Shown here piece by piece: positions 1-64,000 of a DNA stretch of 64,000 bases. Made by a program: the position numbers and the translations under genes. How positions within the stretch are numbered: position 1 is the stretch's first letter; each line of letters starts with the position of its first letter. The notes below the pieces were generated by a model. It was not told the origin of the DNA. It did not search any database and saw only the letters and a list, made by a program, of their open reading frames with translations. The stretch is taken from contig NZ_OY764902.1 of NCBI RefSeq assembly GCF_963668665.1, positions 62,001-126,000 on the forward strand, given 5' to 3'. Origin of the DNA: an uncultured Anaeromusa sp. GTDB taxonomy: Bacteria > Bacillota > Negativicutes > Anaeromusales > Anaeromusaceae.

Positions 1-1
1 G

Positions 2-508
2 GATACGGAGATCGAAATTTTGACGGCGCAGCGCACTGAATTGCAGTTGGTTTCCGCTGAGGATGGCAGAGCGGTGTTTGTTGCGCAGATTCCTTTATGT
101 AATTTATCGGCGCAAGATGGAATTATCTTGGATGCGTTCCCGCGCCATTTGCTGCCGCAGGAGCAGTATGATGCAGCGCGAGTCGAATCTCGTCTGGAGT
201 TGCTTACAGCGCCGCGGGAGGATGGGTACTTTGAAGCGGTCATCATTGAAGGAAACAAAGGGAATTCCTTTGTGCTGACGGTGTCGTTGACTGCTAAGAA
301 CGGTTTGGTGGCTGAGGCCGTGGCAGGTATGGCGGACATGCCTGTGGAGTTGTATTACCAAATAGTAGGCCGCGGTGAATGTACGTTACATAAAGAACGA
401 CTGGTGTTGTCGGCTGCGGAATTCCGGGCGGCATTTGCGGCGCAGCCCGTTGTTTCTGATGCTGCGGAAGCTGAACCAGAATCAGCGACGGCGGAGGAGG
501 AGGCATAA
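2..508 (+). CDS. Unknown protein, 5' end cut by window edge
   Basis: The reading frame is open from base 2 with no stop upstream, so the gene very probably begins before the window. A TTG at 20 has no ribosome binding site and is unlikely to be the start. About 168 residues are visible. There is no recognisable catalytic motif, signal peptide or membrane segment, and the C-terminal ~25 residues are rich in Ala and Glu, like a disordered tail. It ends 2 nt before the next gene, whose GGAGGAGG ribosome binding site lies inside its last codons, so the two are probably co-transcribed and translationally coupled. I do not recognise the family. Confidence 0.6.
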   Translation, partial: DTEIEILTAQRTELQLVSAEDGRAVFVAQIPLCNLSAQDGIILDAFPRHLLPQEQYDAARVESRLELLTAPREDGYFEAVIIEGNKGNSFVLTVSLTAKNGLVAEAVAGMADMPVELYYQIVGRGECTLHKERLVLSAAEFRAAFAAQPVVSDAAEAEPESATAEEEA

Positions 509-510
509 CC

Positions 511-1173
511 ATGGATAAGCTTGAATTAGTGCCGGTGCGTACGCGCATTTTAACGCCGGCCGATAATATTGTGGATGCTATTGAAACCTATGGCAAAGAC
601 TTGATCGGGCCGGATGATGTCGTCTCGGTGGCGGAAAGCGTGGTAGCCATTACCCAAGGGCGGATGGTGCGGCCTGAGGAAATGAATCCTTGCTTTTTAG
701 CGAGGGTTTTGTGTCGCTTTATTCCGCAAAAAGCAAGTTTGAGCAGTATTTACGGCATGCAGCTGGCCATGGACGCCGCTGGCAAATGGCGGATTGCTTT
801 TTGGTTGTTTGTAGGCATGCTGGCCAAACTGGTTGGTAAATCCGGCGTGTTTTACGCCATGTCCGGCGAGCAAACCCGTCTGATTGACGATGTGACGGGG
901 ACGATGCCGCCGTTTGATAAGCATATTGTGTTGGGGCCGGAGGATCCCGATGGCGTCTCGCAAGCGATTAAAGAACGCTTGGGGTGTTATGGCGCTGTTG
1001 TGGCGGATGTGAACGATTTGAAGCGCTCGTATGTACTGGGCGGTTCGCCGGGAGTGGATTTGCGAAAAGTGGAGAAAATGCTGATTGATAATCCCTTTGG
1101 CAATGCTTCGCAAAAGACTCCTATTGTCGTAATCAAGAATTATGCTAAAATTGCTTCGCATTATCGAGTATGA
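511..1173 (+). CDS. Coenzyme F420-0:L-glutamate ligase (CofE)-like domain protein
   Basis: A 220-residue protein resembling the CofE/F420 gamma-glutamyl ligase fold. The N-terminal stretch (VRTRILTPADNIVDAI, then a VVAITQGR motif near residue 45) and the C-terminal GGSPGVD segment are the parts I recognise. In F420 makers the family adds glutamate to F420-0. No other F420 biosynthesis gene is visible, and Firmicutes carry such homologues without known F420, so the substrate is unknown. The ATG at 511 follows a strong GGAGGAGG. A wobble-containing hairpin terminator follows and separates it from rph. Confidence 0.65.
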   Translation: MDKLELVPVRTRILTPADNIVDAIETYGKDLIGPDDVVSVAESVVAITQGRMVRPEEMNPCFLARVLCRFIPQKASLSSIYGMQLAMDAAGKWRIAFWLFVGMLAKLVGKSGVFYAMSGEQTRLIDDVTGTMPPFDKHIVLGPEDPDGVSQAIKERLGCYGAVVADVNDLKRSYVLGGSPGVDLRKVEKMLIDNPFGNASQKTPIVVIKNYAKIASHYRV

Positions 1174-1183
1174 ACAATTTGAC

Positions 1184-1219
1184 GGCCACGAAGACAATTG
1201 TCTTTGTGGTCGCTTTTCT
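1184..1219 (+). terminator. Rho-independent terminator after the CofE-like gene
   Basis: GGCCACGAAGAC (1184-1195) pairs with GTCTTTGTGGTC (1200-1211), 12 bp with two G:U pairs and an AATT loop, followed by GCTTTTCT. It sits between the CofE-like gene and rph. Confidence 0.65.
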
Positions 1220-1239
1220 AAAGCTAACAGGAGGCAGTC

Positions 1240-1980
1240 ATGAAACGAATTGACGGACGTACGCCGGCGCAAATGCGCAAGGTGAATATTCAAAGAGACT
1301 ATATGCGCTACGCCGAAGGGTCGGCTTTGATCGAGGTGGGCAATACGCGGGTCTTATGCGCGGCTACCATAGAGGATAAGGTTCCGCATTTTTTAAGAGG
1401 CAGCGGCGAAGGCTGGATTACAGCGGAGTATGCGCTTTTGCCTCGTTCCACGCAAGTGCGTAATGTGCGCGAGTCGGCTAAAGGGAAGGTTACGGGCCGG
1501 ACGCATGAAATTCAGCGTCTGATAGGCAGGGCGCTGCGCAGCGTGGTGAATCTCAAAGCATTAGGAGAACGAACGGTCTGGATTGACTGCGACGTACTGC
1601 AAGCCGATGGCGGCACTAGAACGGCGTCGATTACCGGCGCTTTTATCGCCTTGGTGGATGCGGTCAATACTATTTATGATGAAAAGCGGCCTTTTGCAGT
1701 TACTGATTTTTTAGCAGCCGCTAGTGTGGGGATTGTCGACGGGCAAGCCTATTTAGATTTGTGCTATGAAGAAGACTCCAAGGCGATTGTAGACATGAAT
1801 GTGGTCATGACCGGAAACGGACGCTTTGTCGAGGTGCAGGGAACCGGGGAACAACGTCCCTTTGATAGGGAGGAATTGACAGACATGCTGGCTTTGGCGG
1901 AGCAGGGCGTGGGGACTTTGATTGACTATCAAAAGGATATTCTTGGACCGTTGGCCTGGAAGGTAGGACGCGAGCCATGA
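1240..1980 (+). CDS. rph: Ribonuclease PH
   Basis: Phosphorolytic 3'-5' exoribonuclease that trims tRNA 3' ends. Its 246 residues match the family's usual length. Family signatures seen: [16 protein letters not shown] (57-71), [15 protein letters not shown] (86-100) with the phosphate-binding Arg region, and [19 protein letters not shown] (116-134). The ATG at 1240 follows AGGAGG. Its TGA overlaps the ATG of rdgB (ATGA at 1977), giving translational coupling; the rph-rdgB-yfcE order is a known Firmicute arrangement. Confidence 0.95.
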
Positions 1981-2576
1981 TCGAGCTTGTTGTCGCTAGC
2001 AAGAACAAGGGGAAAATTGCTGAATTTGAAAAAGCCTTCAGCCAACTGCCTGTGAAGGTTTTGTCTTTAAAAGATTTTGGAGATATTCCTGAAGCAGTAG
2101 AAGACGGGGCAACGTTTGCCGAGAATGCTCGCAAAAAAGCGCAGCATTATTTGCAGTACACGAAGAAGCCTTGCTTGGCGGATGATTCGGGTTTAGAAGC
2201 AGATGCCTTGGGAGGATCGCCTGGCGTTTTCTCCGCTCGTTATGCAGGAGAGGGGGCCGATGATGCGGCCAATAACGCCAAGCTGCTGCAAAAGATGGCA
2301 GACGTCGAATCAAAACGGCGGACAGGGCGCTTTCGCTGCGCTTTGGCTTTAGCCTTTCCAGACGGCCGGATGCTGGAAGCGGAAGGTACAGTGGAAGGGA
2401 GGCTGCTTATGGCGGAGAAAGGCGATGGCGGTTTTGGCTATGATCCGTTGTTTTTTTTACCGAAATTGGCGAAGACTTTTGCTGAACTGACCTTGGCGGA
2501 AAAAAACGCCATCAGCCATCGGGGCAAGGCTATTTCAGCTATGGCGGCAAAACTGGCTGAGGCGGAGTTAAAATGA
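1977..2576 (+). CDS. rdgB: XTP/dITP diphosphatase (Ham1/RdgB)
   Basis: Cytosolic house-cleaning pyrophosphatase that hydrolyses dITP, XTP and ITP to monophosphates, keeping deaminated purines out of DNA and RNA. The 199 residues are normal length. Motifs: [11 protein letters not shown] (7-17) for triphosphate binding, [17 protein letters not shown] (68-83) with the catalytic Asp, GFGYDPLF, and SHRGKA near the C-terminus. It starts within the stop of rph and its own TGA overlaps the ATG of the next gene. Confidence 0.95.
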
Positions 2577-3079
2577 AACGCCTGGGGATTTTGAGCGATA
2601 CCCACGGTAACCTGCAATTGCTAAAACAGGCGGTTGAGGAAACTGGGCCTGTAGACATGTGGCTGCATGCGGGAGATTATATCCGGGATGCACGTTGGCT
2701 GGCTACTTGGTGCCCTGTGCCGGTGATCGCTGTTGCCGGTAATTGCGATCGGCCGGGAGATGGCAAGGTTGAAGAATTTGTGGAGATCGAAAACCTATTA
2801 ATTTGGCTGACTCACGGTCATCGGCAGCATGTAAAAAACGGACGAGGCGACCTAATTTGGTGGGCGGAGCAGTATGGAGCGCAAATTGCGGTTTATGGCC
2901 ATACCCATCAAAATGAAAACCAAGTACAGAACTCTGTATTAATATTCAACCCTGGAAGTTTGGACCATTTCCGGGATGAGGCGCCAAGCTGGGGGCGGGT
3001 CTCTATAGAAAACGGCAAGGTAGTGGAGGCGGAAATCCTTCATTTTCAAGGCTTTGAACCATTTTCGATAGAAAAGTAA
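2573..3079 (+). CDS. yfcE: YfcE/MJ0936-family metallophosphoesterase
   Basis: Small (168 aa) calcineurin-like phosphodiesterase. Metal ligands are visible in order: D9 and H11 in SDTHGN, D35 in HAGD, N57 in GNCD, H81/H83 in LTHGH and H110/H112 in GHTH, then the FNPGS motif. Homologues cleave model phosphodiesters; the physiological substrate is unknown. It overlaps rdgB by 4 nt and is the last gene of the rph-rdgB-yfcE unit. No clear terminator follows, and a promoter for the fumarase operon begins about 15 nt later. Confidence 0.88.
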   Translation: MKRLGILSDTHGNLQLLKQAVEETGPVDMWLHAGDYIRDARWLATWCPVPVIAVAGNCDRPGDGKVEEFVEIENLLIWLTHGHRQHVKNGRGDLIWWAEQYGAQIAVYGHTHQNENQVQNSVLIFNPGSLDHFRDEAPSWGRVSIENGKVVEAEILHFQGFEPFSIEK

Positions 3080-3094
3080 TTAAAAAATTTAAGG

Positions 3095-3123
3095 TTGTAA
3101 AGGCAACGTGATTGTGCTAAAAT
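3095..3123 (+). promoter_or_regulatory. Candidate sigma-A promoter for the fumarase/sdh operon
   Basis: TTGTAA (3095-3100), 17-nt spacer, TAAAAT (3118-3123). This is 4/6 and 5/6 to consensus, about 57 nt upstream of the fumarase alpha start. Confidence 0.5.
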
Positions 3124-3179
3124 TAACGTAAAAATTATTTCCATCTATTTAAATTTATGTAGAAACAGGAGGAGTTGCT

Positions 3180-4022
3180 TTGCGTACCATTGAGGTTGCC
3201 AAAATTACTGAAGCTGTTGCCAAAATGTGCATGGATGCCTGCTACTATTTGTCGGACGACGTGTACAAAGCTTTAAAATCAGCTCAGGAGACCGAAGAAT
3301 CTCCCCTCGGCAGAGACGTACTCAGTCAGATCGTCAAAAATGCCGACATCGCTCGTGAGGAAAGCGTGCCGATTTGCCAGGATACTGGCATGACCGTTAT
3401 CTTTTTGGAGCTCGGTCAGGATGCGCATATCGTTGGAGGCGACTTAACGGAAGCCATCAATGCCGGCGTAGCGAAAGGTTATACCGAAGGATACTTGCGT
3501 AAATCGGTTGTGGAAGAGCCGCTGTTTAATCGTAAAAACACGACGAACAACACTCCCGCAGTCATTCATACTACCATCGTGCCAGGGGATAAGCTGAAAA
3601 TTAAGCTGGCCCCGAAAGGCTTCGGCAGCGAAAACAAAAGCGGCATGAAGATGTTGGTTCCGGCTGATGGCGTTGAAGGCGTGAAAGCCGCTGTCCTTGA
3701 TATTATCAAGCACGCAGGCCCGAATCCCTGTCCTCCCATGGTTGTCGGCGTAGGTATCGGCGGCACCATGGAAAAAGCGGCGTTGTTGTCGAAAAAAGCG
3801 CTGGTGCGCCGGATCGACAAGCGAAATGACCATCCGGAGTACGCCAAGCTAGAAGGGGAACTGCTGGAAATGATCAACAAGACCGGCATTGGACCTCAAC
3901 TGGGCGGAACTACATCGGCTCTGGCAGTTAACATTGAATGGTATCCTACGCACATCGCCGGCTTGCCGGTATCTGTAAATATCAGCTGTCATGCTACCCG
4001 GCATGCCGATGTGGAACTCTAA
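3180..4022 (+). CDS. fumA: Class I fumarate hydratase, alpha subunit
   Basis: Large subunit of an oxygen-sensitive [4Fe-4S] hydratase interconverting malate and fumarate (280 aa, typical for the split alpha subunit). Cys candidates for the cluster lie in PICQDTGM (C66), in HAGPNPCPPMV and in NISCHATRHAD. The start is TTG at 3180, five bases after AGGAGGAG; no ATG fits better. The family also includes L-tartrate dehydratases, but the position directly before the beta subunit and sdhCAB argues for fumarase. In a succinate-forming fermenter it would run malate to fumarate. Confidence 0.9.
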   Translation: MRTIEVAKITEAVAKMCMDACYYLSDDVYKALKSAQETEESPLGRDVLSQIVKNADIAREESVPICQDTGMTVIFLELGQDAHIVGGDLTEAINAGVAKGYTEGYLRKSVVEEPLFNRKNTTNNTPAVIHTTIVPGDKLKIKLAPKGFGSENKSGMKMLVPADGVEGVKAAVLDIIKHAGPNPCPPMVVGVGIGGTMEKAALLSKKALVRRIDKRNDHPEYAKLEGELLEMINKTGIGPQLGGTTSALAVNIEWYPTHIAGLPVSVNISCHATRHADVEL

Positions 4023-4040
4023 GAAGGAGGTGTGAGAGAG

Positions 4041-4598
4041 ATGGCCGAGAAGAAACGTATTACTACTCCGCTGAGCGCAGAAGTTGTTCGCGATCTGAAA
4101 GCTGGCGACAGCGTTCTGATTACTGGCATTGTTTACAGCGCTCGTGATGCTGCTCATAAAGTTATGACGGAAACCTTGGCGCGCGGTGAAAAACTGCCGG
4201 TGGATTTGACGAACCAGGTTGTATACTATCTGGGACCAACCCCTGCCAAGCCAGGTGCTGTAATTGGTTCTGCGGGCCCGACGACTTCTGGTCGTATGGA
4301 CGCTTATGCGCCTACTTTGCTTGAGCAAGGTCTGCGCGGCATGATTGGCAAGGGCTCCCGTTCTAAAGAAGTTGTTGAGTCCATGAAGAAGAACGGCGCC
4401 GTGTATTTTGCCGCTGTTGGCGGAGCTGCTGCATTGATTGCCAAATGCATCAAAAAATACGAAGTGCTGGCTTACCCTGAACTCGGTCCGGAGGCGCTAG
4501 CTGCATTGACGGTAGAAGATTTTCCTGCCATCGTCGTTGTCGATAGTGAAGGGAACAGTTTCTACGAAGAAGGACAAAAACCATACCGGAAGATTTAA
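4041..4598 (+). CDS. fumB: Class I fumarate hydratase, beta subunit
   Basis: Small subunit (185 aa) completing the class I fumarase. Recognisable segments: GDSVLITGIVYSARDAAHK near residue 22 and GPTPAKPGAVIGSAGPTTSG near residue 65, plus the C-terminal DFPAIVVVDSEGNSF. I chose the ATG at 4041, 10 nt after AGGAGG; the in-frame GTG at 4032 is only 1 nt from that site. It lies 18 nt after the alpha subunit, so the two are co-translated. If the subunits were separated they would not be expected to be active. Confidence 0.9.
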   Translation: MAEKKRITTPLSAEVVRDLKAGDSVLITGIVYSARDAAHKVMTETLARGEKLPVDLTNQVVYYLGPTPAKPGAVIGSAGPTTSGRMDAYAPTLLEQGLRGMIGKGSRSKEVVESMKKNGAVYFAAVGGAAALIAKCIKKYEVLAYPELGPEALAALTVEDFPAIVVVDSEGNSFYEEGQKPYRKI

Positions 4599-4637
4599 CT
4601 CCTTGTTGAGCAATCCTATTAATGTCCTAAAAAATGC

Positions 4638-4654
4638 GGGCTTAGCCCGTGCAT
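4638..4654 (+). other. Small hairpin between fumarase and sdhC
   Basis: A GCGGGC-TTA-GCCCGT hairpin in the 87-nt spacer, without a T-run. It is too weak for a terminator and may mark a processing site between the fumarase and sdh messages. Confidence 0.3.
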
Positions 4655-4685
4655 CATGTGCCCATCGAATACAGGAGGTAAAAGC

Positions 4686-5306
4686 ATGAGCAACACTGAA
4701 TTTTATATCCGGCGCCTTCATTCCATTTCGGGGATCGTGCCGATCGGACTGTTCCTCTTGGAGCATACTGCAACCATTTCTACAGCCTTGGTAGGTCCTC
4801 AAATGTTTAATGCCGGCGTTGAACACCTGGCATCCATTCCTACGTCGGTGATGATTCCTCTGGAAATCTTCGCCATTGCCATTCCTTTCTTGTTCCACAT
4901 CATTTACGGTCTGATGTACGCGTTTGATGCACAGCACAATGTGGGCAACTATACATACGCCCGCAACCGTCAGTTCTGGCTGCAACGGATGACGGCTTTC
5001 ATTACCGTTGCTTTCTTGATCTGGCATGTTGGTTATATGCGTTTCTTCATGAAATACAGCCCTGGCATCAACTTCAATACGATGCATGACTATCTTAGCA
5101 ATCCGATTGTTATGGTTTTGTATATTATTGGTTTTGTGGCTGCGATTTATCACTTCACAAACGGTCTCTTTACATTCTGCATCACCTGGGGTATTGCTGC
5201 CGGTCCGAAGGCGCAAAACTTTGTCAATAAGCTGGCATGGGGCCTTTTCGCTTTGATGAGCGTAGCTGGCGTTGCAGCAGTTGTCAAGTTTGCTGCAGGC
5301 GCATAA
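4686..5306 (+). CDS. sdhC: Succinate dehydrogenase/fumarate reductase cytochrome b558 subunit
   Basis: Membrane anchor (206 aa) with five hydrophobic helices at about 13-33, 54-80, 101-121, 140-166 and 183-203, the layout of Bacillus-type di-haem SdhC. Four His residues at 27, 71, 114 and 156 sit one position or less from the haem ligands of B. subtilis SdhC (28, 70, 113, 155), so two haems b are expected. It passes electrons between the quinone pool and SdhB. The ATG at 4686 follows AGGAGG; an upstream ATG at 4656 precedes that site and is rejected. In this metabolic setting it probably works as menaquinol:fumarate reductase. Confidence 0.92.
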   Translation: MSNTEFYIRRLHSISGIVPIGLFLLEHTATISTALVGPQMFNAGVEHLASIPTSVMIPLEIFAIAIPFLFHIIYGLMYAFDAQHNVGNYTYARNRQFWLQRMTAFITVAFLIWHVGYMRFFMKYSPGINFNTMHDYLSNPIVMVLYIIGFVAAIYHFTNGLFTFCITWGIAAGPKAQNFVNKLAWGLFALMSVAGVAAVVKFAAGA

Positions 5307-5363
5307 TCCTCCCCATTCCATGTTGCTGTAATCTTAAATTTTGGAAATAAGGAGAGAACCCTA

Positions 5364-7115
5364 GTGAAAAAGAAAATTATTGTTGTTGGCGGCGGCCTTT
5401 CGGGCTTGATGGCCACTATGAAGATCAGCGAAGCCGGTGGCGAAGTCGATCTCTTCTCCCTTTGCCCTGTTAAGCGTTCGCATTCGGTTTGTGCGCAGGG
5501 CGGCATTAACGCCTGCATGAACACCAAAGGTCAAAACGACTCCATCGACGAGCATTTTGACGATACCGTCTATGGCGGCGACTTCCTGGCTGACCAGAAA
5601 GCCGTTCGCGGTATGATTGAATTGGCTCCGAAATTGATCGAAATGTTCGATCGCATGGGCGTAACCTGGACCCGTACTGCAGAAGGTCTTTTGGACCTGC
5701 GTAATTTCGGCGGCCAGAAAAACAAAAGAACTTGCTTCTCCGGCGCTACTACCGGCCAGCAGCTTTTGTACGCTCTCGATGAGCAGGTTCGTCATTGGGA
5801 AGTCAAAGGCACTGTTAAGAAATACGAAGGCTGGGATTTCCTGAAAGCCATTTTGAATGAAAAAGGCGAATGCCGTGGTATTGTGGCTCAGAACATGACC
5901 ACTATGGAAATCGAAGCATTCCCTGCTGACGCTGTTATTTTGGCTACCGGCGGTCCCGGACTGGTGTTCGGCAAGAGCACTAACTCCGTTATTTGCACTG
6001 GTTCTGCCGTATCCAGCGCGTACCAGCAAGGTGCGTACCTGGGCAACAGCGAGTTCATTCAGCTGCATCCGACCGCCATTCCTGGCGACGACAAGCTGCG
6101 CTTGATGTCCGAGTCGGCTCGTGGCGAAGGCGGCCGTGTTTGGACTTATAAAGACGGCAAGCCTTGGTACTTCCTCGAAGAAATGTATCCGGCCTATGGC
6201 AACCTGGTGCCGCGTGACATCGCTGCTCGCGCCATCTTCAAGGTTTGCACTGAAATGAAGCTGGGCATCAACGGCGAAAACCAGGTATATTTGGACCTGT
6301 CTCACATTGACAGCGACTACTTGGATCGCAAGCTGGGCGGCATTCTCGAGATTTACGAAGAGTTCGTCGGCGACGATCCTCGTAAAGTTCCTATGCGTAT
6401 CTTCCCGGCCGTTCACTATTCCATGGGCGGTATCTGGGTTGACCGCGAGCACAGAACCAACATTCCTGGTCTGTTCGCTTCCGGCGAATGCGACTATCAA
6501 TACCATGGCGCCAACCGTTTGGGTGCAAACTCCTTGCTGTCGGCCGCTTACTCCGGTACTGTTTCCGGCCCGAGCGCTATGCGTTGGGCGAAAGGCGAAC
6601 AGGAAGGCTCTTCCTTGAGCGCAGAAGAACTGAAAGCCGCTAAGGATGCGGAAATTAAGCGCTTTGAAACCCTATTGGCTATGAACGGTCCTGAAAATGC
6701 TTACAAATTGCATCAGGAACTCGGCGAAGTCATGCTGGAAAACGTGGCTATCGTTCGTATCAATGCGAACATTGCCAAAGCGGAAGGTCTCTTGAAAGAT
6801 CTGCTGAAGCGTTGGGACAGCATTGGCGTCAACGACAAAGGCCATTACTGCAATCAGGAAGTCATGTTCACCCGTCAATTGCGGGACATGATCATTTACG
6901 CCCAGGCTATTACCAAAGCAGCTCTGATGCGTAATGAAAGCCGCGGCGCTCACTACAAACCGGAATTCCCTGAGCGCGACGATGAAAACTTCCTAAAAAC
7001 TACGCGTGTTGCTTACACCCCGGAAGGACCGCAAATCGACTACATCGACTTTGATCATTCCATGATCAAACCGCGTCCTCGTCGTTACGACGTTGCTAAG
7101 GAGGTTAAGAAATAA
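5364..7115 (+). CDS. sdhA: Succinate dehydrogenase/fumarate reductase flavoprotein
   Basis: Catalytic subunit (583 aa, like B. subtilis SdhA) interconverting succinate and fumarate with covalently bound FAD. Seen: Rossmann GGGLSG (9-14), RSHSVCAQGGINA with H40 as the expected FAD-attachment His, the active-site stretch HPTAIPGDDKLRLMSESARG, and the GANRLGANSLL FAD-binding motif. The start is GTG at 5364 after AAGGAGAG. The subunit order C-A-B and sequence type match the Gram-positive b558 class. Direction cannot be read from sequence; fumarate reduction is inferred from the fermentation genes. Confidence 0.95.
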   Translation: MKKKIIVVGGGLSGLMATMKISEAGGEVDLFSLCPVKRSHSVCAQGGINACMNTKGQNDSIDEHFDDTVYGGDFLADQKAVRGMIELAPKLIEMFDRMGVTWTRTAEGLLDLRNFGGQKNKRTCFSGATTGQQLLYALDEQVRHWEVKGTVKKYEGWDFLKAILNEKGECRGIVAQNMTTMEIEAFPADAVILATGGPGLVFGKSTNSVICTGSAVSSAYQQGAYLGNSEFIQLHPTAIPGDDKLRLMSESARGEGGRVWTYKDGKPWYFLEEMYPAYGNLVPRDIAARAIFKVCTEMKLGINGENQVYLDLSHIDSDYLDRKLGGILEIYEEFVGDDPRKVPMRIFPAVHYSMGGIWVDREHRTNIPGLFASGECDYQYHGANRLGANSLLSAAYSGTVSGPSAMRWAKGEQEGSSLSAEELKAAKDAEIKRFETLLAMNGPENAYKLHQELGEVMLENVAIVRINANIAKAEGLLKDLLKRWDSIGVNDKGHYCNQEVMFTRQLRDMIIYAQAITKAALMRNESRGAHYKPEFPERDDENFLKTTRVAYTPEGPQIDYIDFDHSMIKPRPRRYDVAKEVKK

Positions 7116-7117
7116 GC

Positions 7118-7870
7118 ATGAGCAAGAAAAGCGTTCATTTTATTATTACCAGACAAGATTCGCCTACTAGCGCGCCGTATACGGAAGAGTTTGAACTCCC
7201 ATACCGCCCGGCGATGAATGTAGTTTCCTCCTTGATGGAAATTCAGAAAAACCCTGTGACCAAAGACGGCAAGAAAACCACTCCTGTCGTTTGGGAATGC
7301 AATTGCCTGGAGAAAGTTTGCGGCGCTTGCATGATGGTCATCAACGGCAAAGCCCAGCAGGCTTGTGCTGCCCTGATCGATCATTTGGAGCAGCCTATTC
7401 GTTTGGAAGCGGCTCGCACCTTCCCGGTGGTTCGCGACTTGATTATCGACCGCAGCGTCATGTTTGAAAGCCTGAAGCGCGTTCACGCTTGGGTTGAAGT
7501 TGACGGCTCTTGGCCGGTAAACCTCATGGCGCCACGTCAGAACCCCAAAACGGCTACGACGGCTTACGAAATTTCTCGTTGCATGACATGCGGCTGCTGC
7601 ATGCATGCATGCCCTAATGTTAATGCTGGTTCTAACTTCATTGGACCGGCTCCGATGGGACAGGCTCATTTGTTCAACCTGCATCCTACCGGTGAATACA
7701 ACAAGGAAGATCGTCTGGACGCCCTGATGGACAAAGGCGGCATCAGCAATTGCGGCAACAGCCAAAACTGCGTGCAAGCTTGCCCGAAAGACATCAAGCT
7801 GACCGATTATATCGCGCAGCTGAATCGGGACGTTAACAAACAGGCTATTAAGAACTTGTTGAACAAGTAA
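7118..7870 (+). CDS. sdhB: Succinate dehydrogenase/fumarate reductase iron-sulfur subunit
   Basis: Electron-transfer subunit (250 aa). The N-terminal [2Fe-2S] domain has C63-x4-C68-x2-C71-x11-C83. The C-terminal ferredoxin part has CMTCGCCMHACP and CGNSQNCVQACP for the [4Fe-4S] and [3Fe-4S] clusters. It lies 2 nt after sdhA with a ribosome binding site in the sdhA tail (AAGGAGGT), and ends the operon before a strong terminator. Confidence 0.95.
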   Translation: MSKKSVHFIITRQDSPTSAPYTEEFELPYRPAMNVVSSLMEIQKNPVTKDGKKTTPVVWECNCLEKVCGACMMVINGKAQQACAALIDHLEQPIRLEAARTFPVVRDLIIDRSVMFESLKRVHAWVEVDGSWPVNLMAPRQNPKTATTAYEISRCMTCGCCMHACPNVNAGSNFIGPAPMGQAHLFNLHPTGEYNKEDRLDALMDKGGISNCGNSQNCVQACPKDIKLTDYIAQLNRDVNKQAIKNLLNK

Positions 7871-7880
7871 ACCTTTAAAT

Positions 7881-7913
7881 AACCGGTTGCCAAAAGCAAC
7901 CGGTTATTTTTTT
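7881..7913 (+). terminator. Terminator of the fumarase/sdh operon
   Basis: AACCGGTTGC (7881-7890) pairs perfectly with GCAACCGGTT (7896-7905), loop CAAAA, followed by ATTTTTTT. Confidence 0.92.
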
Positions 7914-7914
7914 G

Positions 7915-7944
7915 TTGACAAAGCATGCGTTTATCGCGTATAAT
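7915..7944 (+). promoter_or_regulatory. Consensus promoter of the Pro-Gly-Arg tRNA operon
   Basis: TTGACA (7915-7920), 18-nt spacer, TATAAT (7939-7944): 6/6 in both boxes, 17 nt before the first tRNA base. It abuts the T-run of the sdh terminator. Confidence 0.92.
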
Positions 7945-7960
7945 ATGCCATGTGATTATA

Positions 7961-8037
7961 CGGGGCGTGGCTCAGCTTGGTAGAGCACCTGGCTTGGGAC
8001 CAGGGGGTCGCAGGTTCGAATCCTGCCGCTCCGACCA
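7961..8037 (+). tRNA. tRNA-Pro (anticodon TGG)
   Basis: 77 nt with encoded CCA. Acceptor CGGGGCG/CGCTCCG, anticodon loop TTGGGAC, TTCGAAT T-loop. Confidence 0.95.
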
Positions 8038-8046
8038 TTCAGACAT

Positions 8047-8120
8047 GCGGGTGTAGCTCAATGGTAGAGCACTAGCCTTCCAAGCTAGCTACGAGGGTTC
8101 GATTCCCTTCACCCGCTCCA
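8047..8120 (+). tRNA. tRNA-Gly (anticodon TCC)
   Basis: 74 nt with encoded CCA. Acceptor GCGGGTG/CACCCGC, anticodon stem CTAGC/GCTAG around TTCC, GGTTCGATTCC T-arm. Confidence 0.95.
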
Positions 8121-8133
8121 TTTTATTTCTCCT

Positions 8134-8210
<77 letters not shown>

Positions 8211-8271
8211 TTGAAAATTGGCTGTCAGGAGAACCCAATGAAATAACAAGGGTTTCAGACGTTTATAAAGT

Positions 8272-8312
8272 GGTTTGTATCCATAGAAATGTGGAATACA
8301 GACCATTTTTTT
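8272..8312 (+). terminator. Terminator of the tRNA operon
   Basis: GGTTTGTAT-CC (8272-8282) pairs with GGAATACAGACC (8293-8304) with one bulge and one G:U, followed by ATTTTTTT. Confidence 0.7.
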
Positions 8313-8438
8313 ATGCAGAACATAGAAAATGCGGGAGATGTATAGTTTAGGATAATAACCTGATTTAGGGAGAGGTGTTGGCAGGAAATCAGAAGTATAA
8401 CGCGAAGTATACAAGCGAAGTTGGAGAGGGGGATTTTT

Positions 8439-9977
8439 ATGCGGCAGTGGGGCCGGATTTTTTTGTTATGCCTATTCGTTTGTTGGGGAAGTGTTGCAGC
8501 GCAAGCCCAGCAGATTCAGTTGGATGTATTGACAGTGAACGATTTTCATGGCGCCTTGGCGCCGGAAGAGCGGCGTCCTGGTGCTGCGGTGCTGATGGGG
8601 GCGATTGAGCAGGAACGCACTAACAATCCCCAAGGAACGCTTCTTCTGGCGGCAGGAGATATGCTGCAGGGAAGTGTGGACTCCAATTTGCTCTATGGGC
8701 GTCCGGTTGTTGAAATGATGAATGCTATGCAAGTTGACGCCATGGCTTTGGGGAATCATGAATTTGACTGGGGCTTGCGGGTATTGCAGGAACGTGCCAA
8801 AGAAGCGCATTTTCCTTTTTTGTGCGGCAATGTAGTGGATAAGCAGACGGCTATGCCTTTGGAGTTTGTGAAGCCCTATGTTATTTTAGAAAGACAAGGC
8901 GTTAAAATTGCCGTCATTGGTGCGGTTACGCAGGAAACCCTCTATAAAAGTCATCCTAATGCGGTATTTGGTCTGGAAATTCAAGATCCTGCGGTTAGGA
9001 TCAACGCTTGGGCTCAAGAAGCGCGTAAACATGGTGCATCCATCGTCATTGCGTTGACTCATTTGGCTTCCTATATGGATAAGGATGGCAAGATAACTGG
9101 AGAGGCTGCAGAGGCAGCCTCTAAGCTGACTGGAGTGAACGTGCTGGTAAGCGCACATTCGCATGAGCGGGTGGCTGGTTTTGTTAAAGGCATAGCCGTG
9201 CTGCAGGCGGAAGCCTATGGCCGCGGTTTGGGGAAAGTACGTCTTAACTATGATTCAAAAACGAGAACCGTACAGATGCTTTCTGCCAGCGTGACGGATT
9301 TGGTGGCGCATCCGGCACCGCCGGAGCCGCGCATGCAGGAACTGGTGCGCCGTCAGGAGGAACCGATTATAGCCTTAAAAGGACAGACGGTAGGTAGTTC
9401 GCTTTATCCCTTGGAGCATAGCCGTAATGCTTTTTCGCCATTGGGACAGTGGGTGGCGGATGCCATGCGTTCTTCTGTGCAAGCGGATGTGGCCTTTCTA
9501 AATGGAGGCGGTGTGCGTTTGGGGCTGCCGGCAGGGGAAATTTCTCTAGGACAGGTATATGCGGCGCTTCCCTTTGACAACACGCTATATACGGTACAAC
9601 TGAGCGGGAAAGAAATCCGTAAAATTCTGGAGCATGGCTTATTTAATCCGACCTTTGGGATGCTGCAATTTTCGGGCTTAAAAGTCGTTTGCGATCCGGA
9701 TATGCCAGAGGGATTTCGTATTAAAGAAGTCCGGTTGGCTAGCGGCGATGAGCTTGCAGATGGTAAGCACTATTTGGTGGTTGTCAATGACTTTATGGCA
9801 GCAGGCGGCGACGGGTACACGATGCTGCGTGAAGGCTTGGAGGGACGAGACACGTATATCTTCTTGCGTGATATCGTTTTACGCGAAATGAAGCGCCAAC
9901 AACCGATTGACTTTACTGGCGATGAACGGCTGCTCGAACGTAAGGGAGACAGCTTGCGGCTGCCTGATGCGGCTTAA
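8439..9977 (+). CDS. Secreted 5'-nucleotidase / UDP-sugar hydrolase family metallophosphatase
   Basis: Exported two-domain nucleotidase (512 aa). A signal peptide covers about residues 1-25 (basic start, hydrophobic FLLCLFVC core, AQA cleavage site). The metallophosphatase domain shows NDFHG, AAGDMLQGS, GNHEFDWG, ALTHLAS and SAHSHE. The C-terminal 5_nucleotid_C domain shows FLNGGGVRLGLP and ALPFDNTLYT. It would dephosphorylate extracytoplasmic nucleotides for salvage. The ATG at 8439 follows GGAGAGGGGG; the TTG at 8421 would lengthen the N-region and has no site. It is a single gene with its own terminator. Confidence 0.9.
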   Translation: MRQWGRIFLLCLFVCWGSVAAQAQQIQLDVLTVNDFHGALAPEERRPGAAVLMGAIEQERTNNPQGTLLLAAGDMLQGSVDSNLLYGRPVVEMMNAMQVDAMALGNHEFDWGLRVLQERAKEAHFPFLCGNVVDKQTAMPLEFVKPYVILERQGVKIAVIGAVTQETLYKSHPNAVFGLEIQDPAVRINAWAQEARKHGASIVIALTHLASYMDKDGKITGEAAEAASKLTGVNVLVSAHSHERVAGFVKGIAVLQAEAYGRGLGKVRLNYDSKTRTVQMLSASVTDLVAHPAPPEPRMQELVRRQEEPIIALKGQTVGSSLYPLEHSRNAFSPLGQWVADAMRSSVQADVAFLNGGGVRLGLPAGEISLGQVYAALPFDNTLYTVQLSGKEIRKILEHGLFNPTFGMLQFSGLKVVCDPDMPEGFRIKEVRLASGDELADGKHYLVVVNDFMAAGGDGYTMLREGLEGRDTYIFLRDIVLREMKRQQPIDFTGDERLLERKGDSLRLPDAA

Positions 9978-10004
9978 GGGACTTTGTAAAGAAGGTAAGA
10001 GCAG

Positions 10005-10039
10005 GGGGCTTGGACAAAATACATCCAGGCCTCTTTTTT
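10005..10039 (+). terminator. Terminator after the 5'-nucleotidase
   Basis: GGGGCTTGGA (10005-10014) pairs with TCCAGGCCTC (10024-10033) with two wobbles, followed by TTTTTTA. Confidence 0.75.
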
Positions 10040-10199
10040 ATTTATGAAGCATGTTGGAAGTCGATAGTTAAAAGTACTTAGGGCAGGAATTTTTTATCTG
10101 TGCTAGGAATATAAATTTATAGACGTCAGAAACGATCAAGGGGCTGGGCTGAAGTAGTTAGTGATGTGAAAAAAACGTTGGAGGATGTAATACGGAATC

Positions 10200-11534
10200 A
10201 TGAATGAAGATGCTAGATGGTTAGGACAGATAAAACGGCTGGAGCGAAAAAGAAAATGGATTTGGCTGTGTGCGGCCCTGACTTTTTTAGCTGCTTATTT
10301 TCATCGCACTGTAACCGGCGTTGTTGCGGACAGTTTAATGCGGGATTTTTCTATTGCGCAGGCGTCGGAGCTGGGAATGTTGTCGTCTATTTACTTTTAT
10401 ACGTATGCTGTGTTGCAGGTGCCTTCCGGCATGCTGGCGGATCGCTATGGACCGCGTTTGGTTATCAGCGCCTCAATCGTCATCGCAGCGGCGGGGGCGG
10501 CGCTGATTGCCGGTGCAGAAAGCCTGAGCAGTCTCTACCTTGGCCGCTTTTTAGCAAGCGTGGGCGTCAGTGTGATTTATGTTAATGTGGTTAAGCTGCA
10601 GGCGGAATGGTTTCGTCTGCGGGAATTTGCGACCATGCTAGGCTTATTGACGCTCGTGGGAAACGGCGGTTCCTTACTGTCGGCTACGCCGTTAGCTGTG
10701 TTGGTAGAATCAACTGGGTGGCGATCCGCGTTTTTTTTGGTGGCGTTATATTCTGTGCTTATGGCGGGCGTTTGCTGGCTTGTGATTCGTAATCGTCCTG
10801 CAGAAGAGGGGCTTCCTTCTATGAAAGAGCTTGCAGCGCACGAATTTGGCGGTACCGTCGCAAGTTCTTCCGCGCAAACGGGGATGAAGTTGGGCTTGTT
10901 GACGGTGCTGCGCAACCGGCATACCTGGACGCCGTTTTTTGCATCTGTTGCGGTTTTTGGCGTCTATATGACCTTTAGCGGGATTTGGGGCGTACCTTAT
11001 TTCATGCAGGTAATGCACATGTCGCGTGTGGAAGCGGCGAATCAAGTGCTGCTCATGTTTCTGGGAAATATGGCAGGAGCGCCCCTTGTAGGCTATTTTT
11101 CTGACCGCTTGGGGCGGCGGCGTAGTCCGTATATCGTGACAACTCTTTTGTTTCTGGCGGCTCTGGCTGGCTTAATGCTAGGCGGAGAGCAAATGCCTGC
11201 GTGGCTGTTATCCCTGCTTTGTTTTTTCTTTGGTATCGGCGTATCCGGCGTATCAGTGGCTGTTGTATGTGCCAAGGAGGTGAATCCGCCGCAGCTGACA
11301 GGGATTGCTGCTGGCGTGGTAAACTCGGCTCCTTTTGTTGGAGCGGCTCTCATGCAGCCGGCTTTTGGCTGGGTATTGGACCAGTTTTGGCAAGGCAGCA
11401 TAGAGCATGGCGTAAAAATATATACATCCGAAGCATATCAAAATGCCTTTGGTCTGTGTGCTGTGGTTTTGCTGCTTGGTTTATTAGCGACCTTTTTGAT
11501 TAAAGAGACCTATGGCAAACAGATAGGAAGTTGA
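10200..11534 (+). CDS. Major facilitator superfamily transporter
   Basis: Inner-membrane transporter (444 aa) with about 12 hydrophobic helices split by a central loop near residues 200-230. The MFS loop 2-3 signature appears as GMLADRYGPR (near 80), and a matching GYFSDRLGRRRSP lies in the second half. The substrate cannot be read from sequence; it resembles organic-anion/sugar-phosphate type MFS proteins only loosely. The ATG at 10200 is 15 nt from GGAGG, longer than usual. It stands alone, converging on a minus-strand gene across a shared terminator. Confidence 0.85.
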   Translation: MNEDARWLGQIKRLERKRKWIWLCAALTFLAAYFHRTVTGVVADSLMRDFSIAQASELGMLSSIYFYTYAVLQVPSGMLADRYGPRLVISASIVIAAAGAALIAGAESLSSLYLGRFLASVGVSVIYVNVVKLQAEWFRLREFATMLGLLTLVGNGGSLLSATPLAVLVESTGWRSAFFLVALYSVLMAGVCWLVIRNRPAEEGLPSMKELAAHEFGGTVASSSAQTGMKLGLLTVLRNRHTWTPFFASVAVFGVYMTFSGIWGVPYFMQVMHMSRVEAANQVLLMFLGNMAGAPLVGYFSDRLGRRRSPYIVTTLLFLAALAGLMLGGEQMPAWLLSLLCFFFGIGVSGVSVAVVCAKEVNPPQLTGIAAGVVNSAPFVGAALMQPAFGWVLDQFWQGSIEHGVKIYTSEAYQNAFGLCAVVLLLGLLATFLIKETYGKQIGS

Positions 11535-11557
11535 TACCGGGCTTAAGCGGATAAAAC

Positions 11558-11587
11558 AAAACTCCTGCAGAAAACCGCAGGAGTTTT
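11558..11587. terminator. Bidirectional terminator between convergent genes
   Basis: AAAACTCCTGC (11558-11568) and GCAGGAGTTTT (11577-11587) form an 11-bp stem. The A-run and T-run on either side let it serve both the MFS gene and the minus-strand gene. Confidence 0.88.
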
Positions 11588-11605
11588 GCTGCAGGAGGTT
11601 GGTAT

Positions 11606-12151
11606 TCAAATTTCACTAGTTGGCTTTTGCGTGGACGGAGTTGCCAAACTGGAACTGGAGAGGTCTAGTATTCTTTGCCAGTCGGCGACTGCAGCAGGGG
11701 ATAATTTGTAAGAGCTTGTTTTGCCGTCCGCCGAGGTCAGCGTTAAACGAATGGAAGAACATTTACGAAACGCATCAAGCTCTGTTGAGGATAAGCCGTA
11801 CATTGTGCTGCGCCAGGGGCTTAGAACGGCCGGCTCCGGAGTTCCTGTGCGATTGTACATGGTATCGGCTTCAAGACGTTTTATTTGCAAGATATTATTG
11901 TCAATTTGCAAGTAAGCATGCTCTTGAAAGGTACCGCGGTTGCTGTCCATGCGCAGCCAGAACGTAGGAGAAGCCCCTAAATCTATGTATTTTACCAAGG
12001 AACAGTAAGTCGTAGCATGGTTGTCGGTAAACTTTTGCCAACTCGAAAAGGCAATATTGTCGCCGTCGCTTTCTCTAGCGATGCTGGCCAAAGAAAGACT
12101 GCAGCCCCACAAAAGAAAGAAGCAGAAAGTCAAAACAGATATTTTTTTCAT
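11606..12151 (-). CDS. Small exported protein, possible lipoprotein
   Basis: A 181-residue protein with an N-terminal signal sequence (MKKISVLTFCFFLLWGCSLS). LLWGC could be a lipobox although Trp at -2 is unusual; otherwise cleavage would follow SLA at about 23. The mature part has no motif I recognise. It is rich in Ser and Thr, with a fairly polar C-terminus. The start follows GGAGGTG on the minus strand. It is monocistronic, convergent with the MFS gene and divergent from larA. Function unknown. Confidence 0.7.
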   Translation of the reverse strand: MKKISVLTFCFFLLWGCSLSLASIARESDGDNIAFSSWQKFTDNHATTYCSLVKYIDLGASPTFWLRMDSNRGTFQEHAYLQIDNNILQIKRLEADTMYNRTGTPEPAVLSPWRSTMYGLSSTELDAFRKCSSIRLTLTSADGKTSSYKLSPAAVADWQRILDLSSSSLATPSTQKPTSEI

Positions 12152-12487
12152 TACACACCTCCGCGGGATTTTTATTGTTATTTCCCTAGAAAGAGGATTT
12201 TATCCTGCCAAGATTATGTGGAATAAAAAAATGTGATGAATTGCAGATGGACATAAGTCGCTTGTAGGAAATCGAGATGCCTGAGATTCCCATGTAAAGC
12301 AATTTCTTACAGGTTTGAAAGGAAAACCATAACTAACGTTATACGGCAGATTCACGATTTTTGGCCTGCCGGGAAATTTAGATTATGTATTATCGCTGAA
12401 AAATCAACAATTTTCGCCGGAGAGTGCTATAATAAAAAATAAGGAAACCAGAGAAATGCAATTTTTAAAAGTATGGGAGGAGAAAAC
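12152..12487. other. Intergenic region between the exported protein and larA
   Basis: 336 bp without a gene. It holds a distant inverted pair, TGTAGGAAAT (12263-12272) with ATTTCTTACA (12302-12311). It also holds CGGCAG (12344-12349) with CTGCCG (12366-12371), and a larA promoter candidate. Possible leader structure or operator sites; none matches a riboswitch I know. Confidence 0.4.
12404..12433 (+). promoter_or_regulatory. Candidate larA promoter
   Basis: TCAACA (12404-12409), 18-nt spacer, perfect TATAAT (12428-12433), about 55 nt before the larA start. Confidence 0.5.
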
Positions 12488-13762
12488 ATGGCTGTAGTAA
12501 AAATTCCGTATAGCAAGGGTTTTATCGAGGCCCAATTTGATGATGCAAGATTAGTTGGTGTGCTTGAGTCTAAAGCGCACCATTATAAACCGGAGGCTGG
12601 CGAACAGGAGCTGGTGAAAAAAGCGTTGGAGAATCCAATTGGTTCTCCGAGGCTGCGTGACTTGGTCAAAGGGAAAAACAAAATTGTGATCATTGCCAGC
12701 GACCATACTCGTCCAGTGCCTAGTAAAATTATGGCGCCGATTATGCTCGAAGAGATTCGCAGCGGTAATCCGGAGGCGGACATTACTTTCTTGATTGCTA
12801 CTGGCTTCCATCGTCCGACAACCAAAGAAGAGTTGATCGGCAAATTTGGGGAGAAAGTCGTTGCTGAAGAAAAAATAGTAGTTCATAATGCCTTTGAGCC
12901 GGAAGCTATGGTGAATATTGGCAAGCTTCCTTCGGGCGGCGATATTGTCATTAATAAATTGGCTGTAGAAGCGGACTTGCTGATTTCTGAAGGGTTTATT
13001 GAGCCTCACTTCTTTGCAGGCTTCTCAGGCGGTCGTAAAAGCGTTTTGCCGGGTGTAGTAAGCAAGGTAACGGTATTGGCTAATCACAATTCCCGTTTTA
13101 TTGCTAGCGACAAAGCTAGAACCGGTAATTTGGAAGGCAATCCGATTCACATTGACATGCTGCATGCTGCTAAAACCGCTAAATTACAATTTATCTTGAA
13201 TGTTGTTATTGATGCGGACAAAAAAATTATCAAAGCCTTTGCTGGCGATCTTGAAAAAGCGCATGCTGAAGGTACAAAATTTGCCGGTGAATTGGCTAAT
13301 GTAGCCGCGAAACCTGCGGATATTGCTATTACTTCTAATGGCGGCTATCCGTTGGATCAAAATATCTATCAAGCGGTTAAGGGAATGAGCGCGGCAGAAG
13401 CCACTTGCCGTAAAGGCGGCGTGATTATCATCTGTGCAGCTTGTAACGACGGGCACGGCGGCGAAGACTTCTATGAGTGGTTTAAAAAGGCTGAGAGCGC
13501 ACAAGCGGTTATGGATGAAATTATGGCCATTGAGCCCCAGCATACGCTGCCGGATCAATGGGAAGCCCAAATTTTGGCGCGCATCTTGATTGACCATACG
13601 GTCATTATGGTGACCGATCAGTGTGATCACAGCATGATCACAGACATGAAAATGAAAGTTGCCAATACGCTTCCGGAAGCGATGAAAATGGCTGAGGAAA
13701 TTGTTGGCAAAGACGCCAGTATTACTGTGGTTCCGGATGGCGTTTCCGTAATCGTAAAATAG
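12488..13762 (+). CDS. larA: Nickel-dependent lactate racemase (LarA family)
   Basis: Interconverts D- and L-lactate (or a related 2-hydroxyacid) with a nickel-pincer nucleotide. The 424 residues match LarA. Key residues fall at the same numbers as in Lactiplantibacillus plantarum LarA: R75 in DHTRPVP, H108 in GFHRP, H174 in EPHFFAG, K184 (covalent pincer Lys) in GGRKSVLPG and H200 in ANHNSR. The ATG at 12488 follows GGGAGGAG; the ATG at 12473 precedes that site. The cofactor genes larB, larC and larE are not in the window. Homologues with other 2-hydroxyacid substrates exist, so lactate is likely rather than proven; three lactate permeases at 29-36 kb support it. Confidence 0.87.
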   Translation: MAVVKIPYSKGFIEAQFDDARLVGVLESKAHHYKPEAGEQELVKKALENPIGSPRLRDLVKGKNKIVIIASDHTRPVPSKIMAPIMLEEIRSGNPEADITFLIATGFHRPTTKEELIGKFGEKVVAEEKIVVHNAFEPEAMVNIGKLPSGGDIVINKLAVEADLLISEGFIEPHFFAGFSGGRKSVLPGVVSKVTVLANHNSRFIASDKARTGNLEGNPIHIDMLHAAKTAKLQFILNVVIDADKKIIKAFAGDLEKAHAEGTKFAGELANVAAKPADIAITSNGGYPLDQNIYQAVKGMSAAEATCRKGGVIIICAACNDGHGGEDFYEWFKKAESAQAVMDEIMAIEPQHTLPDQWEAQILARILIDHTVIMVTDQCDHSMITDMKMKVANTLPEAMKMAEEIVGKDASITVVPDGVSVIVK

Positions 13763-13780
13763 AAGAACCAGAAACCAACT

Positions 13781-13815
13781 AAAGGAGCTGCGGAATAATC
13801 CGCAGCTCCTTTTAC
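13781..13815. terminator. Bidirectional terminator between larA and cheW
   Basis: AAAGGAGCTGCGG (13781-13793) pairs perfectly with CCGCAGCTCCTTT (13800-13812), loop AATAAT. The stem ends in A- and T-tracts, so it can serve both converging units. Confidence 0.9.
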
Positions 13816-13867
13816 AGTGGGGCGTTTTGAGATTAGCGTGGTTTGAAACATGATTTGCAGCTGTTTC

Positions 13868-14320
13868 TCAACCTGTTAACGCCTCATATTCTTCGGTAGA
13901 CAAGATGTTTTCAGGATTCAGGATGATGATTAAACGTTCGTCTATTTTTCCGATGCCTACAAGGTATTTACTGCTGAGATTTGCCACAAATTCTGGCTGT
14001 TGTTGAATTTGCTCGTCCGAGATGGTAACAATGTCGGTCACTTCATCTACAATACATCCCGCAACCGTGTTTTGAATGTTCAGCATAATAAACTTGCTTT
14101 CTTCTGCAATTACTGTTTTTTTAAGTCCTAGCTTAATGCCGAGATTAAAAATATAATTGATTTGTCCCCGCAAGTCAATCATACCTTCAATTACATCGGG
14201 CAAGCCAGGAACTTTGTGGATTTTGAATTTTTGAGGACGCAGTATGCCGCTTACGGCTAAAGCGTCAACACCATATTCTTCGCCGTTTAATTCAAAAACG
14301 ACAAGTTGAATTTGAGCCAT
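13868..14320 (-). CDS. cheW: CheW-like chemotaxis adaptor
   Basis: Couples chemoreceptors to the CheA kinase. A 150-residue single CheW domain: VFELNGEEYGVD at the N-terminus, VPGLPDVIEGMIDLRGQ near 46-62 and ILNPENIL near the end. The start is the ATG at 14320, which follows AGGAGGTGAAACC on the minus strand; a longer ORF start at 14362 lies in the preceding gene. It lies 31 nt downstream of a receptor gene, which suggests a dedicated receptor-adaptor pair. Confidence 0.9.
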   Translation of the reverse strand: MAQIQLVVFELNGEEYGVDALAVSGILRPQKFKIHKVPGLPDVIEGMIDLRGQINYIFNLGIKLGLKKTVIAEESKFIMLNIQNTVAGCIVDEVTDIVTISDEQIQQQPEFVANLSSKYLVGIGKIDERLIIILNPENILSTEEYEALTG

Positions 14321-14351
14321 GGTTTCACCTCCTAATATAGTGGGCGCTTTA

Positions 14352-15398
14352 CTAGCGTTCATCGGCTAAAGCATTTAGTTGTTCGGTGAGGCTTTGAATT
14401 TCTTCGACGCTGGCAGTTACTTCTTCGATGGCAGCGGCTTGTTGTTCGGAAGTTAAAGCTGTTTCTTGTCCCATGGCTACGGTTTTTTCAACGGAACCGC
14501 TGATGGCAGTGGTGAATTCTTGGATTTTCCCTACGGTTTGTTTAGAATCGGCGGAAAGTTTTCTGATTTCCTGGGCGACTACGCCGAAACCCAGGCCGGC
14601 TTCACCAGCTCGGGCGGCTTCAATGGCCGCGTTTAAACCCAAGAGGCGTGTTTCGTCGGCAATGTCTTTGATTAAGGTCGTTACCTGATTGATTTCGCCG
14701 GTAACGGTATTCACATTTTTGATTTCAAGATTTAATTTGCTTTGGTTTTCGCTCACAGTGCAGGCCGAGGCGGCTAGTTCTTCCATAGTCGCTGAAATTT
14801 GTGCGATACCATCGTTGAGCACATTAGCAAGGGCTTTTAGTTTTCGCTGATGATAAGCGGATTTAGAAAGGCTGTTAGCGACAATGAAAAGAACATTCGC
14901 AGCAGCTTCGATACTTTCTTTGGTTAGTTTGCGGACTTCTTTTACGGCTTCGACATAACCCTCTTCGTCAACGCCGATTTCGCGGGCAATGCGACGATAT
15001 TTTGTTTCGTCAGGCAGCTCCGTTAAAACTTGGCCGCCCAGAATGGTGCCGATTTGTCTGCCTTCTACGATGATTGGCGCAGCAAAGTCGATTAAGCCGG
15101 CATGACATTCATAAACGACAGGCTTTCCAAGACGAGCTGCTTCTTCGCCGCCTTTGCGGTGAGATTCAGCGCAACGCTTGTCGCCGCATTCGGTGGCATG
15201 CGTATAGTCCATGCAAAAGCGAGTGTAAGAGCTCGGATCGGTAACCGGGGTGCCGTTAACATCAACCGTTACGCTGGCTAAACCTACGCCTTTTGCAAAG
15301 TCGTCCTGGAAGCGTTGAAGGAAGTCGAGGTCTATTACGTCTGTTATTTTCAGATCGTTTAAGTCATCGGACGTTGTCAATTTGAAGTGTTGTTTCAT
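14352..15398 (-). CDS. Soluble methyl-accepting chemotaxis protein with PocR ligand-binding domain
   Basis: Cytoplasmic chemoreceptor of 348 residues. Residues ~18-175 form a PocR-type sensory domain (Cys-rich [13 protein letters not shown] and [14 protein letters not shown] motifs). Residues ~185-348 form an MCP signalling coiled coil with the conserved tip [19 protein letters not shown] and [13 protein letters not shown]. There is no membrane segment. PocR in Salmonella responds to 1,2-propanediol and related PocR domains bind small metabolites; the ligand here is unknown. The ATG follows AAGGAG, and cheW is downstream in the same unit. Confidence 0.88.
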
Positions 15399-15591
15399 AA
15401 TTCATCGCTCCTTTTTGGCTAAACCCAAGGTGATAGAGTCAGGAAAAAAGGAAGTTGAGCAAGCAATGTGTTCTTTGTTATATTTTACACTACAAACTAT
15501 CAATTCGCAATTTTCAAATAATTATTTTAAAATAATGTTATCAAGGTAGACTTTTTTAGGGTCGAGTAGATGATGATTGAGGTTGAAAGAT

Positions 15592-16725
15592 ATGGATAAA
15601 GTAAGCATTGTAAAAACCTTAAATTATGATATTGCGGAAGTTGAGCGCGGCGTACGGGCCGCGGTTGATTTAGCGGGGGGCATGGCGGCGTTTGTGAAGC
15701 CGGGACAGCTGGTGCTGGTTAAGCCCAACATGCTGGAAAGCGGTCATCGCGATTTTTTGGTGACAACTCATCCAGAAGTGGTGCGGGCGGTGTTACGCCT
15801 GGTTAAAGAAGCGGGCGGCATGCCCTTGGTGGGGGATTCGCCAGCCTTTGAAAGTACGCAGAAGGTGGCTGAAAAGACCGGCATAATGGCTGTGTGCCGG
15901 GAAGAGGGAGCTAGATTAATTTCATTTGATAAAACTTGCCGCGTGTCGTATGCTGCGGGAAAAATGGCGCAAGGCTTTTCGTTGGCTAGGGCTTGCGTGG
16001 AAGCTGACGTTGTTATTTCCGTAGCAAAAATGAAGACGCACTCCTTGACTGGAATTACAGGGGCTGTAAAGAATCTTTTTGGCGCCGTAGTGGGAGCGGA
16101 AAAAGCGCAGTATCATTTGCGCATGCAAAAGCATGCGGATTTTGCGGCGTGGTTGGTTGATTTGGCGGAATGCTTACGGCCGGCTTTGTCGATTATAGAC
16201 GGCGTGCGAGCGATGGAAGGGCAGGGGCCGCGCAATGGCGCGGCGTATGAGGCCGGCGTGGTGCTGGCTGGCGCCAATCCGTTTGCTGTAGACGCAGCCA
16301 TGGGACGCCTTATGGGCTTTGCTGGAGGCAGGCTGCCGGTGGAATTGGAGGCTGTACGGCGCGGCTTGGTGAATTTGGAGAGCTTGAAGTTAGTGGGAGA
16401 TGGGAGTGACCTTGCTTTGGATTTTGTGCCGCCCCATACCTATGAAAATCTGGAAGAGGTTGTGCCTTCCTGGTTGGCGGCTGCGGCGCGGCGAGAGTTG
16501 ACGGCCTGGCCAGTGGTGGATGCTGCTAAATGCATTCGCTGCGGACGTTGTGTGGCGCACTGTCCGCCACACGCCATATTAATACGAGAGAAGGTCATTA
16601 TTGACCAAGCGCGTTGCATTCGTTGTTACTGCTGTCAGGAATTGTGTCCGGCTGATGCAGTACAATTGAAAAAAGGGCGGTTGCTGCGCTTATGGCAAAG
16701 CTGGAAAAAATGGCATGGGCGGTAG
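15592..16725 (+). CDS. DUF362 protein with C-terminal dicluster ferredoxin domain
   Basis: A 377-residue protein. An N-terminal DUF362 domain (LVKPNMLESG, VGDSPAFESTQ, KMKTHSLTGITGAVKNLFG) is followed by two [4Fe-4S] motifs, CIRCGRCVAHCPP and CIRCYCCQELCP, in the last ~70 residues, then a basic tail. It is probably a redox or electron-transfer protein; no reaction is established for the family. I chose the ATG at 15592 with GAGG 9 nt upstream over the TTG at 15577. It opens a plus-strand group that continues to the ABC exporter, though a 113-nt gap follows. Confidence 0.85.
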   Translation: MDKVSIVKTLNYDIAEVERGVRAAVDLAGGMAAFVKPGQLVLVKPNMLESGHRDFLVTTHPEVVRAVLRLVKEAGGMPLVGDSPAFESTQKVAEKTGIMAVCREEGARLISFDKTCRVSYAAGKMAQGFSLARACVEADVVISVAKMKTHSLTGITGAVKNLFGAVVGAEKAQYHLRMQKHADFAAWLVDLAECLRPALSIIDGVRAMEGQGPRNGAAYEAGVVLAGANPFAVDAAMGRLMGFAGGRLPVELEAVRRGLVNLESLKLVGDGSDLALDFVPPHTYENLEEVVPSWLAAAARRELTAWPVVDAAKCIRCGRCVAHCPPHAILIREKVIIDQARCIRCYCCQELCPADAVQLKKGRLLRLWQSWKKWHGR

Positions 16726-16838
16726 AAAAGCAACTGGTTAAGACGACGGACGGGAATAACGATAGTAAAGTAAATTGATCTTTTAAGCTTCGCTGTCTGG
16801 CGGAGCCTGTCAGTAGGTGAATGCTGGGAGGGGGAAAC

Positions 16839-17083
16839 ATGATCAAAAGAGTCGATGTGTCCAGTCGTCTTGGCAGTGAACTGCCGCGGCAGCAAGAAAG
16901 TTATGAAGAGGGGCGGATGCAGGGAAAGGCGAGTGATGCTTTTTCGCGCATTTTGCAAAGACTGTTACGGCCATCGCGCAAGAGTCGGAAGAGTTCCAAA
17001 AAATAGGAAGAGGAATTTTGCATGCGCTGGCGAAAAATAAAAAAGTTACCTTGCTGCTAGAAGGAAAGTGGGCAGCGGGCTGA
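16839..17083 (+). pseudogene. Frameshifted small ORF, unknown function
   Basis: An ATG at 16839 after GGGAGGGGG opens a frame that ends at 17006 after a low-complexity basic run (KSRKSSKK). A different frame then reads cleanly (AKTVTAIAQESEEFQKIGRG, then a LLLEGKWAAG end) to a TGA at 17083, 12 nt before the DUF3842 gene. Adding one T to the T5 run at 16940-16944 joins both into one 81-residue soluble helical protein. It is either a sequencing/assembly slip, a true frameshift mutation, or slippage during expression. I do not recognise the family. Confidence 0.6.
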
Positions 17084-17095
17084 ACGGGAGGGCGT

Positions 17096-17521
17096 ATGCG
17101 AATTGCTGTCATTGACGGGCAAGGCGGCGGTATGGGTAAGATCATTGTGGATCGCATCCGACGTGAGTTCCGGGAAGAAATGGACGTGCTGGCGCTAGGT
17201 ACTAATGCGTTGGCGACAGCGGCTATGTTGAAGGCGGGCGCCAACGAGGGCGCTACCGGTGAAAATGCCATTGTGCGGAATGTGGAGCGAGTGGATCTGA
17301 TTGTCGGTCCCCTAAGTATTTTATTGGCGAACGCCATGTTGGGGGAATTGACGCCGCGGATGGCGGAAGCTATTGCCAGCGCGGGAGTTCCTAAAATTGT
17401 GTTGCCGCTACATAGGGAAAATGTGGAAGTCCTGGGTTCTTCAAATGAACCGCTGCCGCATCTAGTGGATGCGTTATTGGATGAGTTGCGAAAGAAAAAG
17501 GAGGCCGGTTCAAATGTGTGA
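17096..17521 (+). CDS. DUF3842 family protein
   Basis: A 141-residue protein with an N-terminal Rossmann-like start (MRIAVIDGQGGGMGKIIVD) and central AGANEGATGENAI and VGPLSILLANAMLGE segments, recognisable as the DUF3842 family of anaerobic Firmicutes. No function is established. The Gly-rich N-terminus suggests nucleotide binding. The start follows GGGAGG. Its end overlaps the next gene by 8 nt, a coupling that suggests a shared role with the CooT-like protein. Confidence 0.78.
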   Translation: MRIAVIDGQGGGMGKIIVDRIRREFREEMDVLALGTNALATAAMLKAGANEGATGENAIVRNVERVDLIVGPLSILLANAMLGELTPRMAEAIASAGVPKIVLPLHRENVEVLGSSNEPLPHLVDALLDELRKKKEAGSNV

Positions 17522-17708
17522 GGCCAATGTATATTTGCTGGAGAACGGGAAGGAAGAGCTATTGTTGGAGCGTGTAGATACGATTGTTCCTAAAGCCAAT
17601 GAAATTTTTTTAGAGAATATTTTCGGACAACGTAAAACCTTGGCTGCGCAGATTAAAGAATTGCATTTGGTGGACCACCGGATCATTCTGGAACGGGTGC
17701 AGAAATAG
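17514..17708 (+). CDS. CooT-family small nickel-binding protein
   Basis: A 64-residue protein beginning MCEANVYLLENG, the CooT/DUF2097-like signature in which Cys2 contributes to nickel binding in Rhodospirillum rubrum CooT, a maturation factor for carbon monoxide dehydrogenase. The start is the ATG at 17514 after AGGAGG; an upstream GTG/ATG extension would lie inside DUF3842. No CODH gene is in the window. LarA, about 4 kb away, is a nickel enzyme, but a link is only a guess. Confidence 0.75.
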   Translation: MCEANVYLLENGKEELLLERVDTIVPKANEIFLENIFGQRKTLAAQIKELHLVDHRIILERVQK

Positions 17709-17710
17709 GC

Positions 17711-18550
17711 ATGATTGACATTCGGAAGTTAGTAAAGCAATTTGGCTCGCGAACGGCGGTGGACGGGCTGGAATTGCGCATCCCCGCAGGAGAGATTTTT
17801 GGCCTTTTAGGGCCGAACGGCGCCGGCAAAACGACAACCATTCGCATCTTGACCACCTTGGCCAAGGCCAGCTCCGGCGAAGTGTTGGTTCATGGCTTTC
17901 GTTTAGGCAGTGAGGATGCGCAGATTAAAAAGCTGATCGGCGTTGTGCCGCAGCACTTTAACCTGGATGTGGACTTGACGGTGGAAGAAAATCTGGAATT
18001 GCACGGGCGCTTGCATCACATGGAGCGCTCTCTTTTGTTGCAGCGCATGAGTATGTTGTTGGAGTATGTGGAGCTGCAGGATCGTCGCAAGGAACGGATT
18101 CAGAGTTTGTCGGGAGGCATGAAGAGACGGGTGATGATTGCACGGGCGTTGTTGCATGAGCCGAAAATATTGTTTTTGGATGAGCCTACGGTGGGGCTGG
18201 ATCCGCAAGTGAGGCGTCGTTTGTGGGACTTGATTCGCCGCCTGAATAAAGACGGGGTTACAGTACTGCTGACAACCCATTATATTGAAGAAGCGGAGCA
18301 TCTGTGCCATCGTGTGGGGATTCTGGATAAGGGACGGCTTATTGCTTTAGAAACACCTGCGGTATTGTGTCAGCGCGTGGGCCCTTTTGTTGTTGAGTGG
18401 CCGGGAGAAGAGGGGCTGGAAAGCCGGTTCTTTTCCGAACGCAGCGAAGCGGCGGCTTTTGCGGCGCAGCTTGCGGGGGACGCGGTGTTACGGCAGTCTA
18501 ATCTGGAGGATGTATTTGTAGAAATGACGGGACGCAGGGTGAGTGTATGA
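17711..18550 (+). CDS. ABC-2 type exporter, ATP-binding protein
   Basis: Nucleotide-binding subunit (279 aa) of an ABC exporter of the daunorubicin-resistance/ABC-2 class. Walker A GPNGAGKTT (34-42), signature LSGGMKRR, Walker B ILFLDEPTVGLDP and the switch His in TTHYIEEAE are all present, so it should be active. It starts 2 nt after the CooT gene and its TGA overlaps the ATG of the permease. The substrate is unknown. Confidence 0.9.
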   Translation: MIDIRKLVKQFGSRTAVDGLELRIPAGEIFGLLGPNGAGKTTTIRILTTLAKASSGEVLVHGFRLGSEDAQIKKLIGVVPQHFNLDVDLTVEENLELHGRLHHMERSLLLQRMSMLLEYVELQDRRKERIQSLSGGMKRRVMIARALLHEPKILFLDEPTVGLDPQVRRRLWDLIRRLNKDGVTVLLTTHYIEEAEHLCHRVGILDKGRLIALETPAVLCQRVGPFVVEWPGEEGLESRFFSERSEAAAFAAQLAGDAVLRQSNLEDVFVEMTGRRVSV

Positions 18551-19290
18551 TCGAAGATGTATGGACTGTATTTTGGCGAGACTGGCTTGTATTGCACCGC
18601 CGCCTGGCTAAGTTTATTTTATCGCGCATGGTAACGCCGATTTTGTACCTGGTCGCTTTTGGCTGGGGTTTGGGCCGTTCTATGTCCTGGAGCGGCGGCA
18701 GTTATTTGGACTATATTGTACCGGGCATCTTGGCGCTGAATTCCATGAATATCAGCTTTAGCTCCGTAGGCTCGCCGCTTAATATGAGCCGCTTGTACCA
18801 TAAGACATTGGAAGAATATCTGATTGCGCCTATTTCTTCCGTTTCTTTTGTTGTAGGCAAGATTTTGGGCGGCGTAGTCCGCGGTATGTTATCTTCGCTG
18901 GTGATTTTGTTATTGGCCTGGCTGTTTGGCGCTGTGCTGAATTTGGATGGCTGGTTTGTACTGTTTCTATTTTGCAATTGCTTTTTGTTTGCGGCTTTAG
19001 GCGTTGTAGCGGCCTTGCTTATTGACTCGCATGAGGATATGGCCAACTTTAGTACGTACATATTATTGCCTATGTCTTTTTTGTGCGGCACCTTTTTTTC
19101 CCCGGACCGCTTGCCTCAGGCGGCAGCCTGGGTAGTGGAGCTGTTGCCGCTGACCCACGCCAGCCAGTCCCTTCGCCAGTTGGCTGGGGGCGGAGAAATT
19201 CCTTTTGTTTCGCTTGCAGTGTTGTTGCTTTATGGCGTGGCTTTTTCCGTCTGGGGCGTGAGGGCGCTTGAAAAACTTCGTCGCTGTTAG
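18547..19290 (+). CDS. ABC-2 type exporter, permease
   Basis: Membrane partner of the preceding ATPase (247 aa, about six hydrophobic helices). The ABC-2 layout is clear: a basic N-terminus, helix near 20, DYIVPGILALNS, and the C-terminal MSFLCGTFFSPDRLP...LPLTHASQSLRQL segment typical of NodJ/DrrB-like permeases. It overlaps the ATPase by 4 nt. No terminator is seen before the following tRNA promoter. Confidence 0.9.
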   Translation: MIEDVWTVFWRDWLVLHRRLAKFILSRMVTPILYLVAFGWGLGRSMSWSGGSYLDYIVPGILALNSMNISFSSVGSPLNMSRLYHKTLEEYLIAPISSVSFVVGKILGGVVRGMLSSLVILLLAWLFGAVLNLDGWFVLFLFCNCFLFAALGVVAALLIDSHEDMANFSTYILLPMSFLCGTFFSPDRLPQAAAWVVELLPLTHASQSLRQLAGGGEIPFVSLAVLLLYGVAFSVWGVRALEKLRRC

Positions 19291-19294
19291 AAAC

Positions 19295-19323
19295 TTGACA
19301 GGACGGCTTTAGTGGGATATACT
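19295..19323 (+). promoter_or_regulatory. Promoter of tRNA-Arg(ACG)
   Basis: TTGACA (19295-19300), 17-nt spacer, TATACT (19318-19323), 13 nt before the tRNA. Confidence 0.9.
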
Positions 19324-19336
19324 TACTTACGCAGAT

Positions 19337-19413
19337 GACTCCGTAGCTCAGCTGGATAGAGCGTTTGACTACGAATCAAAAGGTCGCAGGTTCGAATCCT
19401 GCCGGGGTCACCA
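19337..19413 (+). tRNA. tRNA-Arg (anticodon ACG)
   Basis: 77 nt with encoded CCA. Acceptor GACTCCG/CGGGGTC, anticodon loop CTACGAA; A34 is presumably edited to inosine. Confidence 0.95.
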
Positions 19414-19424
19414 TTATGATTAGT

Positions 19425-19457
19425 AAAGCTTTGCGATAAATTCGCAAAGCTTTTTTT
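19425..19457 (+). terminator. Terminator of tRNA-Arg(ACG)
   Basis: AAAGCTTTGCGA (19425-19436) pairs perfectly with TCGCAAAGCTTT (19442-19453), followed by more T. Confidence 0.92.
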
Positions 19458-19569
19458 ATTTCTAGATTACGTAATCGATAAAGGAACAATATGGAAAATG
19501 CGATATCATTATTGTAGGGATGGGAAGACGGAATGATTCTGTCGCGGATTCATCAAGGAGGATGATGCT

Positions 19570-20652
19570 ATGAAAATTACCGAATCGACAGTGAAGCTGA
19601 GCAGTCAGCACACAGCGGTGAGCAAAACCCAGGAGCAAGAGACTCTGGAAGCCTGGGTGGACGGCAAACAGGGGGCTAAGGCGGGAACGGACGCAGTCAA
19701 AGTAGATGTATCGGCGCTGGCCAAGGAACTGCAGCAGAAGGCGACGGGAACCGAGGCTGCGAAAGAAGTGACAGATCCCTTTGAAATGAGCGATGAGAAC
19801 AAGCGTAAACTGGAAATGCTGCAACGCTTTATGGAGGCGTTAACAGGGAAGAAGTTTAAGTTTGTCATGCCACAGCTTGATAAAGAGACGCGTCGGGCGA
19901 TGACAACGCAGGTGAGCCTGCAACTGAATGTTGCAGGAGGCGGCAGCGGCAGCGGCAGCGCCGTGCAGGCGGGTCCGCAGCGCGTTGGCTGGGGCGTTCG
20001 TTACGACTACAGTCGGGAACACTATGAAGCGGAACAAGTATCCTTTCAGGCGCAGGGCCTTGTCAAAACCGCAGATGGTCGGGAAATTCGCTTTGATATG
20101 CAAATGAACATGAGCCGAGAATTATATCAGAGCGAGCACCTTAGTCTCAAGGCGGGGGATGCGGCCATTGATCCGTTGGTGATTGAATTTGGCGAACCCT
20201 TTGCTAAATTTTCCGGGCAAAAAGTTAATTTTGACTTAGATAACGACGGTTCAGCGGAAGAAATTCCTTTTTTAGCGTCAGGTAGCGGCTTTTTGATGCT
20301 GGATAAGAATAATGACGGCAAGGCGACGGACGGCAGCGAATTGTTCGGGCCTTCGACAGGTCAGGGCTTTTCCGAATTGGCTGCATATGATAGTGACGGC
20401 AATCAATGGATTGATGAAAATGATTCGATTTACAATAAGCTGCGGATTTGGACGAAAGACGCTAATGGCCAGGATCAGCTTCTGGCGTTGGGCCAAGCTG
20501 GAGTGGGCGCTATTTATTTAGGGAATGTATCGACCGAATTTTCCATGAAGGATGCTGCAGGCAATGCCCAGGGGCAGATGCGGACGAGCAGCGTCTTTCT
20601 TAAAGAAAATGGTCAGGTCGGCATGGTCAAGCAGATTGATTTGATAGTGTAA
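19570..20652 (+). CDS. Unknown protein with three EF-hand-like calcium motifs
   Basis: A 360-residue protein without signal peptide or membrane segment. Residues 1-120 are polar and helical (LEMLQRFMEALTGKKFKF). A Gly-Ser linker at about 123-131 precedes a beta-rich part. Three Asp-rich loops follow at 222-231 (DLDNDGSAEE), 245-256 (DKNNDGKATDGSE) and 273-285 (DSDGNQWIDEND), which look like calcium-binding EF-hand or dockerin-like loops. The start follows AAGGAGG. It is a lone gene between tRNA loci, with a strong terminator. Function unknown; similar Ca-loop proteins in this class are often surface or secreted, which a missing signal peptide does not support here. Confidence 0.72.
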   Translation: MKITESTVKLSSQHTAVSKTQEQETLEAWVDGKQGAKAGTDAVKVDVSALAKELQQKATGTEAAKEVTDPFEMSDENKRKLEMLQRFMEALTGKKFKFVMPQLDKETRRAMTTQVSLQLNVAGGGSGSGSAVQAGPQRVGWGVRYDYSREHYEAEQVSFQAQGLVKTADGREIRFDMQMNMSRELYQSEHLSLKAGDAAIDPLVIEFGEPFAKFSGQKVNFDLDNDGSAEEIPFLASGSGFLMLDKNNDGKATDGSELFGPSTGQGFSELAAYDSDGNQWIDENDSIYNKLRIWTKDANGQDQLLALGQAGVGAIYLGNVSTEFSMKDAAGNAQGQMRTSSVFLKENGQVGMVKQIDLIV

Positions 20653-20663
20653 AAAACAATAAA

Positions 20664-20701
20664 AAAAGGACAGCAAGTGCATAAATGCTTGCTGTCCTTT
20701 T
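20664..20701. terminator. Bidirectional terminator between the EF-hand gene and the tRNA cluster
   Basis: A stem of AAAAGGACAGCAAG (20664-20677) with CTTGCTGTCCTTTT (20688-20701), 14 bp, flanked by A- and T-runs. It can end both the plus-strand gene and the minus-strand tRNA operon. Confidence 0.9.
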
Positions 20702-20717
20702 GAATTACCTTATAAAA

Positions 20718-20801
20718 TGGTGCGGGCGAGAGGACTTGAACCTCCACACCTTACGGCAACAGATCCTAAGTCTGCCGCGTCTGCCATTCCGCCACGCCCG
20801 C
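20718..20801 (-). tRNA. tRNA-Leu (anticodon TAG)
   Basis: 84 nt with encoded CCA and a long variable arm. Anticodon loop CTTAGGA, acceptor GCGGGCG/CGCCCGC. Last gene of the minus-strand His-Gln-Lys-Leu operon. Confidence 0.93.
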
Positions 20802-20816
20802 GAGAAAATAAAAAAA

Positions 20817-20892
20817 TGGTGACCCACGTTGGACTCGAACCAACGACACCCTGATTAAAAGTCAGGTGCTCTACCGACTGAGCTAGTGGGTC
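20817..20892 (-). tRNA. tRNA-Lys (anticodon TTT)
   Basis: 76 nt with encoded CCA. Acceptor GACCCAC/GTGGGTC, anticodon loop CTTTTAA. Confidence 0.95.
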
Positions 20893-20896
20893 ATAA

Positions 20897-20972
20897 TGGC
20901 TGGGGCGGCTGGACTCGAACCAACGCATACCGGAGTCAAAGTCCGGTGCCTTACCGACTTGGCTACGCCCCA
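20897..20972 (-). tRNA. tRNA-Gln (anticodon TTG)
   Basis: 76 nt with encoded CCA. Acceptor TGGGGCG/CGCCCCA, anticodon loop CTTTGAC. Confidence 0.95.
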
Positions 20973-20987
20973 ACAGTATGAAATTAA

Positions 20988-21064
20988 TGGGGTGACTAGA
21001 GGGGTTCGAACCCTCGAATAACGGAGCCACAATCCGCCGTGTTAACCACTTCACCATAGCCACC
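20988..21064 (-). tRNA. tRNA-His (anticodon GTG)
   Basis: 77 nt including the extra 5' G (G-1) opposite C73, which is diagnostic for tRNA-His. Anticodon loop TTGTGGC, CCA encoded. First gene of the minus-strand tRNA operon. Confidence 0.95.
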
Positions 21065-21084
21065 ATGTCTCTGCGACGTGACTT

Positions 21085-21114
21085 ATTATAGACTAGGAAA
21101 GGAGGAACTGTCAA
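21085..21114 (-). promoter_or_regulatory. Consensus promoter of the His-Gln-Lys-Leu tRNA operon
   Basis: On the minus strand: TTGACA (21114-21109), 18-nt spacer, TATAAT (21090-21085), 20 nt before tRNA-His. Perfect in both boxes. Confidence 0.92.
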
Positions 21115-21310
21115 GGGTCATTTTGCAAAACGTTATTATCTTGGTATAAGAGGGCGCGAACGCAGTTGTTTTGCGGTGCGAAGCGTACGGAGGCTGCTAA
21201 GTTGGAAGGGTATGGGGTCACTTTTTGAAAAATTTGCGGGAATTAGTTTTTCTGCAAAGAAGATGTTTTTTATTATTATTAAGGAAGGGAAATTAAATGC
21301 ACTTAAACGG

Positions 21311-21340
21311 TTGACACTGCTGGTGCAAATGGTATATAAT
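21311..21340 (+). promoter_or_regulatory. Consensus promoter of tRNA-Gly(GCC)
   Basis: TTGACA (21311-21316), 18-nt spacer, TATAAT (21335-21340). The 190 bp between the two divergent tRNA promoters show no gene. Confidence 0.92.
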
Positions 21341-21374
21341 CATATACGTCGCTGAGGACAGCGGCAGCATAAAT

Positions 21375-21449
21375 GCGGAAGTGGCTCAGTGGTAGAGCAT
21401 CGCCTTGCCAAGGCGAGGGTCGCGAGTTCGAATCTCGTCTTCCGCTCCA
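21375..21449 (+). tRNA. tRNA-Gly (anticodon GCC)
   Basis: 75 nt with encoded CCA. Acceptor GCGGAAG/CTTCCGC, anticodon loop TTGCCAA. Confidence 0.95.
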
Positions 21450-21456
21450 GAAAATC

Positions 21457-21484
21457 AAACCAGCAGGGAACTGCTGGTTTTTTT
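21457..21484 (+). terminator. Terminator of tRNA-Gly(GCC)
   Basis: AAACCAGCAG (21457-21466), GGAA loop, CTGCTGGTTT (21471-21480), then TTTT. Confidence 0.92.
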
Positions 21485-21596
21485 GCGTCTGTTTCTTGTT
21501 TTTCCCCTGGGTGTGTGATAACATATTATGCATGACATGCGCATGCCCGTTTTTGGCTGCGCCATGAAGTCTATCATCAGGGAGGATTCGGCATTC

Positions 21597-22886
21597 ATGA
21601 AAGTAACTGCGGAAAAGCTCGACAACCATAAAATGACTCTGGAAATTGAAGTACCTCAGGCAGAGGTGGCTAAAGCCATTGACCAAGCCTGCCGCCAGTT
21701 GGCGAACCAAGTAAGCATTCCTGGCTTTCGTAAAGGCAAAGTGCCGCGTAAGATTTTAGAGCAGCGCATTGGTAAAGAAGCCATTTTAAACGAAGCGTTT
21801 GAGTTGATGGCTGGCAAGGCGTACGGCCAGGCGCTGGATGAGCAGGAATTAGATCCCGTAACTCGTCCGGAAGTGGAAGTTGTAACTTTGGCGGAAGATC
21901 AGCCGCTGGTGTTTAAAGCAACGGTCACGGTAAAACCGGAAGTGACTTTGGGCGAATACAAAAGCCTGAAGGTTGAGGCGCCTTCGACGGAAGTGTCCGA
22001 TGAAGAAGTTGAAAAACAACTGCAGTCCATGCGGGAGCGTCAGGCTAAAATGGTTGTTGCTGAAGGCGCTGAATTGGCCAACGGTGATTTTGCCATTATT
22101 GATTTTAAAGGTTTTGTGGCAGGAGAAGCCTTTGAAGGCGGCGAAGGTAAAGCATATCCGCTGGAAATCGGCTCCGGTTCCTTTATTCCCGGCTTTGAGG
22201 AGCAATTGGTCGGCGCTAAAGCCGGCGAAGAGCGTAAAGTCAATGTAACCTTCCCGGAAGAGTATCATGCAGAAGCGCTGGCTGGCAAAGAAGCTGTGTT
22301 TGAAGTTACCATTCAGGACATTAAGCGCAAAGAACTGCCGGCTCTTGACGACGAGTTCGCCAAAGACGCCAGCGTATTTGCTACGCTGGATGAACTGCGG
22401 GCCGACGTGCGCAACAAATTGGAACAAACGGCCGCTACCCGTGCGGAAACCGAGTTCCGGACTACGGCGATTAAACTGGCTGTTTCGAATGCAACAGTGG
22501 ACTTGCCGGAAGTAATGGTGGAGCAGCGCATTGATAACATGATCAATGATCTGGACATCAACTTGCAAAGCCGGGGTATGCGTTTGGAGCAGTACTTGGC
22601 TTTTTCCAAAATGGACATGGCGGCATTGAAAGAGCAGTATCGCGAGCCGGCTACAGAAGCGGTAAAAGGCGATATGGTCTTAGAAGCCATCGTGAAGGCG
22701 GAAAATATTGAAGCGGCTCCGGAAGATTTGGAAGCGGAAATGGTTACTATGGCTTCCGCTTATGGCAGCAAAGTTAAAGATGTGGCCAAAATCATCCAAA
22801 AGCAGGGCTATACCGGTGCATTCTTGCAGTCCATTCTGCGTAAAAAAGCAACTCAGTTGATTTTGGATACCGTAGAAAAAGCATAA
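21597..22886 (+). CDS. tig: Trigger factor
   Basis: Ribosome-bound chaperone and peptidyl-prolyl isomerase (429 aa). The N-terminal ribosome-binding domain carries the GFRKGKVPR signature near residue 45. The FKBP domain (about 150-245) shows IDFKGFVAGEAFEGG and GSGSFIPGFEEQL. The rest is the helical C-terminal cradle. The ATG at 21597 follows GGGAGGATT; an in-frame ATG at 21528 adds 23 residues without a site. It starts the conserved tig-clpP-clpX-lon-engB block. Confidence 0.96.
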   Translation: MKVTAEKLDNHKMTLEIEVPQAEVAKAIDQACRQLANQVSIPGFRKGKVPRKILEQRIGKEAILNEAFELMAGKAYGQALDEQELDPVTRPEVEVVTLAEDQPLVFKATVTVKPEVTLGEYKSLKVEAPSTEVSDEEVEKQLQSMRERQAKMVVAEGAELANGDFAIIDFKGFVAGEAFEGGEGKAYPLEIGSGSFIPGFEEQLVGAKAGEERKVNVTFPEEYHAEALAGKEAVFEVTIQDIKRKELPALDDEFAKDASVFATLDELRADVRNKLEQTAATRAETEFRTTAIKLAVSNATVDLPEVMVEQRIDNMINDLDINLQSRGMRLEQYLAFSKMDMAALKEQYREPATEAVKGDMVLEAIVKAENIEAAPEDLEAEMVTMASAYGSKVKDVAKIIQKQGYTGAFLQSILRKKATQLILDTVEKA

Positions 22887-22917
22887 AGGGCTGTGTAATA
22901 CTATCTAATTTAACTAG

Positions 22918-22946
22918 AAACTGTTGTCGATTTTCGGCAACAGTTT
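22918..22946 (+). other. Stable hairpin between tig and clpP
   Basis: A 13-bp stem (22918-22930 with 22934-22946, TTT loop, one G:U), followed by CACT rather than a T-run. It is more likely a processing or stability element, or a weak attenuator, than a full terminator. Confidence 0.5.
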
Positions 22947-22973
22947 CACTACCATACAGAGAGGTGTGAAAAC

Positions 22974-23579
22974 ATGAGCTATGTGCCGATCGTTGTGGAA
23001 CAATCCAGCCGTGGAGAACGTTCCTATGACATTTATTCGAGACTTTTAAAAGATCGTATTGTTTTTTTGGGCGGTCCCATTGACGATCATGTGGCCAATC
23101 TGGTCATTGCCCAGCTTTTGTTTTTGGAATCGGAAGATCCGGATAAAGACATCCATCTTTATATCAACAGCCCCGGCGGCGTGGTAACGGCTGGCATGGC
23201 TATTTATGATACCATGCAGTATATCAAGCCGGATGTATCTACCATTTGCATCGGCTCGGCCGCTTCCATGGGCGCGTTGCTTTTAACTGCAGGCGCTAAA
23301 GGGAAACGGTACGCTTTGCCGTATGCGCGGGTTATGATTCATCAGCCTCTTGGCGGCGCACAGGGGCAGGCAACAGATATTGAGATTCAGGCCAAAGAGA
23401 TTTTACGGATGAAGGAGACTCTGAACGGCATTTTGGCTTCGCATACCGGCCAGCCATTGGAACGGGTCTGCCAAGATACGGAACGGGATTACTTCATGTC
23501 CAGCGAACAGGCGTTAGAGTATGGCATTATTGATTCCGTGATTCGGCGGGATGAACGAAATCCGAAGACTCCGGAATAG
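22974..23579 (+). CDS. clpP: ATP-dependent Clp protease proteolytic subunit
   Basis: Serine peptidase that forms the tetradecameric chamber used by ClpX (201 aa). Catalytic residues: S98 in GSAASMGA, H123 in MIHQPLGG and an Asp near 172 in DTERDYFMS. It starts at the ATG at 22974 after GAGAGGTG. The clpX gene follows after 12 nt and supplies its unfoldase partner. Confidence 0.97.
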
Positions 23580-23591
23580 GAGAGTGAAACT

Positions 23592-24860
23592 ATGTTGAAA
23601 TTCGGAGACGATAAAAGCCAACTGAAATGTTCTTTTTGCGGCAAGCTGCAAGAGCAGGTGCGCAAGCTGGTAGCAGGTCCTGGCGTCTATATTTGTGATG
23701 AATGCATTGAATTATGCAATGAAATCATCGAAGAAGAGTTGGGAGAAGAAGTAGAAGTAGAGCTTACGTCGCTTCCTAAACCCAAGCAGATCAAAGATAT
23801 TTTGGATCAATACGTCATTGGGCAAGAGGATGCTAAAAAGACCTTGGCCGTGGCTGTGTACAACCACTATAAACGCATCAACTACGGAGCGCGCAAGGAC
23901 GAGGTGGAATTGCAAAAATCCAATATCGTCATGGTGGGACCTACCGGCAGCGGCAAGACGCTCTTGGCGCAGACTCTGGCGAAGATTTTGAATGTACCTT
24001 TTGCGGTTGCGGACGCTACCTCATTGACCGAAGCAGGCTATGTTGGCGAGGATGTGGAAAACATTCTGCTTAAGCTGATTCAGGCTGCGGATTATGATGT
24101 GGAACGGGCGGAAAAAGGGATTATTTATATTGATGAAATCGATAAAATCGCCCGCAAATCCGAAAACCCGTCCATTACCCGCGACGTATCTGGTGAGGGC
24201 GTGCAACAGGCGCTCTTGAAAATTCTGGAGGGAACGGTTGCCAGCGTGCCGCCTCAGGGGGGACGCAAGCATCCGCACCAGGAGTTTATCCAGATTGATA
24301 CGACGAATATTCTCTTTATCTGCGGCGGAGCTTTCAGCGGCGTCGATAAGCTCATCAGCGGTCGCGTAGGCCAAAAATCTATGGGCTTCGGCGCAGAGAT
24401 CAAGAGCAAGCACGAGGAAAACATCGGTGAATTGTTGCGGAAGATTTTACCGGAAGATTTGCTGAAATTTGGCTTGATTCCGGAATTTATCGGCCGCCTG
24501 CCGGTGATTGTCACGCTGGATGCGCTGGATGAAGAAGCGCTGATGCGCATTTTGGTAGAGCCCAAAAATGCGCTGGTGAAGCAGTATCAGAAGTTCTTGG
24601 AGATGGACGAGGTGCAGCTGGAATTCCAACCGGATGCGCTGCAGGCCATCGCCAAAGAAGCGCTTAAGCGCAATACCGGAGCTCGCGGGTTGCGCGCTAT
24701 CATCGAAAGCATTATGCGTAATGTCATGTATGAGGTTCCTTCAAACAGTGAGATTAGCAAATGCACGGTGACGCAAGAAGCGGTTCTCCATCAAGCTGAC
24801 CCCTTGTTGAGCAAGGAAAAAGAAAAAAAGGGGCGCGGCAAAAAAGAAGAGTCGGCATGA
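23592..24860 (+). CDS. clpX: ATP-dependent Clp protease ATP-binding subunit ClpX
   Basis: AAA+ unfoldase (422 aa) that feeds substrates to ClpP. The N-terminal zinc-binding domain has C13, C16, C35 and C38. Walker A GPTGSGKT is at 116-123, Walker [10 protein letters not shown] near 178, and the IGF-type loop for ClpP docking lies in the [19 protein letters not shown] region. The C-terminal tail is basic ([11 protein letters not shown]). It ends before a hairpin terminator that separates it from lon. Confidence 0.97.
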
Positions 24861-24863
24861 GCT

Positions 24864-24895
24864 AAAGCCGGTAGGGTGCACCCTGCCGGCTTTCT
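24864..24895 (+). terminator. Terminator after clpX
   Basis: AAAGCCGGTAGGG (24864-24876), TGCA loop, CCCTGCCGGCTTT (24881-24893), then CTTG. The T-tail is short, so termination may be partial. Confidence 0.7.
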
Positions 24896-24943
24896 TGATA
24901 ATGTGATTTAGAAAAAGAATCCTCGTAAAGGAGGACGTAGTAA

Positions 24944-27271
24944 ATGAACAATGCAGAAATTTTCAACGCAAAACGTACCTTGCCCTTGCTGCCGTTGCGG
25001 GGCATTTTGGTTTTTCCTTATATGATCATCCATTTGGATGTGGGCCGTGAAAAGTCGGTCAAGGCACTTGAGGCGGCGATGCTTGCGGAGCGTCAGATTG
25101 TTTTGGCGACCCAGATGGATGCGCAAATTGACACGCCGACGCCCGAAGAAATCTATCGTTGCGGCACGGTGGCGGAGATTAAGCAATTATTGAAGCTTCC
25201 TGGCGGCACGATTCGTGTGCTTGTAGAAGGTTTGCGGCGAGCTCGCATTGAGTCGTACCTTGATACGGAAGAGTTTTTCCAAGTAGAAGTCAGCGAAGCC
25301 GTAGAGGATGTACAAGCGACGCCCGCCGTGGAAGCTTATAAGCGAAACATGGTAGAGGCTTTTGAAAAGTGGGCTAAATTGAGCAAGAAAATTCCGCCGG
25401 AAACTCTTGTCTCTGTTTTATCCATTAACGAAAGCGGGCGGTTAGCGGACTTGATTGCCAGCCATCTGGCATTGAAATTAGAAGATAAGCAAATGCTTTT
25501 GGAAGCGCTGGACGTGGAAGAACGACTGGAAAAGCTTTGCGATATTTTAGCCAGAGAATTGGAAATTCTTGAGTTAGAAAAGAAGATCAGCGGTCAAGTG
25601 CGCAAGCAAATGGAAAAGACGCAGAAAGAATACTATCTGCGCGAACAGATGAAGGCCATCCAAAAAGAGCTCGGTGACAAGGATGAGCGTATGGCCGAGG
25701 TGGAGGAATACCGGCGGCGCTTGGCGGCGTTGGAGCTGCCCAAGGAAACAGCGGATAAAATCGCCAAAGAGATCGACCGGTTGGAAAAAATGCCTTCTAT
25801 GACGGCGGAAACGGCGGTTTTGCGCAACTATCTAGATTGGGTGCTGGTGCTTCCTTGGAAGGAAGAAACAGAAGACTTATTGGATATTACGGCGGCGGAA
25901 ACCATCTTGAATGAGGATCATTACGGTCTGGAAAAGGTTAAAGAGCGTATTTTGGAATATCTTTCCGTGCGTCAACTGACGGAAAGTATGAAAGGACCGA
26001 TCCTTTGTCTGGTGGGCCCGCCTGGCGTGGGTAAAACCTCCTTGGCTCGCTCTGTAGCGCGCTCGTTGGGACGGAAGTTTGTCCGTATTTCCCTGGGCGG
26101 TGTTCGGGATGAAGCGGAGATTCGCGGGCATCGGCGCACCTATGTCGGGGCGTTGCCTGGCAGGATTATTCAGGGAATGCGTACAGCGGGCAGCAAGAAT
26201 CCGGTATTTTTGCTCGATGAAATCGACAAGATGAACGCCGACTTCCGTGGAGATCCGTCTTCAGCGCTGCTGGAGGTGCTGGATCCAGAACAGAACAACA
26301 CCTTTAGCGACCATTATGTGGAGCTTCCTTTTGACTTGTCGAAGGTGCTTTGGATGGTGACTGCCAATGTGCTGCACAGCATTCCCCGGCCGCTTTTAGA
26401 CCGTATGGAGGTCATTCATCTGGCCGGGTATACAGAAGAGGAAAAACTGGAAATTGCCAAGCAGTACCTTTTGTCGAAACAGCTGAAGGAAAATGGGTTG
26501 AAGCCCAGTAAACTGAATGTGCCGGAGAAGGTATTGGTGCGCTTGATTCGGGAATACACTCGTGAAGCCGGTGTACGTGGCCTGGAACGGACCATTGCCA
26601 CCCTATGCCGCAAGGCAGCGAGGCAGATTGTGCAAAACAGGAAAAAAAGCATCCGGGTGACGGAGAAAAATTTGGAAACCTATATGGGGATTCCACGCTT
26701 CCGTCAATCGCCAGCAGAGAAGAAGAATCAAATCGGCGTCAGTACCGGCTTGGCTTGGACGGAAGTAGGCGGTGATGTACTGCCTGTAGAGGTTTCTGTG
26801 CTTAACGGCAAAGGCGCTTTGCTGTTAACCGGTAAATTGGGCGAGGTCATGCGGGAATCGGCTCAGGCTGGCGTCAGCTACATTCGCTCTAGGGTCGAGG
26901 AACTTGGTATTGACGAAGAGTTTCATGCCAAAAAAGACTTGCATATTCATTTGCCAGAGGGCGCCATTCCCAAAGATGGTCCTTCGGCAGGAATCACCAT
27001 GGCTACCGCTGTGATCTCGGCTTTGACAGGACGTGCGGTGAGGGGCGACTTGGCGATGACTGGCGAGATTACGCTGCGGGGACGGGTGCTGCCTGTAGGA
27101 GGCGTTAAGGAAAAGGTTCTGGCAGCTCATCGTTTGGGCATTCGCACAATTATTCTTCCTAAAGAAAATCGTCGTGATTTAGAAGACATTCCGGCGGACA
27201 TCCGCAAGGAGCTTCGTTTTGTAGAAGTAGAACACATGGATGAAGTGTTGAAAGAGGCATTGGTGAAATAG
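24944..27271 (+). CDS. lon: ATP-dependent protease Lon (endopeptidase La)
   Basis: Quality-control protease of 775 residues. It has an N-terminal substrate domain, an AAA+ module with Walker [10 protein letters not shown] near 356 and Walker [11 protein letters not shown], and a C-terminal Ser-Lys protease domain. Its catalytic pair reads S681 in KDGPSAG and K724 in GGVKEK, spaced as in E. coli (679/722). GGAGG precedes the ATG. The engB gene starts 2 nt after its stop, as in many Firmicutes. Confidence 0.97.
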
Positions 27272-27273
27272 GA

Positions 27274-27897
27274 ATGAGTTCAGAAAAAGAACGGTTGGAC
27301 ATTATACAGGCGCAGTATGTCGCTTCGGCGGTTCGGCGCGACCAGTTTCCCGAAGAGGCGCTGCCGGAGGTGGCTTTTATTGGTCGCTCTAATGTCGGTA
27401 AGTCATCGTTAATTAATTCGTTGTGCCGCCATCGCGGCTTAGCCAGGACTAGCGGTACACCGGGAAAAACGCAAACTATTAATTTCTTTAAAGTGCTTAT
27501 GAGGGAAGGGGAGGAGCGCCTCCCCTTCCATTTGGTGGACTTGCCTGGCTATGGCTATGCAAAAACGGGTCAGGAAAAACGTAAAATCTGGAGTCGCTTT
27601 ATTGCAGACTATTTTACGCAGTCGCCCTATTTGCGCTTGGTTTGCCTATTAGTTGATATTCGTCATGCCCCGATGCCCAGCGACATAGAAATGTTTCGAC
27701 GCTTGGCGGACAAGGGACTGCCGTTACAGCTGATTTTAACGAAGGCAGACAAGATTAGCAAGAATCAGGTGGCCTCTGCGGTAGCAAATGCGAGAAAATC
27801 ATTGCAAACGCAAGGAATAGCCGAAGTGATGGCTTATTCGGCGCAAAATGGTCAAGGTCGGCAAGAATTGCTTGACTTAATTAAGCTTATTTTGTAA
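27274..27897 (+). CDS. engB: Ribosome biogenesis GTP-binding protein EngB/YsxC
   Basis: Essential GTPase for 50S subunit assembly (207 aa). G1 GRSNVGKSSLIN (38-49), G2 with the TSGTPGKTQTINFF segment, G3 DLPGYGYA and G4 TKADK are all seen. It follows lon after 2 nt and is translationally coupled. Confidence 0.95.
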   Translation: MSSEKERLDIIQAQYVASAVRRDQFPEEALPEVAFIGRSNVGKSSLINSLCRHRGLARTSGTPGKTQTINFFKVLMREGEERLPFHLVDLPGYGYAKTGQEKRKIWSRFIADYFTQSPYLRLVCLLVDIRHAPMPSDIEMFRRLADKGLPLQLILTKADKISKNQVASAVANARKSLQTQGIAEVMAYSAQNGQGRQELLDLIKLIL

Positions 27898-27979
27898 AAT
27901 AAAACACATGAAAAATAGATTTCAAAGATGACTTATATATTTGCATATTGGTCTGGTTTTGAAATTGAATGGAGAAGAC

Positions 27980-28429
27980 ATGCTGACAGAGTTTGATAAA
28001 AAGCTGTTGAATATTCTTCAGACCGACCTGCCTTTGGCAAGCCGGCCTTTTCAAGTCTTGGCGGAGCGGTTGCAATGCCAGGAACAGACGGTACTGGAGC
28101 GATTGCTCTATCTGAAGACCCACGGTTATCTGCGACGCGTAGGCGCGTTTTTTGACTCCCGCCAATTGGGGTATGTTAGTACGCTGGTGGCGGTTAAAGT
28201 ACAGCCGGTGCAAATGGATGCAGTAGCCAGGGCCATCAATGCCTATGCAGGCGTAACGCACAATTATGAGCGCGAAGGGGAATACAACCTCTGGTTTGCA
28301 CTTATTTCTCCGAGCTTAGCGGAGGAAACTCGTATTTTGGAAGCAATTCGCGCCTTGGCCGGTGTAGAAGAAGTACTGAGCCTGCCGGCTACGGAAAAAT
28401 ATAAAGTAAGCGTGCAATTTACGTTGTAA
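27980..28429 (+). CDS. ahbA: Siroheme decarboxylase subunit AhbA (Lrp/AsnC-like)
   Basis: With AhbB it removes two carboxyl groups from siroheme to give 12,18-didecarboxysiroheme, an intermediate of the alternative (siroheme) haem pathway. The 149 residues comprise an N-terminal winged-helix part (FDKKLLNILQTDLPLASRPF) and an AsnC-type ligand domain (YEREGEYNLWFALIS). I chose the ATG at 27980 after GGAGAA; the TTG at 27941 is unsupported. A plain Lrp regulator is the alternative, but the pairing with a second homologue of the AhbB type makes the enzyme call stronger. Confidence 0.83.
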   Translation: MLTEFDKKLLNILQTDLPLASRPFQVLAERLQCQEQTVLERLLYLKTHGYLRRVGAFFDSRQLGYVSTLVAVKVQPVQMDAVARAINAYAGVTHNYEREGEYNLWFALISPSLAEETRILEAIRALAGVEEVLSLPATEKYKVSVQFTL

Positions 28430-28447
28430 GGTGGAGGAAGCCCGCAA

Positions 28448-28927
28448 ATGGATCTAATTGATCGAAAAATTGTCATAGCCATGCAGGATGAATTTCCTCT
28501 TGTGCCGGAGCCTTATCGAGAATTGGCGGGGCGGATTGGTATTTCCGAAGAAGAACTGCTAACGCGTCTGCAAAAGCAGAAGCAAAGAGGCTGTATTCGT
28601 AAAATGGGCGCCGTGCTTCGGCACCGCGAAGTTGGTTATACGGCCAATGCGCTTTGCGCCTGGATTGTTGAAGAAGAGCGCTTGGCTCAAGTAGGGAGTA
28701 TCATGGCGGCGCACCCGGCAGTAACACACTGTTACGCCAGGAAGAACGCACCGCAATGGCCTTATAATTTCTACGTCATGCTTCATTCCCAATCGCGGGA
28801 AGCATGTTGCGCCTTAGCGGCGGAACTTGCAGAGCAGGCAGAGGAAAGAAACTATACGATGCTCTTTAGCACACGTGAATGGAAAAAGACCAGCATGCGT
28901 TATTTCGCCGAACACGAATCAGTTTAA
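28448..28927 (+). CDS. ahbB: Siroheme decarboxylase subunit AhbB (Lrp/AsnC-like)
   Basis: Partner of AhbA (159 aa) and the subunit expected to hold the active-site His/Arg region. Segments typical of AhbB: GCIRKMGAVLRHREVGYTAN near 52-72 and HPAVTHCYARKNAPQWPYNF near 95-115. It lies 18 nt after ahbA with GGTGGAGG before the ATG. The haem could feed the di-haem SdhC at 4.7 kb. The later step, AhbD, is not in the window. Confidence 0.85.
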   Translation: MDLIDRKIVIAMQDEFPLVPEPYRELAGRIGISEEELLTRLQKQKQRGCIRKMGAVLRHREVGYTANALCAWIVEEERLAQVGSIMAAHPAVTHCYARKNAPQWPYNFYVMLHSQSREACCALAAELAEQAEERNYTMLFSTREWKKTSMRYFAEHESV

Positions 28928-28936
28928 GAGCAAGGT

Positions 28937-28987
28937 GCCTGCTTCCCCGAAGGAAGAGGACTTTCTAAAGGGAGCAGGCTTTATTCT
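28937..28987 (+). terminator. Hairpin after ahbB
   Basis: GCCTGCTTCCC (28937-28947) pairs with GGGAGCAGGC (28970-28979), followed by TTTATTC and a T-run further on. The loop is long (22 nt). Confidence 0.6.
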
Positions 28988-29332
28988 TACTCTTTTTTTA
29001 CATTAAATTTTCTTAAAATAGTGCATTTTTCGTCTTAATTACTAGATATACAGTTTTTTCTGTAATGCAAGGTATCAGGCTTTCGCTCGCAAGCAAATTG
29101 CGACATTGAAACCGCATTAGCAGGCTCAATGTGCGAAAGATGAGATACAACTTGGAGTGGGAATTTTTTACGGGAGGTGATGAAGACCCTATGCGTGCGC
29201 CGTACAGCTCCTTTCCTCGGGGCAACTTCTTTCCAGCTGACGGTGCAGGAAGCAAAGCGGTAACACAATTTTTCCTAAAAGACGAAGCTTTTTTACAACA
29301 TTATCTGTTTAGAGAAAGGAAGTTGACTACAC
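28988..29332 (+). other. Leader region of the first lactate permease with predicted structured RNA
   Basis: About 345 bp without a firm gene. Bases 29068-29155 can fold as a three-way junction. The outer stem is CAAG..GTATC..CTTTCGC (29068-29086) with GCGAAAG..GATAC..CTTG (29133-29155). Hairpin 1 is CGCAA-GCAAA-TTGCG (29088-29102). Hairpin 2 is ACATTGA/TCAATGT (29103-29132). A small ORF with a good ribosome binding site (29191-29355) overlaps the permease start. It matches no riboswitch I recognise. Confidence 0.42.
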
Positions 29333-30961
29333 ATGACATGGACCCAAATGTATGATCCCATGGGCAGTTTGGCATTATCCTCGTTAGTAGCTGCTATTCC
29401 GATGATTATTATTTTCTACATGCTGGCGATTCGTCGTACTCCTGGTCACATCGCTGGCGCCGTTGCTGTAACTTCGGCGGTGTTGATTGCGATTCTCGCC
29501 TATAAGATGCCTGCTGGCATGGCCTTGTCGGTTACTGGCGTGGGCGCTCTTTACGGTATCTTCCCAATTTTCTGGATCGTTATTATGGCTATTTTTATTT
29601 ACAATATTACAGTAGAAACGGGACAATTCGAGATCGTTAAGAACTCGATTGCCGCTATTACGGATGACCGTCGTCTGCAGGCCCTCTTGGTTGCCTTCGC
29701 TTTCGGCGCGTTCCTTGAAGGTGCTGCCGGTTTCGGTACGCCTGTTGCCATTTCCGCCGGCATGTTGGTGGGTCTGGGCTTCAACCCGCTGTATGCCGCT
29801 GGTCTGTGCTTGATTGCCAATACGGCTCCGGTTGCTTTCGGCGGTATTGGTATTCCGATTATCGTTGCTGGTCAGGTTTCTGGCGTAGATACCATGCAAA
29901 TCAGCGCCATGGTAGGCCGTCAGTTGCCTTTCCTTTCCGTCATTATTCCGATTTGGCTGGTTACCTTGATGGCTGGCTGGAAATCCTGCATGGAAGTTCT
30001 GCCGGCTTGCTTGGTGGCTGGTGTTTCCTTCGCTGGTTTGCAGTGGTTCTCCTCGAACTACCTCGGACCAGAACTGCCCGACATCTTGTCCTCCTTGGCT
30101 GCGATCATTTCGCTGGCTCTGTTCCTGCGGGTGTGGAAGCCTGCTACGATCTGGCGCTTTGAAAACGAAAAAGCTCCTACGCTGCAGGTTAAGGGAACTG
30201 ATTCTACTGCTGCCGTAATCAAAGCTTGGTCTCCGTTCATCATCCTGACGATTATGGTTATTCTCTGGGGTCTGAAGCCGGTTGCGGCCATGCTTGACAC
30301 TGTAACCTTGAAATGGCTGGTTCCTGGCTTGCATAAAGCCATTATCCAGGTGGCTCCGATTGCGAAGAGCCCCAAAGCTATGGACGTTATCTTCAAAGTC
30401 AACTGGCTGAGCGCCGCCGGTACGGCGTTGCTTTTCGCAAGTATTTTCTCCTCCATGGTTCTGGGCGTTGGACCGAGCCGTTATTTCTCTATCTTGGGCC
30501 GTACTTTCAGCCAGTTGAAAAAGCCCTTGATTACCATTCCTTGCGTTTTAGGCTTGGCTTATATCATGAACTTCTCTGGCATGAGCGCTACCATGGGTCT
30601 GTTCTTGGCAGGCACGGGCAGCTTGTTCCCCTTCTTTGCACCGGTATTGGGCTGGTTGGGCGTGTTCCTGACAGGCTCTGATACTTCGGCTAATGCTCTC
30701 TTTGGCAACCTGCAGGCTGTTACGGCGCAGCAGGTTGGCGTTGATCCCGTTTTGACGGTTGCGGCCAACTCTTCAGGCGGTGTAACCGGTAAAATGATCT
30801 CGCCTCAGTCCATTGCTGTTGCTACGGCTGCTACCGGTTTGGTAGGCAAGGAAGGCGATTTGTTTAACTTTACGGTTATGCACTCCTTCGTGTTGTGTAT
30901 CATTGTTTGTATCATGACTTATGCTCAGGCATATTTCTTGTCCTGGATGATTCCGCACTAA
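29333..30961 (+). CDS. lctP: L-lactate permease (LctP family), copy 1
   Basis: Lactate (2-hydroxycarboxylate):proton symporter of the LctP/LldP family, 542 residues and about 12-14 membrane helices. Family motifs: FGAFLEGAAGFGTPVAI near 120-136, NTAPVAFGGIGIP near 163 and LGWLGVFLTGSDTSAN near 440, then SSGGVTGKMISPQSIAVA. It starts MTWTQMYDPMG like the two paralogues downstream, and is the most divergent of the three (for example KNSIAAIT against KNSLASIT). It would import L- or D-lactate as fermentation substrate. It has its own leader and terminator. Confidence 0.92.
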   Translation: MTWTQMYDPMGSLALSSLVAAIPMIIIFYMLAIRRTPGHIAGAVAVTSAVLIAILAYKMPAGMALSVTGVGALYGIFPIFWIVIMAIFIYNITVETGQFEIVKNSIAAITDDRRLQALLVAFAFGAFLEGAAGFGTPVAISAGMLVGLGFNPLYAAGLCLIANTAPVAFGGIGIPIIVAGQVSGVDTMQISAMVGRQLPFLSVIIPIWLVTLMAGWKSCMEVLPACLVAGVSFAGLQWFSSNYLGPELPDILSSLAAIISLALFLRVWKPATIWRFENEKAPTLQVKGTDSTAAVIKAWSPFIILTIMVILWGLKPVAAMLDTVTLKWLVPGLHKAIIQVAPIAKSPKAMDVIFKVNWLSAAGTALLFASIFSSMVLGVGPSRYFSILGRTFSQLKKPLITIPCVLGLAYIMNFSGMSATMGLFLAGTGSLFPFFAPVLGWLGVFLTGSDTSANALFGNLQAVTAQQVGVDPVLTVAANSSGGVTGKMISPQSIAVATAATGLVGKEGDLFNFTVMHSFVLCIIVCIMTYAQAYFLSWMIPH

Positions 30962-30984
30962 GCAGTAATTTTCGACAGGATGCG

Positions 30985-31020
30985 CAGGATGGAAGCTGTC
31001 TTCCATCCTGTTTGCTTTTT
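30985..31020 (+). terminator. Terminator after lactate permease copy 1
   Basis: CAGGATGGAA (30985-30994) and TTCCATCCTG (31001-31010) form a perfect 10-bp stem, followed by TTTGCTTTTT. Confidence 0.88.
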
Positions 31021-31118
31021 CATTGCTACATAGGAAGGGTCCATAGGCAGAGTATGGACTTTGTTTGGCTGGTAGTGTATTATAGAAGCAGACTTTGTTT
31101 GTAGGTGATACGATCGTG

Positions 31119-32087
31119 ATGAATCAAGAACTTTTTGCATTGGCTCAACAAGATCTTGCGGCGTTGGAAGCGGAGTTGCTTTCAGTGGTGGATTCGCCGG
31201 TGGATCTGGTCCATAAAATTAGCGATCACCTAGTGCAGGCCGGCGGCAAGCGGTTGCGTCCTGCGCTCTATTTTTTGTGCGCACGCAGCAGCGGCGGCCA
31301 GCCGGCTACCATGATGCCTCTGGCTACAGCTATTGAAATGATTCATATGGCAACGCTGGTCCATGATGATGTAGTGGATTCTTCGCATACAAGGAGAGGG
31401 CGGCCGACAGCTAATTCGCTTTGGGGTAATCAGATGTCGGTTTTGACAGGCGACTATTTGTTTGCCAAGGCGTTTTCTCTGATTGCTACGCAGGTGAATC
31501 AGAATATGCTGCGCGTATTGGCGGATGTTATTTGTGCTATGTGTGAAGGCGAGATCATTCAAAATCAGTTTATTTTCCAGCTTGAGCAGAGCGAGCAAGA
31601 ATATTATGCGCGGATTGCTAAAAAAACAGCTGACTTCATTGCCGCCAGCTGTGAATTAGGGGCGTTGTCCGCCGGCTTGACCGCAGAAGCTACCAATGCG
31701 CTGCGCCAGTATGGGTATGCCTTGGGTATGGCTTTTCAAATTACTGATGATATTTTAGATGTGACGGCTTCCAGTGCGCAAATTGGCAAGCCCGCTGGAA
31801 ATGACTTGCGGCAGGGGATTATTACGCTGCCGGTCCTGCGAGCTTTGACGGTAGCAGAAGAGCGGGACAGCTTGCGCAGCTTGCTCGAGCAAAAAGTTGT
31901 GCTGAATGATGAGGAAGTCCGGCAAGCTTTAGACATAGTGCATGCATCTGACGGTGTTGCCTATGCTTATGCTAAAGTGGATGGGTATTTGCAACAGGCC
32001 AAAGAGGTGTTGCCTGATTGTTTGAAGGAGAATTTCCGAGAAACTTTTTGTCAGGTAGCAGATTTTGTTAATTTGCGTAAATGCTGA
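31119..32087 (+). CDS. Polyprenyl diphosphate synthase (long chain, probably menaquinone side chain)
   Basis: Trans-prenyltransferase (322 aa) of the heptaprenyl/octaprenyl type. The first Asp-rich motif DDVVD is at 83-87 in HDDVVDSSHTRRGRPTAN and the second DDILD at 210-214 in FQITDDILD, with GGKRLRP near 42 for substrate binding. Chain length cannot be set from the motif alone. The ATG at 31119 lies 9 nt after AGGTGAT; a GTG at 31116 is the alternative. It is monocistronic between two lactate permeases. Its product would tail the quinone used by fumarate reductase; ubiA- and ubiD-type genes lie 6-8 kb on. Confidence 0.87.
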   Translation: MNQELFALAQQDLAALEAELLSVVDSPVDLVHKISDHLVQAGGKRLRPALYFLCARSSGGQPATMMPLATAIEMIHMATLVHDDVVDSSHTRRGRPTANSLWGNQMSVLTGDYLFAKAFSLIATQVNQNMLRVLADVICAMCEGEIIQNQFIFQLEQSEQEYYARIAKKTADFIAASCELGALSAGLTAEATNALRQYGYALGMAFQITDDILDVTASSAQIGKPAGNDLRQGIITLPVLRALTVAEERDSLRSLLEQKVVLNDEEVRQALDIVHASDGVAYAYAKVDGYLQQAKEVLPDCLKENFRETFCQVADFVNLRKC

Positions 32088-32107
32088 ATAATCGGCTGTA
32101 ATCCCCC

Positions 32108-32164
32108 AAAATGCACAAAAATAAAAGAACGGTTATAAACCGTTCTTTTATTTTTGTGCATTTT
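32108..32164 (+). terminator. Terminator with a 27-bp perfect inverted repeat
   Basis: Bases 32108-32134 and 32138-32164 are exact reverse complements around an ATA loop; the core is AAGAACGGTT/AACCGTTCTT and the arm ends in TTTTATTTTT. It is far longer than the other terminators here and can act in both directions. Confidence 0.85.
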
Positions 32165-32488
32165 TATTGTTTTTTAAGCAGGATATTCGTATTCGGCAGC
32201 GAAGACATAAAGTGTTTGAAAATGGAGAAAACATTAAATTTATTGTGTATGACGAAGATTGAAGAACATCTTACTTTGTTTCTAAGAGCAATCTATTTTT
32301 TGCTTTTGGATAGAGTTGTGATTTTATGCAAGAAAAGAGGTGGATTGCCAGGGCGGCACGACTCGACTTTTTTGAGAAAGGAGGCAGTCAATTACGCTTA
32401 ATTACGGTAACAAAAACAGAAAAGAACCAAAGCTGTATTGGCAGCCACGGTTCCACAGAGAACAAAATAAAGAGGGGTGTAGTTACGT
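32165..32488 (+). other. Leader region of the second lactate permease
   Basis: 324 bp without a gene. GAGTTGTG (32313-32320) can pair with CACGACTC (32357-32364), followed by GACTTTTTT, so it could act as an attenuator with a long loop. AATTACG is repeated at 32391 and 32400. A purine-rich AGAAAGGAGGCAG stretch precedes that repeat without a useful ORF. Confidence 0.35.
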
Positions 32489-34129
32489 ATGACATGGGTA
32501 CAAGGATATGATCCCATGGGGAATATTATACTGTCCGCTATTGTGGCAGGTATTCCCTTGTACATTTTGCTCTTTTTACTTGGCGTTAAAAAGACTCCAG
32601 GCCATTTTGCCGCCGCTGCCGCCGTCGTTTCGGCTTTGGTTGTTGCGGTTGCCGCTTGGGGCATGCCAGCAGGTTTAGCTATTAACTCGGTTTTTTGCGG
32701 CGCTGCTTTCGGCCTCTTCCCGATTGTCTGGATTGTAGTCACCGCGATTTGGGTCTACAATATGACCGTAGAATCGGGCGAATTTGAAATTATTAAAAAC
32801 TCTTTGGCTTCTATTACTGAGGATCGTCGTTTGCAGGCCTTATTTGTCGCCTTTGCTTTTGGTTCTTTTATTGAAGGTACAGCCGGGTTCGGCACTCCGG
32901 TGGCTATTACCGCAGCCATGCTCGTGGGTCTGGGTTTCAACCCCGTGTACGCTGCAGGGATTTGCTTGATTGCCAATACGGCGCCTGTTGCCTTTGGCGG
33001 GATTGGCATCCCGGTTATTGTTGCGGCTCAGGTATCCGGACTGGATATCATGCATATCAGCCAGATTATTGGTCGTCAGTTGCCTTTCTTATCCATCATC
33101 GTGCCGTTGTGGGTGGCAGTTACCATGAGCGGGTGGAAGCGCTCCATGGAAGTATTGCCGGCCCTGTTGGTTGGCGGCGGCTGCTTTGCTGTTACCCAGT
33201 GGTATACAGCAAACTATGTTAGCCCGTACCTGCCTGATATTACCTCGGCTGTCGTAACTATCGTTGGTTTGGGTGTGTTCTTGCGTTTTTGGAAGCCCTC
33301 CAATATTTGGCGCTTCCCGGATGAAAAAGATACTGGCGCTGGCAAAGAAGAATTGCGTTATTCTTCTGGAGAAGTCGTTCGCGCCTGGATGCCTTACATT
33401 CTGTTGGCCATCATGGTCTTCCTCTGGGGCTGGGGCCCTGTTAAGAGTGTCTTGGGATCTACCAATATCAATATTCCTTGGCCTGGTTTGCATAATGCAA
33501 TTTCCAAGGCTGTGCCGATTGTGGCTAAAACAACTCCTTATGGCGCGGTTTATACCTTTGGTTGGTTGTCTGCCGGCGGTAGCGCCATTCTGCTTTCCGG
33601 TATTTTGTCTCTCTTTGTTATTCCTAATTATGGCGTAGGCAAAGCGATTGCTTGCTTTGGCCGTACCATTCGTATGCTGATGTTCCCGATTGTCACCATT
33701 GCCATGATCTTGGGCTTGGCGTATTTGATGAACTACTCGGGCATGAGCGCTACCATGGGTCTGGCCTTTACGAAGACCGGAAGCTTGTTCCCGCTCTTTG
33801 CGCCAATCCTTGGCTGGTTGGGCGTGTTCCTGACTGGTTCGGACACTTCGTCCAATGCCTTGTTCTCGTCGCTGCAGAGAACGACTGCCGAGCAAATCGG
33901 CGCCGACCCCTATTTGATGGTTGCAGCCAACTCGTCCGGCGGTGTTTGCGGCAAAATGCTTTCGCCGCAGAGTATCTCCGTGGCCACAGCAGCTACCGGT
34001 TTGGTAGGGCAGGAAGGAACTATTTTCCGCTTTACCTTGCCTCATAGTATTGCGATGATCATTATTGTTGCTTTAATGACCTATTCGCAAGCCTATTTCC
34101 TGCACTGGATGCTGCCCCCGTTGCCTTAA
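32489..34129 (+). CDS. lctP: L-lactate permease (LctP family), copy 2
   Basis: Second LctP-family symporter, 546 residues. Same motifs as copy 1 (FGSFIEGTAGFGTPVAI, NTAPVAFGGIGIP, LGWLGVFLTGSDTSSN). It is closer to copy 3 than to copy 1 over long stretches (VTAIWVYNMTVESGEFEII is shared by copies 2 and 3). The ATG at 32489 follows AGAGGGG. It has its own leader and a strong terminator, so the three genes can be regulated independently. Confidence 0.92.
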   Translation: MTWVQGYDPMGNIILSAIVAGIPLYILLFLLGVKKTPGHFAAAAAVVSALVVAVAAWGMPAGLAINSVFCGAAFGLFPIVWIVVTAIWVYNMTVESGEFEIIKNSLASITEDRRLQALFVAFAFGSFIEGTAGFGTPVAITAAMLVGLGFNPVYAAGICLIANTAPVAFGGIGIPVIVAAQVSGLDIMHISQIIGRQLPFLSIIVPLWVAVTMSGWKRSMEVLPALLVGGGCFAVTQWYTANYVSPYLPDITSAVVTIVGLGVFLRFWKPSNIWRFPDEKDTGAGKEELRYSSGEVVRAWMPYILLAIMVFLWGWGPVKSVLGSTNINIPWPGLHNAISKAVPIVAKTTPYGAVYTFGWLSAGGSAILLSGILSLFVIPNYGVGKAIACFGRTIRMLMFPIVTIAMILGLAYLMNYSGMSATMGLAFTKTGSLFPLFAPILGWLGVFLTGSDTSSNALFSSLQRTTAEQIGADPYLMVAANSSGGVCGKMLSPQSISVATAATGLVGQEGTIFRFTLPHSIAMIIIVALMTYSQAYFLHWMLPPLP

Positions 34130-34149
34130 AGGCTCGGTTTAAAAAGGAA

Positions 34150-34186
34150 GAGCGTCGCCGGTTTTGCCGGCGGCGTTCTTTTTTTA
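34150..34186 (+). terminator. Terminator after lactate permease copy 2
   Basis: GAGCGTCGCCGG (34150-34161) pairs with CCGGCGGCGTTC (34167-34178), two wobbles, followed by a run of eight T. Confidence 0.88.
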
Positions 34187-34743
34187 ATGTACCGGAATTT
34201 TTAAAACGAACCGCGAAACACACGAAAGACGCAAAAGGGGTTTTTCTTATTTTTCATCAAAATTTACCTAATTATACTATATAAGGCGCTAAAAGGTAAA
34301 TAGGGAAGATTAGGTCTTTCATACATAAAATTACGAAAAATATCGTACAAAATAAAAAAAATATAAAAGTATACAAAAAACAAAGCAGATGCAAATGAGA
34401 CTTTGTTTTTTAAAAAATCTCGAAAACGAGAGTAAATAGGAGAAAGATAAAGAAATAAAAAGGATGTAGTGCTTCTGCATGAGTAGTTAAAAGGATAAGG
34501 GGCGAGAAGGAATTTGGTTACGTAAGTAGAATACATGAAAAGACAGAAAAAAATATAAAATATTAAAAAATAACACTAAATTGCGAAATGATAGGTAACC
34601 GGGTTACGCCGGCTTGCCGTGTTGCATTCCAAAGTATAGCGGGAAAGGAGGGGCGAGAAGACGCAGGAAGGCAATGAGTAGGAAGACAAGCTGAAATCCC
34701 GTTTTTTAAGGAGATGGAATAAGGAAGCAAAGGAGTGTATTGC
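34187..34743 (+). other. AT-rich leader region of the third lactate permease
   Basis: 557 bp without a supported gene. Bases ~34255-34580 are visibly much richer in A and T than the neighbours. A short repeat at 34203-34232 is described separately. GTAAC-CGG-GTTAC (34595-34607) can form a small hairpin. A 90-residue ORF on the minus strand is low-complexity and has no ribosome binding site. Confidence 0.4.
34203..34232 (+). repeat. Short dispersed repeat, copy 1 (GCGAAACACACGAAA type)
   Basis: Matches 50039-50068 with about 3 differences, including a common GCGAAACACACGAAA core. Both copies follow a terminator and precede a long intergenic region. Confidence 0.6.
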
Positions 34744-36399
34744 ATGACATGGGTTCAGACATATAATCCACTTGGTAACATTGTTGTCTCTGCCTTGGTG
34801 GCGGCTATTCCTCTATTTATCATTCTCTTTATGCTGGGTGTACGGAGGGCCAAGGGCCATGTGGCAGCCGCGTTTGGTTTGACCTCGGCGGTACTTGTTG
34901 CCATTTTTGCCTGGGGCATGCCTGCAGGCTTCGCAATTAATTCGGTATTGTATGGTGCGGCTTTTGGTATTTTCCCGATCGTTTGGATTGTTGTCACCGC
35001 TATTTGGGTCTACAACATGACGGTGGAGTCCGGTGAATTTGAAATTATTAAAAATTCTTTGGCTTCCATTACTGATGATCGGCGTTTACAGGCCTTATTC
35101 ATTGCCTTTGCATTTGGTTCCTTTATTGAAGGCACTGCTGGCTTTGGTACTCCGGTGGCCATTACGGCGGCCATGCTGACCGGCTTGGGCTTTAACCCGA
35201 TCTATGCAGCCGGTATTTGCTTGATTGCCAATACGGCTCCGGTGGCTTTCGGCGCTATCGGTATACCGGTAGTTGTGGCGGCGCAGGTAGCTAATCTGGA
35301 TCTGATGCATGTCAGCCAGGTTGTTGGGCGTCAGCTGCCGTTCTTGTCCATTTTGGTTCCCTTGTGGTTGTGCGTGACCATGGCTGGCTGGAAACGGGCT
35401 ATGGAAGTGCTTCCCGCCTTGGTTGTAGCTGGCGTTTGCTTTGCAGGCACCCAGTTCTTCACGTCTAACTATGTTAATGCTTATCTGCCGGATATCACTT
35501 CGGCAGTTGTGACCATTGTCGGTCTCTTGATTTTCCTGAAAATCTGGAAACCAGCTACTATCTGGAAATTCCCGGATGAAAAACAAACTGGTGAAGGTAA
35601 AGTTGAGCTGCAGTACAGTGTTGGCGAAGTGCTGCGCGCCTGGGCGCCTTACCTAATCTTGGCGCTGTTGGTGTTCTTGTGGGCGGATGACAAATTTATC
35701 GGCCTGAAAAAAGTTTTGGTGAATATTGATAAGCAAATGCCTTGGTTTGCGCTGCAGTGGCCGGGCTTGCACAACATGGTCATCAAAGCGGCGCCAGTTG
35801 TGGCTAAAAACACTCCTTACGGCGCTATTTACACGGTGAATCTTCTGTCGGCGGCTGGTACGGCTATTTTCTTCTCCGGTTTGCTGTCCTTGCTGATCAT
35901 CCCCAACTATGGTTTGGGACGCGCGATGGCTTGCTTGGCTCGTACCACGAAGCAGTTAGTTTTCCCGATCTGCACCATTGCCATGATTCTCGGCTTGGCT
36001 TATATTATGAACTTCTCGGGCATGAGTTCCACCATGGGCCTTGCTTTCACGAAAACGGGGACTCTCTTCCCCTTCTTCTCGCCGATTCTTGGCTGGCTGG
36101 GCGTATTCCTGACCGGTTCTGATACGTCGGCGAATGCGCTCTTCGGCAGCATGCAGCGTACCGCTGCCGAGCAAATTGGCGTAGATCCTTATTTGACAGT
36201 AGCGGCTAACTCTTCCGGCGGCGTTTGCGGCAAAATGATTTCCCCGCAAAGTATTTCCGTTGCCACCGCTGCCACCGGCATGGTTGGTCACGAAGGAGAC
36301 ATCTTCCGATTTACAGTAGGACATAGTATTGCGATGTTGATCTTTATGGCAGTATTGACCTACTTGCAGGCGTATAGTTTGCATTGGATGCTACCTTAA
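34744..36399 (+). CDS. lctP: L-lactate permease (LctP family), copy 3
   Basis: Third LctP-family symporter, 551 residues. It is colinear with copy 2 but has an insertion of about 10 residues in the loop before LQWPGLHNMVIKA. All family motifs are present, so it should be functional. I chose the ATG at 34744 after AAAGGAG, giving the MTWVQTYNPLG start that aligns with the paralogues; GTG at 34735 is weaker. Different permeases may serve different affinity, isomer or growth conditions, but that is not visible in the sequence. Confidence 0.92.
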   Translation: MTWVQTYNPLGNIVVSALVAAIPLFIILFMLGVRRAKGHVAAAFGLTSAVLVAIFAWGMPAGFAINSVLYGAAFGIFPIVWIVVTAIWVYNMTVESGEFEIIKNSLASITDDRRLQALFIAFAFGSFIEGTAGFGTPVAITAAMLTGLGFNPIYAAGICLIANTAPVAFGAIGIPVVVAAQVANLDLMHVSQVVGRQLPFLSILVPLWLCVTMAGWKRAMEVLPALVVAGVCFAGTQFFTSNYVNAYLPDITSAVVTIVGLLIFLKIWKPATIWKFPDEKQTGEGKVELQYSVGEVLRAWAPYLILALLVFLWADDKFIGLKKVLVNIDKQMPWFALQWPGLHNMVIKAAPVVAKNTPYGAIYTVNLLSAAGTAIFFSGLLSLLIIPNYGLGRAMACLARTTKQLVFPICTIAMILGLAYIMNFSGMSSTMGLAFTKTGTLFPFFSPILGWLGVFLTGSDTSANALFGSMQRTAAEQIGVDPYLTVAANSSGGVCGKMISPQSISVATAATGMVGHEGDIFRFTVGHSIAMLIFMAVLTYLQAYSLHWMLP

Positions 36400-36411
36400 G
36401 CAATCGAAGAG

Positions 36412-36446
36412 AGAAGGGCGGCAGGCGTAAGCCTGCCGCCCTTCTT
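36412..36446. terminator. Terminator after lactate permease copy 3
   Basis: AGAAGGGCGGCAGGC (36412-36426) and GCCTGCCGCCCTTCT (36431-36445) form a perfect 15-bp stem with a GTAA loop; a T-rich tract follows. Confidence 0.9.
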
Positions 36447-36448
36447 AG

Positions 36449-36477
36449 TTGTCTTTTTTTTAGTTGAACGGTATAAT
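36449..36477 (+). promoter_or_regulatory. Candidate promoter for tatA-tatC
   Basis: TTGTCT (36449-36454), 17-nt spacer, TATAAT (36472-36477). It begins directly behind the preceding terminator stem. Confidence 0.6.
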
Positions 36478-36525
36478 GAAATACATGGATTTATGCAAGT
36501 GATAGCTAAGAAGGGTTGTGGCAAT

Positions 36526-36747
36526 ATGTTCAGCTTTAGCATGCCTGAACTGGTTTTGATTTTGGTGATTGCTTTGGTGGTTTTTGGACCGGGAAAATTA
36601 CCGGATGTCGGCAAAGCCTTAGGGCGGAGTTTGCAGGAATTTCGCAAGGCCACAACTGTGGCAGGAGAAGAGACAAAACCGGAAGAGTCTAAAACTATTG
36701 ACGTGAAAGCCGTGGAGAAGGAACAACAGGCACCGGAGAAAAAGTGA
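36526..36747 (+). CDS. tatA: Twin-arginine translocase subunit TatA/TatE
   Basis: Forms the protein-conducting assembly of the Tat pathway for folded proteins (73 aa). It has one N-terminal membrane helix ([16 protein letters not shown]), the [10 protein letters not shown] hinge, an amphipathic helix ([10 protein letters not shown]) and an acidic/basic tail. The ATG at 36526 is supported by this topology and an AAGGG 11 nt upstream; the ATG at 36493 would add a non-conserved leader. It precedes tatC by 8 nt, so the pair forms a minimal TatAC system. Confidence 0.93.
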
Positions 36748-36755
36748 GGTTGCGC

Positions 36756-37526
36756 ATGTCCGCAGATGATAAAGAACGTGAAGAGGAATCCCAGTCTGCC
36801 GTAATTAATACGGAGCCGGAAACACCAATGGAGGAAGACGAAATGTCCCTTGTGGGGCATTTGGAAGAACTGCGCCGGCGAATTTTAATTGTCTTGGTCG
36901 CCGTGGGCGTTGGTTCCGGCGTCTGTTATTTTTATGCAGAACAATTGGTAGCCATGATTACGGCGCCAGCGGGAAAATTATATTATTTAAATCCGATGGA
37001 AGCCTTTTTTGCTTATTTGAAGGTTTCTGTATTTGCCGGTTTTTTGTTGGCGTTGCCTGTTGTCTTATACCAAGTATGGGCCTTTATCGTACCGGCATTG
37101 ACGAAGAAGGAACGCAAGATGCTGCTGGTGCTGCTTCCTTCTTCGGTGCTGCTCTTCTTTGTAGGCATTTTGTTTTCCTATGTTCTTGTATTACCGGCGG
37201 CTACGCAGTTTTTTATGGGCTTTGCTACGGAAACGCTAACGCCGATGTTTTCGTTAGGACAGTATTTGTCGTTTTTTGTTTCGATGCTGCTGCCTTTCGG
37301 CTTTGTTTTTGAACTGCCGTTGTTTGTAATTGTTTTGGCGAAAATGGGCATTATTACGTCTGCTTTTTTACGGGCTAAACGCAAAGTGGTTTTGGTAGGT
37401 TCTTTTATTGTGGGGGCGATTATTTCGCCGACACCGGATGTATTTACTCAGTCAATGATTGCCATTCCCATTATTCTGCTTTATGAGGCGAGTTTGTGGG
37501 TGGTGCGTTATGTACTGCGCCGCTGA
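36756..37526 (+). CDS. tatC: Twin-arginine translocase subunit TatC
   Basis: Signal-peptide receptor of the Tat translocase, 256 residues with six hydrophobic helices. It shows MSLVGHLEELRRRI near 28 and the typical VPALTKKERKM cytoplasmic loop. An acidic extension of about 25 residues precedes the conserved part. The ATG at 36756 follows GAGG. The Tat route would serve cofactor-containing exported proteins. Confidence 0.93.
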   Translation: MSADDKEREEESQSAVINTEPETPMEEDEMSLVGHLEELRRRILIVLVAVGVGSGVCYFYAEQLVAMITAPAGKLYYLNPMEAFFAYLKVSVFAGFLLALPVVLYQVWAFIVPALTKKERKMLLVLLPSSVLLFFVGILFSYVLVLPAATQFFMGFATETLTPMFSLGQYLSFFVSMLLPFGFVFELPLFVIVLAKMGIITSAFLRAKRKVVLVGSFIVGAIISPTPDVFTQSMIAIPIILLYEASLWVVRYVLRR

Positions 37527-37541
37527 CAAAAAAGGTATTGC

Positions 37542-37585
37542 AGCAGGGAAGAGCATGCGGTGGACGCATTCTTCCCTGCTTTTTA
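37542..37585 (+). terminator. Terminator after tatC
   Basis: GCAGGGAAGA and TCTTCCCTGC form the outer stem (37543-37552 with 37570-37579); an inner ATGCG/CGCAT extends it; TTTTT follows. Confidence 0.85.
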
Positions 37586-37696
37586 GCGTCGCAGAAGCCT
37601 GTTGCAGAAATCTTTGATACAGCGCTTTGAAGAAACCGCAAAGCAGCAGGACAAGATGCAAGAGATATTGGTTTGGAGAGAGAAAGGAGATTGCTT

Positions 37697-39157
37697 GTGG
37701 CCTATAATGATTTACGGGAATTTATTCGCGATCTGGAGCAGCGGGGGCTTTTAAAGCGCATTCAGACCGAAGTGGATTGTGATTTGGAGATTACGGAAAT
37801 TACCGACCGCGTTTCTAAGATGACCGGGGAGAAAAATGTAGCGTTGCTTTTTGAAAATGTCAAAGGGCATACCATGCCGGTCTTGATGAATGCTTTCGGC
37901 AGCATGGAGCGTATGGCTCTGGCTTTGGGAGCGGAGAAACTCGACGATATTGCTGAGGATATTGCGGAAATTTTTCGCTTGCCTCATATTTCTTTGCAAA
38001 ACAAGCTTGATTTACTGAAGCTGATTCCGAAAGCGAAAAGCGCCATCAACTTTCCTAAGTACGTAAAGACCGGTCCGTGCAAAGAAGTTATTATTAAGGA
38101 TGCGCCGACGCTGGAGGCATTTCCTATCCTGCAATGTTGGCCGGACGACGCCGGCAAATTCATTACGCTGCCGCTGGTTTTTACTAAAAACCCTCGTAAT
38201 GGCAAACGCAATGTAGGCATGTATCGCATGCAGGTGTTTGACGGGCAGACTACAGGGATGCATTGGCACATTCATAAGAATGGCGCGGAAAACTTCCGGG
38301 CTCATCAGGAACTCGGGAAGGACCGCATTGAAGTGGCCGTGGCCATTGGCGCCGATCCGGTGCTGACCTATTGCGCGACGGCTCCCTTGCCGAAGGATAT
38401 TGATGAAATGGTATTTGCCGGCTTTTTGCGCAAAAAGGCAGTGGAATTGGTGAAGTGCGAGACTGTAGATTTGGAAGTGCCAGCTCACGCGGAAATTATC
38501 CTGGAGGGGTATGTGCTGCTGGATGAACTGCGCCGCGAAGGTCCTTTCGGCGACCATACCGGCTATTACTCGCTGGCGGACGAGTACCCGGTATTCCATA
38601 TTACCTGCATTACTCACAGAAAGAACCCTATCTATCCGGCGACGATCGTCGGCAAGCCTCCTATGGAGGACTGCTACATGGCGAAAGCGACGGAGCGAAT
38701 TTTTCTGCCTGTGCTGAAATCGCAGATGCCGGAAATTGTGGATATCAATCTGCCTTTAGCTGGCGTGTTTCACAATTGCGCCATGATTTCCATCAAGAAA
38801 AGTTTTCCGCAGCACGCTAAGAAGGTGATGCATGCTGTCTGGGGGATGGGGCAGATGATGTTTACCAAAATGGTGATTGTTGTGGATGAGCATGTCAATG
38901 TCCAAGACGAGCAAGAGGTTTGGTGGCGCGTGTTCAACAACATTGACGCCCGGCGTGACATTGTGATGGTGGACGGGCCGCTGGATGTGCTGGACCATTC
39001 GTCGCCTATGCCTAATTGGGGCACTAAGGTTGGTATTGACGCCACGAAGACCTGGCCGTCCGAAGGCTACAGCCGCGAATGGCCGGATGAGATTGTCATG
39101 TCTCAGGAGGTCAAAGAACGAGTTGATGCGAAATGGAAGGAATTGAACCTTGAGTAA
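37697..39157 (+). CDS. UbiD-family prenylated-FMN decarboxylase
   Basis: Non-oxidative decarboxylase of the UbiD family (486 aa). LREFIRDLEQRGLLKRI at the N-terminus, GMHWHIHKNGAENF and EGPFGDHTGYYS near 280 are family signatures. The start is GTG at 37697 after AAAGGAGA; the TTG at 37673 is upstream of that site. It overlaps the prenyltransferase gene by 8 nt. That pairing, the quinone-dependent fumarate reductase and the polyprenyl synthase suggest a menaquinone step (MqnL-like in the futalosine route), but UbiD enzymes have varied substrates. No UbiX (FMN prenyltransferase) is in the window. Confidence 0.85.
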   Translation: MAYNDLREFIRDLEQRGLLKRIQTEVDCDLEITEITDRVSKMTGEKNVALLFENVKGHTMPVLMNAFGSMERMALALGAEKLDDIAEDIAEIFRLPHISLQNKLDLLKLIPKAKSAINFPKYVKTGPCKEVIIKDAPTLEAFPILQCWPDDAGKFITLPLVFTKNPRNGKRNVGMYRMQVFDGQTTGMHWHIHKNGAENFRAHQELGKDRIEVAVAIGADPVLTYCATAPLPKDIDEMVFAGFLRKKAVELVKCETVDLEVPAHAEIILEGYVLLDELRREGPFGDHTGYYSLADEYPVFHITCITHRKNPIYPATIVGKPPMEDCYMAKATERIFLPVLKSQMPEIVDINLPLAGVFHNCAMISIKKSFPQHAKKVMHAVWGMGQMMFTKMVIVVDEHVNVQDEQEVWWRVFNNIDARRDIVMVDGPLDVLDHSSPMPNWGTKVGIDATKTWPSEGYSREWPDEIVMSQEVKERVDAKWKELNLE

Positions 39158-39998
39158 GATAAAAGCGCACATGGATAATATCGCCTTGTCGCATTCCGTA
39201 TTTGCGCTGCCTTTCGCCTATATGGGGCTGGTGCTGGCCTCGGGGGGCTGGCCTGCGGGCAGCGATCTTCTGTGGGTAACCGTTGCCATGGTGGGCGCCC
39301 GCAGTGCGGCATTGGCTTTGAACAATTTAATTGATTTAAAATATGATCGCCTGCATCCGCGCTTTAAGGCTCGGCCGATGGTAACGGGCGCAGTGAAACC
39401 TTGGGAAGCGGTATTGCTAATTGCAGGCAGTCTGGCAGTGTTTTTATTTGCCGCCAGCCATTTGGACCCGATTTGCATTCCCTTGGCGCCGGTAGCGGTG
39501 ATTCCATTTACTTTGTATCCTTATATGAAGCGGATTTCCTGGACTTGCCATTTGGTGTTGGGGCTTGCCCTTTCGATTGCGCCTATCGGCGCTTGGATGG
39601 CGGTAAAGGGCGAACTAACTGCGGCGATCGTGATTTTGGGTTTGGCAGTGGCGATCTGGATTGCCGCCTTTGACGTGATTTATGGCAGTCAGGACGTGCT
39701 TTTTGACGGACGACAGCGGCTGCATTCCATGCCGCTGCGCTTTGGCTTGCGGCGGGCGCTGTTTTTTGCCAAGCTGATGCATGTTTTTAGCATTCTCTGC
39801 TTTGTTCTTGCTGGCGTGCTGTTCTCCTTGGCTTGGCCGTACTACATAGGAGTGGCCTGTGCTGCAGCAGTGCTAGTGTATCAGCATCGATTGGTGGAGC
39901 CTGATGATTTGAGCAGGGTGACTCAAGCGTATTTTATGCGCAATGGGTTAGTGAGTATTTTAGTATTTGTTTTTACGCTTGTAAGTCTTTACGTATAG
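39150..39998 (+). CDS. UbiA-family prenyltransferase (MqnP/UbiA-like)
   Basis: Integral membrane prenyltransferase (282 aa, about eight or nine helices). First Asp motif [20 protein letters not shown] near 52-71 and second [16 protein letters not shown] near 170. The family attaches the polyprenyl tail to an aromatic ring. The start is TTG at 39150, inside the end of the ubiD gene, 8 nt after GGAAGG; the ATG at 39171 would shorten the first helix lead. Paired with a UbiD homologue it most likely belongs to menaquinone synthesis by the futalosine pathway. Confidence 0.86.
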
Positions 39999-40014
39999 AA
40001 AAGGAGGCTTGTCC

Positions 40015-40875
40015 ATGAGCGCTCGTATTTTGTCGGGGAAAGAATTTGCTCTGCAGATTAAAGAAGAAGTGCGGCGGGACGCAGGGGCGTTGCTGGAAAA
40101 GACCGGTGTGGTTCCCGGGCTGACAGTGGTGCTGGTCGGCGAGGACGCAGCCTCGCAGGTATATGTGAACAACAAGCACAAAGCCTGTTTGGAGCTTGGT
40201 ATTCGTTCGGATATTGTCCGCTTGCCGGAAACGGCGAGCAAGGAAGAGCTGCTAACCGTGATCGCAGGTTTAAATCAAGACCGGGCGGTGCACGGTATTT
40301 TGGTGCAGCTGCCCTTGCCCAAGGCTCTGCGGACGGTGGAGCAGGAAGTGCTGCTGGCTATCGATCCAGCCAAGGATGTGGATGGCTTTCACCCTCTCAA
40401 TGCGGGACGTTTAGCGGTGGGGGACGAGCATTTGGTTCCTTGTACGCCTGCAGGCTGCGTTAAAATGCTGGAGATGGCGGGACTGGAAATCAAAGGTAAG
40501 CATGCCGTAGTCATTGGCCGCAGTAACATTGTAGGCAAACCGATGGCGCAATTGCTGCTGGCCCGGGACGCTACGGTAACTATCTGCCATTCTCGAACCA
40601 AGGATTTGGCGGCTATGGCCCGTCAGGCGGACATTTTGGTGGCGGCTGTGGGGAAAGCGCATTTTGTTACGGCAGATATGGTGAAAGAAGGCGCTGTAGT
40701 GATTGACGTAGGCATTAACCGTCTGCCCAACGGCAAACTGGCGGGCGATGTTGACTTTGAACAGGTGCAGCATGTAGCTGGGGCGATTACGCCTGTGCCT
40801 GGCGGCGTAGGGCTATTGACCATTGCCATGCTGCTGGCCAATACGGTGAAGGCGGCACAGCTGGCGGTACGGTAA
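40015..40875 (+). CDS. folD: Bifunctional methylenetetrahydrofolate dehydrogenase/cyclohydrolase
   Basis: Oxidises 5,10-methylene-THF and hydrolyses methenyl-THF to 10-formyl-THF (286 aa). Motifs: [12 protein letters not shown] (49-60) with the catalytic Lys, [28 protein letters not shown] and the C-terminal [19 protein letters not shown]. The ATG at 40015 lies 6 nt after AAGGAGG. With fhs next to it, folD handles one-carbon units from formate, or runs toward 10-formyl-THF. Confidence 0.96.
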
Positions 40876-40902
40876 GAAGGAATTTTGGAGGAGGGTATTG
40901 CA

Positions 40903-42570
40903 GTGAAGAGTGATGTGGAAATTGCCCAAGAGGCAGTTATGAAACCTATCGCAGAAGTAGCGCAGCATCTGGGGATTCCCGAAGAAGGGCTGGAGTTGTA
41001 CGGACGTTATAAAGCGAAATTGTCCAGAGAAGCCTGGGAGGCGGTGCAGAATCGTCCTGATGGCAAGTTGGTTTTGGTGACTGCTATCAATCCGACTCCG
41101 GCTGGGGAAGGGAAAACCACGACAACCGTCGGGTTGGGAGATGCGCTGCGGCGCTTAGGCCATAAGGTGGCCATTGCCTTGCGCGAGCCGTCGCTGGGGC
41201 CTTGCTTTGGCATCAAAGGCGGCGCAGCTGGAGGCGGTTACGCCCAAGTCGTGCCGATGGAAGACATCAATCTGCATTTTACCGGCGATTTTCACGCCAT
41301 TACTTCGGCGCATAACCTGCTGGCGGCTGTCCTTGACAACCATATTCATCAGGGGAATGAGCTGAATATAGACCCGCGGCGCATAACCTGGCGGCGGGTG
41401 CTGGATCTAAATGATCGGGCGCTGCGCAGCGTGATCTGCGGTCTTGGGGGTAAGGTGCACGGCGTGCCGCGCGAAAGCGGTTTTGATATTACCGTGGCTT
41501 CGGAGATGATGGCTATTTTATGCCTGGCCAGCGATCTTGAGGACATGAAGGCGCGCATTGGCCGGATTATTGTTGGCTATACGTATGATAATAAGCCGGT
41601 GACAGCGGCGCAGCTCAATGTGACTGGCGCGCTGACTTTGTTGTTCAAAGACGCCATTAAACCCAACATGGTCCAGACGCTGGAGCATACGCCGGCCTTT
41701 GTACATGGCGGACCGTTTGCCAATATCGCTCATGGCTGCAATAGCGTGATGGCGACGAAGTATGCGCTGAAACTGGCGGATGTAGTGGTAACCGAAGCCG
41801 GCTTTGGCGCTGACTTGGGCGCTGAAAAGTTTTTGGATATCAAGTGCCGTTTTGCCGGCCTGCGGCCGAGGGCGACAGTCATTGTCGCGACCGTGCGGGC
41901 GCTTAAAATGCATGGCGGCGTGGCCAAAGAGGAGCTGGGCCAAGAAAACCTGGCGGCATTGGAAGCCGGTATGGCCAACTTGACCAAGCATATTGAAAAC
42001 ATGAAAAAATACGGCTTGCCGACAGTGGTCGCCATTAACGCGTTCCCGACGGATACGCCGGCGGAATTGGCCCGAGTGGAAGAGTGCTGCAAGAAGCTGG
42101 GCGCCGAAGTGGCCTTGTCTGAGGTTTGGGCCAAAGGCGGCGCAGGCGGCGAAGAACTGGCTAAGAAAGTGCTGGCGGCCTGCGAACAGCCTAGCGACTT
42201 CAAGCTGCTCTATGATGCAGCGCAGCCGATCAAGGAAAAAATTGCAGCCATTGCTAAGGAAATCTACGGCGCGGCGGATGTGAATTATACAGCAGCTTCG
42301 GATAAGGCCATTGCCGAGCTGAATGCTTTGGGCTATGACAAGACGCCTATTTGCATGGCGAAGACACAGTACTCCTTGTCTGATGACATGCGCAAGCTGG
42401 GAAGGCCGGAAGGTTTTACCATCACCGTCCGTGAAGTGCGTGTGGCCGCAGGGGCCGGCTTTTTGGTAGCCCTTACCGGCGACATCATGACGATGCCGGG
42501 GCTGCCTAAACGTCCGGCGGCGGAACGCATGGATATCGATGTGCAAGGCCGCATCAGCGGTTTGTTCTAA
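40903..42570 (+). CDS. fhs: Formate-tetrahydrofolate ligase
   Basis: ATP-dependent ligase making 10-formyl-THF from formate (555 aa, family ~556). P-loop [18 protein letters not shown] is near 63-80, and [12 protein letters not shown] and the C-terminal [19 protein letters not shown] are conserved. The start is GTG at 40903, 8 nt after GGAGGAGGG; the TTG at 40885 would precede that site. It runs between folD and the NfnAB-like genes and is probably transcribed with folD. Present in purine-synthesising fermenters as well as acetogens, so it does not prove acetogenesis. Confidence 0.96.
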
Positions 42571-42589
42571 AAACTGGAGGAGGAAAAGC

Positions 42590-43456
42590 ATGTACCAGAT
42601 TGTACGTAAAGAAAGCTTGTCCGCTGACGTCAAGCTCTTTGAAGTTGCGGCGCCGCGCATTGCTAAAAAAGCGCAGCCGGGGCAATTTGTCATTGTCCGC
42701 GTGGATGAAGAAGGGGAACGTATTCCTCTGACGATTGCCGATTTTAACCGCGAAGCCGGCACGATTGTGCTGATTTTTCAGGAAGTGGGCGCCAGCACCC
42801 GTCTAATGGGGCAGTTGGAACAGGGCCAAAGCCTGCATGATTTAGTGGGTCCGCTGGGACAAAAAACACACATTGAAAAGCTGGGTACCGTCATTTGCGT
42901 AGGTGGCGGCATCGGCGTAGCGCCTGTGTATCCCATTGCCAGAGGCATGAAGGAAGTCGGCAATGAAGTGATTTCCATCATCGGCGCTCGTAACAAGGAC
43001 CTTTTGATTTATGAAAAAGAAATGGCCGCTGTCAGCGATGAACTAGTGGTTACTACTGATGACGGCTCTTACGGCGAAGCCGGCCGCGTAACCGGCCCCT
43101 TACAGCGTCTCTTAGAATCGGGCAAGAAAATTGATTTGGTTATGGCTATTGGTCCGGTCATTATGATGAAAAGCGTAGCCGAAACAACGCGTCCTTTTGG
43201 CGTGCCGACGGTTGTCAGCTTGAACCCGGTCATGGTCGACGGCACCGGCATGTGCGGCGGCTGCCGTGTTTCCCTAGGGGACGAAGTTAAATTTGCCTGT
43301 GTGGACGGACCGGAATTTGACGCCCATAAGGTTGATTTTGACGCGCTGATGTCAAGACAACGCATGTATAAGAGCCAGGAAGCTCGCCATACAGAACACA
43401 GCTGCGGCGGTCACGGCCATCATGAAGGAGGGCAATGCCAATGTCACTCTCACTGA
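42590..43456 (+). CDS. nfnA: NfnA-like ferredoxin-NADP+ oxidoreductase small subunit
   Basis: FAD/[2Fe-2S] subunit of the NfnAB type (288 aa), also close to the dihydroorotate dehydrogenase electron-transfer subunit and sulfide dehydrogenase. In order: FAD domain (GQFVIVRVDEEGERIPLTIAD), NAD(P) region (VGGGIGVAPVYPIARGMKE) and a 2Fe-2S loop (GTGMCGGCRVSL..FACVDGPEFDAHKVDFD). The last ~20 residues are His-, Gly- and Cys-rich (HSCGGHGHHEGG then CQCHSH), which is unusual and suggests metal binding. The ATG at 42590 follows GGAGGAGG. It overlaps nfnB by 16 nt. Confidence 0.86.
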   Translation: MYQIVRKESLSADVKLFEVAAPRIAKKAQPGQFVIVRVDEEGERIPLTIADFNREAGTIVLIFQEVGASTRLMGQLEQGQSLHDLVGPLGQKTHIEKLGTVICVGGGIGVAPVYPIARGMKEVGNEVISIIGARNKDLLIYEKEMAAVSDELVVTTDDGSYGEAGRVTGPLQRLLESGKKIDLVMAIGPVIMMKSVAETTRPFGVPTVVSLNPVMVDGTGMCGGCRVSLGDEVKFACVDGPEFDAHKVDFDALMSRQRMYKSQEARHTEHSCGGHGHHEGGQCQCHSH

Positions 43457-44844
43457 AAAAAACGCCTATGCCGGAACAAGACGCTATAGAGCGCGGTCGC
43501 AATTTTAAAGAAGTGACGTTGGGGTATTCTGACGAACAGGCCTTAACCGAAGCAGCGCGCTGTTTGCAGTGTAAAACCGCTCCTTGTCGTCAAGGCTGTC
43601 CGGTAGGTGTCGATATTCCCGGCTTTATCGGCAAGCTGAAAACTGGCGATGTTGCAGGCGCCAGGGAAGTGCTGAAAGACTACAACGGTTTGCCTGCTGT
43701 TTGCGGTCGCGTCTGTCCGCAGGAAGAACAGTGCGAAAAGTATTGCGTCCTGGCGAAAAAAGGCGAGGCTGTCGGTATTGGCCGTTTGGAGCGCTATACT
43801 GCCGATACAGCGCGCAACCAGGCTGTGCCGCAAGAAGAGGCGGCTCTAGCTGCGGCCGACGCTCAGAAAGTGGCGGTAATTGGCTCGGGACCGGCGGGCT
43901 TGACGGCTGCTGGCGAAATGGCCAAGCGCGGTTACAAGGTGACGGTATTTGAAGCCTTGCATCGTCCCGGGGGCGTTTTAGTGTATGGCATTCCCGAGTT
44001 TCGTCTGCCTAAAGACGAAGTGGTCCAGGCGGAGATTGATGCGTTGCGGAAACTGGGCGTAGATATTGAAGTCAACGTTGTTATCGGCCAGACCTACACC
44101 ATTGACGAGCTGCTGGAAGAAGAGGGCTTTGAGGCCGTGTTCATCGCTACTGGCGCAGGACTGCCCCATTTTATGGGGATTCCTGGCGAACAGTATAATG
44201 GCGTTTATTCGGCTAACGAGTTTTTGACCCGCTGCAATTTGATGAAAGCTTACCGTTTTCCTGAATGCGCCACGCCCATTCATGTGGGACGTCGCGTCGC
44301 CGTTGTCGGCGGCGGCAATGTGGCCATGGACGCCGCCCGTACGGCTCTGCGTCTGGGGGCGGAGAAGGTCTATATCGTCTATCGCCGTTCCGAAGCGGAA
44401 CTGCCGGCGCGGTTGGAGGAAGTGCATCATGCCAAAGAAGAAGGCATTGATTTTCAGCTTCTTAACAATCCGGTGGAGATTCTGGGAGAAGACGGCTGGG
44501 TACGGCAATTGCGCTGCATCCGCATGACCTTGGGCGAGCCGGACGCATCAGGACGCAGACGCCCGGAAGCGGTGCCTGGCTCGGAGTTTGAGCTGGATGT
44601 GGATACGGTGATCATGGCCATTGGCCAAGGACCCAATCCGCTGGTGCAGCAGACGACTAAAGGACTTGACGTCAACCGCCGCGGCAACATTGTAGCTGAC
44701 GCGGAAACCGGCGCTACCAGCCGCGAAGGCGTTTTTGCCGGCGGCGACGTTGTTACCGGTGCAGCGACCGTCATCTTGGCTATGGGGGCTGGTAAAAAAG
44801 CCGCCGCCGCTATGGATGAGTACCTGCAAAACAAGCGCAAGTAA
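43441..44844 (+). CDS. nfnB: NfnB-like NADPH-dependent glutamate-synthase-type large subunit
   Basis: Partner of the preceding protein (467 aa). N-terminal [4Fe-4S] region: CLQCKTAPCRQGCPVG near 41-56 and CGRVCPQEEQCEKYC. Then two nucleotide-binding folds (GSGPAGLTAAGEMAKRG and GGGNVAMDAARTALRLG). NfnAB couples NADH and reduced ferredoxin to NADP+ reduction by flavin-based electron bifurcation; a glutamate synthase small subunit would be the alternative, but no large GltA/GltB is adjacent. The ATG at 43441 lies 8 nt after GAAGGAGGG. Confidence 0.87.
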   Translation: MSLSLKKTPMPEQDAIERGRNFKEVTLGYSDEQALTEAARCLQCKTAPCRQGCPVGVDIPGFIGKLKTGDVAGAREVLKDYNGLPAVCGRVCPQEEQCEKYCVLAKKGEAVGIGRLERYTADTARNQAVPQEEAALAAADAQKVAVIGSGPAGLTAAGEMAKRGYKVTVFEALHRPGGVLVYGIPEFRLPKDEVVQAEIDALRKLGVDIEVNVVIGQTYTIDELLEEEGFEAVFIATGAGLPHFMGIPGEQYNGVYSANEFLTRCNLMKAYRFPECATPIHVGRRVAVVGGGNVAMDAARTALRLGAEKVYIVYRRSEAELPARLEEVHHAKEEGIDFQLLNNPVEILGEDGWVRQLRCIRMTLGEPDASGRRRPEAVPGSEFELDVDTVIMAIGQGPNPLVQQTTKGLDVNRRGNIVADAETGATSREGVFAGGDVVTGAATVILAMGAGKKAAAAMDEYLQNKRK

Positions 44845-44856
44845 TATAGTCAAACA

Positions 44857-44900
44857 AAAACACCATTGGAGGACCTTGCGGTCAGCCAATGGTGTTTTAT
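44857..44900 (+). terminator. Terminator after nfnB
   Basis: AAAACACCATTGG (44857-44869) and CCAATGGTGTTTT (44886-44898) form a 13-bp stem. The T-run is inside the stem end, so it works in both directions. Confidence 0.85.
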
Positions 44901-44915
44901 GTTGCAGTTTAGTAT

Positions 44916-45092
44916 GGCAGTCGCCATGTTTTTGCGACAAGATTTCCGCAAGCCTCGCCAAAATGGGCGGCAACGGAAGTTCCGCGAACTCGCTGGCGCT
45001 CAGACATACGGAACTTTTCTCCGTCGCCTTCCATTTTAGCGTCCTGAGGACCGCCTTGCTCCAAAAAAGTCGCAAAAACAACGGCTGCTGCC
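44916..45092 (+). repeat. Long palindromic dispersed repeat, copy A
   Basis: About 177 bp. Outer stem GTTTTTGCGAC (44928-44938) with GTCGCAAAAAC (45069-45079). Inner stem 44956-44977 with 45020-45041. Apical stem AGTTCCG (44978-44984) with CGGAACT (45009-45015) around a 24-nt loop (44985-45008). A side hairpin GTCC-TGA-GGAC lies at 45041-45051. It sits between nfnB and the 3' end of ilvD. Short ORFs on both strands through it mirror those in copy C and are not real genes. Confidence 0.88.
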
Positions 45093-45154
45093 GCAACTTG
45101 CTAGTGTATCTTACATGTATCCATGCGGGAATTTACATCTTCTCTCTGGTTCCT

Positions 45155-45194
45155 CTGGTTTTTCTCTGTTACTCTGTGTTCCGTTCCTGTTTCT
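45155..45194 (+). repeat. CTCTGT-rich tail downstream of copy A
   Basis: Contains TTTCTCTGTTACTCTGTGTT at 45161-45180, shared almost exactly with 50319-50346 after copy B and partly with 52417-52435 after copy C. Confidence 0.6.
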
Positions 45195-45198
45195 ACTC

Positions 45199-46851
45199 TT
45201 ATTTCAGCACTGCGCCGCTGTTGGCCGAGGTGACCATACGGGCGTAGCGGACCAGGTAGCCTTTATCCACTTTAGGAGCTGGCGGCTGCCAAGCGGCTTT
45301 ACGCTTGGCCATCTCTTCATCGCTGATAGCTACATTGAGTTTACGGCCAGGGATGTCAATTTCGATGGTGTCGCCGTCTTGGACAAAGGCCAAGGGGCCG
45401 CCATCGCGGGCTTCCGGAGAAATGTGGCCGATGCAGGCGCCGCGTGTTGCGCCGCTGAAACGGCCGTCCGTCAAGAGGGCCACCTTGAGCCCCATGCCGG
45501 CGATAACGGCGGTGGGGTTGAGCATTTCTCTCATGCCCGGGCCGCCTTTGGGGCCTTCGTAGCGGATGACAACGATGTCGCCATTCTGCACTTTTTTGGC
45601 GATAATGGCGTCGATAGCGTCTTCTTCGGAGTCAAAGCATTTGGCTGGGCCAGTGAAGTTCAGCATATCCGGCGCCACGGCGCTTTCTTTGACTACCGCA
45701 GTATCAGGCGCTAAATTTCCTTTAAGGATGGCGATGCCGCCTTTATTCATGTACGGGTCTTCTACAGTACGAATGACATCAGGCCTTAAGATAGCGGCCT
45801 GGGCTACACGTTCGCCCATGGTGCCGTCGACGGTGCGGACGGTCAAATCAATGACCTTCTTTTTCGCCAGCTCTTTAATGACGGCGTTGATGCCGCCGGC
45901 CTCATTCAGATCCTGCAGATGATGGCTCCCGGCAGGACTGAGCTTGGCAATATACGGAGTTTTAGCGCTGATTTGGTCGAAAGTTTCCGGCACCAAGGCA
46001 ACACCAGCTTCATGGGCGATAGCCAGTAAATGAAGTACGGTGTTGGAAGAGCCGCCGATGCCCATGTCGACGGCGATGGCGTTGTGGAAGGCGGCGGGCG
46101 TTAAGATATCGCGCGGTTTGATGTCGTTTGCCACCAAATCCAAGATGATTTTACCGGCTCTTTTGGCCAGCAGGCGTCGTTGGCCGTTATAGACGGCCGG
46201 GATGGTGCCGTTGCCGGGGAGCCCCATGCCAAGAACCTCGGTCAGGCAGTTCATGCTGTTGGCAGTGAAGAGGCCCGCACAGGAACCGCAGCCGGGACAG
46301 CCGGAGGCTTCGAGCTCTTCCAGCTCTTCCGCAGAAATTTTGCCAGCTTCAAAACGGCCGGCAGCCTCAAAGAGATTGCTGACGCTAATGTCCTTGCCTT
46401 GATGGCGGCCTGCCAGCATAGGTCCGCCGCTGACAACGACCGAAGGAATGTTCAGGCGGGCGGCGGCCATGAGCATGCCTGGAACAATTTTGTCACAGTT
46501 AGGGATGAGTACTAGGCCGTCAAAACCATGGGCTGTTGCTACGGATTCAATGGAGTCGGCAATGAGCTCGCGGCTAGCCAAGGGGAATTTCATGCCGTCA
46601 TGGCCCATAGCGATGCCGTCGCAGATGCCGATGGCTGGAAATTCCATGGGAGTGCCGCCAGCGGCCAAAACGCCCTGTTTAGCAGCTTCAGCAATTTCAC
46701 GCAAATGCATGTGACCGGGAATAATTTCATTAAAGGAATTGACAATACCAATGAGGGGCTTCTTCAACTCCTCAGGACCATAGCCCATAGCATAGAAGAG
46801 GGTACGATGGGCGGCACGTGTGGAACCTTTTTTTACAATATCACTGCGCAA
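45199..46851 (-). CDS. ilvD: Dihydroxy-acid dehydratase
   Basis: Iron-sulfur dehydratase of branched-chain amino-acid synthesis that makes 2-keto-isovalerate and 2-keto-3-methylvalerate (550 aa). Cluster and metal ligands lie in [12 protein letters not shown] and [11 protein letters not shown]; the PFAS-type C-terminus [14 protein letters not shown] appears as [18 protein letters not shown] chose TTG at 46851, 10 nt after AAGGAG on the minus strand, which gives the usual [10 protein letters not shown] start; longer in-frame ATGs lie before that site. It is monocistronic and divergent from valS. Confidence 0.93.
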
Positions 46852-46894
46852 GAAAAGCTCACTCCTTTTCCTCATGTGAGGTGTATTTGTTAAG

Positions 46895-46923
46895 ATCATA
46901 CACTGGAAAAATACATAATGCAA
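46895..46923 (-). promoter_or_regulatory. Candidate ilvD promoter
   Basis: Minus strand: TTGCAT (46923-46918), 17-nt spacer, TATGAT (46900-46895). The -35 box is weak. Confidence 0.4.
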
Positions 46924-46941
46924 GATTGAAAAGTCGGAACG

Positions 46942-46954
46942 TTGTTGTCAACAA
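46942..46954. promoter_or_regulatory. Palindrome between ilvD and valS
   Basis: TTGTTG-T-CAACAA, a perfect 13-bp palindrome with one central base. It lies between the divergent promoter candidates, upstream of both -35 boxes. Confidence 0.4.
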
Positions 46955-46961
46955 AGTGGTG

Positions 46962-46990
46962 TTGACAAGGATTGGGCAAGCAGGTATGAT
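46962..46990 (+). promoter_or_regulatory. valS promoter
   Basis: TTGACA (46962-46967), 17-nt spacer, TATGAT (46985-46990), directly upstream of the T-box leader. Confidence 0.85.
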
Positions 46991-46999
46991 AAAAATAAT

Positions 47000-47245
47000 T
47001 GCATAGAAAGTGAAGATGGGAAGAGTAGGCGTCGGATTGCGGTCAGAGAAAAGGCCCTTGGCTGTGAGGTCTTACGGAAACGATGGTTGAAGGTCCTCCC
47101 GGAGCTGCTGCGCTGAACCCAATAGTAGGCGCAGCCGTCGGCGGCTATGTTACAGCCGTTAGAGTCCGGGGCGACCCGGAGAAGCAAGGTGGTACCGCGA
47201 AATGAGGCTTTTTCGTCCTTACAAGAAGGATGAAAAGGCCTTTTA
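47000..47245 (+). promoter_or_regulatory. T-box riboswitch controlling valS
   Basis: tRNA-sensing leader of about 245 nt. The GAAGAGTAGGCG segment with an AG bulge and CAGAGAA fit Stem I. GGTC in GGTTGAAGGTCCTCCCGG (GTC at 47093-47095) is the likely valine specifier codon. The conserved antiterminator AAGGTGGTACCGCG is at 47186-47199. The terminator alternative is GGCTTTTTCGTCCTT (47206-47220) with AAGGATGAAAAGGCC (47226-47240) followed by TTTTATT. Uncharged tRNA-Val would favour read-through into valS. Confidence 0.9.
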
Positions 47246-47265
47246 TTATTGAAAGGGGAACAGGC

Positions 47266-49920
47266 ATGACAGAACAAAACTTATCTAGTGTGTACGATCC
47301 CAAAGGTGTTGAGGAAAAATGGTACGCAGCCTGGGAAAAAGAAGGCTGTTTTCACGCAGAAACAGATGAGCAGAAAGATGCTTTTAGTATTGTAATTCCG
47401 CCGCCGAATGTAACAGGGCAGCTGCATATGGGGCATGCTCTTGATAATACGCTGCAGGATATTTTGATTCGCTGGCATAGAATGCGCGGCGACGATACCC
47501 TGTGGATGCCCGGCACCGATCATGCAGGCATTGCTACGCAAATTAAAGTGGAAGAGATGCTGAAAAAAGAAGAAGGCAAAAGCCGTTATGATTTAGGGCG
47601 CGACGCCTTTATCGAACGTGTTTGGGAATGGAAAAAGCAGTATGGCGACCGCATTACCAGGCAGCTGCGCAGCTTGGGCGCTTCCTGCGACTGGGAGCGG
47701 GAACGCTTTACGATGGATGAAGGCTGTTCTCAGGCTGTACGGGAGGTCTTTGTTTCTCTATACGAAAAAGGGCTGATTTATCAGGGACACCGCATTACCA
47801 ATTGGTGTGTGCGCTGTCATACGGCGTTGAGCGATATTGAAGTAGAACATGAAGAAAAAGAAGGCCATTTGTACCATCTGCGCTATGAAGTGGAAGGCGA
47901 AGCCGGCCGTTACGTGATTATTGCCACGACGCGTCCTGAAACCATGCTGGGCGATACGGCAGTAGCGGTGCATCCGGACGATGCGCGTTATCAGGATTTA
48001 ATTGGCAAGACTTTGCTTCTGCCTGTGGTGAATCGTCGCATTCCGCTTTTGGCGGATGATTATGTCGATCCTTCTTTTGGTACGGGGGCTGTGAAAATTA
48101 CGCCGGCTCATGATCCTAACGATTTTGAGATGGGGCAGCGTCACAATTTAGAGCAGGTGGTGGTCATTGGCCCGGAAGGCAATATGACCGATGAGGCTGG
48201 CAAATACGCCGGACAGGATCGCTATGAGTGCCGCAAAGCGCTCCTGGCGGACTTGGAAGCGATGGGAGTTTTGGTTAAGGTAGAAAGCCATCCTCATGCG
48301 GTGGGGCATTGCCAGCGCTGCGGCACCGTTGTGGAGCCGCTGGTGTCTAAACAGTGGTTTGTTAAAATGGAACCTCTGGCGAAACCAGCGATGGAAGTGG
48401 TGCGGAACGGACAGGTGCAATTTGTGCCGGAGCGGTTCAGTCGTACGTATTTGAACTGGCTGGAAAATATCCGCGACTGGTGTATTTCTCGGCAGATTTG
48501 GTGGGGGCATCGCATTCCCGCCTGGTACTGCGAAAGCTGCGGTAAAACGATTGTTTCCCGCGAGGATCTGACGGTTTGCCCGCATTGCGGCGGCGCTGTG
48601 GAGCAGGACTCGGACGTGCTGGATACTTGGTTCAGCTCGGCTCTTTGGCCTTTTTCTACGATGGGCTGGCCGGAAAATACGGCCGAATTGCGGCAGTTTT
48701 ATCCAACAAGCGTGCTGGTAACAGGCTATGACATCATATTCTTCTGGGTAGCGCGGATGATTATGATGGGCCTGGAATTCAAACAGGAAATTCCTTTCCG
48801 TCATGTCTTCATTCATGGTTTGGTGCGTGACAGTCAGGGGAGGAAGATGTCCAAGTCTCTGGGGAATGGCATTGACCCTTTGGAAGTTGTGGAAAAATAC
48901 GGCGCCGATACCTTGCGCTTCATGCTGATTACAGGCAACACGCCTGGCAATGATATGCGTTTTTATTGGGAGCGCGTGGAAGCCAGCCGTAACTTCGCCA
49001 ATAAAATTTGGAATGCTTCCCGCTTTGTGCTGATGAACCTGGAAGGTTTTAGCGGCCAGGCGCCGCAAGCAGAACAGCTGACCTTGGCGGATCGCTGGAT
49101 TCTCAGCCGCTATGACAATGTGACTAAAGCTGTGACCGAGAATCTGGGCCGCTTCGAATTGGGCGAGGCCGCTCGGTTGGTCTATGAGTTTCTGTGGGGC
49201 GAATACTGCGACTGGTACATTGAAATGGCCAAACCGCGTTTGTACAACAAAGAGGAAGCGGCGCAGCGCGCGGTGGCTCAGTATGTGCTGTGGGAGGTTT
49301 TGGAAGGAACCATGCGCCTGTTGCATCCTTTCATGCCTTTTATTACCGAAGAGATCTGGCAGCATCTGCCGCATGAAGGCAGCAGCATCATGAAAGCCTC
49401 GTGGCCTTCTTCGCAGGCGGGACGGAGTGACGCTGCGGCAGAAGCACAGATGAACCTGATTATGGAAGCTGTTAAAGGCATTCGCAATATGCGGGCGGAA
49501 ATGAATGTTCCCCCGGGACGGCGCAGTGAAGTGATTTTGCAGGCCGGCAGCGAAGAAGTGCGCAGCGTGCTGCAGCAAAACGAAGGTTATTTCCGTCAAT
49601 TGGCGGCGGCAGAGCCTGTGACTTTGCCGGTAGTGGGGGCGGAAAAACCGGAAAACGCTATGGCGACAGTTGTAGCTGGGCTGGAAGTATATTTGCCGCT
49701 TAAGGGCTTGATTGACGTAGAAAAAGAAACGACCCGCCTTTCTAAAGAACGCGAGTCTCTGACCAAGGAACTGGCACGGATTACTGGCAAGCTCGGCAAT
49801 GAAGGCTTTATGGCTAAAGCGCCGGCGGCGGTTGTTGAAAAAGAACGCGCTAAAGCCCAAGAATGCGAGGATAAATTAGGCGCAATCCGCGAGCGCATGG
49901 ACTATTTAGCAACGTTGTAA
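47266..49920 (+). CDS. valS: Valyl-tRNA synthetase
   Basis: Charges tRNA-Val (884 aa, family ~880). Class I signatures: HMGHALDN (the HIGH motif) near 56 and KMSKSLGNG (KMSKS) near 530. The editing domain includes [18 protein letters not shown]. The C-terminal coiled coil ([20 protein letters not shown]) contacts tRNA. The ATG at 47266 follows AAAGGGG; an upstream in-frame ATG at 47230 lies inside the T-box terminator. Expression is set by the T-box. Confidence 0.97.
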
Positions 49921-49939
49921 TCTACGGAGTTCTACAATG

Positions 49940-49977
49940 CGCCGCTGCCCCCAATGGTGGCAGCGGCGTTAGTTTTG
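49940..49977 (+). terminator. Terminator after valS
   Basis: CGCCGCTGCC (49940-49949) pairs perfectly with GGCAGCGGCG (49959-49968), followed by TTAGTTTT. Confidence 0.82.
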
Positions 49978-50038
49978 CTATACCAGATTTATAAGTTTTG
50001 AGAGGCTGAAACAAGAGGAGTGGCAAGAGTTTGTGGAC

Positions 50039-50068
50039 AACGAACTGCGAAACACACGAAAAACGCGA
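50039..50068 (+). repeat. Short dispersed repeat, copy 2 (GCGAAACACACGAAA type)
   Basis: Near-identical to 34203-34232. Here it lies about 35 nt before palindromic repeat copy B, so it may belong to the same composite element. Confidence 0.6.
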
Positions 50069-50104
50069 AGAAATTTATCAGGGAATAGGAGCTTTTCTAT
50101 AAAC

Positions 50105-50280
50105 GGCGGCATAACTGTATTTGAGACAAGATTTCCGCGCGACTCGCAAAAGTAGGAGGCGACGGCAGTTCCGCGAACTCGCTAGCGCTCAGACATACGG
50201 AATTTTTCTCCGCCGCCTCCTTTTTTTGCGTCCTGCGGACCGTCTTGCTCCCAAAAGTCTCAAATATAGTTACGGCCGCC
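50105..50280 (+). repeat. Long palindromic dispersed repeat, copy B
   Basis: About 176 bp. Outer stem TATTTGAGAC (50118-50127) with GTCTCAAATA (50257-50266), with GGCGGC..GGCCGCC beyond. Inner stem 50145-50165 with 50210-50230. Apical stem AGTTCCG (50167-50173) with CGGAATT (50198-50204) around the same 24-nt loop (one base differs). Side hairpin GTCC-TGC-GGAC at 50230-50240. Outer-stem bases differ from copies A and C, but both strands change together. Confidence 0.88.
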
Positions 50281-50311
50281 GCAGGCTCATTCGTCCCCTT
50301 GCATTACTTCG

Positions 50312-50358
50312 CTGGCCTTTCTCTGTTACTCAGTTACTCTGTGTTCCCTGTTTCTTTA
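50312..50358 (+). repeat. CTCTGT-rich tail downstream of copy B
   Basis: TTTCTCTGTTACTC then TTACTCTGTGTTCC and CTGTTTCTT; an internal TTACTC is duplicated relative to copy A. Confidence 0.6.
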
Positions 50359-50386
50359 ACTCGGCTTTTTGAAAGGAGGTTTTTCG

Positions 50387-51682
50387 ATGACTTATCAAGA
50401 GTCGATTGCATACTTAGAAGGTTTGTCGCGTTTTGGCATTCGCCTGGGCTTGGAGCGGATGCAAGAGCTGGTAATTCGCTTGGGGCATCCAGAAAGAAAA
50501 TATCCGACCATTCATATAACCGGCACGAACGGCAAAGGTTCTACGACGGCTTGCTTAGCGGCTATTTTGCAAGAAGCCGGGTTTCGTACCGGTATGTATA
50601 CGTCGCCGCATTTGGAGCGTTATACAGAGCGCATGCGCATTGACGGCTTGGAAGTGGAAGAGGCTGTGTTTGCCGACGCTATTGAGCAAACCGCTGCGGC
50701 GGCGCAAGAGATGGAGCGGGACGGCTTGGAGCATCCGACACAGTTTGAGGTGCTGACGGCAGCCGCATTTGTCATGTTTGCGGCCATGAAAGTGGACTAT
50801 GCAGTAATTGAAGTGGGTTTGGGCGGGAGTCTGGATTCCACGAATGTCATTGAAAGTCGTGTGGCGGTAATTACGAATGTGACGCTGGAGCATGAGGATC
50901 GCTGCGGCTCTACGATACGAGAAATTGCTGAACACAAGGCGGGCATTATCAAGAAAAACTCTCGCGTGCTGACGGCGGCGCAAGGGGAGGCGCTCGAGGT
51001 TATCCGGCGGCGGGCAGCTGATTGCGGCGCGGTAGTGCAAGTGCTCGGCGAAGAATGGCAGGCTCAGATGCAGTCGGTGTCTTTAACCGGAATTGCCTGG
51101 ATGCTGCAGCAGCCTAACGGATCTAGTTGGCCTTTGCAGGCGCGCCTTGTGGGAGAACATCAAGTCTACAATGCTTCGTTGGCGGTGATGGCGGCGTTAA
51201 CAGTAAGGGAAACCGCAGTGAATCAGGAAGCTGTTGCCCGCGGTTTGGCAAAGGCTTGCTGGCCGGGGCGCTTTGAAGTGTTGCGCACCCAACCGCCGTT
51301 GGTGATTGACGGAGCGCATAATCCGGCTGGCGCTGCGGTGCTGCGGCGCACGCTGGATCAAGTGTTTCCAGGGCGAGAGGTCCTGTTTTTGCTGGGGATT
51401 TTAAAGGATAAGGATATTGAAGGTATTACCGGCCTTTTGGTGCGGGAGCAGGACCGGGTTATTGCAGTGAGGCCGCTTTCGGAACGCGCCGCAGAAGCGG
51501 GTGATTTAGCAAGCCATTTTCCGCCGCACCAAGTGGAAGCGGTACCAGACTGGGAAGAAGGTGTAAACCGATTGCTGGAATTAGCGGAGCAAGAGCCTCG
51601 GAAAGTGGCTTGTGTAGCCGGTTCGTTATATTTATTAGGCGCAGTGAGGCCTCTTTTACTGCAAAAACTGCAAAACAAATAA
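50387..51682 (+). CDS. folC: Bifunctional folylpolyglutamate synthase/dihydrofolate synthase
   Basis: Adds glutamates to folate (431 aa). P-loop GTNGKGSTTA (near 44-53), GLGGSLDSTNVI, ITNVTLEHEDRCGSTIREIAEHKAGI and FLLGILKDKD are conserved. The ATG at 50387 follows AAAGGAGG; an ATG at 50369 precedes that site. Together with folD and fhs at 40-42.5 kb it serves one-carbon metabolism. It is preceded by repeat copy B, whose tail ends about 30 nt before the ribosome binding site. Confidence 0.95.
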   Translation: MTYQESIAYLEGLSRFGIRLGLERMQELVIRLGHPERKYPTIHITGTNGKGSTTACLAAILQEAGFRTGMYTSPHLERYTERMRIDGLEVEEAVFADAIEQTAAAAQEMERDGLEHPTQFEVLTAAAFVMFAAMKVDYAVIEVGLGGSLDSTNVIESRVAVITNVTLEHEDRCGSTIREIAEHKAGIIKKNSRVLTAAQGEALEVIRRRAADCGAVVQVLGEEWQAQMQSVSLTGIAWMLQQPNGSSWPLQARLVGEHQVYNASLAVMAALTVRETAVNQEAVARGLAKACWPGRFEVLRTQPPLVIDGAHNPAGAAVLRRTLDQVFPGREVLFLLGILKDKDIEGITGLLVREQDRVIAVRPLSERAAEAGDLASHFPPHQVEAVPDWEEGVNRLLELAEQEPRKVACVAGSLYLLGAVRPLLLQKLQNK

Positions 51683-51784
51683 TTACAAACCGAGAAAGAA
51701 TACAAAATATTTATACTATGCATGTTTATCTCTTTGTTTAAATTTGGTAAAGTTGTCTACGGAAAGTGACAAGGAGGAATGGTC

Positions 51785-52165
51785 ATGCGAATTGAAGAGT
51801 TTGCTCAGCGTTTTTTTCAAAACGCCTTGCCGGAAGGTATGTGGCGTTATCATGGAACCAAGGGGATGGTGGAACCCTTAACGGAGGCGCCAATGCCGGG
51901 ATCCAGTCCTGTCATTACTCTTGAAATTCTGCGGGGGCAGGCTTCTAATCAATTGCAGGCGCGCTCTTGGTTTCACCAGCAGCAGCTTTGGCAGGATCAT
52001 GCGTCGTTTAGGTGCGAGGCGCATCCGCCGACCATTCGCGAAGCCTTGGGTGAGTTGTCGCACCAGGTCAGCCAGCAGTTGCCGGAAGATGTTTGGATGC
52101 GGCGGGAGTTCAAGTTTGACGTACTGGAATTACAGCAGGCCTTTGCGCCGTGGCATAAAATATAG
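51785..52165 (+). CDS. Unknown conserved-looking small protein
   Basis: A 126-residue soluble protein with no recognised motif. It has several Trp and Gln-rich stretches (WFHQQQLWQDH) and a predicted helical end (REFKFDVLELQQAFAPWHKI). The start follows AAGGAGG, 7 nt away; the in-frame ATG at 51779 is too close. A terminator follows. Codon use is like its neighbours. Function unknown. Confidence 0.65.
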   Translation: MRIEEFAQRFFQNALPEGMWRYHGTKGMVEPLTEAPMPGSSPVITLEILRGQASNQLQARSWFHQQQLWQDHASFRCEAHPPTIREALGELSHQVSQQLPEDVWMRREFKFDVLELQQAFAPWHKI

Positions 52166-52169
52166 AGAG

Positions 52170-52203
52170 AAAAAGCATTCCTGCATAAGGGATGCTTTTT
52201 TTG
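52170..52203 (+). terminator. Terminator after the unknown small gene
   Basis: AAAAGCATTCC (52171-52181) with GGGATGCTTTT (52189-52199), one G:U, then TTT. Confidence 0.82.
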
Positions 52204-52205
52204 TA

Positions 52206-52384
52206 CGCAACCGCCATTGTTTTGCGACAAGATTTCCGCAAGCCTCGCTAAAATGGGCGGCGACGACAGTTCCGCGAACTCGCTGGCGCTCAGACATACG
52301 GAACTGTTCTCCGTCGTCTTCCATTTTTGCGTCCTGCGGACCGGCTTGCTCCCAAAAAGTCGCAAAAACAACGGCGGCTGCCGC
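52206..52384 (+). repeat. Long palindromic dispersed repeat, copy C
   Basis: About 179 bp, closest to copy A. Outer stem GTTTTGCGAC (52219-52228) with GTCGCAAAAAC (52359-52369). Apical stem CAGTTCCG (52267-52274) with CGGAACTG (52299-52306) around the shared 24-nt loop (52275-52298). Side hairpin GTCC-TGC-GGAC at 52331-52341. It lies directly after a terminator, in the same orientation as copies A and B. Confidence 0.88.
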
Positions 52385-52626
52385 TGTTTACTAGCGTTTC
52401 CTCTGCTAACTCTGGCCTTTTCTCTGTTTCTGTGTAAATTTCCTAAATCCGTCGTGCCCTCCCTCTACTCCCTTTACTCCTGTTAAAAATCAGGTGCCTT
52501 TTTTTCTCCTGCGTACCCTCTATAGATGTCGGTTGCCATGCCATCCATGGCGCAACCGACCCTAGCCGCATCCAGCGCCGTCGCCGGTTCTCCTGTTCAA
52601 TCCAACTCCGTCGTGCTCGCTGTCTC
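52385..52626 (+). other. Gene-free stretch with tail repeat and a second hairpin
   Basis: Contains a CTCTGGCCTTTTCTCTG tail (52411-52427) like those after copies A and B. It also holds a separate hairpin at 52528-52560, where GTCGGTTG pairs with CAACCGAC and CCATG with CATGG. No ORF with a ribosome binding site. Confidence 0.5.
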
Positions 52627-52655
52627 TTGTATCCGCAGCAGGGACAGGCTATAAT
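52627..52655 (+). promoter_or_regulatory. Promoter of the O-antigen-ligase-like gene
   Basis: TTGTAT (52627-52632), 17-nt spacer, perfect TATAAT (52650-52655), 30 nt before the start codon. Confidence 0.75.
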
Positions 52656-52685
52656 TGGTGAAGAACTAGGATGCGGAGGATGTAT

Positions 52686-53939
52686 ATGAACGAAGTGGTT
52701 AGCAACGGTTGGGAACGGCGGCTCGCTTTTTTGATTGAACACTGCATTTACGCAGTGGCCTTTTTTTTGCCGATTTCTTTAGATGTCGCAAGTGTGTTTT
52801 TAATTACCGGTGCGCTGGGATGGGGCGTGAAATCATTATGGTTTCGCAAGGGCCGTCGCTGGCAAATTACTTTTCTGGATTGGGCGGTGGGAGCTGTCGT
52901 TGTTTTAGGGGCGCTTTCCATTTTGGTCTCGCCGGATCCTGGGTTTAGTCTTTACAATTATACGCATCTAATGGGCCGGTATGTGCTCCTGTACTATCTG
53001 GTGGTCTGCAATCTGGATTCGACGGAACAATTGCGCAAGCTCATCTGGGCGGTGCTTTGTTCGGCGTTTTTTGTGACTGTCTATGGTTTGTATCAATATG
53101 TTGTTGGTTTTGACATTTCTGCGACGCAATGGGTGGATGGCGAGCAGTTTCCGGAACTTAAGACGCGGGTGTTTTCAACGTTGGAAAACCCCAATCTTTT
53201 GGCTGGCTATTTAGTTATGATGATGGCGTTAGCCAGCGGCATGGCGTTTGCTCCTCGAAGCTGGAGGGAGAAGGGCCTGCTTTTTGCTCTAACGGCGTTA
53301 TTTGGTCTTTGTTTGGTCTATACGTATTCGCGCGGCGCTTGGTTGAGCGTGGCGGCGGTTGTCGGCATCTACGGCTGGCTGTATAATCGGCGTATTTTTT
53401 GGATTTTCTGCTTGCTGCCGCTAGGCCTGCTAGTGGCGCAGGACAGCATTTTGGCGCGATTGACTTCTATTTTGAATCCAACAGATACTTCTTCTACTTT
53501 GCGTATTGCTTTGTGGGAGAGCACGGTAGCCATGATTGAGGACAACCCTTTTTCCGGTATTGGCTGGGGAGCGTACTGGATGGTCTATCCGGAATATGAC
53601 TTTTTTATTAATGATGGCCATACTAAGATTTTTCATGCTCATAATATGTATTTGAATATCGCAGCGGAAATCGGTCTGCCTGGTTTTTTCGCCTTTCTGG
53701 CTGTAATGTATGGGCACTGGCGTAAGGCCAGAAAAATTCTGCAAGAAACGAAGGATCCTTGGATGGCTGGTCTGAGTTTGGGCTTGCTGGCGGCGCTGGG
53801 CGGCTTATTCTTTAACGGCTTGACTGACTATGTTTTGTTCAATATACAGCTGTCTATGCTGTTCTGGCTGTTGAACGCCATCATTGTCGTTGCTGCCAAG
53901 TCGATTTTCTTCTCAGAAGCGGGCGGAAATAGATTTTGA
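52686..53939 (+). CDS. O-antigen ligase/Wzy-like membrane protein
   Basis: A polytopic membrane protein (417 aa, about 10-12 helices) of the O-antigen ligase/polymerase (PF04932-like) family. It has a conserved periplasmic loop with TRVFSTLENPNLLAGYLVMM near 160 and a second with NPFSGIGWGAYWMVYPEYDF then HAHNMYLNIAAEIGLPGFF near 290-345. This could ligate or polymerise surface glycans, fitting a diderm with LPS. The ATG at 52686 follows GGAGG. It is isolated from other glycan genes. Ligase and polymerase cannot be told apart here. Confidence 0.82.
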   Translation: MNEVVSNGWERRLAFLIEHCIYAVAFFLPISLDVASVFLITGALGWGVKSLWFRKGRRWQITFLDWAVGAVVVLGALSILVSPDPGFSLYNYTHLMGRYVLLYYLVVCNLDSTEQLRKLIWAVLCSAFFVTVYGLYQYVVGFDISATQWVDGEQFPELKTRVFSTLENPNLLAGYLVMMMALASGMAFAPRSWREKGLLFALTALFGLCLVYTYSRGAWLSVAAVVGIYGWLYNRRIFWIFCLLPLGLLVAQDSILARLTSILNPTDTSSTLRIALWESTVAMIEDNPFSGIGWGAYWMVYPEYDFFINDGHTKIFHAHNMYLNIAAEIGLPGFFAFLAVMYGHWRKARKILQETKDPWMAGLSLGLLAALGGLFFNGLTDYVLFNIQLSMLFWLLNAIIVVAAKSIFFSEAGGNRF

Positions 53940-54001
53940 AATTTTTATAACTAAGTTGCAGGAATTTACATTAAATAAAGAGAATATAGATCCAAAAGCA
54001 C

Positions 54002-54052
54002 AAAGCGTGTCAAGAGATGTTCATTCCAAATGCATCTTGACACGCTTTTGGT
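54002..54052 (+). terminator. Terminator before the hydrogenase cluster
   Basis: AAAGCGTGTCAAGA (54002-54015) pairs perfectly with TCTTGACACGCTTT (54035-54048), 14 bp, with an extra GATG/CATC inside, followed by TGGTTTTA. Confidence 0.85.
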
Positions 54053-54064
54053 TTTATTAGAGAA

Positions 54065-54093
54065 TTGTGAAAGCTCTAACTCAATTGTATACA
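54065..54093 (+). promoter_or_regulatory. Promoter of the sensing/hydrogenase cluster
   Basis: TTGTGA (54065-54070), 17-nt spacer, TATACA (54088-54093), 31 nt before the first start codon. Confidence 0.7.
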
Positions 54094-54110
54094 TAAAAGA
54101 TTGTGTACAA
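54085..54110 (+). promoter_or_regulatory. Inverted repeat over the -10 box, candidate operator
   Basis: TTGTATACA (54085-54093) and TGTGTACAA (54102-54110) match as inverted arms in 8 of 9 positions around TAAAAGAT. A repressor bound here would cover the -10 box. Confidence 0.45.
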
Positions 54111-54124
54111 GCGGTGGTGAAATA

Positions 54125-54580
54125 ATGGAGCAGGAAAAAATGAATGCCTGGCAGAAAGAATGGCCCATAAAGGGCTTTGATTTCTCGCGGGCAGGTGACG
54201 GCGCTATGCAATTAAAAGACGTTATGCGTCGGTTGGGACTTCCAGGAGATGTAATTCGCCGGGCATCGGTGGGCGCGTATGAAGCGGAGCTGAATGTGAT
54301 CATTCATGCACGGCGCGGTGTAATGCGGGCGAGCGTCACTGCTGAAGAAACGAAAGTGGTTGTGGAAGACGAGGGGCCTGGTATTGCGGATGTAAGCCAA
54401 GCCATGTGCGAGGGCTTTTCTACAGCGCCGCCTGAAATTCGTGAAATGGGTTTCGGCGCGGGGATGGGTTTGCCTAATATGAAGCGTTGCGCCGATGAAT
54501 TGGTTATCGATTCGAAACCGGGTGTGGGTACGTCGGTTTCTATGTTATTTCGGCATCAGAGGGGAGCAGACCATGAGTGA
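54125..54580 (+). CDS. HATPase-domain protein (anti-sigma/RsbW-like)
   Basis: A 151-residue GHKL ATPase: N-box around N57 (AYEAELNVIIHA), G1 EDEGPGI (81-87) and G2 GFGAGMGLPNM (109-119). It has no histidine-kinase dimer domain or His phospho-acceptor. Related proteins act as anti-sigma-factor or switch kinases. The ATG at 54125 follows GGTGGTGA. It overlaps the hydrogenase-like gene by 8 nt and heads the redox cluster, so a signalling role linked to hydrogen metabolism is likely. Confidence 0.82.
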   Translation: MEQEKMNAWQKEWPIKGFDFSRAGDGAMQLKDVMRRLGLPGDVIRRASVGAYEAELNVIIHARRGVMRASVTAEETKVVVEDEGPGIADVSQAMCEGFSTAPPEIREMGFGAGMGLPNMKRCADELVIDSKPGVGTSVSMLFRHQRGADHE

Positions 54581-55865
54581 CAGCTATTTTCATTCGGTGC
54601 GTTTGATTGAAGCGCGTTGCCGGGGCTGCGTAGTCTGTGCTAAGCACTGTCCCATGGAAGCCATTCGAGTGCGCGCCGGAAAAGCGCGCATTTTGGAAGA
54701 ACGTTGTATTGATTGCGGCGAATGCATTCGTCTTTGTCCGGCTAAGGCGAAGACAACGGTAACCGACGCCATGGATTGCCTGAAACGGTTCTCCTACAAT
54801 GTGGCCTTGCCGGCGCCGTCGCTGTATGCTCAATTTCCAGCAACTGTATCGGTGGGACGAATTTTGGGGGGATTGCTGCAGCTTGGTTTTGATGCAGTGT
54901 GTGAAGTGGCTTTGGGGGCGGCTGACGTGACGGCGGCAGTGAAGCGATTGCTCCAGAAAAAAGAGATTCCGAAACCCTTGATTTCCTCAGCCTGTCCTGC
55001 GGTTGTGCGTCTGGTACAGGTGAAGTTTCCAGACCTGCTGCCTTGCCTGGTGCCTATGGAGGCGCCTGTAACGGTTACGGCTCGCTTAGCTAGAGCCAGA
55101 GCGGTTGAGCAGACTGGCTTGCCGCCGGAGAAAATAGGCGTTTGGTTTTTGACGCCTTGCCCGGCGAAGATGACGGCGGTGAAGCAAGCCGGCAGTGTTA
55201 TTGACGGGGCTATCGCTATTTCGCATCTTTACGGGGAATTACTGGCTAAAGTTCACGATAAAAATTGCCCTGAGGTGGAGGTGGAGTCTAGCTGGCTGGG
55301 AGCCGGCTGGGCCTTAGCCGGCGGGGAAAGCCAAGGTGTAATGCAAGACAGCGTGCTGGCGGTGGACGGAATTGAGCAAGTCAGTCAACTGCTGGAACAG
55401 GTTGCTTTTGGTACGTTGGGTCAGGTGCGCTATATTGAGGCGCTGGCCTGCGCCGGAGGCTGTATTGGAGGTCCTTTGACGGCGGTTAACCGTTTTGTAG
55501 GCGAGACGCAGCTTCGCGGACGGGCTTCCATCTGGCCGTCGAAGACGCCGGAAAAACCTAGGGCCGTGGAGGTGCTGCCGTTGCCGCTGCCTAAGCCGGT
55601 ACTGCGCCTGGATCAGGATATTCACGAAGCGCTGCGTAAAGTGGAAAGTATGGAAGAAATGCTGTACAAGCTGCCGGGATTAGACTGTGGCTCCTGCGGG
55701 TCGCCGAACTGCCGCGCTCTGGCAGAGGACATTGTGCAGGGGCAGGCCAGTGAAACGGATTGCGTATTTTTGCTGCGGCAGCGAGTGCGCGATTTAGCGC
55801 AAGAAATGAAAAGTTTGGCGGAGAAACTGCCGCCTTCCTTGGATAAAAGCGAAGAAGAAAGCTGA
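54573..55865 (+). CDS. [FeFe]-hydrogenase-like protein of the putative sensory type
   Basis: A 430-residue divergent hydrogenase-family protein. N-terminal dicluster ferredoxin: C16, C19, C22, C26 and C45, C48, C51, C55. H-cluster domain with all four cysteine ligands: C141 (SSACPAVV), C196 (TPCPAKM), C293 and C297 (LACAGGCIGG). A C-terminal FeS motif uses C372, C375, C380 and C397. The L1-L3 loops depart from the catalytic forms (TSCSPGW, MPCTAKK, ACPGGCxGGGGQP). No PAS domain follows, unlike typical HydS. Position between an HATPase gene and the hydrogenase operon suggests an H2 or redox sensor. Confidence 0.87.
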   Translation: MSDSYFHSVRLIEARCRGCVVCAKHCPMEAIRVRAGKARILEERCIDCGECIRLCPAKAKTTVTDAMDCLKRFSYNVALPAPSLYAQFPATVSVGRILGGLLQLGFDAVCEVALGAADVTAAVKRLLQKKEIPKPLISSACPAVVRLVQVKFPDLLPCLVPMEAPVTVTARLARARAVEQTGLPPEKIGVWFLTPCPAKMTAVKQAGSVIDGAIAISHLYGELLAKVHDKNCPEVEVESSWLGAGWALAGGESQGVMQDSVLAVDGIEQVSQLLEQVAFGTLGQVRYIEALACAGGCIGGPLTAVNRFVGETQLRGRASIWPSKTPEKPRAVEVLPLPLPKPVLRLDQDIHEALRKVESMEEMLYKLPGLDCGSCGSPNCRALAEDIVQGQASETDCVFLLRQRVRDLAQEMKSLAEKLPPSLDKSEEES

Positions 55866-55866
55866 G

Positions 55867-56232
55867 GTGGAGGCTGTGCTGGTAGCGGATTTAACTCGGG
55901 AATTGCCGCTGAAGCTTGCCGGAGGGGCGCAAGGGTTGCAACGCGAAGTGCAGGGGGGGTTTGTTTCAGATTTGATGAGCTGCGCTTTAGCGCAGGCTGG
56001 CGAGGGAACGGTATGGGTGACCATGCAAAGTCATGTGAATTTGTTGGCCGTCGCTTCCTTGGCGGGAATGGCGGCAGTGATCGTTGCGGGAGGCGCTAAA
56101 CCGGAAGCGGCGGCCTTGGCCAAGGCGGACGAAGTAGGGATGCCTCTTTTAGTAACGGACTTGCCCGCCTTTGATATCGTTTGCCGGCTCCATGCACTGG
56201 GCGTGGGCCAAGAAATATGCGATCTTATTTGA
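55867..56232 (+). CDS. DRTGG-domain-like protein
   Basis: A 121-residue protein resembling the DRTGG fold also found in phosphotransacetylase-linked and HPr-kinase-like proteins; VTMQSHVNLLAVASLAGMAAVIVAGGAKPE near the centre is the recognisable part. Its function is unknown; the fold may bind small ligands. The start is GTG at 55867; a GTG at 55876 is the alternative. It overlaps the PHP gene by 16 nt and follows the hydrogenase-like gene by 1 nt. Confidence 0.7.
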   Translation: MEAVLVADLTRELPLKLAGGAQGLQREVQGGFVSDLMSCALAQAGEGTVWVTMQSHVNLLAVASLAGMAAVIVAGGAKPEAAALAKADEVGMPLLVTDLPAFDIVCRLHALGVGQEICDLI

Positions 56233-56990
56233 CGGACTTGCATGTGCATACGGTGTTGTCTCCTTGCGCTTCAGTGGAGATGACGCCGTCTTTGGTGGTG
56301 GAGACGGCGCTGGAGTTAGGCTTGGATATTATCGCTGTTACCGACCATAATGCCGGTGACAATGCCAAAGCGGTCTGGCAGGCGGCGAGGCAGAGCTCAT
56401 TAACGGTTTGGCCGGGGATGGAAGTGGAGTGCGCCGAGGAAGCGCATTTACTGGCGATTTTTGACGATTGGCCGGCGTTTGCGTCTTGGTGCGCCAAAGT
56501 GGACGGCTGGCGTAATGGCAGACTGAATCAGAGTCGTCTTTTTGGGCCGCAGTGGATTTTAAGCGCGGAAGATGAACTGCTGGGCGAGCGGGAGGAGTTG
56601 CTGCTTTCGGCGTTAACGGCGGATGCGCAAACTCTTTGCGAAGAAGCGGTTCGCCTGGGCGGGATGGTCATTGCCAGTCATGTGGATCGGCCAGCTTACA
56701 GCCTTTTGGGGCAGTTGGGAATTTGGCCGACGGAATTGCCCGTGGCGGCGGCGGAAATCTCAACTTGTGTGGCGACCGAAGCTGAAGCGCGGCGGAGATT
56801 GCCGCTTTTGCCGCAGGAGCTGCCCTTGGTGACGGCATCAGATGCGCATAGCTTAGATGCGCTTTGTCAAGGCGGCAAAGTGCAAATCATGATGGAAAAG
56901 CCTACGTTAGCCGAATTTCATCTGGCTTTGCAGGGCAAAGACGGACGTTGGCTGCGATGGCATAACCGTAATAAAGAGGAGAACGCGTAA
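56217..56990 (+). CDS. PHP-domain metal-dependent phosphoesterase
   Basis: A 257-residue PHP phosphoesterase. Metal-site motifs: DLHVHTVLSPC (7-17), VTDHNAGDNA and SHVDRPAYS, then SDAHSLDA. Related proteins are RNase AM/YciV-like or PolX-like phosphoesterases. The ATG at 56217 starts inside the upstream gene; no strong ribosome binding site is seen, consistent with coupling. The role in the redox cluster is unknown, but the gene pairs with DRTGG and hydrogenase genes here. Confidence 0.82.
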   Translation: MRSYLTDLHVHTVLSPCASVEMTPSLVVETALELGLDIIAVTDHNAGDNAKAVWQAARQSSLTVWPGMEVECAEEAHLLAIFDDWPAFASWCAKVDGWRNGRLNQSRLFGPQWILSAEDELLGEREELLLSALTADAQTLCEEAVRLGGMVIASHVDRPAYSLLGQLGIWPTELPVAAAEISTCVATEAEARRRLPLLPQELPLVTASDAHSLDALCQGGKVQIMMEKPTLAEFHLALQGKDGRWLRWHNRNKEENA

Positions 56991-57001
56991 AGGGGGAAAC
57001 G

Positions 57002-57508
57002 ATGATGAAATTATCGAAGTCAGGATGTGCGTGCGGAGGGGCTGGTGAGAGGTATGAAGAACTTGCAGCTATTCTTGCGCGCTATCAAGAGGCGCCGGGA
57101 GCTTTAATTCCGGTACTGCAACAGGCTCAAGACGCTTATGGGTATTTATCGCGGGAGGTGCTGGAACGGATTGCCGATGGCTTGCATTTGCCTATCAGCC
57201 AAGTATATGGCGTGGTGACATTTTACTCACAGTTCCATCTTAATCCGCGAGGGAAACATATTGTAAGGGTGTGCCAAGGAACGGCCTGCCATGTAAGGGG
57301 CGCTAAAGCAATTTTAGAAGCCATGGAAAAAGAGTTGGGCGTAAAGCCGGGCGAGACGACAGCAGACTTGAACTTCACCTTGGAAACCGTGGCCTGTATT
57401 GGCGCCTGCGGCCTGGCGCCGGTTATGATGATTGACGATGACACGTACGGCCGTTTGACGCCGGAAGGCATAGGAGGTATTTTGCAGCCCTATCGTGGAC
57501 AGTCATGA
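57002..57508 (+). CDS. hydC: NuoE-like [2Fe-2S] subunit of the bifurcating hydrogenase (HydC)
   Basis: Thioredoxin-like [2Fe-2S] subunit (168 aa). C91, C96, C132 and C136 (VCQGTACHVRGA and CIGACGLAPV) ligate the cluster. It is the small subunit of trimeric NADH/ferredoxin-linked [FeFe] hydrogenases. An extra Cys pair, CAC at 9-11, sits at the N-terminus. ATGs at 57002 and 57005 both follow AAAGGGGG. Its stop overlaps the start of the HATPase gene by 4 nt. Confidence 0.9.
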   Translation: MMKLSKSGCACGGAGERYEELAAILARYQEAPGALIPVLQQAQDAYGYLSREVLERIADGLHLPISQVYGVVTFYSQFHLNPRGKHIVRVCQGTACHVRGAKAILEAMEKELGVKPGETTADLNFTLETVACIGACGLAPVMMIDDDTYGRLTPEGIGGILQPYRGQS

Positions 57509-58023
57509 AAGAGCTGTCGCTGCTTCTGTTAGAGCTTTTGCGAAATTCTCTGGAAGCGGGGGCGGCCCGTGTGGATATCCGCGTACGGGAAATTGGAGAC
57601 TCTTTAACATGGAGGATTGCTGATGACGGGAGAGGCATGACGCGCCAAGAATGCAAAGAGGCGTTGAATCCTTTTTTTACGAAACGAACAACACGCGCTG
57701 TTGGCCTAGGTTTGGGTCTTTTAGATATGTGGACGCGACATTGCGGCGGCAAAGTGCGGATGATTTCCCGGCCTGGTTTAGGGACGATGCTTTGCGCTTC
57801 CTTTGGCAGAAGCCATCCTGATTTACCGCCTTGGGGCGATTTGCCCGGTACTTTGTGGACCTTGGCGGTGACAATGCCGCAAATTCATTTTCAATACCTG
57901 CATTATCGGGATGGGCGGCAATGGCAGTGGGATTCATCGACTACAACAGGGCTGGACATGTTGACTTTGAAAGAAGTGCTGGAGACAGGCTGGAGTGCAT
58001 TGAAAGAGGAGGAACAAGCATGA
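57505..58023 (+). CDS. Second HATPase-domain protein in the hydrogenase operon
   Basis: A 172-residue GHKL ATPase. N-box LLELLRNSLEAGA, G1 ADDGRGM and G2 GLGLGLLDMW are followed by a ~60-residue extension with several Trp. No sensory, dimerisation or receiver domain is present. It lies between hydC and the next ferredoxin-like gene with 4-nt overlaps on both sides, so it is built into the operon. Similar genes accompany hyd operons in other anaerobes, but the role is not known. Confidence 0.82.
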   Translation: MKELSLLLLELLRNSLEAGAARVDIRVREIGDSLTWRIADDGRGMTRQECKEALNPFFTKRTTRAVGLGLGLLDMWTRHCGGKVRMISRPGLGTMLCASFGRSHPDLPPWGDLPGTLWTLAVTMPQIHFQYLHYRDGRQWQWDSSTTTGLDMLTLKEVLETGWSALKEEEQA

Positions 58024-58385
58024 AAACACTGGAAGAGTTAAATCGTTTGCGTGAACGCGTGCGGCAGGATATTCGTATTCGGCAGCAGACAGATACGCGG
58101 ATTATTATTGGCATGGGCACGTGCGGCATAGCCGCCGGCGCGCGCGAGGTGCTTAAGTCAACCCTGGAAGAGGTGGCTAAGAGACACTTGGAAGGGGTCA
58201 GTGTACAACAAACAGGCTGTATAGGCATGTGCGAGCAAGAGGTTCTTTTGGATGTGGTGTTGCCGGGGCAGCCGCGCATTATTTATGGAAAAGTAACTCC
58301 GGACAAGGTGGAGCGCATTGTAGGCGAGCATGTGGTGAACGGGCGCATTGTCGAAGAATGGGTTGTGGCTAAAATAGATAACTAG
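58020..58385 (+). CDS. [2Fe-2S] thioredoxin-like ferredoxin (HydD/NuoE C-terminal type)
   Basis: A 121-residue protein with a thioredoxin-like [2Fe-2S] fold. GMGTCGIAAGAREVL near 32-46 and QQTGCIGMCEQEVLL near 67-81 supply Cys, but the first half has only one Cys before residue 60, so a full four-Cys site is not obvious. The ATG at 58020 overlaps the HATPase stop. It ends 10 nt before hydB. It is a likely accessory protein for electron transfer or assembly of the hydrogenase. Confidence 0.78.
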   Translation: MKTLEELNRLRERVRQDIRIRQQTDTRIIIGMGTCGIAAGAREVLKSTLEEVAKRHLEGVSVQQTGCIGMCEQEVLLDVVLPGQPRIIYGKVTPDKVERIVGEHVVNGRIVEEWVVAKIDN

Positions 58386-58395
58386 GAGGAGGACC

Positions 58396-60186
58396 ATGGA
58401 ATACGTAAGGGCGCATGTATTGATTTGTGCCGGAACAGGCTGTACGTCGTCCGGCTCAAAAAAGGTGGAAGCCGCATTGCGGCGGGAGCTGGAGGAAAAA
58501 GGCTTAGCTCGGGAAATTAAGATTGTTGAAACCGGCTGTCACGGTTTTTGCGAGATGGGGCCGTTGCTTATTGTCTATCCAGAGGGCGTTTTTTATGTGC
58601 GAGTGCAGGAGGAAGATGTTCCAGAACTGGTAGAAGAGCATTTTTACAAGGGACGTATTGTGCAGCGGCTGCTTTACCAAGAGCCGTTGACGGCGGAACG
58701 CATTCCCAGTTATGAGGACATTCAGTTTTATCATAAGCAGCAGCGCTTGGTATTGGCCAATTGCGGGCATATCAATCCGGAAGTAATTGAGGAATATATT
58801 GCCGGCGGCGGTTATGAGGCCTTAGGCAGAGCTTTGACGACGATGACGCCGCAGCAGGTAGTAGACGAGGTTAAACTTTCCGGTCTGCGGGGGCGCGGCG
58901 GCGGCGGCTTTCCAACCGGCTTGAAGTGGAGCTTTGCCGCCAAGGAGCCGCAAGGGAAAAAATATGTAGTTTGCAATGCCGACGAGGGAGACCCGGGGGC
59001 GTTTATGGATCGCAGCGTGCTGGAAGGAGATCCGCACCGGGTGCTGGAAGGTATGCTTGTTTGCGGCTATGCCATTGGTGCGGACGAGGGCTATATCTAT
59101 GTGCGAGCCGAATATCCTTTGGCCATCAAGCGGCTGAAGGTGGCTATCGCTCAGGCAGAAGCCATGGGCCTTTTGGGAGAGGATATCTTGGGTTCCGGCT
59201 TCTCGTTTCATATTAAGATCAAAGAAGGCGCTGGCGCCTTTGTATGCGGTGAAGAAACGGCTCTTTTGGCATCTATTGAAGGCAAGCGCGGCATGCCGCG
59301 TCCCAGACCTCCTTTTCCGGCAGTGGCTGGGCTTTGGGGCAAGCCGACAAATATCAATAACGTGGAAACCTTTGCAAATGTGCCGCAAATTATCGCCAAA
59401 GGCGGCGCCTGGTACGCTTCTATCGGTACGGAAAAAAGCAAAGGAACGAAAGTATTTGCTTTGACTGGCAAAGTGAATCATACGGGCTTGGCGGAAGTGC
59501 CCATGGGCATTACGATGCGGGAAATCATTTTTGATATTGGCGGCGGTATTCAAAACGGAAAAAAATTCAAAGCCGTGCAAATAGGAGGACCTTCCGGGGG
59601 CTGCCTGCCGGAAGAACTTTTAGACCTGCCTGTAGATTATGACTCTTTATTACAGGTGGGGGCTATGATGGGCTCAGGCGGTCTGGTAGTCATGGATGAA
59701 ACTACCTGTATGGTGGATGTGGCTCGCTTTTTCTTGAATTTTACTCAGTCCGAATCCTGCGGTAAGTGTACGCCCTGTCGGGAAGGTACAAAACGCATGT
59801 TGGAAATTCTGACCCGCCTTACAGAAGGCGAGGGCCGAGAAGGAGACATTGAACTGCTAGAAGAACTGGGACGCAGCATTAAGGCGGCTTCTCTTTGCGG
59901 CTTGGGACAGACGGCGCCCAATCCGGTGCTCAGTACACTGCGCTATTTCCGTCACGAATATGAAGCCCATATCCGGGAGAAACGCTGCCCAGCCGGCGCC
60001 TGCGCTAAAATGGCGGCGTATTCGATTACGGATACATGCAAGGGCTGCGGTCTTTGTAAGAAGGTATGCCCTGTAGGGGCCATTTCCGGAGAAATCAAAG
60101 GGCGGCATGTTATCGATGCGCAAAAATGCATCAAGTGCGGCAGTTGTCTGGCTAAATGTCCATTCCAGGCCATTGTTAAAGGATAA
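58396..60186 (+). CDS. hydB: NuoF-like NADH-binding subunit of the bifurcating hydrogenase (HydB)
   Basis: Flavoprotein subunit (596 aa). Residues 1-90 carry a [2Fe-2S] domain (C11, C16, C48, C52). GRGGGGFPTGLKW and CNADEGDPGAFMDR bind FMN and NADH, with GAGAFVCGEETAL near 280. SCGKCTPCREG near 455 ligates the [4Fe-4S] cluster. The C-terminus adds two ferredoxin motifs (CKGCGLCKKVCP and CIKCGSCLAKCP). It oxidises or reduces NADH and exchanges electrons with ferredoxin. GGAGGAGG precedes the ATG. Confidence 0.94.
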   Translation: MEYVRAHVLICAGTGCTSSGSKKVEAALRRELEEKGLAREIKIVETGCHGFCEMGPLLIVYPEGVFYVRVQEEDVPELVEEHFYKGRIVQRLLYQEPLTAERIPSYEDIQFYHKQQRLVLANCGHINPEVIEEYIAGGGYEALGRALTTMTPQQVVDEVKLSGLRGRGGGGFPTGLKWSFAAKEPQGKKYVVCNADEGDPGAFMDRSVLEGDPHRVLEGMLVCGYAIGADEGYIYVRAEYPLAIKRLKVAIAQAEAMGLLGEDILGSGFSFHIKIKEGAGAFVCGEETALLASIEGKRGMPRPRPPFPAVAGLWGKPTNINNVETFANVPQIIAKGGAWYASIGTEKSKGTKVFALTGKVNHTGLAEVPMGITMREIIFDIGGGIQNGKKFKAVQIGGPSGGCLPEELLDLPVDYDSLLQVGAMMGSGGLVVMDETTCMVDVARFFLNFTQSESCGKCTPCREGTKRMLEILTRLTEGEGREGDIELLEELGRSIKAASLCGLGQTAPNPVLSTLRYFRHEYEAHIREKRCPAGACAKMAAYSITDTCKGCGLCKKVCPVGAISGEIKGRHVIDAQKCIKCGSCLAKCPFQAIVKG

Positions 60187-60207
60187 GAAGCAAAGGAGCT
60201 GACTTAT

Positions 60208-61932
60208 ATGGATACGGTATGTATTACAGTGGATGGCCAGACTGTTGAAGCGCCCAAAACGGCTACTGTCTTGGAGGCGGCGCGCCTGGCCGGCATAAAG
60301 ATTCCCACTCTTTGCCATCATCCGGAGCTGCACCCCGAGGGAAGCTGTCGTGTTTGTCTGGTGCAAATTGAGGGCGCCCGTTCGTTAGCGGCGTCTTGCG
60401 TGCATCCTGTGGCGGAAGGCATGGTAGTGCATACGCATAGTCCGGCGGTGCGGGATGCGCGCAAAATGGTGGTGGAATTGCTTTTGGCGAATCATCCGGC
60501 AGATTGTCTGGCATGCGAACGCAATGGCGATTGCGAGCTGCAGAGCATTGCCGCAGAACTTGGGATTCGACAGGTTCGTTTTAACGGGGAACGCCGGCGG
60601 GGAGGAAAGGATGCTTCCAATCCATCCCTTGTGCGCGATCCTGAAAAGTGTATTTTATGCGGTCGGTGTATACGGGCGTGTAGTGAAGTGCAAGGGGTTC
60701 ATGTATATAGCTTCACGAAGCGGGGCTTTCATACGGAAGTGTCTCCTGCCTTTGGCATGGGCTTAGACGCGGCGGCCTGTACGTACTGCGGACGGTGCGC
60801 GGCTGTTTGCCCGACAGGAGCGATTACCATCAAAGATGATACGGCGCCGGTTTGGGAGGCGCTGACTGATGCAGGCAAGCATGTGGTAGTTCAGACAGCG
60901 CCGGCAGTGCGGGTAGCTTTGGGGGAAGCGCTGGGCTTGCCGGCCGCCAGCATCGTAACGGGGAAAATGGTGGCGGCCTTGCGCAGACTTGGTTTTGATA
61001 AGGTGTTCGATACTGATTTCGCCGCCGATGTGACCATTATGGAAGAAGGCAATGAACTCTTGCGGCGCATTAAAGAAGGCGGCGTGCTGCCGATGATCAC
61101 TTCTTGCAGCCCTGGATGGATTAATTTTGCGGAGCTTTTTTATCCGGAACTGCTGCCGCATTTGTCGACAGCTAAGTCGCCTCAGCAGATTTTCGGCGCC
61201 TTGGTGAAAACCTACTATGCAGAAAAAAGCGGGATTAAGGCGGAGGATATTGTCTCTGTTTCGGTAATGCCCTGTACGGCGAAGAAAGCCGAAGCGGTGC
61301 GCCCGGAAATGTGTGACAGCGGCTTTCGGGATGTGGATTATGTACTGACAACCCAGGAACTAGCGGCTATGATTCGTGAAGCCGGCTTGGATTTTGAAGC
61401 GTTGCCAGAAGAAGAATTTGACGCTCCTATGGGTATTTCTACCGGTGCTGGCGTTATTTTCGGCAGTACTGGCGGTGTGATGGAGGCCGCCTTGCGGACG
61501 GTCTACGAGACGGTAACTGGCTGTGCTCTAGCAAAAGTGGAACTGCGTGAAGTACGCGGCCTGGAAGGAATTCGGGAAGCGGAAATTGACCTGCAGGGCA
61601 CAATCGTTCGCGTGGCCATCGCGCATTCGCTGCGCCATGCGAGAACGTTGCTGGAAAAAGTAAGAGCTGGTGAGGTTGATTACCACTTTATTGAGATTAT
61701 GGCTTGTCCTGGCGGTTGTCTGGGCGGAGGCGGACAGCCGCGCAGCAAGATGGCGGACTTTCGTCAGCGTCGTATGGCGGCCTTGTACGAATGCGATGAA
61801 AGAAGCGGTTTGCGTAAATCCCATGAAAACCCGGCGGTGCAGGAGTTATATGCTTCGTGGCTGCAGGCTCCATTGAGCGAAAAGTCGCATCATTTACTGC
61901 ATACGCATTACAAGCCGCAACGGAGAGGATAA
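60208..61932 (+). CDS. hydA: [FeFe] hydrogenase catalytic subunit (HydA)
   Basis: H2-forming/consuming subunit (574 aa). N-terminal [2Fe-2S]: C36, C47, C50, C64. His/Cys cluster: H96, C100, C103, C109. Two [4Fe-4S] clusters: C148, C151, C154, C158 and C191, C194, C197, C201. H-cluster loops are canonical: L1 TSCSPGW (C300), L2 MPCTAKK (C355), L3 MACPGGCLGGGGQP (C500, C504), close to C. pasteurianum CpI numbering. A small-subunit-like tail ends the protein. With HydB and HydC it forms the trimeric electron-bifurcating type. Maturases HydEFG are not in the window. Confidence 0.96.
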   Translation: MDTVCITVDGQTVEAPKTATVLEAARLAGIKIPTLCHHPELHPEGSCRVCLVQIEGARSLAASCVHPVAEGMVVHTHSPAVRDARKMVVELLLANHPADCLACERNGDCELQSIAAELGIRQVRFNGERRRGGKDASNPSLVRDPEKCILCGRCIRACSEVQGVHVYSFTKRGFHTEVSPAFGMGLDAAACTYCGRCAAVCPTGAITIKDDTAPVWEALTDAGKHVVVQTAPAVRVALGEALGLPAASIVTGKMVAALRRLGFDKVFDTDFAADVTIMEEGNELLRRIKEGGVLPMITSCSPGWINFAELFYPELLPHLSTAKSPQQIFGALVKTYYAEKSGIKAEDIVSVSVMPCTAKKAEAVRPEMCDSGFRDVDYVLTTQELAAMIREAGLDFEALPEEEFDAPMGISTGAGVIFGSTGGVMEAALRTVYETVTGCALAKVELREVRGLEGIREAEIDLQGTIVRVAIAHSLRHARTLLEKVRAGEVDYHFIEIMACPGGCLGGGGQPRSKMADFRQRRMAALYECDERSGLRKSHENPAVQELYASWLQAPLSEKSHHLLHTHYKPQRRG

Positions 61933-61992
61933 CCTGCTCTTGGCGTTTCTGTTTAAGCAGGAGCGTGTAAATGCTTCATACATTCAGAATAG

Positions 61993-62039
61993 AAGGAAAG
62001 GCGAATTTGCAGAATATAACAACATTCGCCTTTCCTTTT
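61993..62039 (+). terminator. Terminator after hydA
   Basis: AAGGAAAGGCGAAT (61993-62006) pairs perfectly with ATTCGCCTTTCCTT (62024-62037), loop 17 nt, followed by TTG. Confidence 0.8.
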
Positions 62040-62080
62040 GTAATGCGATTTTTTATATTCTATAGAGGAGGATTTTGTCA

Positions 62081-62098
62081 TTGTAGTGCGAATAACAA
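62081..62098 (+). promoter_or_regulatory. Candidate Rex operator upstream of rex
   Basis: TTGTAGTGCGAATAACAA: TTGT and ACAA ends spaced exactly as in the 18-bp Rex site, with the right half (ATAACAA) close to TTAACAA; the left half is weaker. It lies about 80 nt before rex, suggesting autoregulation. Confidence 0.4.
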
Positions 62099-62179
62099 AA
62101 TAAAGATAAGTAAAGTTAAAGAGAAAATAATGATTTTAAAGAACAAAATGAAATCCCAGTGGAGTAGGGGGATTGTTTG

Positions 62180-62812
62180 TTGAAAGAACATATCATGATT
62201 TCGAAGGCGACAATTGATCGTTTGCCGCTGTACTTTCGCACGCTGAAGTTGAGCCAAGAAGAGGGGATTGAAATTATTTCCTCGGAGGAACTGGGAAATC
62301 GCTTGGGCGTGACGCCAGAGCAGATTCGCAAGGATTTGGCTTCTTTCGGACAATTTGGGAAAAAAGGCGTCGGTTATTATGTGCGGGAACTCTTGCGCAA
62401 TATCGGCGAGATCCTTGGTTTGCATCACAACTGGAATATTGCGGTTGTAGGTATGGGACATTTGGGTTGGGCCTTGGCGCATTACAAAAACTTTTCTTCC
62501 TTAGGTTTTAATATGGCGGCGCTCTTGGATGTGGCGCCGGAGCGTATTGGCATGGTTGTAAACGGTGTGGCCATTGAGCATGCCGACCAACTAGAAGAAA
62601 TCGTTCGGCAGCGGCAGATACAGATTGCTATTATTGCCGTGCCGGCGGAACATGCGCAGCTGATGGTAGATCGCCTGGTGGCGGCTGGTGTCAAAGGGAT
62701 TTGGAACTTTGCGCCTCGTAAGATTGAAGTGCCGCGTCAGGTGTCTTTAATTAACGAAGATTTGTCAGTAGGCTTAAGCAGTCTTTCTTATTATTTGACG
62801 CGTCAAGACTAG
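62180..62812 (+). CDS. rex: Redox-sensing transcriptional repressor Rex
   Basis: NADH/NAD+-responsive repressor (210 aa). The N-terminal winged helix shows SKATIDRLPLYFRTLKL and GVTPEQIRKDLASFGQFGKKGVGY, which contain the DNA-contacting residues. The Rossmann domain shows VGMGHLGWAL. The TTG at 62180 is 8 nt after AGGGGG; a TTG at 62177 or the ATG at 62195 are alternatives. It lies next to the hydrogenase genes, which are classic Rex targets in anaerobes. Confidence 0.92.
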   Translation: MKEHIMISKATIDRLPLYFRTLKLSQEEGIEIISSEELGNRLGVTPEQIRKDLASFGQFGKKGVGYYVRELLRNIGEILGLHHNWNIAVVGMGHLGWALAHYKNFSSLGFNMAALLDVAPERIGMVVNGVAIEHADQLEEIVRQRQIQIAIIAVPAEHAQLMVDRLVAAGVKGIWNFAPRKIEVPRQVSLINEDLSVGLSSLSYYLTRQD

Positions 62813-63185
62813 ATGGAGTATTATAAATAAAAAAACTGCGGTGAATACGTGTATACATTCACAATCGAGCAGGATTTTTATAACTAAATATAGTAATTAT
62901 ATCTTGTATGAGTTTTTGTGTTATCGGTTCGTTTTGAAGCTGCATGGGTGTGAAAATGCCGTCAGTTGCCGCGAAACCGTCAATTGACGGCATTTTTGCG
63001 ACCCTTTCCTTTTTTGCAGTGACTATCCTAGCTTGTTCTATATTGAACGCAAGGGTGTCGGCCCTGAAAAGCAAGGATTCTTACGTAACAGCATCAGTGC
63101 TGGAGGTGAGGTAGTAGGGAGATTACGTGCAAGGAATTTCCGGTAAAAATGCTTCTGTTGCCAGAACTAAGGAGGAGAGTTGTTA
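62813..63185 (+). other. Region between rex and the CoA-transferase
   Basis: 373 bp without a gene. GTGAAT (62841-62846) and ATTCAC (62857-62862) form an inverted repeat. A hairpin terminator is at 62953-62997. After it, a leader of about 180 nt with CAGCA-TCAG-TGCTG (near 63090) precedes the CoA-transferase. No riboswitch class is recognised. Confidence 0.45.
62953..62997 (+). terminator. Hairpin terminator in the rex-CoA-transferase gap
   Basis: AAAATGCCGTCAGTTG (62953-62968) pairs with CAATTGACGGCATTTT (62981-62996), one G:U, then T. It probably ends the rex transcript. Confidence 0.82.
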
Positions 63186-64000
63186 ATGATTGACATTCGG
63201 GATCGCGTGCGCAATAAAGAACTGCATGCAAAGATTGTCAGCGCCGAAGAAGCTGCAGCCTTTATTAAACCCGGGATGAACATTGGCGCCAGCGGTTTCA
63301 CTCCTGCCGGCTATCCGAAGGCTGTGCCTTTGGCGTTGGCGGAGCGAATGAAAAAAGAACCTTTCCAGATTAACCTTTGGACAGGCGCTTCCGTAGGCAA
63401 GGAATTGGATGGCGCTTTGATGGAGGTTGGCGGTATTGCCCGCCGTATGCCTTATCAGACCAACAATGATTTGCGTAAAGCCTTAAATGCGGGTAAATTG
63501 GAATACTTTGACCTGCACTTGAGCCATTCCGCCCAGATGGTGCGTTATGGTTTTCTTGGCGGCAAAGTGGATGTGGCTATCGTAGAAGCCTGTGCGATTA
63601 CGGAAGAAGGCCATATTATTCCTACGACCTCTATGGGGAACACCGCATCCTTTGTACAGGAAGCCGATGTAGTTATCGTAGAAGTGAATACCAGCCAGCC
63701 GTTAGAGCTGGAAGGCATGCATGATGTCTATACGCCGGAAGATCCGCCGCACCGCAAAGCTATTCCGTTGTGCAAAGTTGACGAACGGATTGGAACTCCC
63801 TATATTCCCTGCGGTCCGGATAAAATCAAGTATATTGTCGCTTGCGACATCAAAGACGATGTGCGCGGTTTTGCGCCCATTGACGATGATTCTAAAAAAA
63901 TGTCGGAACTGGCTATTGAGTTTTTCCATCAGGAAATCAAAGCCGGCCGGTTGCCGAAAAACCTGTTGCCTTTGCAATCTGGCGTAGGCTCTGTAGCAAA
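63186..64000 (+). CDS. Acetyl-CoA hydrolase/succinate CoA-transferase family, 3' end cut by window edge
   Basis: About 271 N-terminal residues are visible and the frame is still open at base 64000. Seen: AAAFIKPGMNIGASGFTPAGYPKAVPLALAERM at the start (signature of the acetyl-CoA hydrolase/transferase fold), then VDVAIVEACAITEEGHIIPTTSMGN and IGTPYIPCGPDKI. Family members include succinyl-CoA:acetate CoA-transferase, acetate:succinate and propionyl-CoA:succinate transferases (ScpC-like). The GGSVG-type catalytic Glu lies further on and is not visible. The ATG at 63186 follows AAGGAGGAG. It would activate succinate for propionate formation or release acetate; the substrate pair is inferred from neighbours. 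Confidence 0.86.
   Translation, partial: MIDIRDRVRNKELHAKIVSAEEAAAFIKPGMNIGASGFTPAGYPKAVPLALAERMKKEPFQINLWTGASVGKELDGALMEVGGIARRMPYQTNNDLRKALNAGKLEYFDLHLSHSAQMVRYGFLGGKVDVAIVEACAITEEGHIIPTTSMGNTASFVQEADVVIVEVNTSQPLELEGMHDVYTPEDPPHRKAIPLCKVDERIGTPYIPCGPDKIKYIVACDIKDDVRGFAPIDDDSKKMSELAIEFFHQEIKAGRLPKNLLPLQSGVGSVA

Follow-up and report, generated by a model that had tools for sequence, protein, structure and literature searches.

A branched palindromic repeat behind intrinsic terminators in Anaeromusa, present, absent or exchanged among close relatives

The window, a stretch of 64,000 nt from an uncultured Anaeromusa sp. (contig NZ_OY764902.1, positions 62,001 to 126,000), carries three copies of a palindrome, here called A, B and C, each in a gap between genes. 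Copy A lies between a gene for a GltA-like oxidoreductase and ilvD, copy B between valS and a Mur-ligase-family (folC-like) gene, and copy C between a 128-aa open reading frame without a Pfam match and an O-antigen-ligase-family gene (Table 1). The sequences, positions and intergenic placement given in a preliminary description of this DNA are accurate, and an alignment of the three copies with their flanks bears out the shared architecture and orientation that it reported, together with a 24-nt loop that differs at a single base and outer-stem arms that change together between copy B and copies A and C. A search for the apical pattern, allowing up to three mismatches, returns exactly these three sites in the window and none in 100 shuffles. 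Copy A extends as a palindrome outward from its outer stem to about 44916-45092. The intrinsic terminator before it, missed by our terminator detector because of its 16-nt loop, is conserved in two congeners, G001 and G002.

Table 1. Features at the three sites, in window coordinates. R1 is a covariance model built from copies in this genome (G000) alone; G101 is a second genome of the same species.
Feature	Position	Strand	Basis	Position of R1 match
Intrinsic terminator upstream of copy A, hairpin AACACCATTGG/CCAATGGTGTT and T-run	44859..44898	+	read from sequence	
Copy A, outer stem to outer stem, TTTTGCGAC allele, apical type I	44928..45079	+	R1, 165.6 bits	G000:C2:106928-107079
valS intrinsic terminator, upstream of copy B	49940..49976	+	hairpin score 36 and sequence	
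Site B stretch differing from G101	49977..50319	+	BLAST blocks and sequences	
5' module GCTATACCAGATTTATAAG, left end of the composite, directly 3' of the terminator	49977..49995	+	common to many copies in this genome	
Copy B, outer stem to outer stem, TATTTGAGAC allele, apical type I	50117..50267	+	R1, 168 bits	G000:C2:112117-112267
Intrinsic terminator upstream of copy C	52174..52202	+	hairpin score 24 and sequence	
Site C stretch replaced in G101 by a different copy	52207..52624	+	BLAST blocks and sequences	
Copy C, outer stem to outer stem, TTTTGCGAC allele, apical type I	52218..52369	+	R1, 163.6 bits	G000:C2:114218-114369

We show that the repeat is a branched palindrome, about 150 nt long, whose loops are fixed and whose stems covary. 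In the 24 complete copies first fetched from this genome, 96.4% of stem cells pair, and changes on both sides of a pair occur in 63 cells, against 20.6 in shuffles (none of 500 as high). Covariation, already visible among the three window copies, thus persists when more copies are aligned: it is found in 33 of 40 stem pairs, and two loop motifs stay fixed. One of the five covariation measures, that of further pair types, was reached by 42 of 500 shuffles. Selection on base pairing, as proposed from the three copies, is supported by this pattern, but template-switch correction of palindromes could give double changes without selection.

Described at first as a three-copy family, which holds within the window, the repeat is far more abundant in the genome as a whole, where copy A has 27 BLAST matches and R1 has 57, 35 of them strong (at least 146 bits). 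G001 holds 30 R1 matches. All 30 copies examined for context lie outside the called neighbouring genes, as expected of extragenic palindromes in many copies. R2, a broader model that includes sequences of several families, matches 62 of 380 Negativicutes genomes, with strong matches in nine families, most of which themselves contributed sequences to the model; R1 alone reached seven families at E ≤ 4.5e-10. Weak in-class R2 matches (about 1e-4 to 1e-12) were taken as listed rather than one by one. Across 398 genomes of the phylum, R2 gave 15 matches at E ≤ 1e-3, and outside Negativicutes its matches were weak and partly incomplete, the best being 2.5e-10 in G405. An exact-pattern search returned 19 stretches, all with Negativicutes titles; that pattern demands ATCCT and so excludes the subfamily of this genome, which has GTCCT. 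In the searches made, strong matches are confined to Negativicutes. A composite from Anaerospora had no match among phages and plasmids, window positions 50000-50400 had none among plasmids, and one exact pattern had none in viral contigs. Literature searches on Negativicutes intergenic repeats or REPs, repeats at terminators and Sporomusa palindromes gave no title or abstract opening describing the repeat, and a search with the loop string found nothing.

Within this genus the copies occupy a characteristic position. The upstream gene is co-oriented with 28 of 30 copies in this genome, the count in tandem gaps being 17 to 2, and a terminator-like hairpin precedes 24 of 30; these gene contexts, like those below for G001, G002 and other families, rest on longest-ORF heuristics. 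The terminator detector was controlled in the test on G001 and G002, in which a hairpin was found in 19 of 26 rows (25 copies, since L245 and L086 denote a single copy), compared with 2 of 26 on the opposite side and 1 of 78 shuffles. The leading strand carries 29 of 30 copies in this genome, and in G001 there are two sign changes among 23 copies (the 23 of its 30 matches that were listed), one copy lying where the skew is unresolved. Since genes favour the leading strand, the biases in orientation, terminator and strand are not independent of one another. Nor do they hold in other families, where tandem gaps split 8 to 8 and the G-rich strand carries 16 of 44 copies. In G006, a split chosen after looking gave a Fisher p of 5e-5 and a runs test was reached by 7.6% of shuffles, and we draw nothing from it. 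Copies in this genome share and exchange modules in a BOX-like composition, forming mosaics, and composites that bear the 5' module begin 5-13 nt behind terminator stems. The strong copies here are single, and alternating inverted pairs occur at loci of Anaerospora, G030 and G015.

Copies are present, absent or exchanged between species and within one species while their flanks stay unchanged. The comparison covered 20 of 24 mapped loci, themselves 24 of the 35 strong copies; one locus, L191, ends at a contig end. Of these 20 orthologous sites, 18 in G001 and 17 in G002 yielded no palindrome, meaning that no loop motif lay within three substitutions in the fetched stretch; the flanks on both sides align at 17 and 14 of these empty sites, respectively. 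At six sites compared across their junctions, which were judged by eye, 231-513 nt in this genome stand against 1-4 nt in the relative. Four of the six have no module remnants in the relative, and no defined 3' end, terminal inverted repeat or target duplication was seen at the junctions. The palindrome of about 180 bp first taken as the unit is real but usually just the middle of the longer stretch that differs. That stretch, in this genus, is a composite, mostly 231-513 nt long, which starts a few bases 3' of an intrinsic terminator, points the same way as the gene upstream and lies on the leading strand.

The same-species genome G101 extends the comparison. Neither copy B nor L066 is present in G101, G001 or G002, and at site B G101 has 56 nt in place of the differing stretch. 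At copy C and at L049, the two same-species genomes carry different copies at one terminator; the replacement at site C bears a 5' module and an apical part of type II between flanks that are 99% identical. Eighteen of the 20 mapped sites could be placed in G101. Eleven have the loop, two of them within another copy; in four (L061, L066, L045 and L051) both flanks align but no loop is present; two sites, L057 and L063, have been rearranged, and L046 is cut. Deletion in relatives accounts for part of the cases, namely L045 and L051 in G101, L050 (which lacks exactly the palindrome) and L044 in G002, and site A, where remnants are left in G001 and G002.

Could the copies simply be old, without recent mobility and repeatedly deleted in relatives? 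The clear deletion of L045, the site A remnants and the loss of just the palindrome at L050 are what such a history would leave. The absence of copy B and L066 from all three relatives and the different copies found behind the same terminator in two conspecific genomes make it very unlikely as a general account. A structured RNA, whose sense transcript would fold into a regulator or protein-binding RNA and whose copies would spread by duplication, was among the readings first offered. Strong covariation, conserved loops and, in this genus, a single orientation with respect to the gene upstream agree with it, as does an excess of G-U over A-C mismatches in this genome (25 vs 13, rising to 44 vs 13 when a pair with G-U in the majority of copies is counted), so we retain it as a rival. 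This lean fits a single-stranded sense form, whether RNA or DNA. Across families, however, the excess disappears (GT 46, AC 54), against GT 17 and AC 0 in a comparison set of 13 tRNAs, for which ARAGORN may not bracket A-C at all. No described Rfam family matches the copies, most copies sit 3' of a terminator, orientation is inconsistent in other families and copies turn over inside one species. RNA as the main reading was set back by the Rfam result and the missing G-U excess across families, and we regard it as improbable.

The composite fits best a non-autonomous palindromic element or a REP-like system, the other two readings of the preliminary description: strain and species differences, many copies, modular build and, in one relative, IS110 elements adjoining at a fixed distance favour both, but we found no mobilising enzyme. 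A Y1 (HUH) transposase of the REP/RAYT type, moving the palindrome in trans as single-stranded DNA, would suit the strand bias in this genus, and Y1_Tnp matches occur in 13 of 14 element-bearing genomes, many in frames of 246-318 aa, about the size of a RAYT. Yet the assembly of this genome has no Y1_Tnp, though copies B and L066 look recent, a Y1 gene of G101 is flanked by palindromes of another sequence, and none of 23 examined Y1 loci (of 84 matches; none from G307, G309 or G312) holds an R2 match at E ≤ 1. Common as Y1 genes are in the relatives, we set RAYT aside as the mobiliser on the evidence of these 23 loci, and this route seems to us quite unlikely. Less probable still is a group II intron reverse transcriptase that targets terminators and acts in trans. 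Its appeal is a common landing rule: six introns of one kind in this genome, putatively of class C, begin 3-11 nt behind terminator stems, close to the distance of the composites, and group IIC introns insert at terminators according to passages of PMC4424553. Against it, G001 has its 30 R1 matches with two weaker RVT_1 matches, neither of which reaches the strength of a group II intron; RVT_1 gave no match in G015 or G021; and two composites from this genome resemble neither intron locus L036 nor L037, sharing with L042 just a flanking repeat. We also considered IS110 as a parent. At least six of eight identical IS110 copies in G006 adjoin a core at a fixed distance (among the 35 of 45 cores listed), but in three copies compared the IS ends are 98.8-99.8% identical and the adjoining cores 76-90%, and IS110 is absent from 6 of 14 element-bearing genomes, so it was set aside.

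Based on these observations, we suggest that the repeat is very probably mobile palindromic DNA, and probably a non-autonomous element of the REP/BIME or BOX sort. The differences between sites would then be insertions. Movement would take place at the replication fork, with the unit as a folded single strand of DNA, and we propose this coupling to the fork tentatively; a trans-acting factor would recognise either the fixed loops or the composite's left end, TATACCAGAATTTATAAG, and the terminator hairpin would mark the landing site. Slippage at short repeats such as GACTC could later remove palindromes and leave module mosaics, and copies may be selfish or neutral, tolerated because they are placed behind terminators. 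A more speculative and rather unlikely form of this idea is a new kind of gene-less element. Its composites, folded as single strands, would be written at replication forks into the leading strand, a fixed few bases behind intrinsic terminators, by a factor that is neither a Y1 transposase nor a group II intron reverse transcriptase. If true, genes of this genus would carry an exchangeable cassette slot behind their terminators.

One branched palindrome thus recurs across several families of one class and differs within one species. Empty, filled and swapped sites make the movement of gene-less palindromic repeats, a long-standing question, testable in one genus, and the repeat is a case in which strong covariation alone does not settle that a sequence is RNA.

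Several known systems resemble it in part. Like MITEs, it is short, non-coding, multi-copy and strain-variable, but no parent insertion sequence was identified, and no target duplication or terminal inverted repeat of the whole composite was seen. Group IIC introns are likewise placed just behind intrinsic terminators in sense orientation, as parts of PMC4424553 describe; the window copies differ in having no ribozyme domain by Rfam, no reverse transcriptase frame and no fixed 3' end. The pneumococcal BOX, RUP and SPRITE repeats are small, modular and interspersed, with strong folds, clustering and nesting, and SPRITEs are enriched at gene 3' ends in the sections consulted of PMC3049150 and PMC10969869. 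Terminal inverted repeats and target duplications characterise BOX and RUP, and pneumococcal repeats are almost absent outside close relatives (both from excerpts of PMC3049150), whereas neither hallmark was seen here and this repeat is strongly matched in nine families. With REPs and BIMEs it shares multi-copy folded extragenic palindromes, mosaics and perhaps, from what some relatives show, alternating inverted pairs. A REP is a short simple hairpin, unlike the branched palindrome of about 150 nt described here, and REP/RAYT systems differ further in their linked Y1 gene, a linkage not seen here at the 23 loci examined. The IS110 copies that adjoin the repeat at a fixed distance in G006 add to the resemblance, as REPs are IS110 targets in the portion of PMC1525189 available to us.

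The palindromic repeat is a real, multi-family element without description in the sources searched, and very probably a mobile palindromic DNA repeat. Reading and aligning copies A, B and C bore out the positions and appearance given in the preliminary description, whose "three-copy family" holds for the window; BLAST and a covariance model place far more copies in the genome as a whole. Copy A as BLAST query returned 27 matches in its own genome, 24 of them complete, and the model built from these (R1) gave at least 57 matches there (35 at ≥146 bits and a diverged group of 22 at 32-84 bits), with 150 of 1779 first-look candidates scored, so that weak copies were possibly missed.

R1, made from own copies only, detected the repeat in 12 of 40 genomes, its own counted; seven families passed E≤4.5e-10, and an eighth reached 2.2e-4. 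With up to eight matches scored per genome, a broader model (R2) matched 62 of 380 Negativicutes genomes, and at E<1e-15 it matched 22 genomes in nine families, most of which contributed sequences to it. Named pattern matches include Anaerospora hongkongensis, Propionispora sp. 2/2-37 and Negativicutes MAGs; across 398 genomes of the phylum, R2 gave no strong match outside Negativicutes. No Rfam family matched the repeat in any of the copies or loci scanned.

Anatomy of the repeat and locations of associated features (own genome, G000; G015, G030 and G006, relatives; G101, same species)
Feature	Sequence or location	Remarks
Outer stem	GTATTTGAGAC/GTCTCAAATAC	majority of 24 complete own copies
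Outer stem, second allele	TTTTGCGAC-like	copies A, C, L011; L019 with a mismatch
Outward extension of outer stem	GGCGGC/GCCGCC	many copies
Inner stem		long, sequence variable; between outer and apical stem
Apical stem	AGTTCCG...CGGAACT; AGTTTC...GAAACT	two types; inside inner stem
Loop	AACTCGCT-CGCTCARACA	above apical stem
Short hairpin	TCCTGCGGA	follows on 3' side
Alternating inverted pairs of cores (palindromes), close together	L156 6895-7698; L144 1416-1762; L118 12078-12649; L091 1305-1929	Anaerospora, G030, G015; outer ends in Anaerospora with hairpins such as CTCCTTTTGTCATTGCCACAAAAGGAG
Tandem diverged copies	L114 8530-9378 (G000:C1 near 771 kb); L116 5546-6067	adjoin 5S rRNA genes close to contig ends
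Left palindrome half kept	L034, L035 (own copies)	then other palindrome, TCCCCCTGG...GGGGGA
T-box leader, RF00230 (Rfam match)	window 47004-47223	immediately 5' of valS
Second repeat module, GACGTCGGTTGCCATGCC.TCCATGGCGCAACCGACC	window ~52528-52600; flanks of L013, L016, L018, L029	recurrent in composite 3' parts
CTCTGTTACTCTGTG-like module	same places	also recurrent
Group II intron, six copies	L036-L041, own genome outside window	RT frame 462-498 aa; all start within a short distance (3-11 nt) of an intrinsic terminator stem, 3' of it
RAYT-size Y1_Tnp gene	L255 1223-2292 (G101)	flanked by inverted repeats of GGTTCAGGGGGACGGTTCTCCTGA, palindromes unlike the element
GGTTCAGGGGGACGGTTCTCCTGA motif	L042	on both sides of intron
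IS110 copies, 421 aa	G006:C6, e.g. L128, L134, L140	863-865 nt 5' of core, same orientation

Own copies show stem changes on both sides at 14 of 40 pairs, and copies from across families at 33 of 40, while loops were unchanged. In the cross-family alignment, which was fitted to the covariance model and so leans to structure, 89.6% of stem cells pair, against 29-53% after sliding partners; four of five covariation measures exceeded all 500 shuffles, the fifth, further pair types, being matched by 42.

The upstream gene is co-oriented with the element in 28 of 30 own copies (17 to 2 in tandem gaps), and a terminator-like hairpin (score ≥24) precedes 24 of the 30. In the congeners G001 and G002 such hairpins precede the element in 19 of 26 rows, which cover 25 copies; the controls gave 2 of 26 on the other flank and 1 of 78 after shuffling. 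Thirteen copies whose 5' module was recognised start 5-13 nt behind the terminator stem, and the six group II introns of the same genome start 3-11 nt behind theirs. The G-rich strand of the flanks holds 29 of 30 own copies; the 23 listed copies in G001 (of 30 matches) change sign twice round the chromosome, as few as in 2 of 100,000 shuffles, one change falling between 633 and 654 kb, coinciding with the skew switch. These facts are not independent, because genes and terminators also favour the leading strand. Other families lack such bias (tandem gaps 8 to 8; G-rich strand 16 of 44), and the landing rule therefore belongs to the genus or to its composite.

Turnover was followed by mapping pieces of 24 upstream genes into the two congeners and taking 20 orthologous gaps from each; the palindrome was not found at 18 (G001) and 17 (G002). 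At six sites the differing stretch spans 231-513 nt in the own genome and 1-4 nt in the relative, with its start at the terminator T-run in five; part of a module is retained in the relative at L044 and L049. The differing unit is thus a composite, often a 5' module starting TATACCAGAATTTATAAG, followed by the palindrome and 3' modules. Within the species, G101 shares copy A, lacks copy B and the copy at L066 (flanks 96.6-98.5% identical), has internal deletions at L045 and L051, and carries a different copy behind the same terminator at L049 and the copy C site. Insertion, deletion and re-insertion at the same places would be the simplest account, insertion being judged from genome comparison.

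RNA pairing is expected to favour G-U over A-C mismatches. Counts were 46 to 54 across families and 25 to 13 in own copies (44 to 13 if one pair, present as G-U in the majority of copies, is counted); 13 tRNAs gave 17 to 0, a weak control since ARAGORN chose the brackets. The excess in own copies favours a single strand in the sense direction, whether DNA or RNA. Given the site behind terminators and the within-species turnover, we read the fold, from sequence, as a feature of the DNA, perhaps of a single strand.

Among candidate mobilisers, Y1_Tnp was not found in the own assembly; it matched in 13 of 14 element-bearing genomes, and none of the 23 Y1 loci inspected carried the element. In G001, despite at least 30 element matches, RVT_1 did not match at group II strength, and IS110 was not found in 6 of the 14 genomes. 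G006 has eight identical IS110 copies, six of them at a distance of 863-865 nt from one of the listed cores and in the same orientation. They probably landed in pre-existing repeats, a candidate target, because in three copies compared the IS ends are far more alike (98.8-99.8%) than the adjoining cores (76-90%); REPs are known IS110 targets, according to an excerpt of PMC1525189.

Unlike REP/RAYT systems, the repeat showed no linked transposase at the loci tested; it works in like manner to REP/BIME and BOX repeats.
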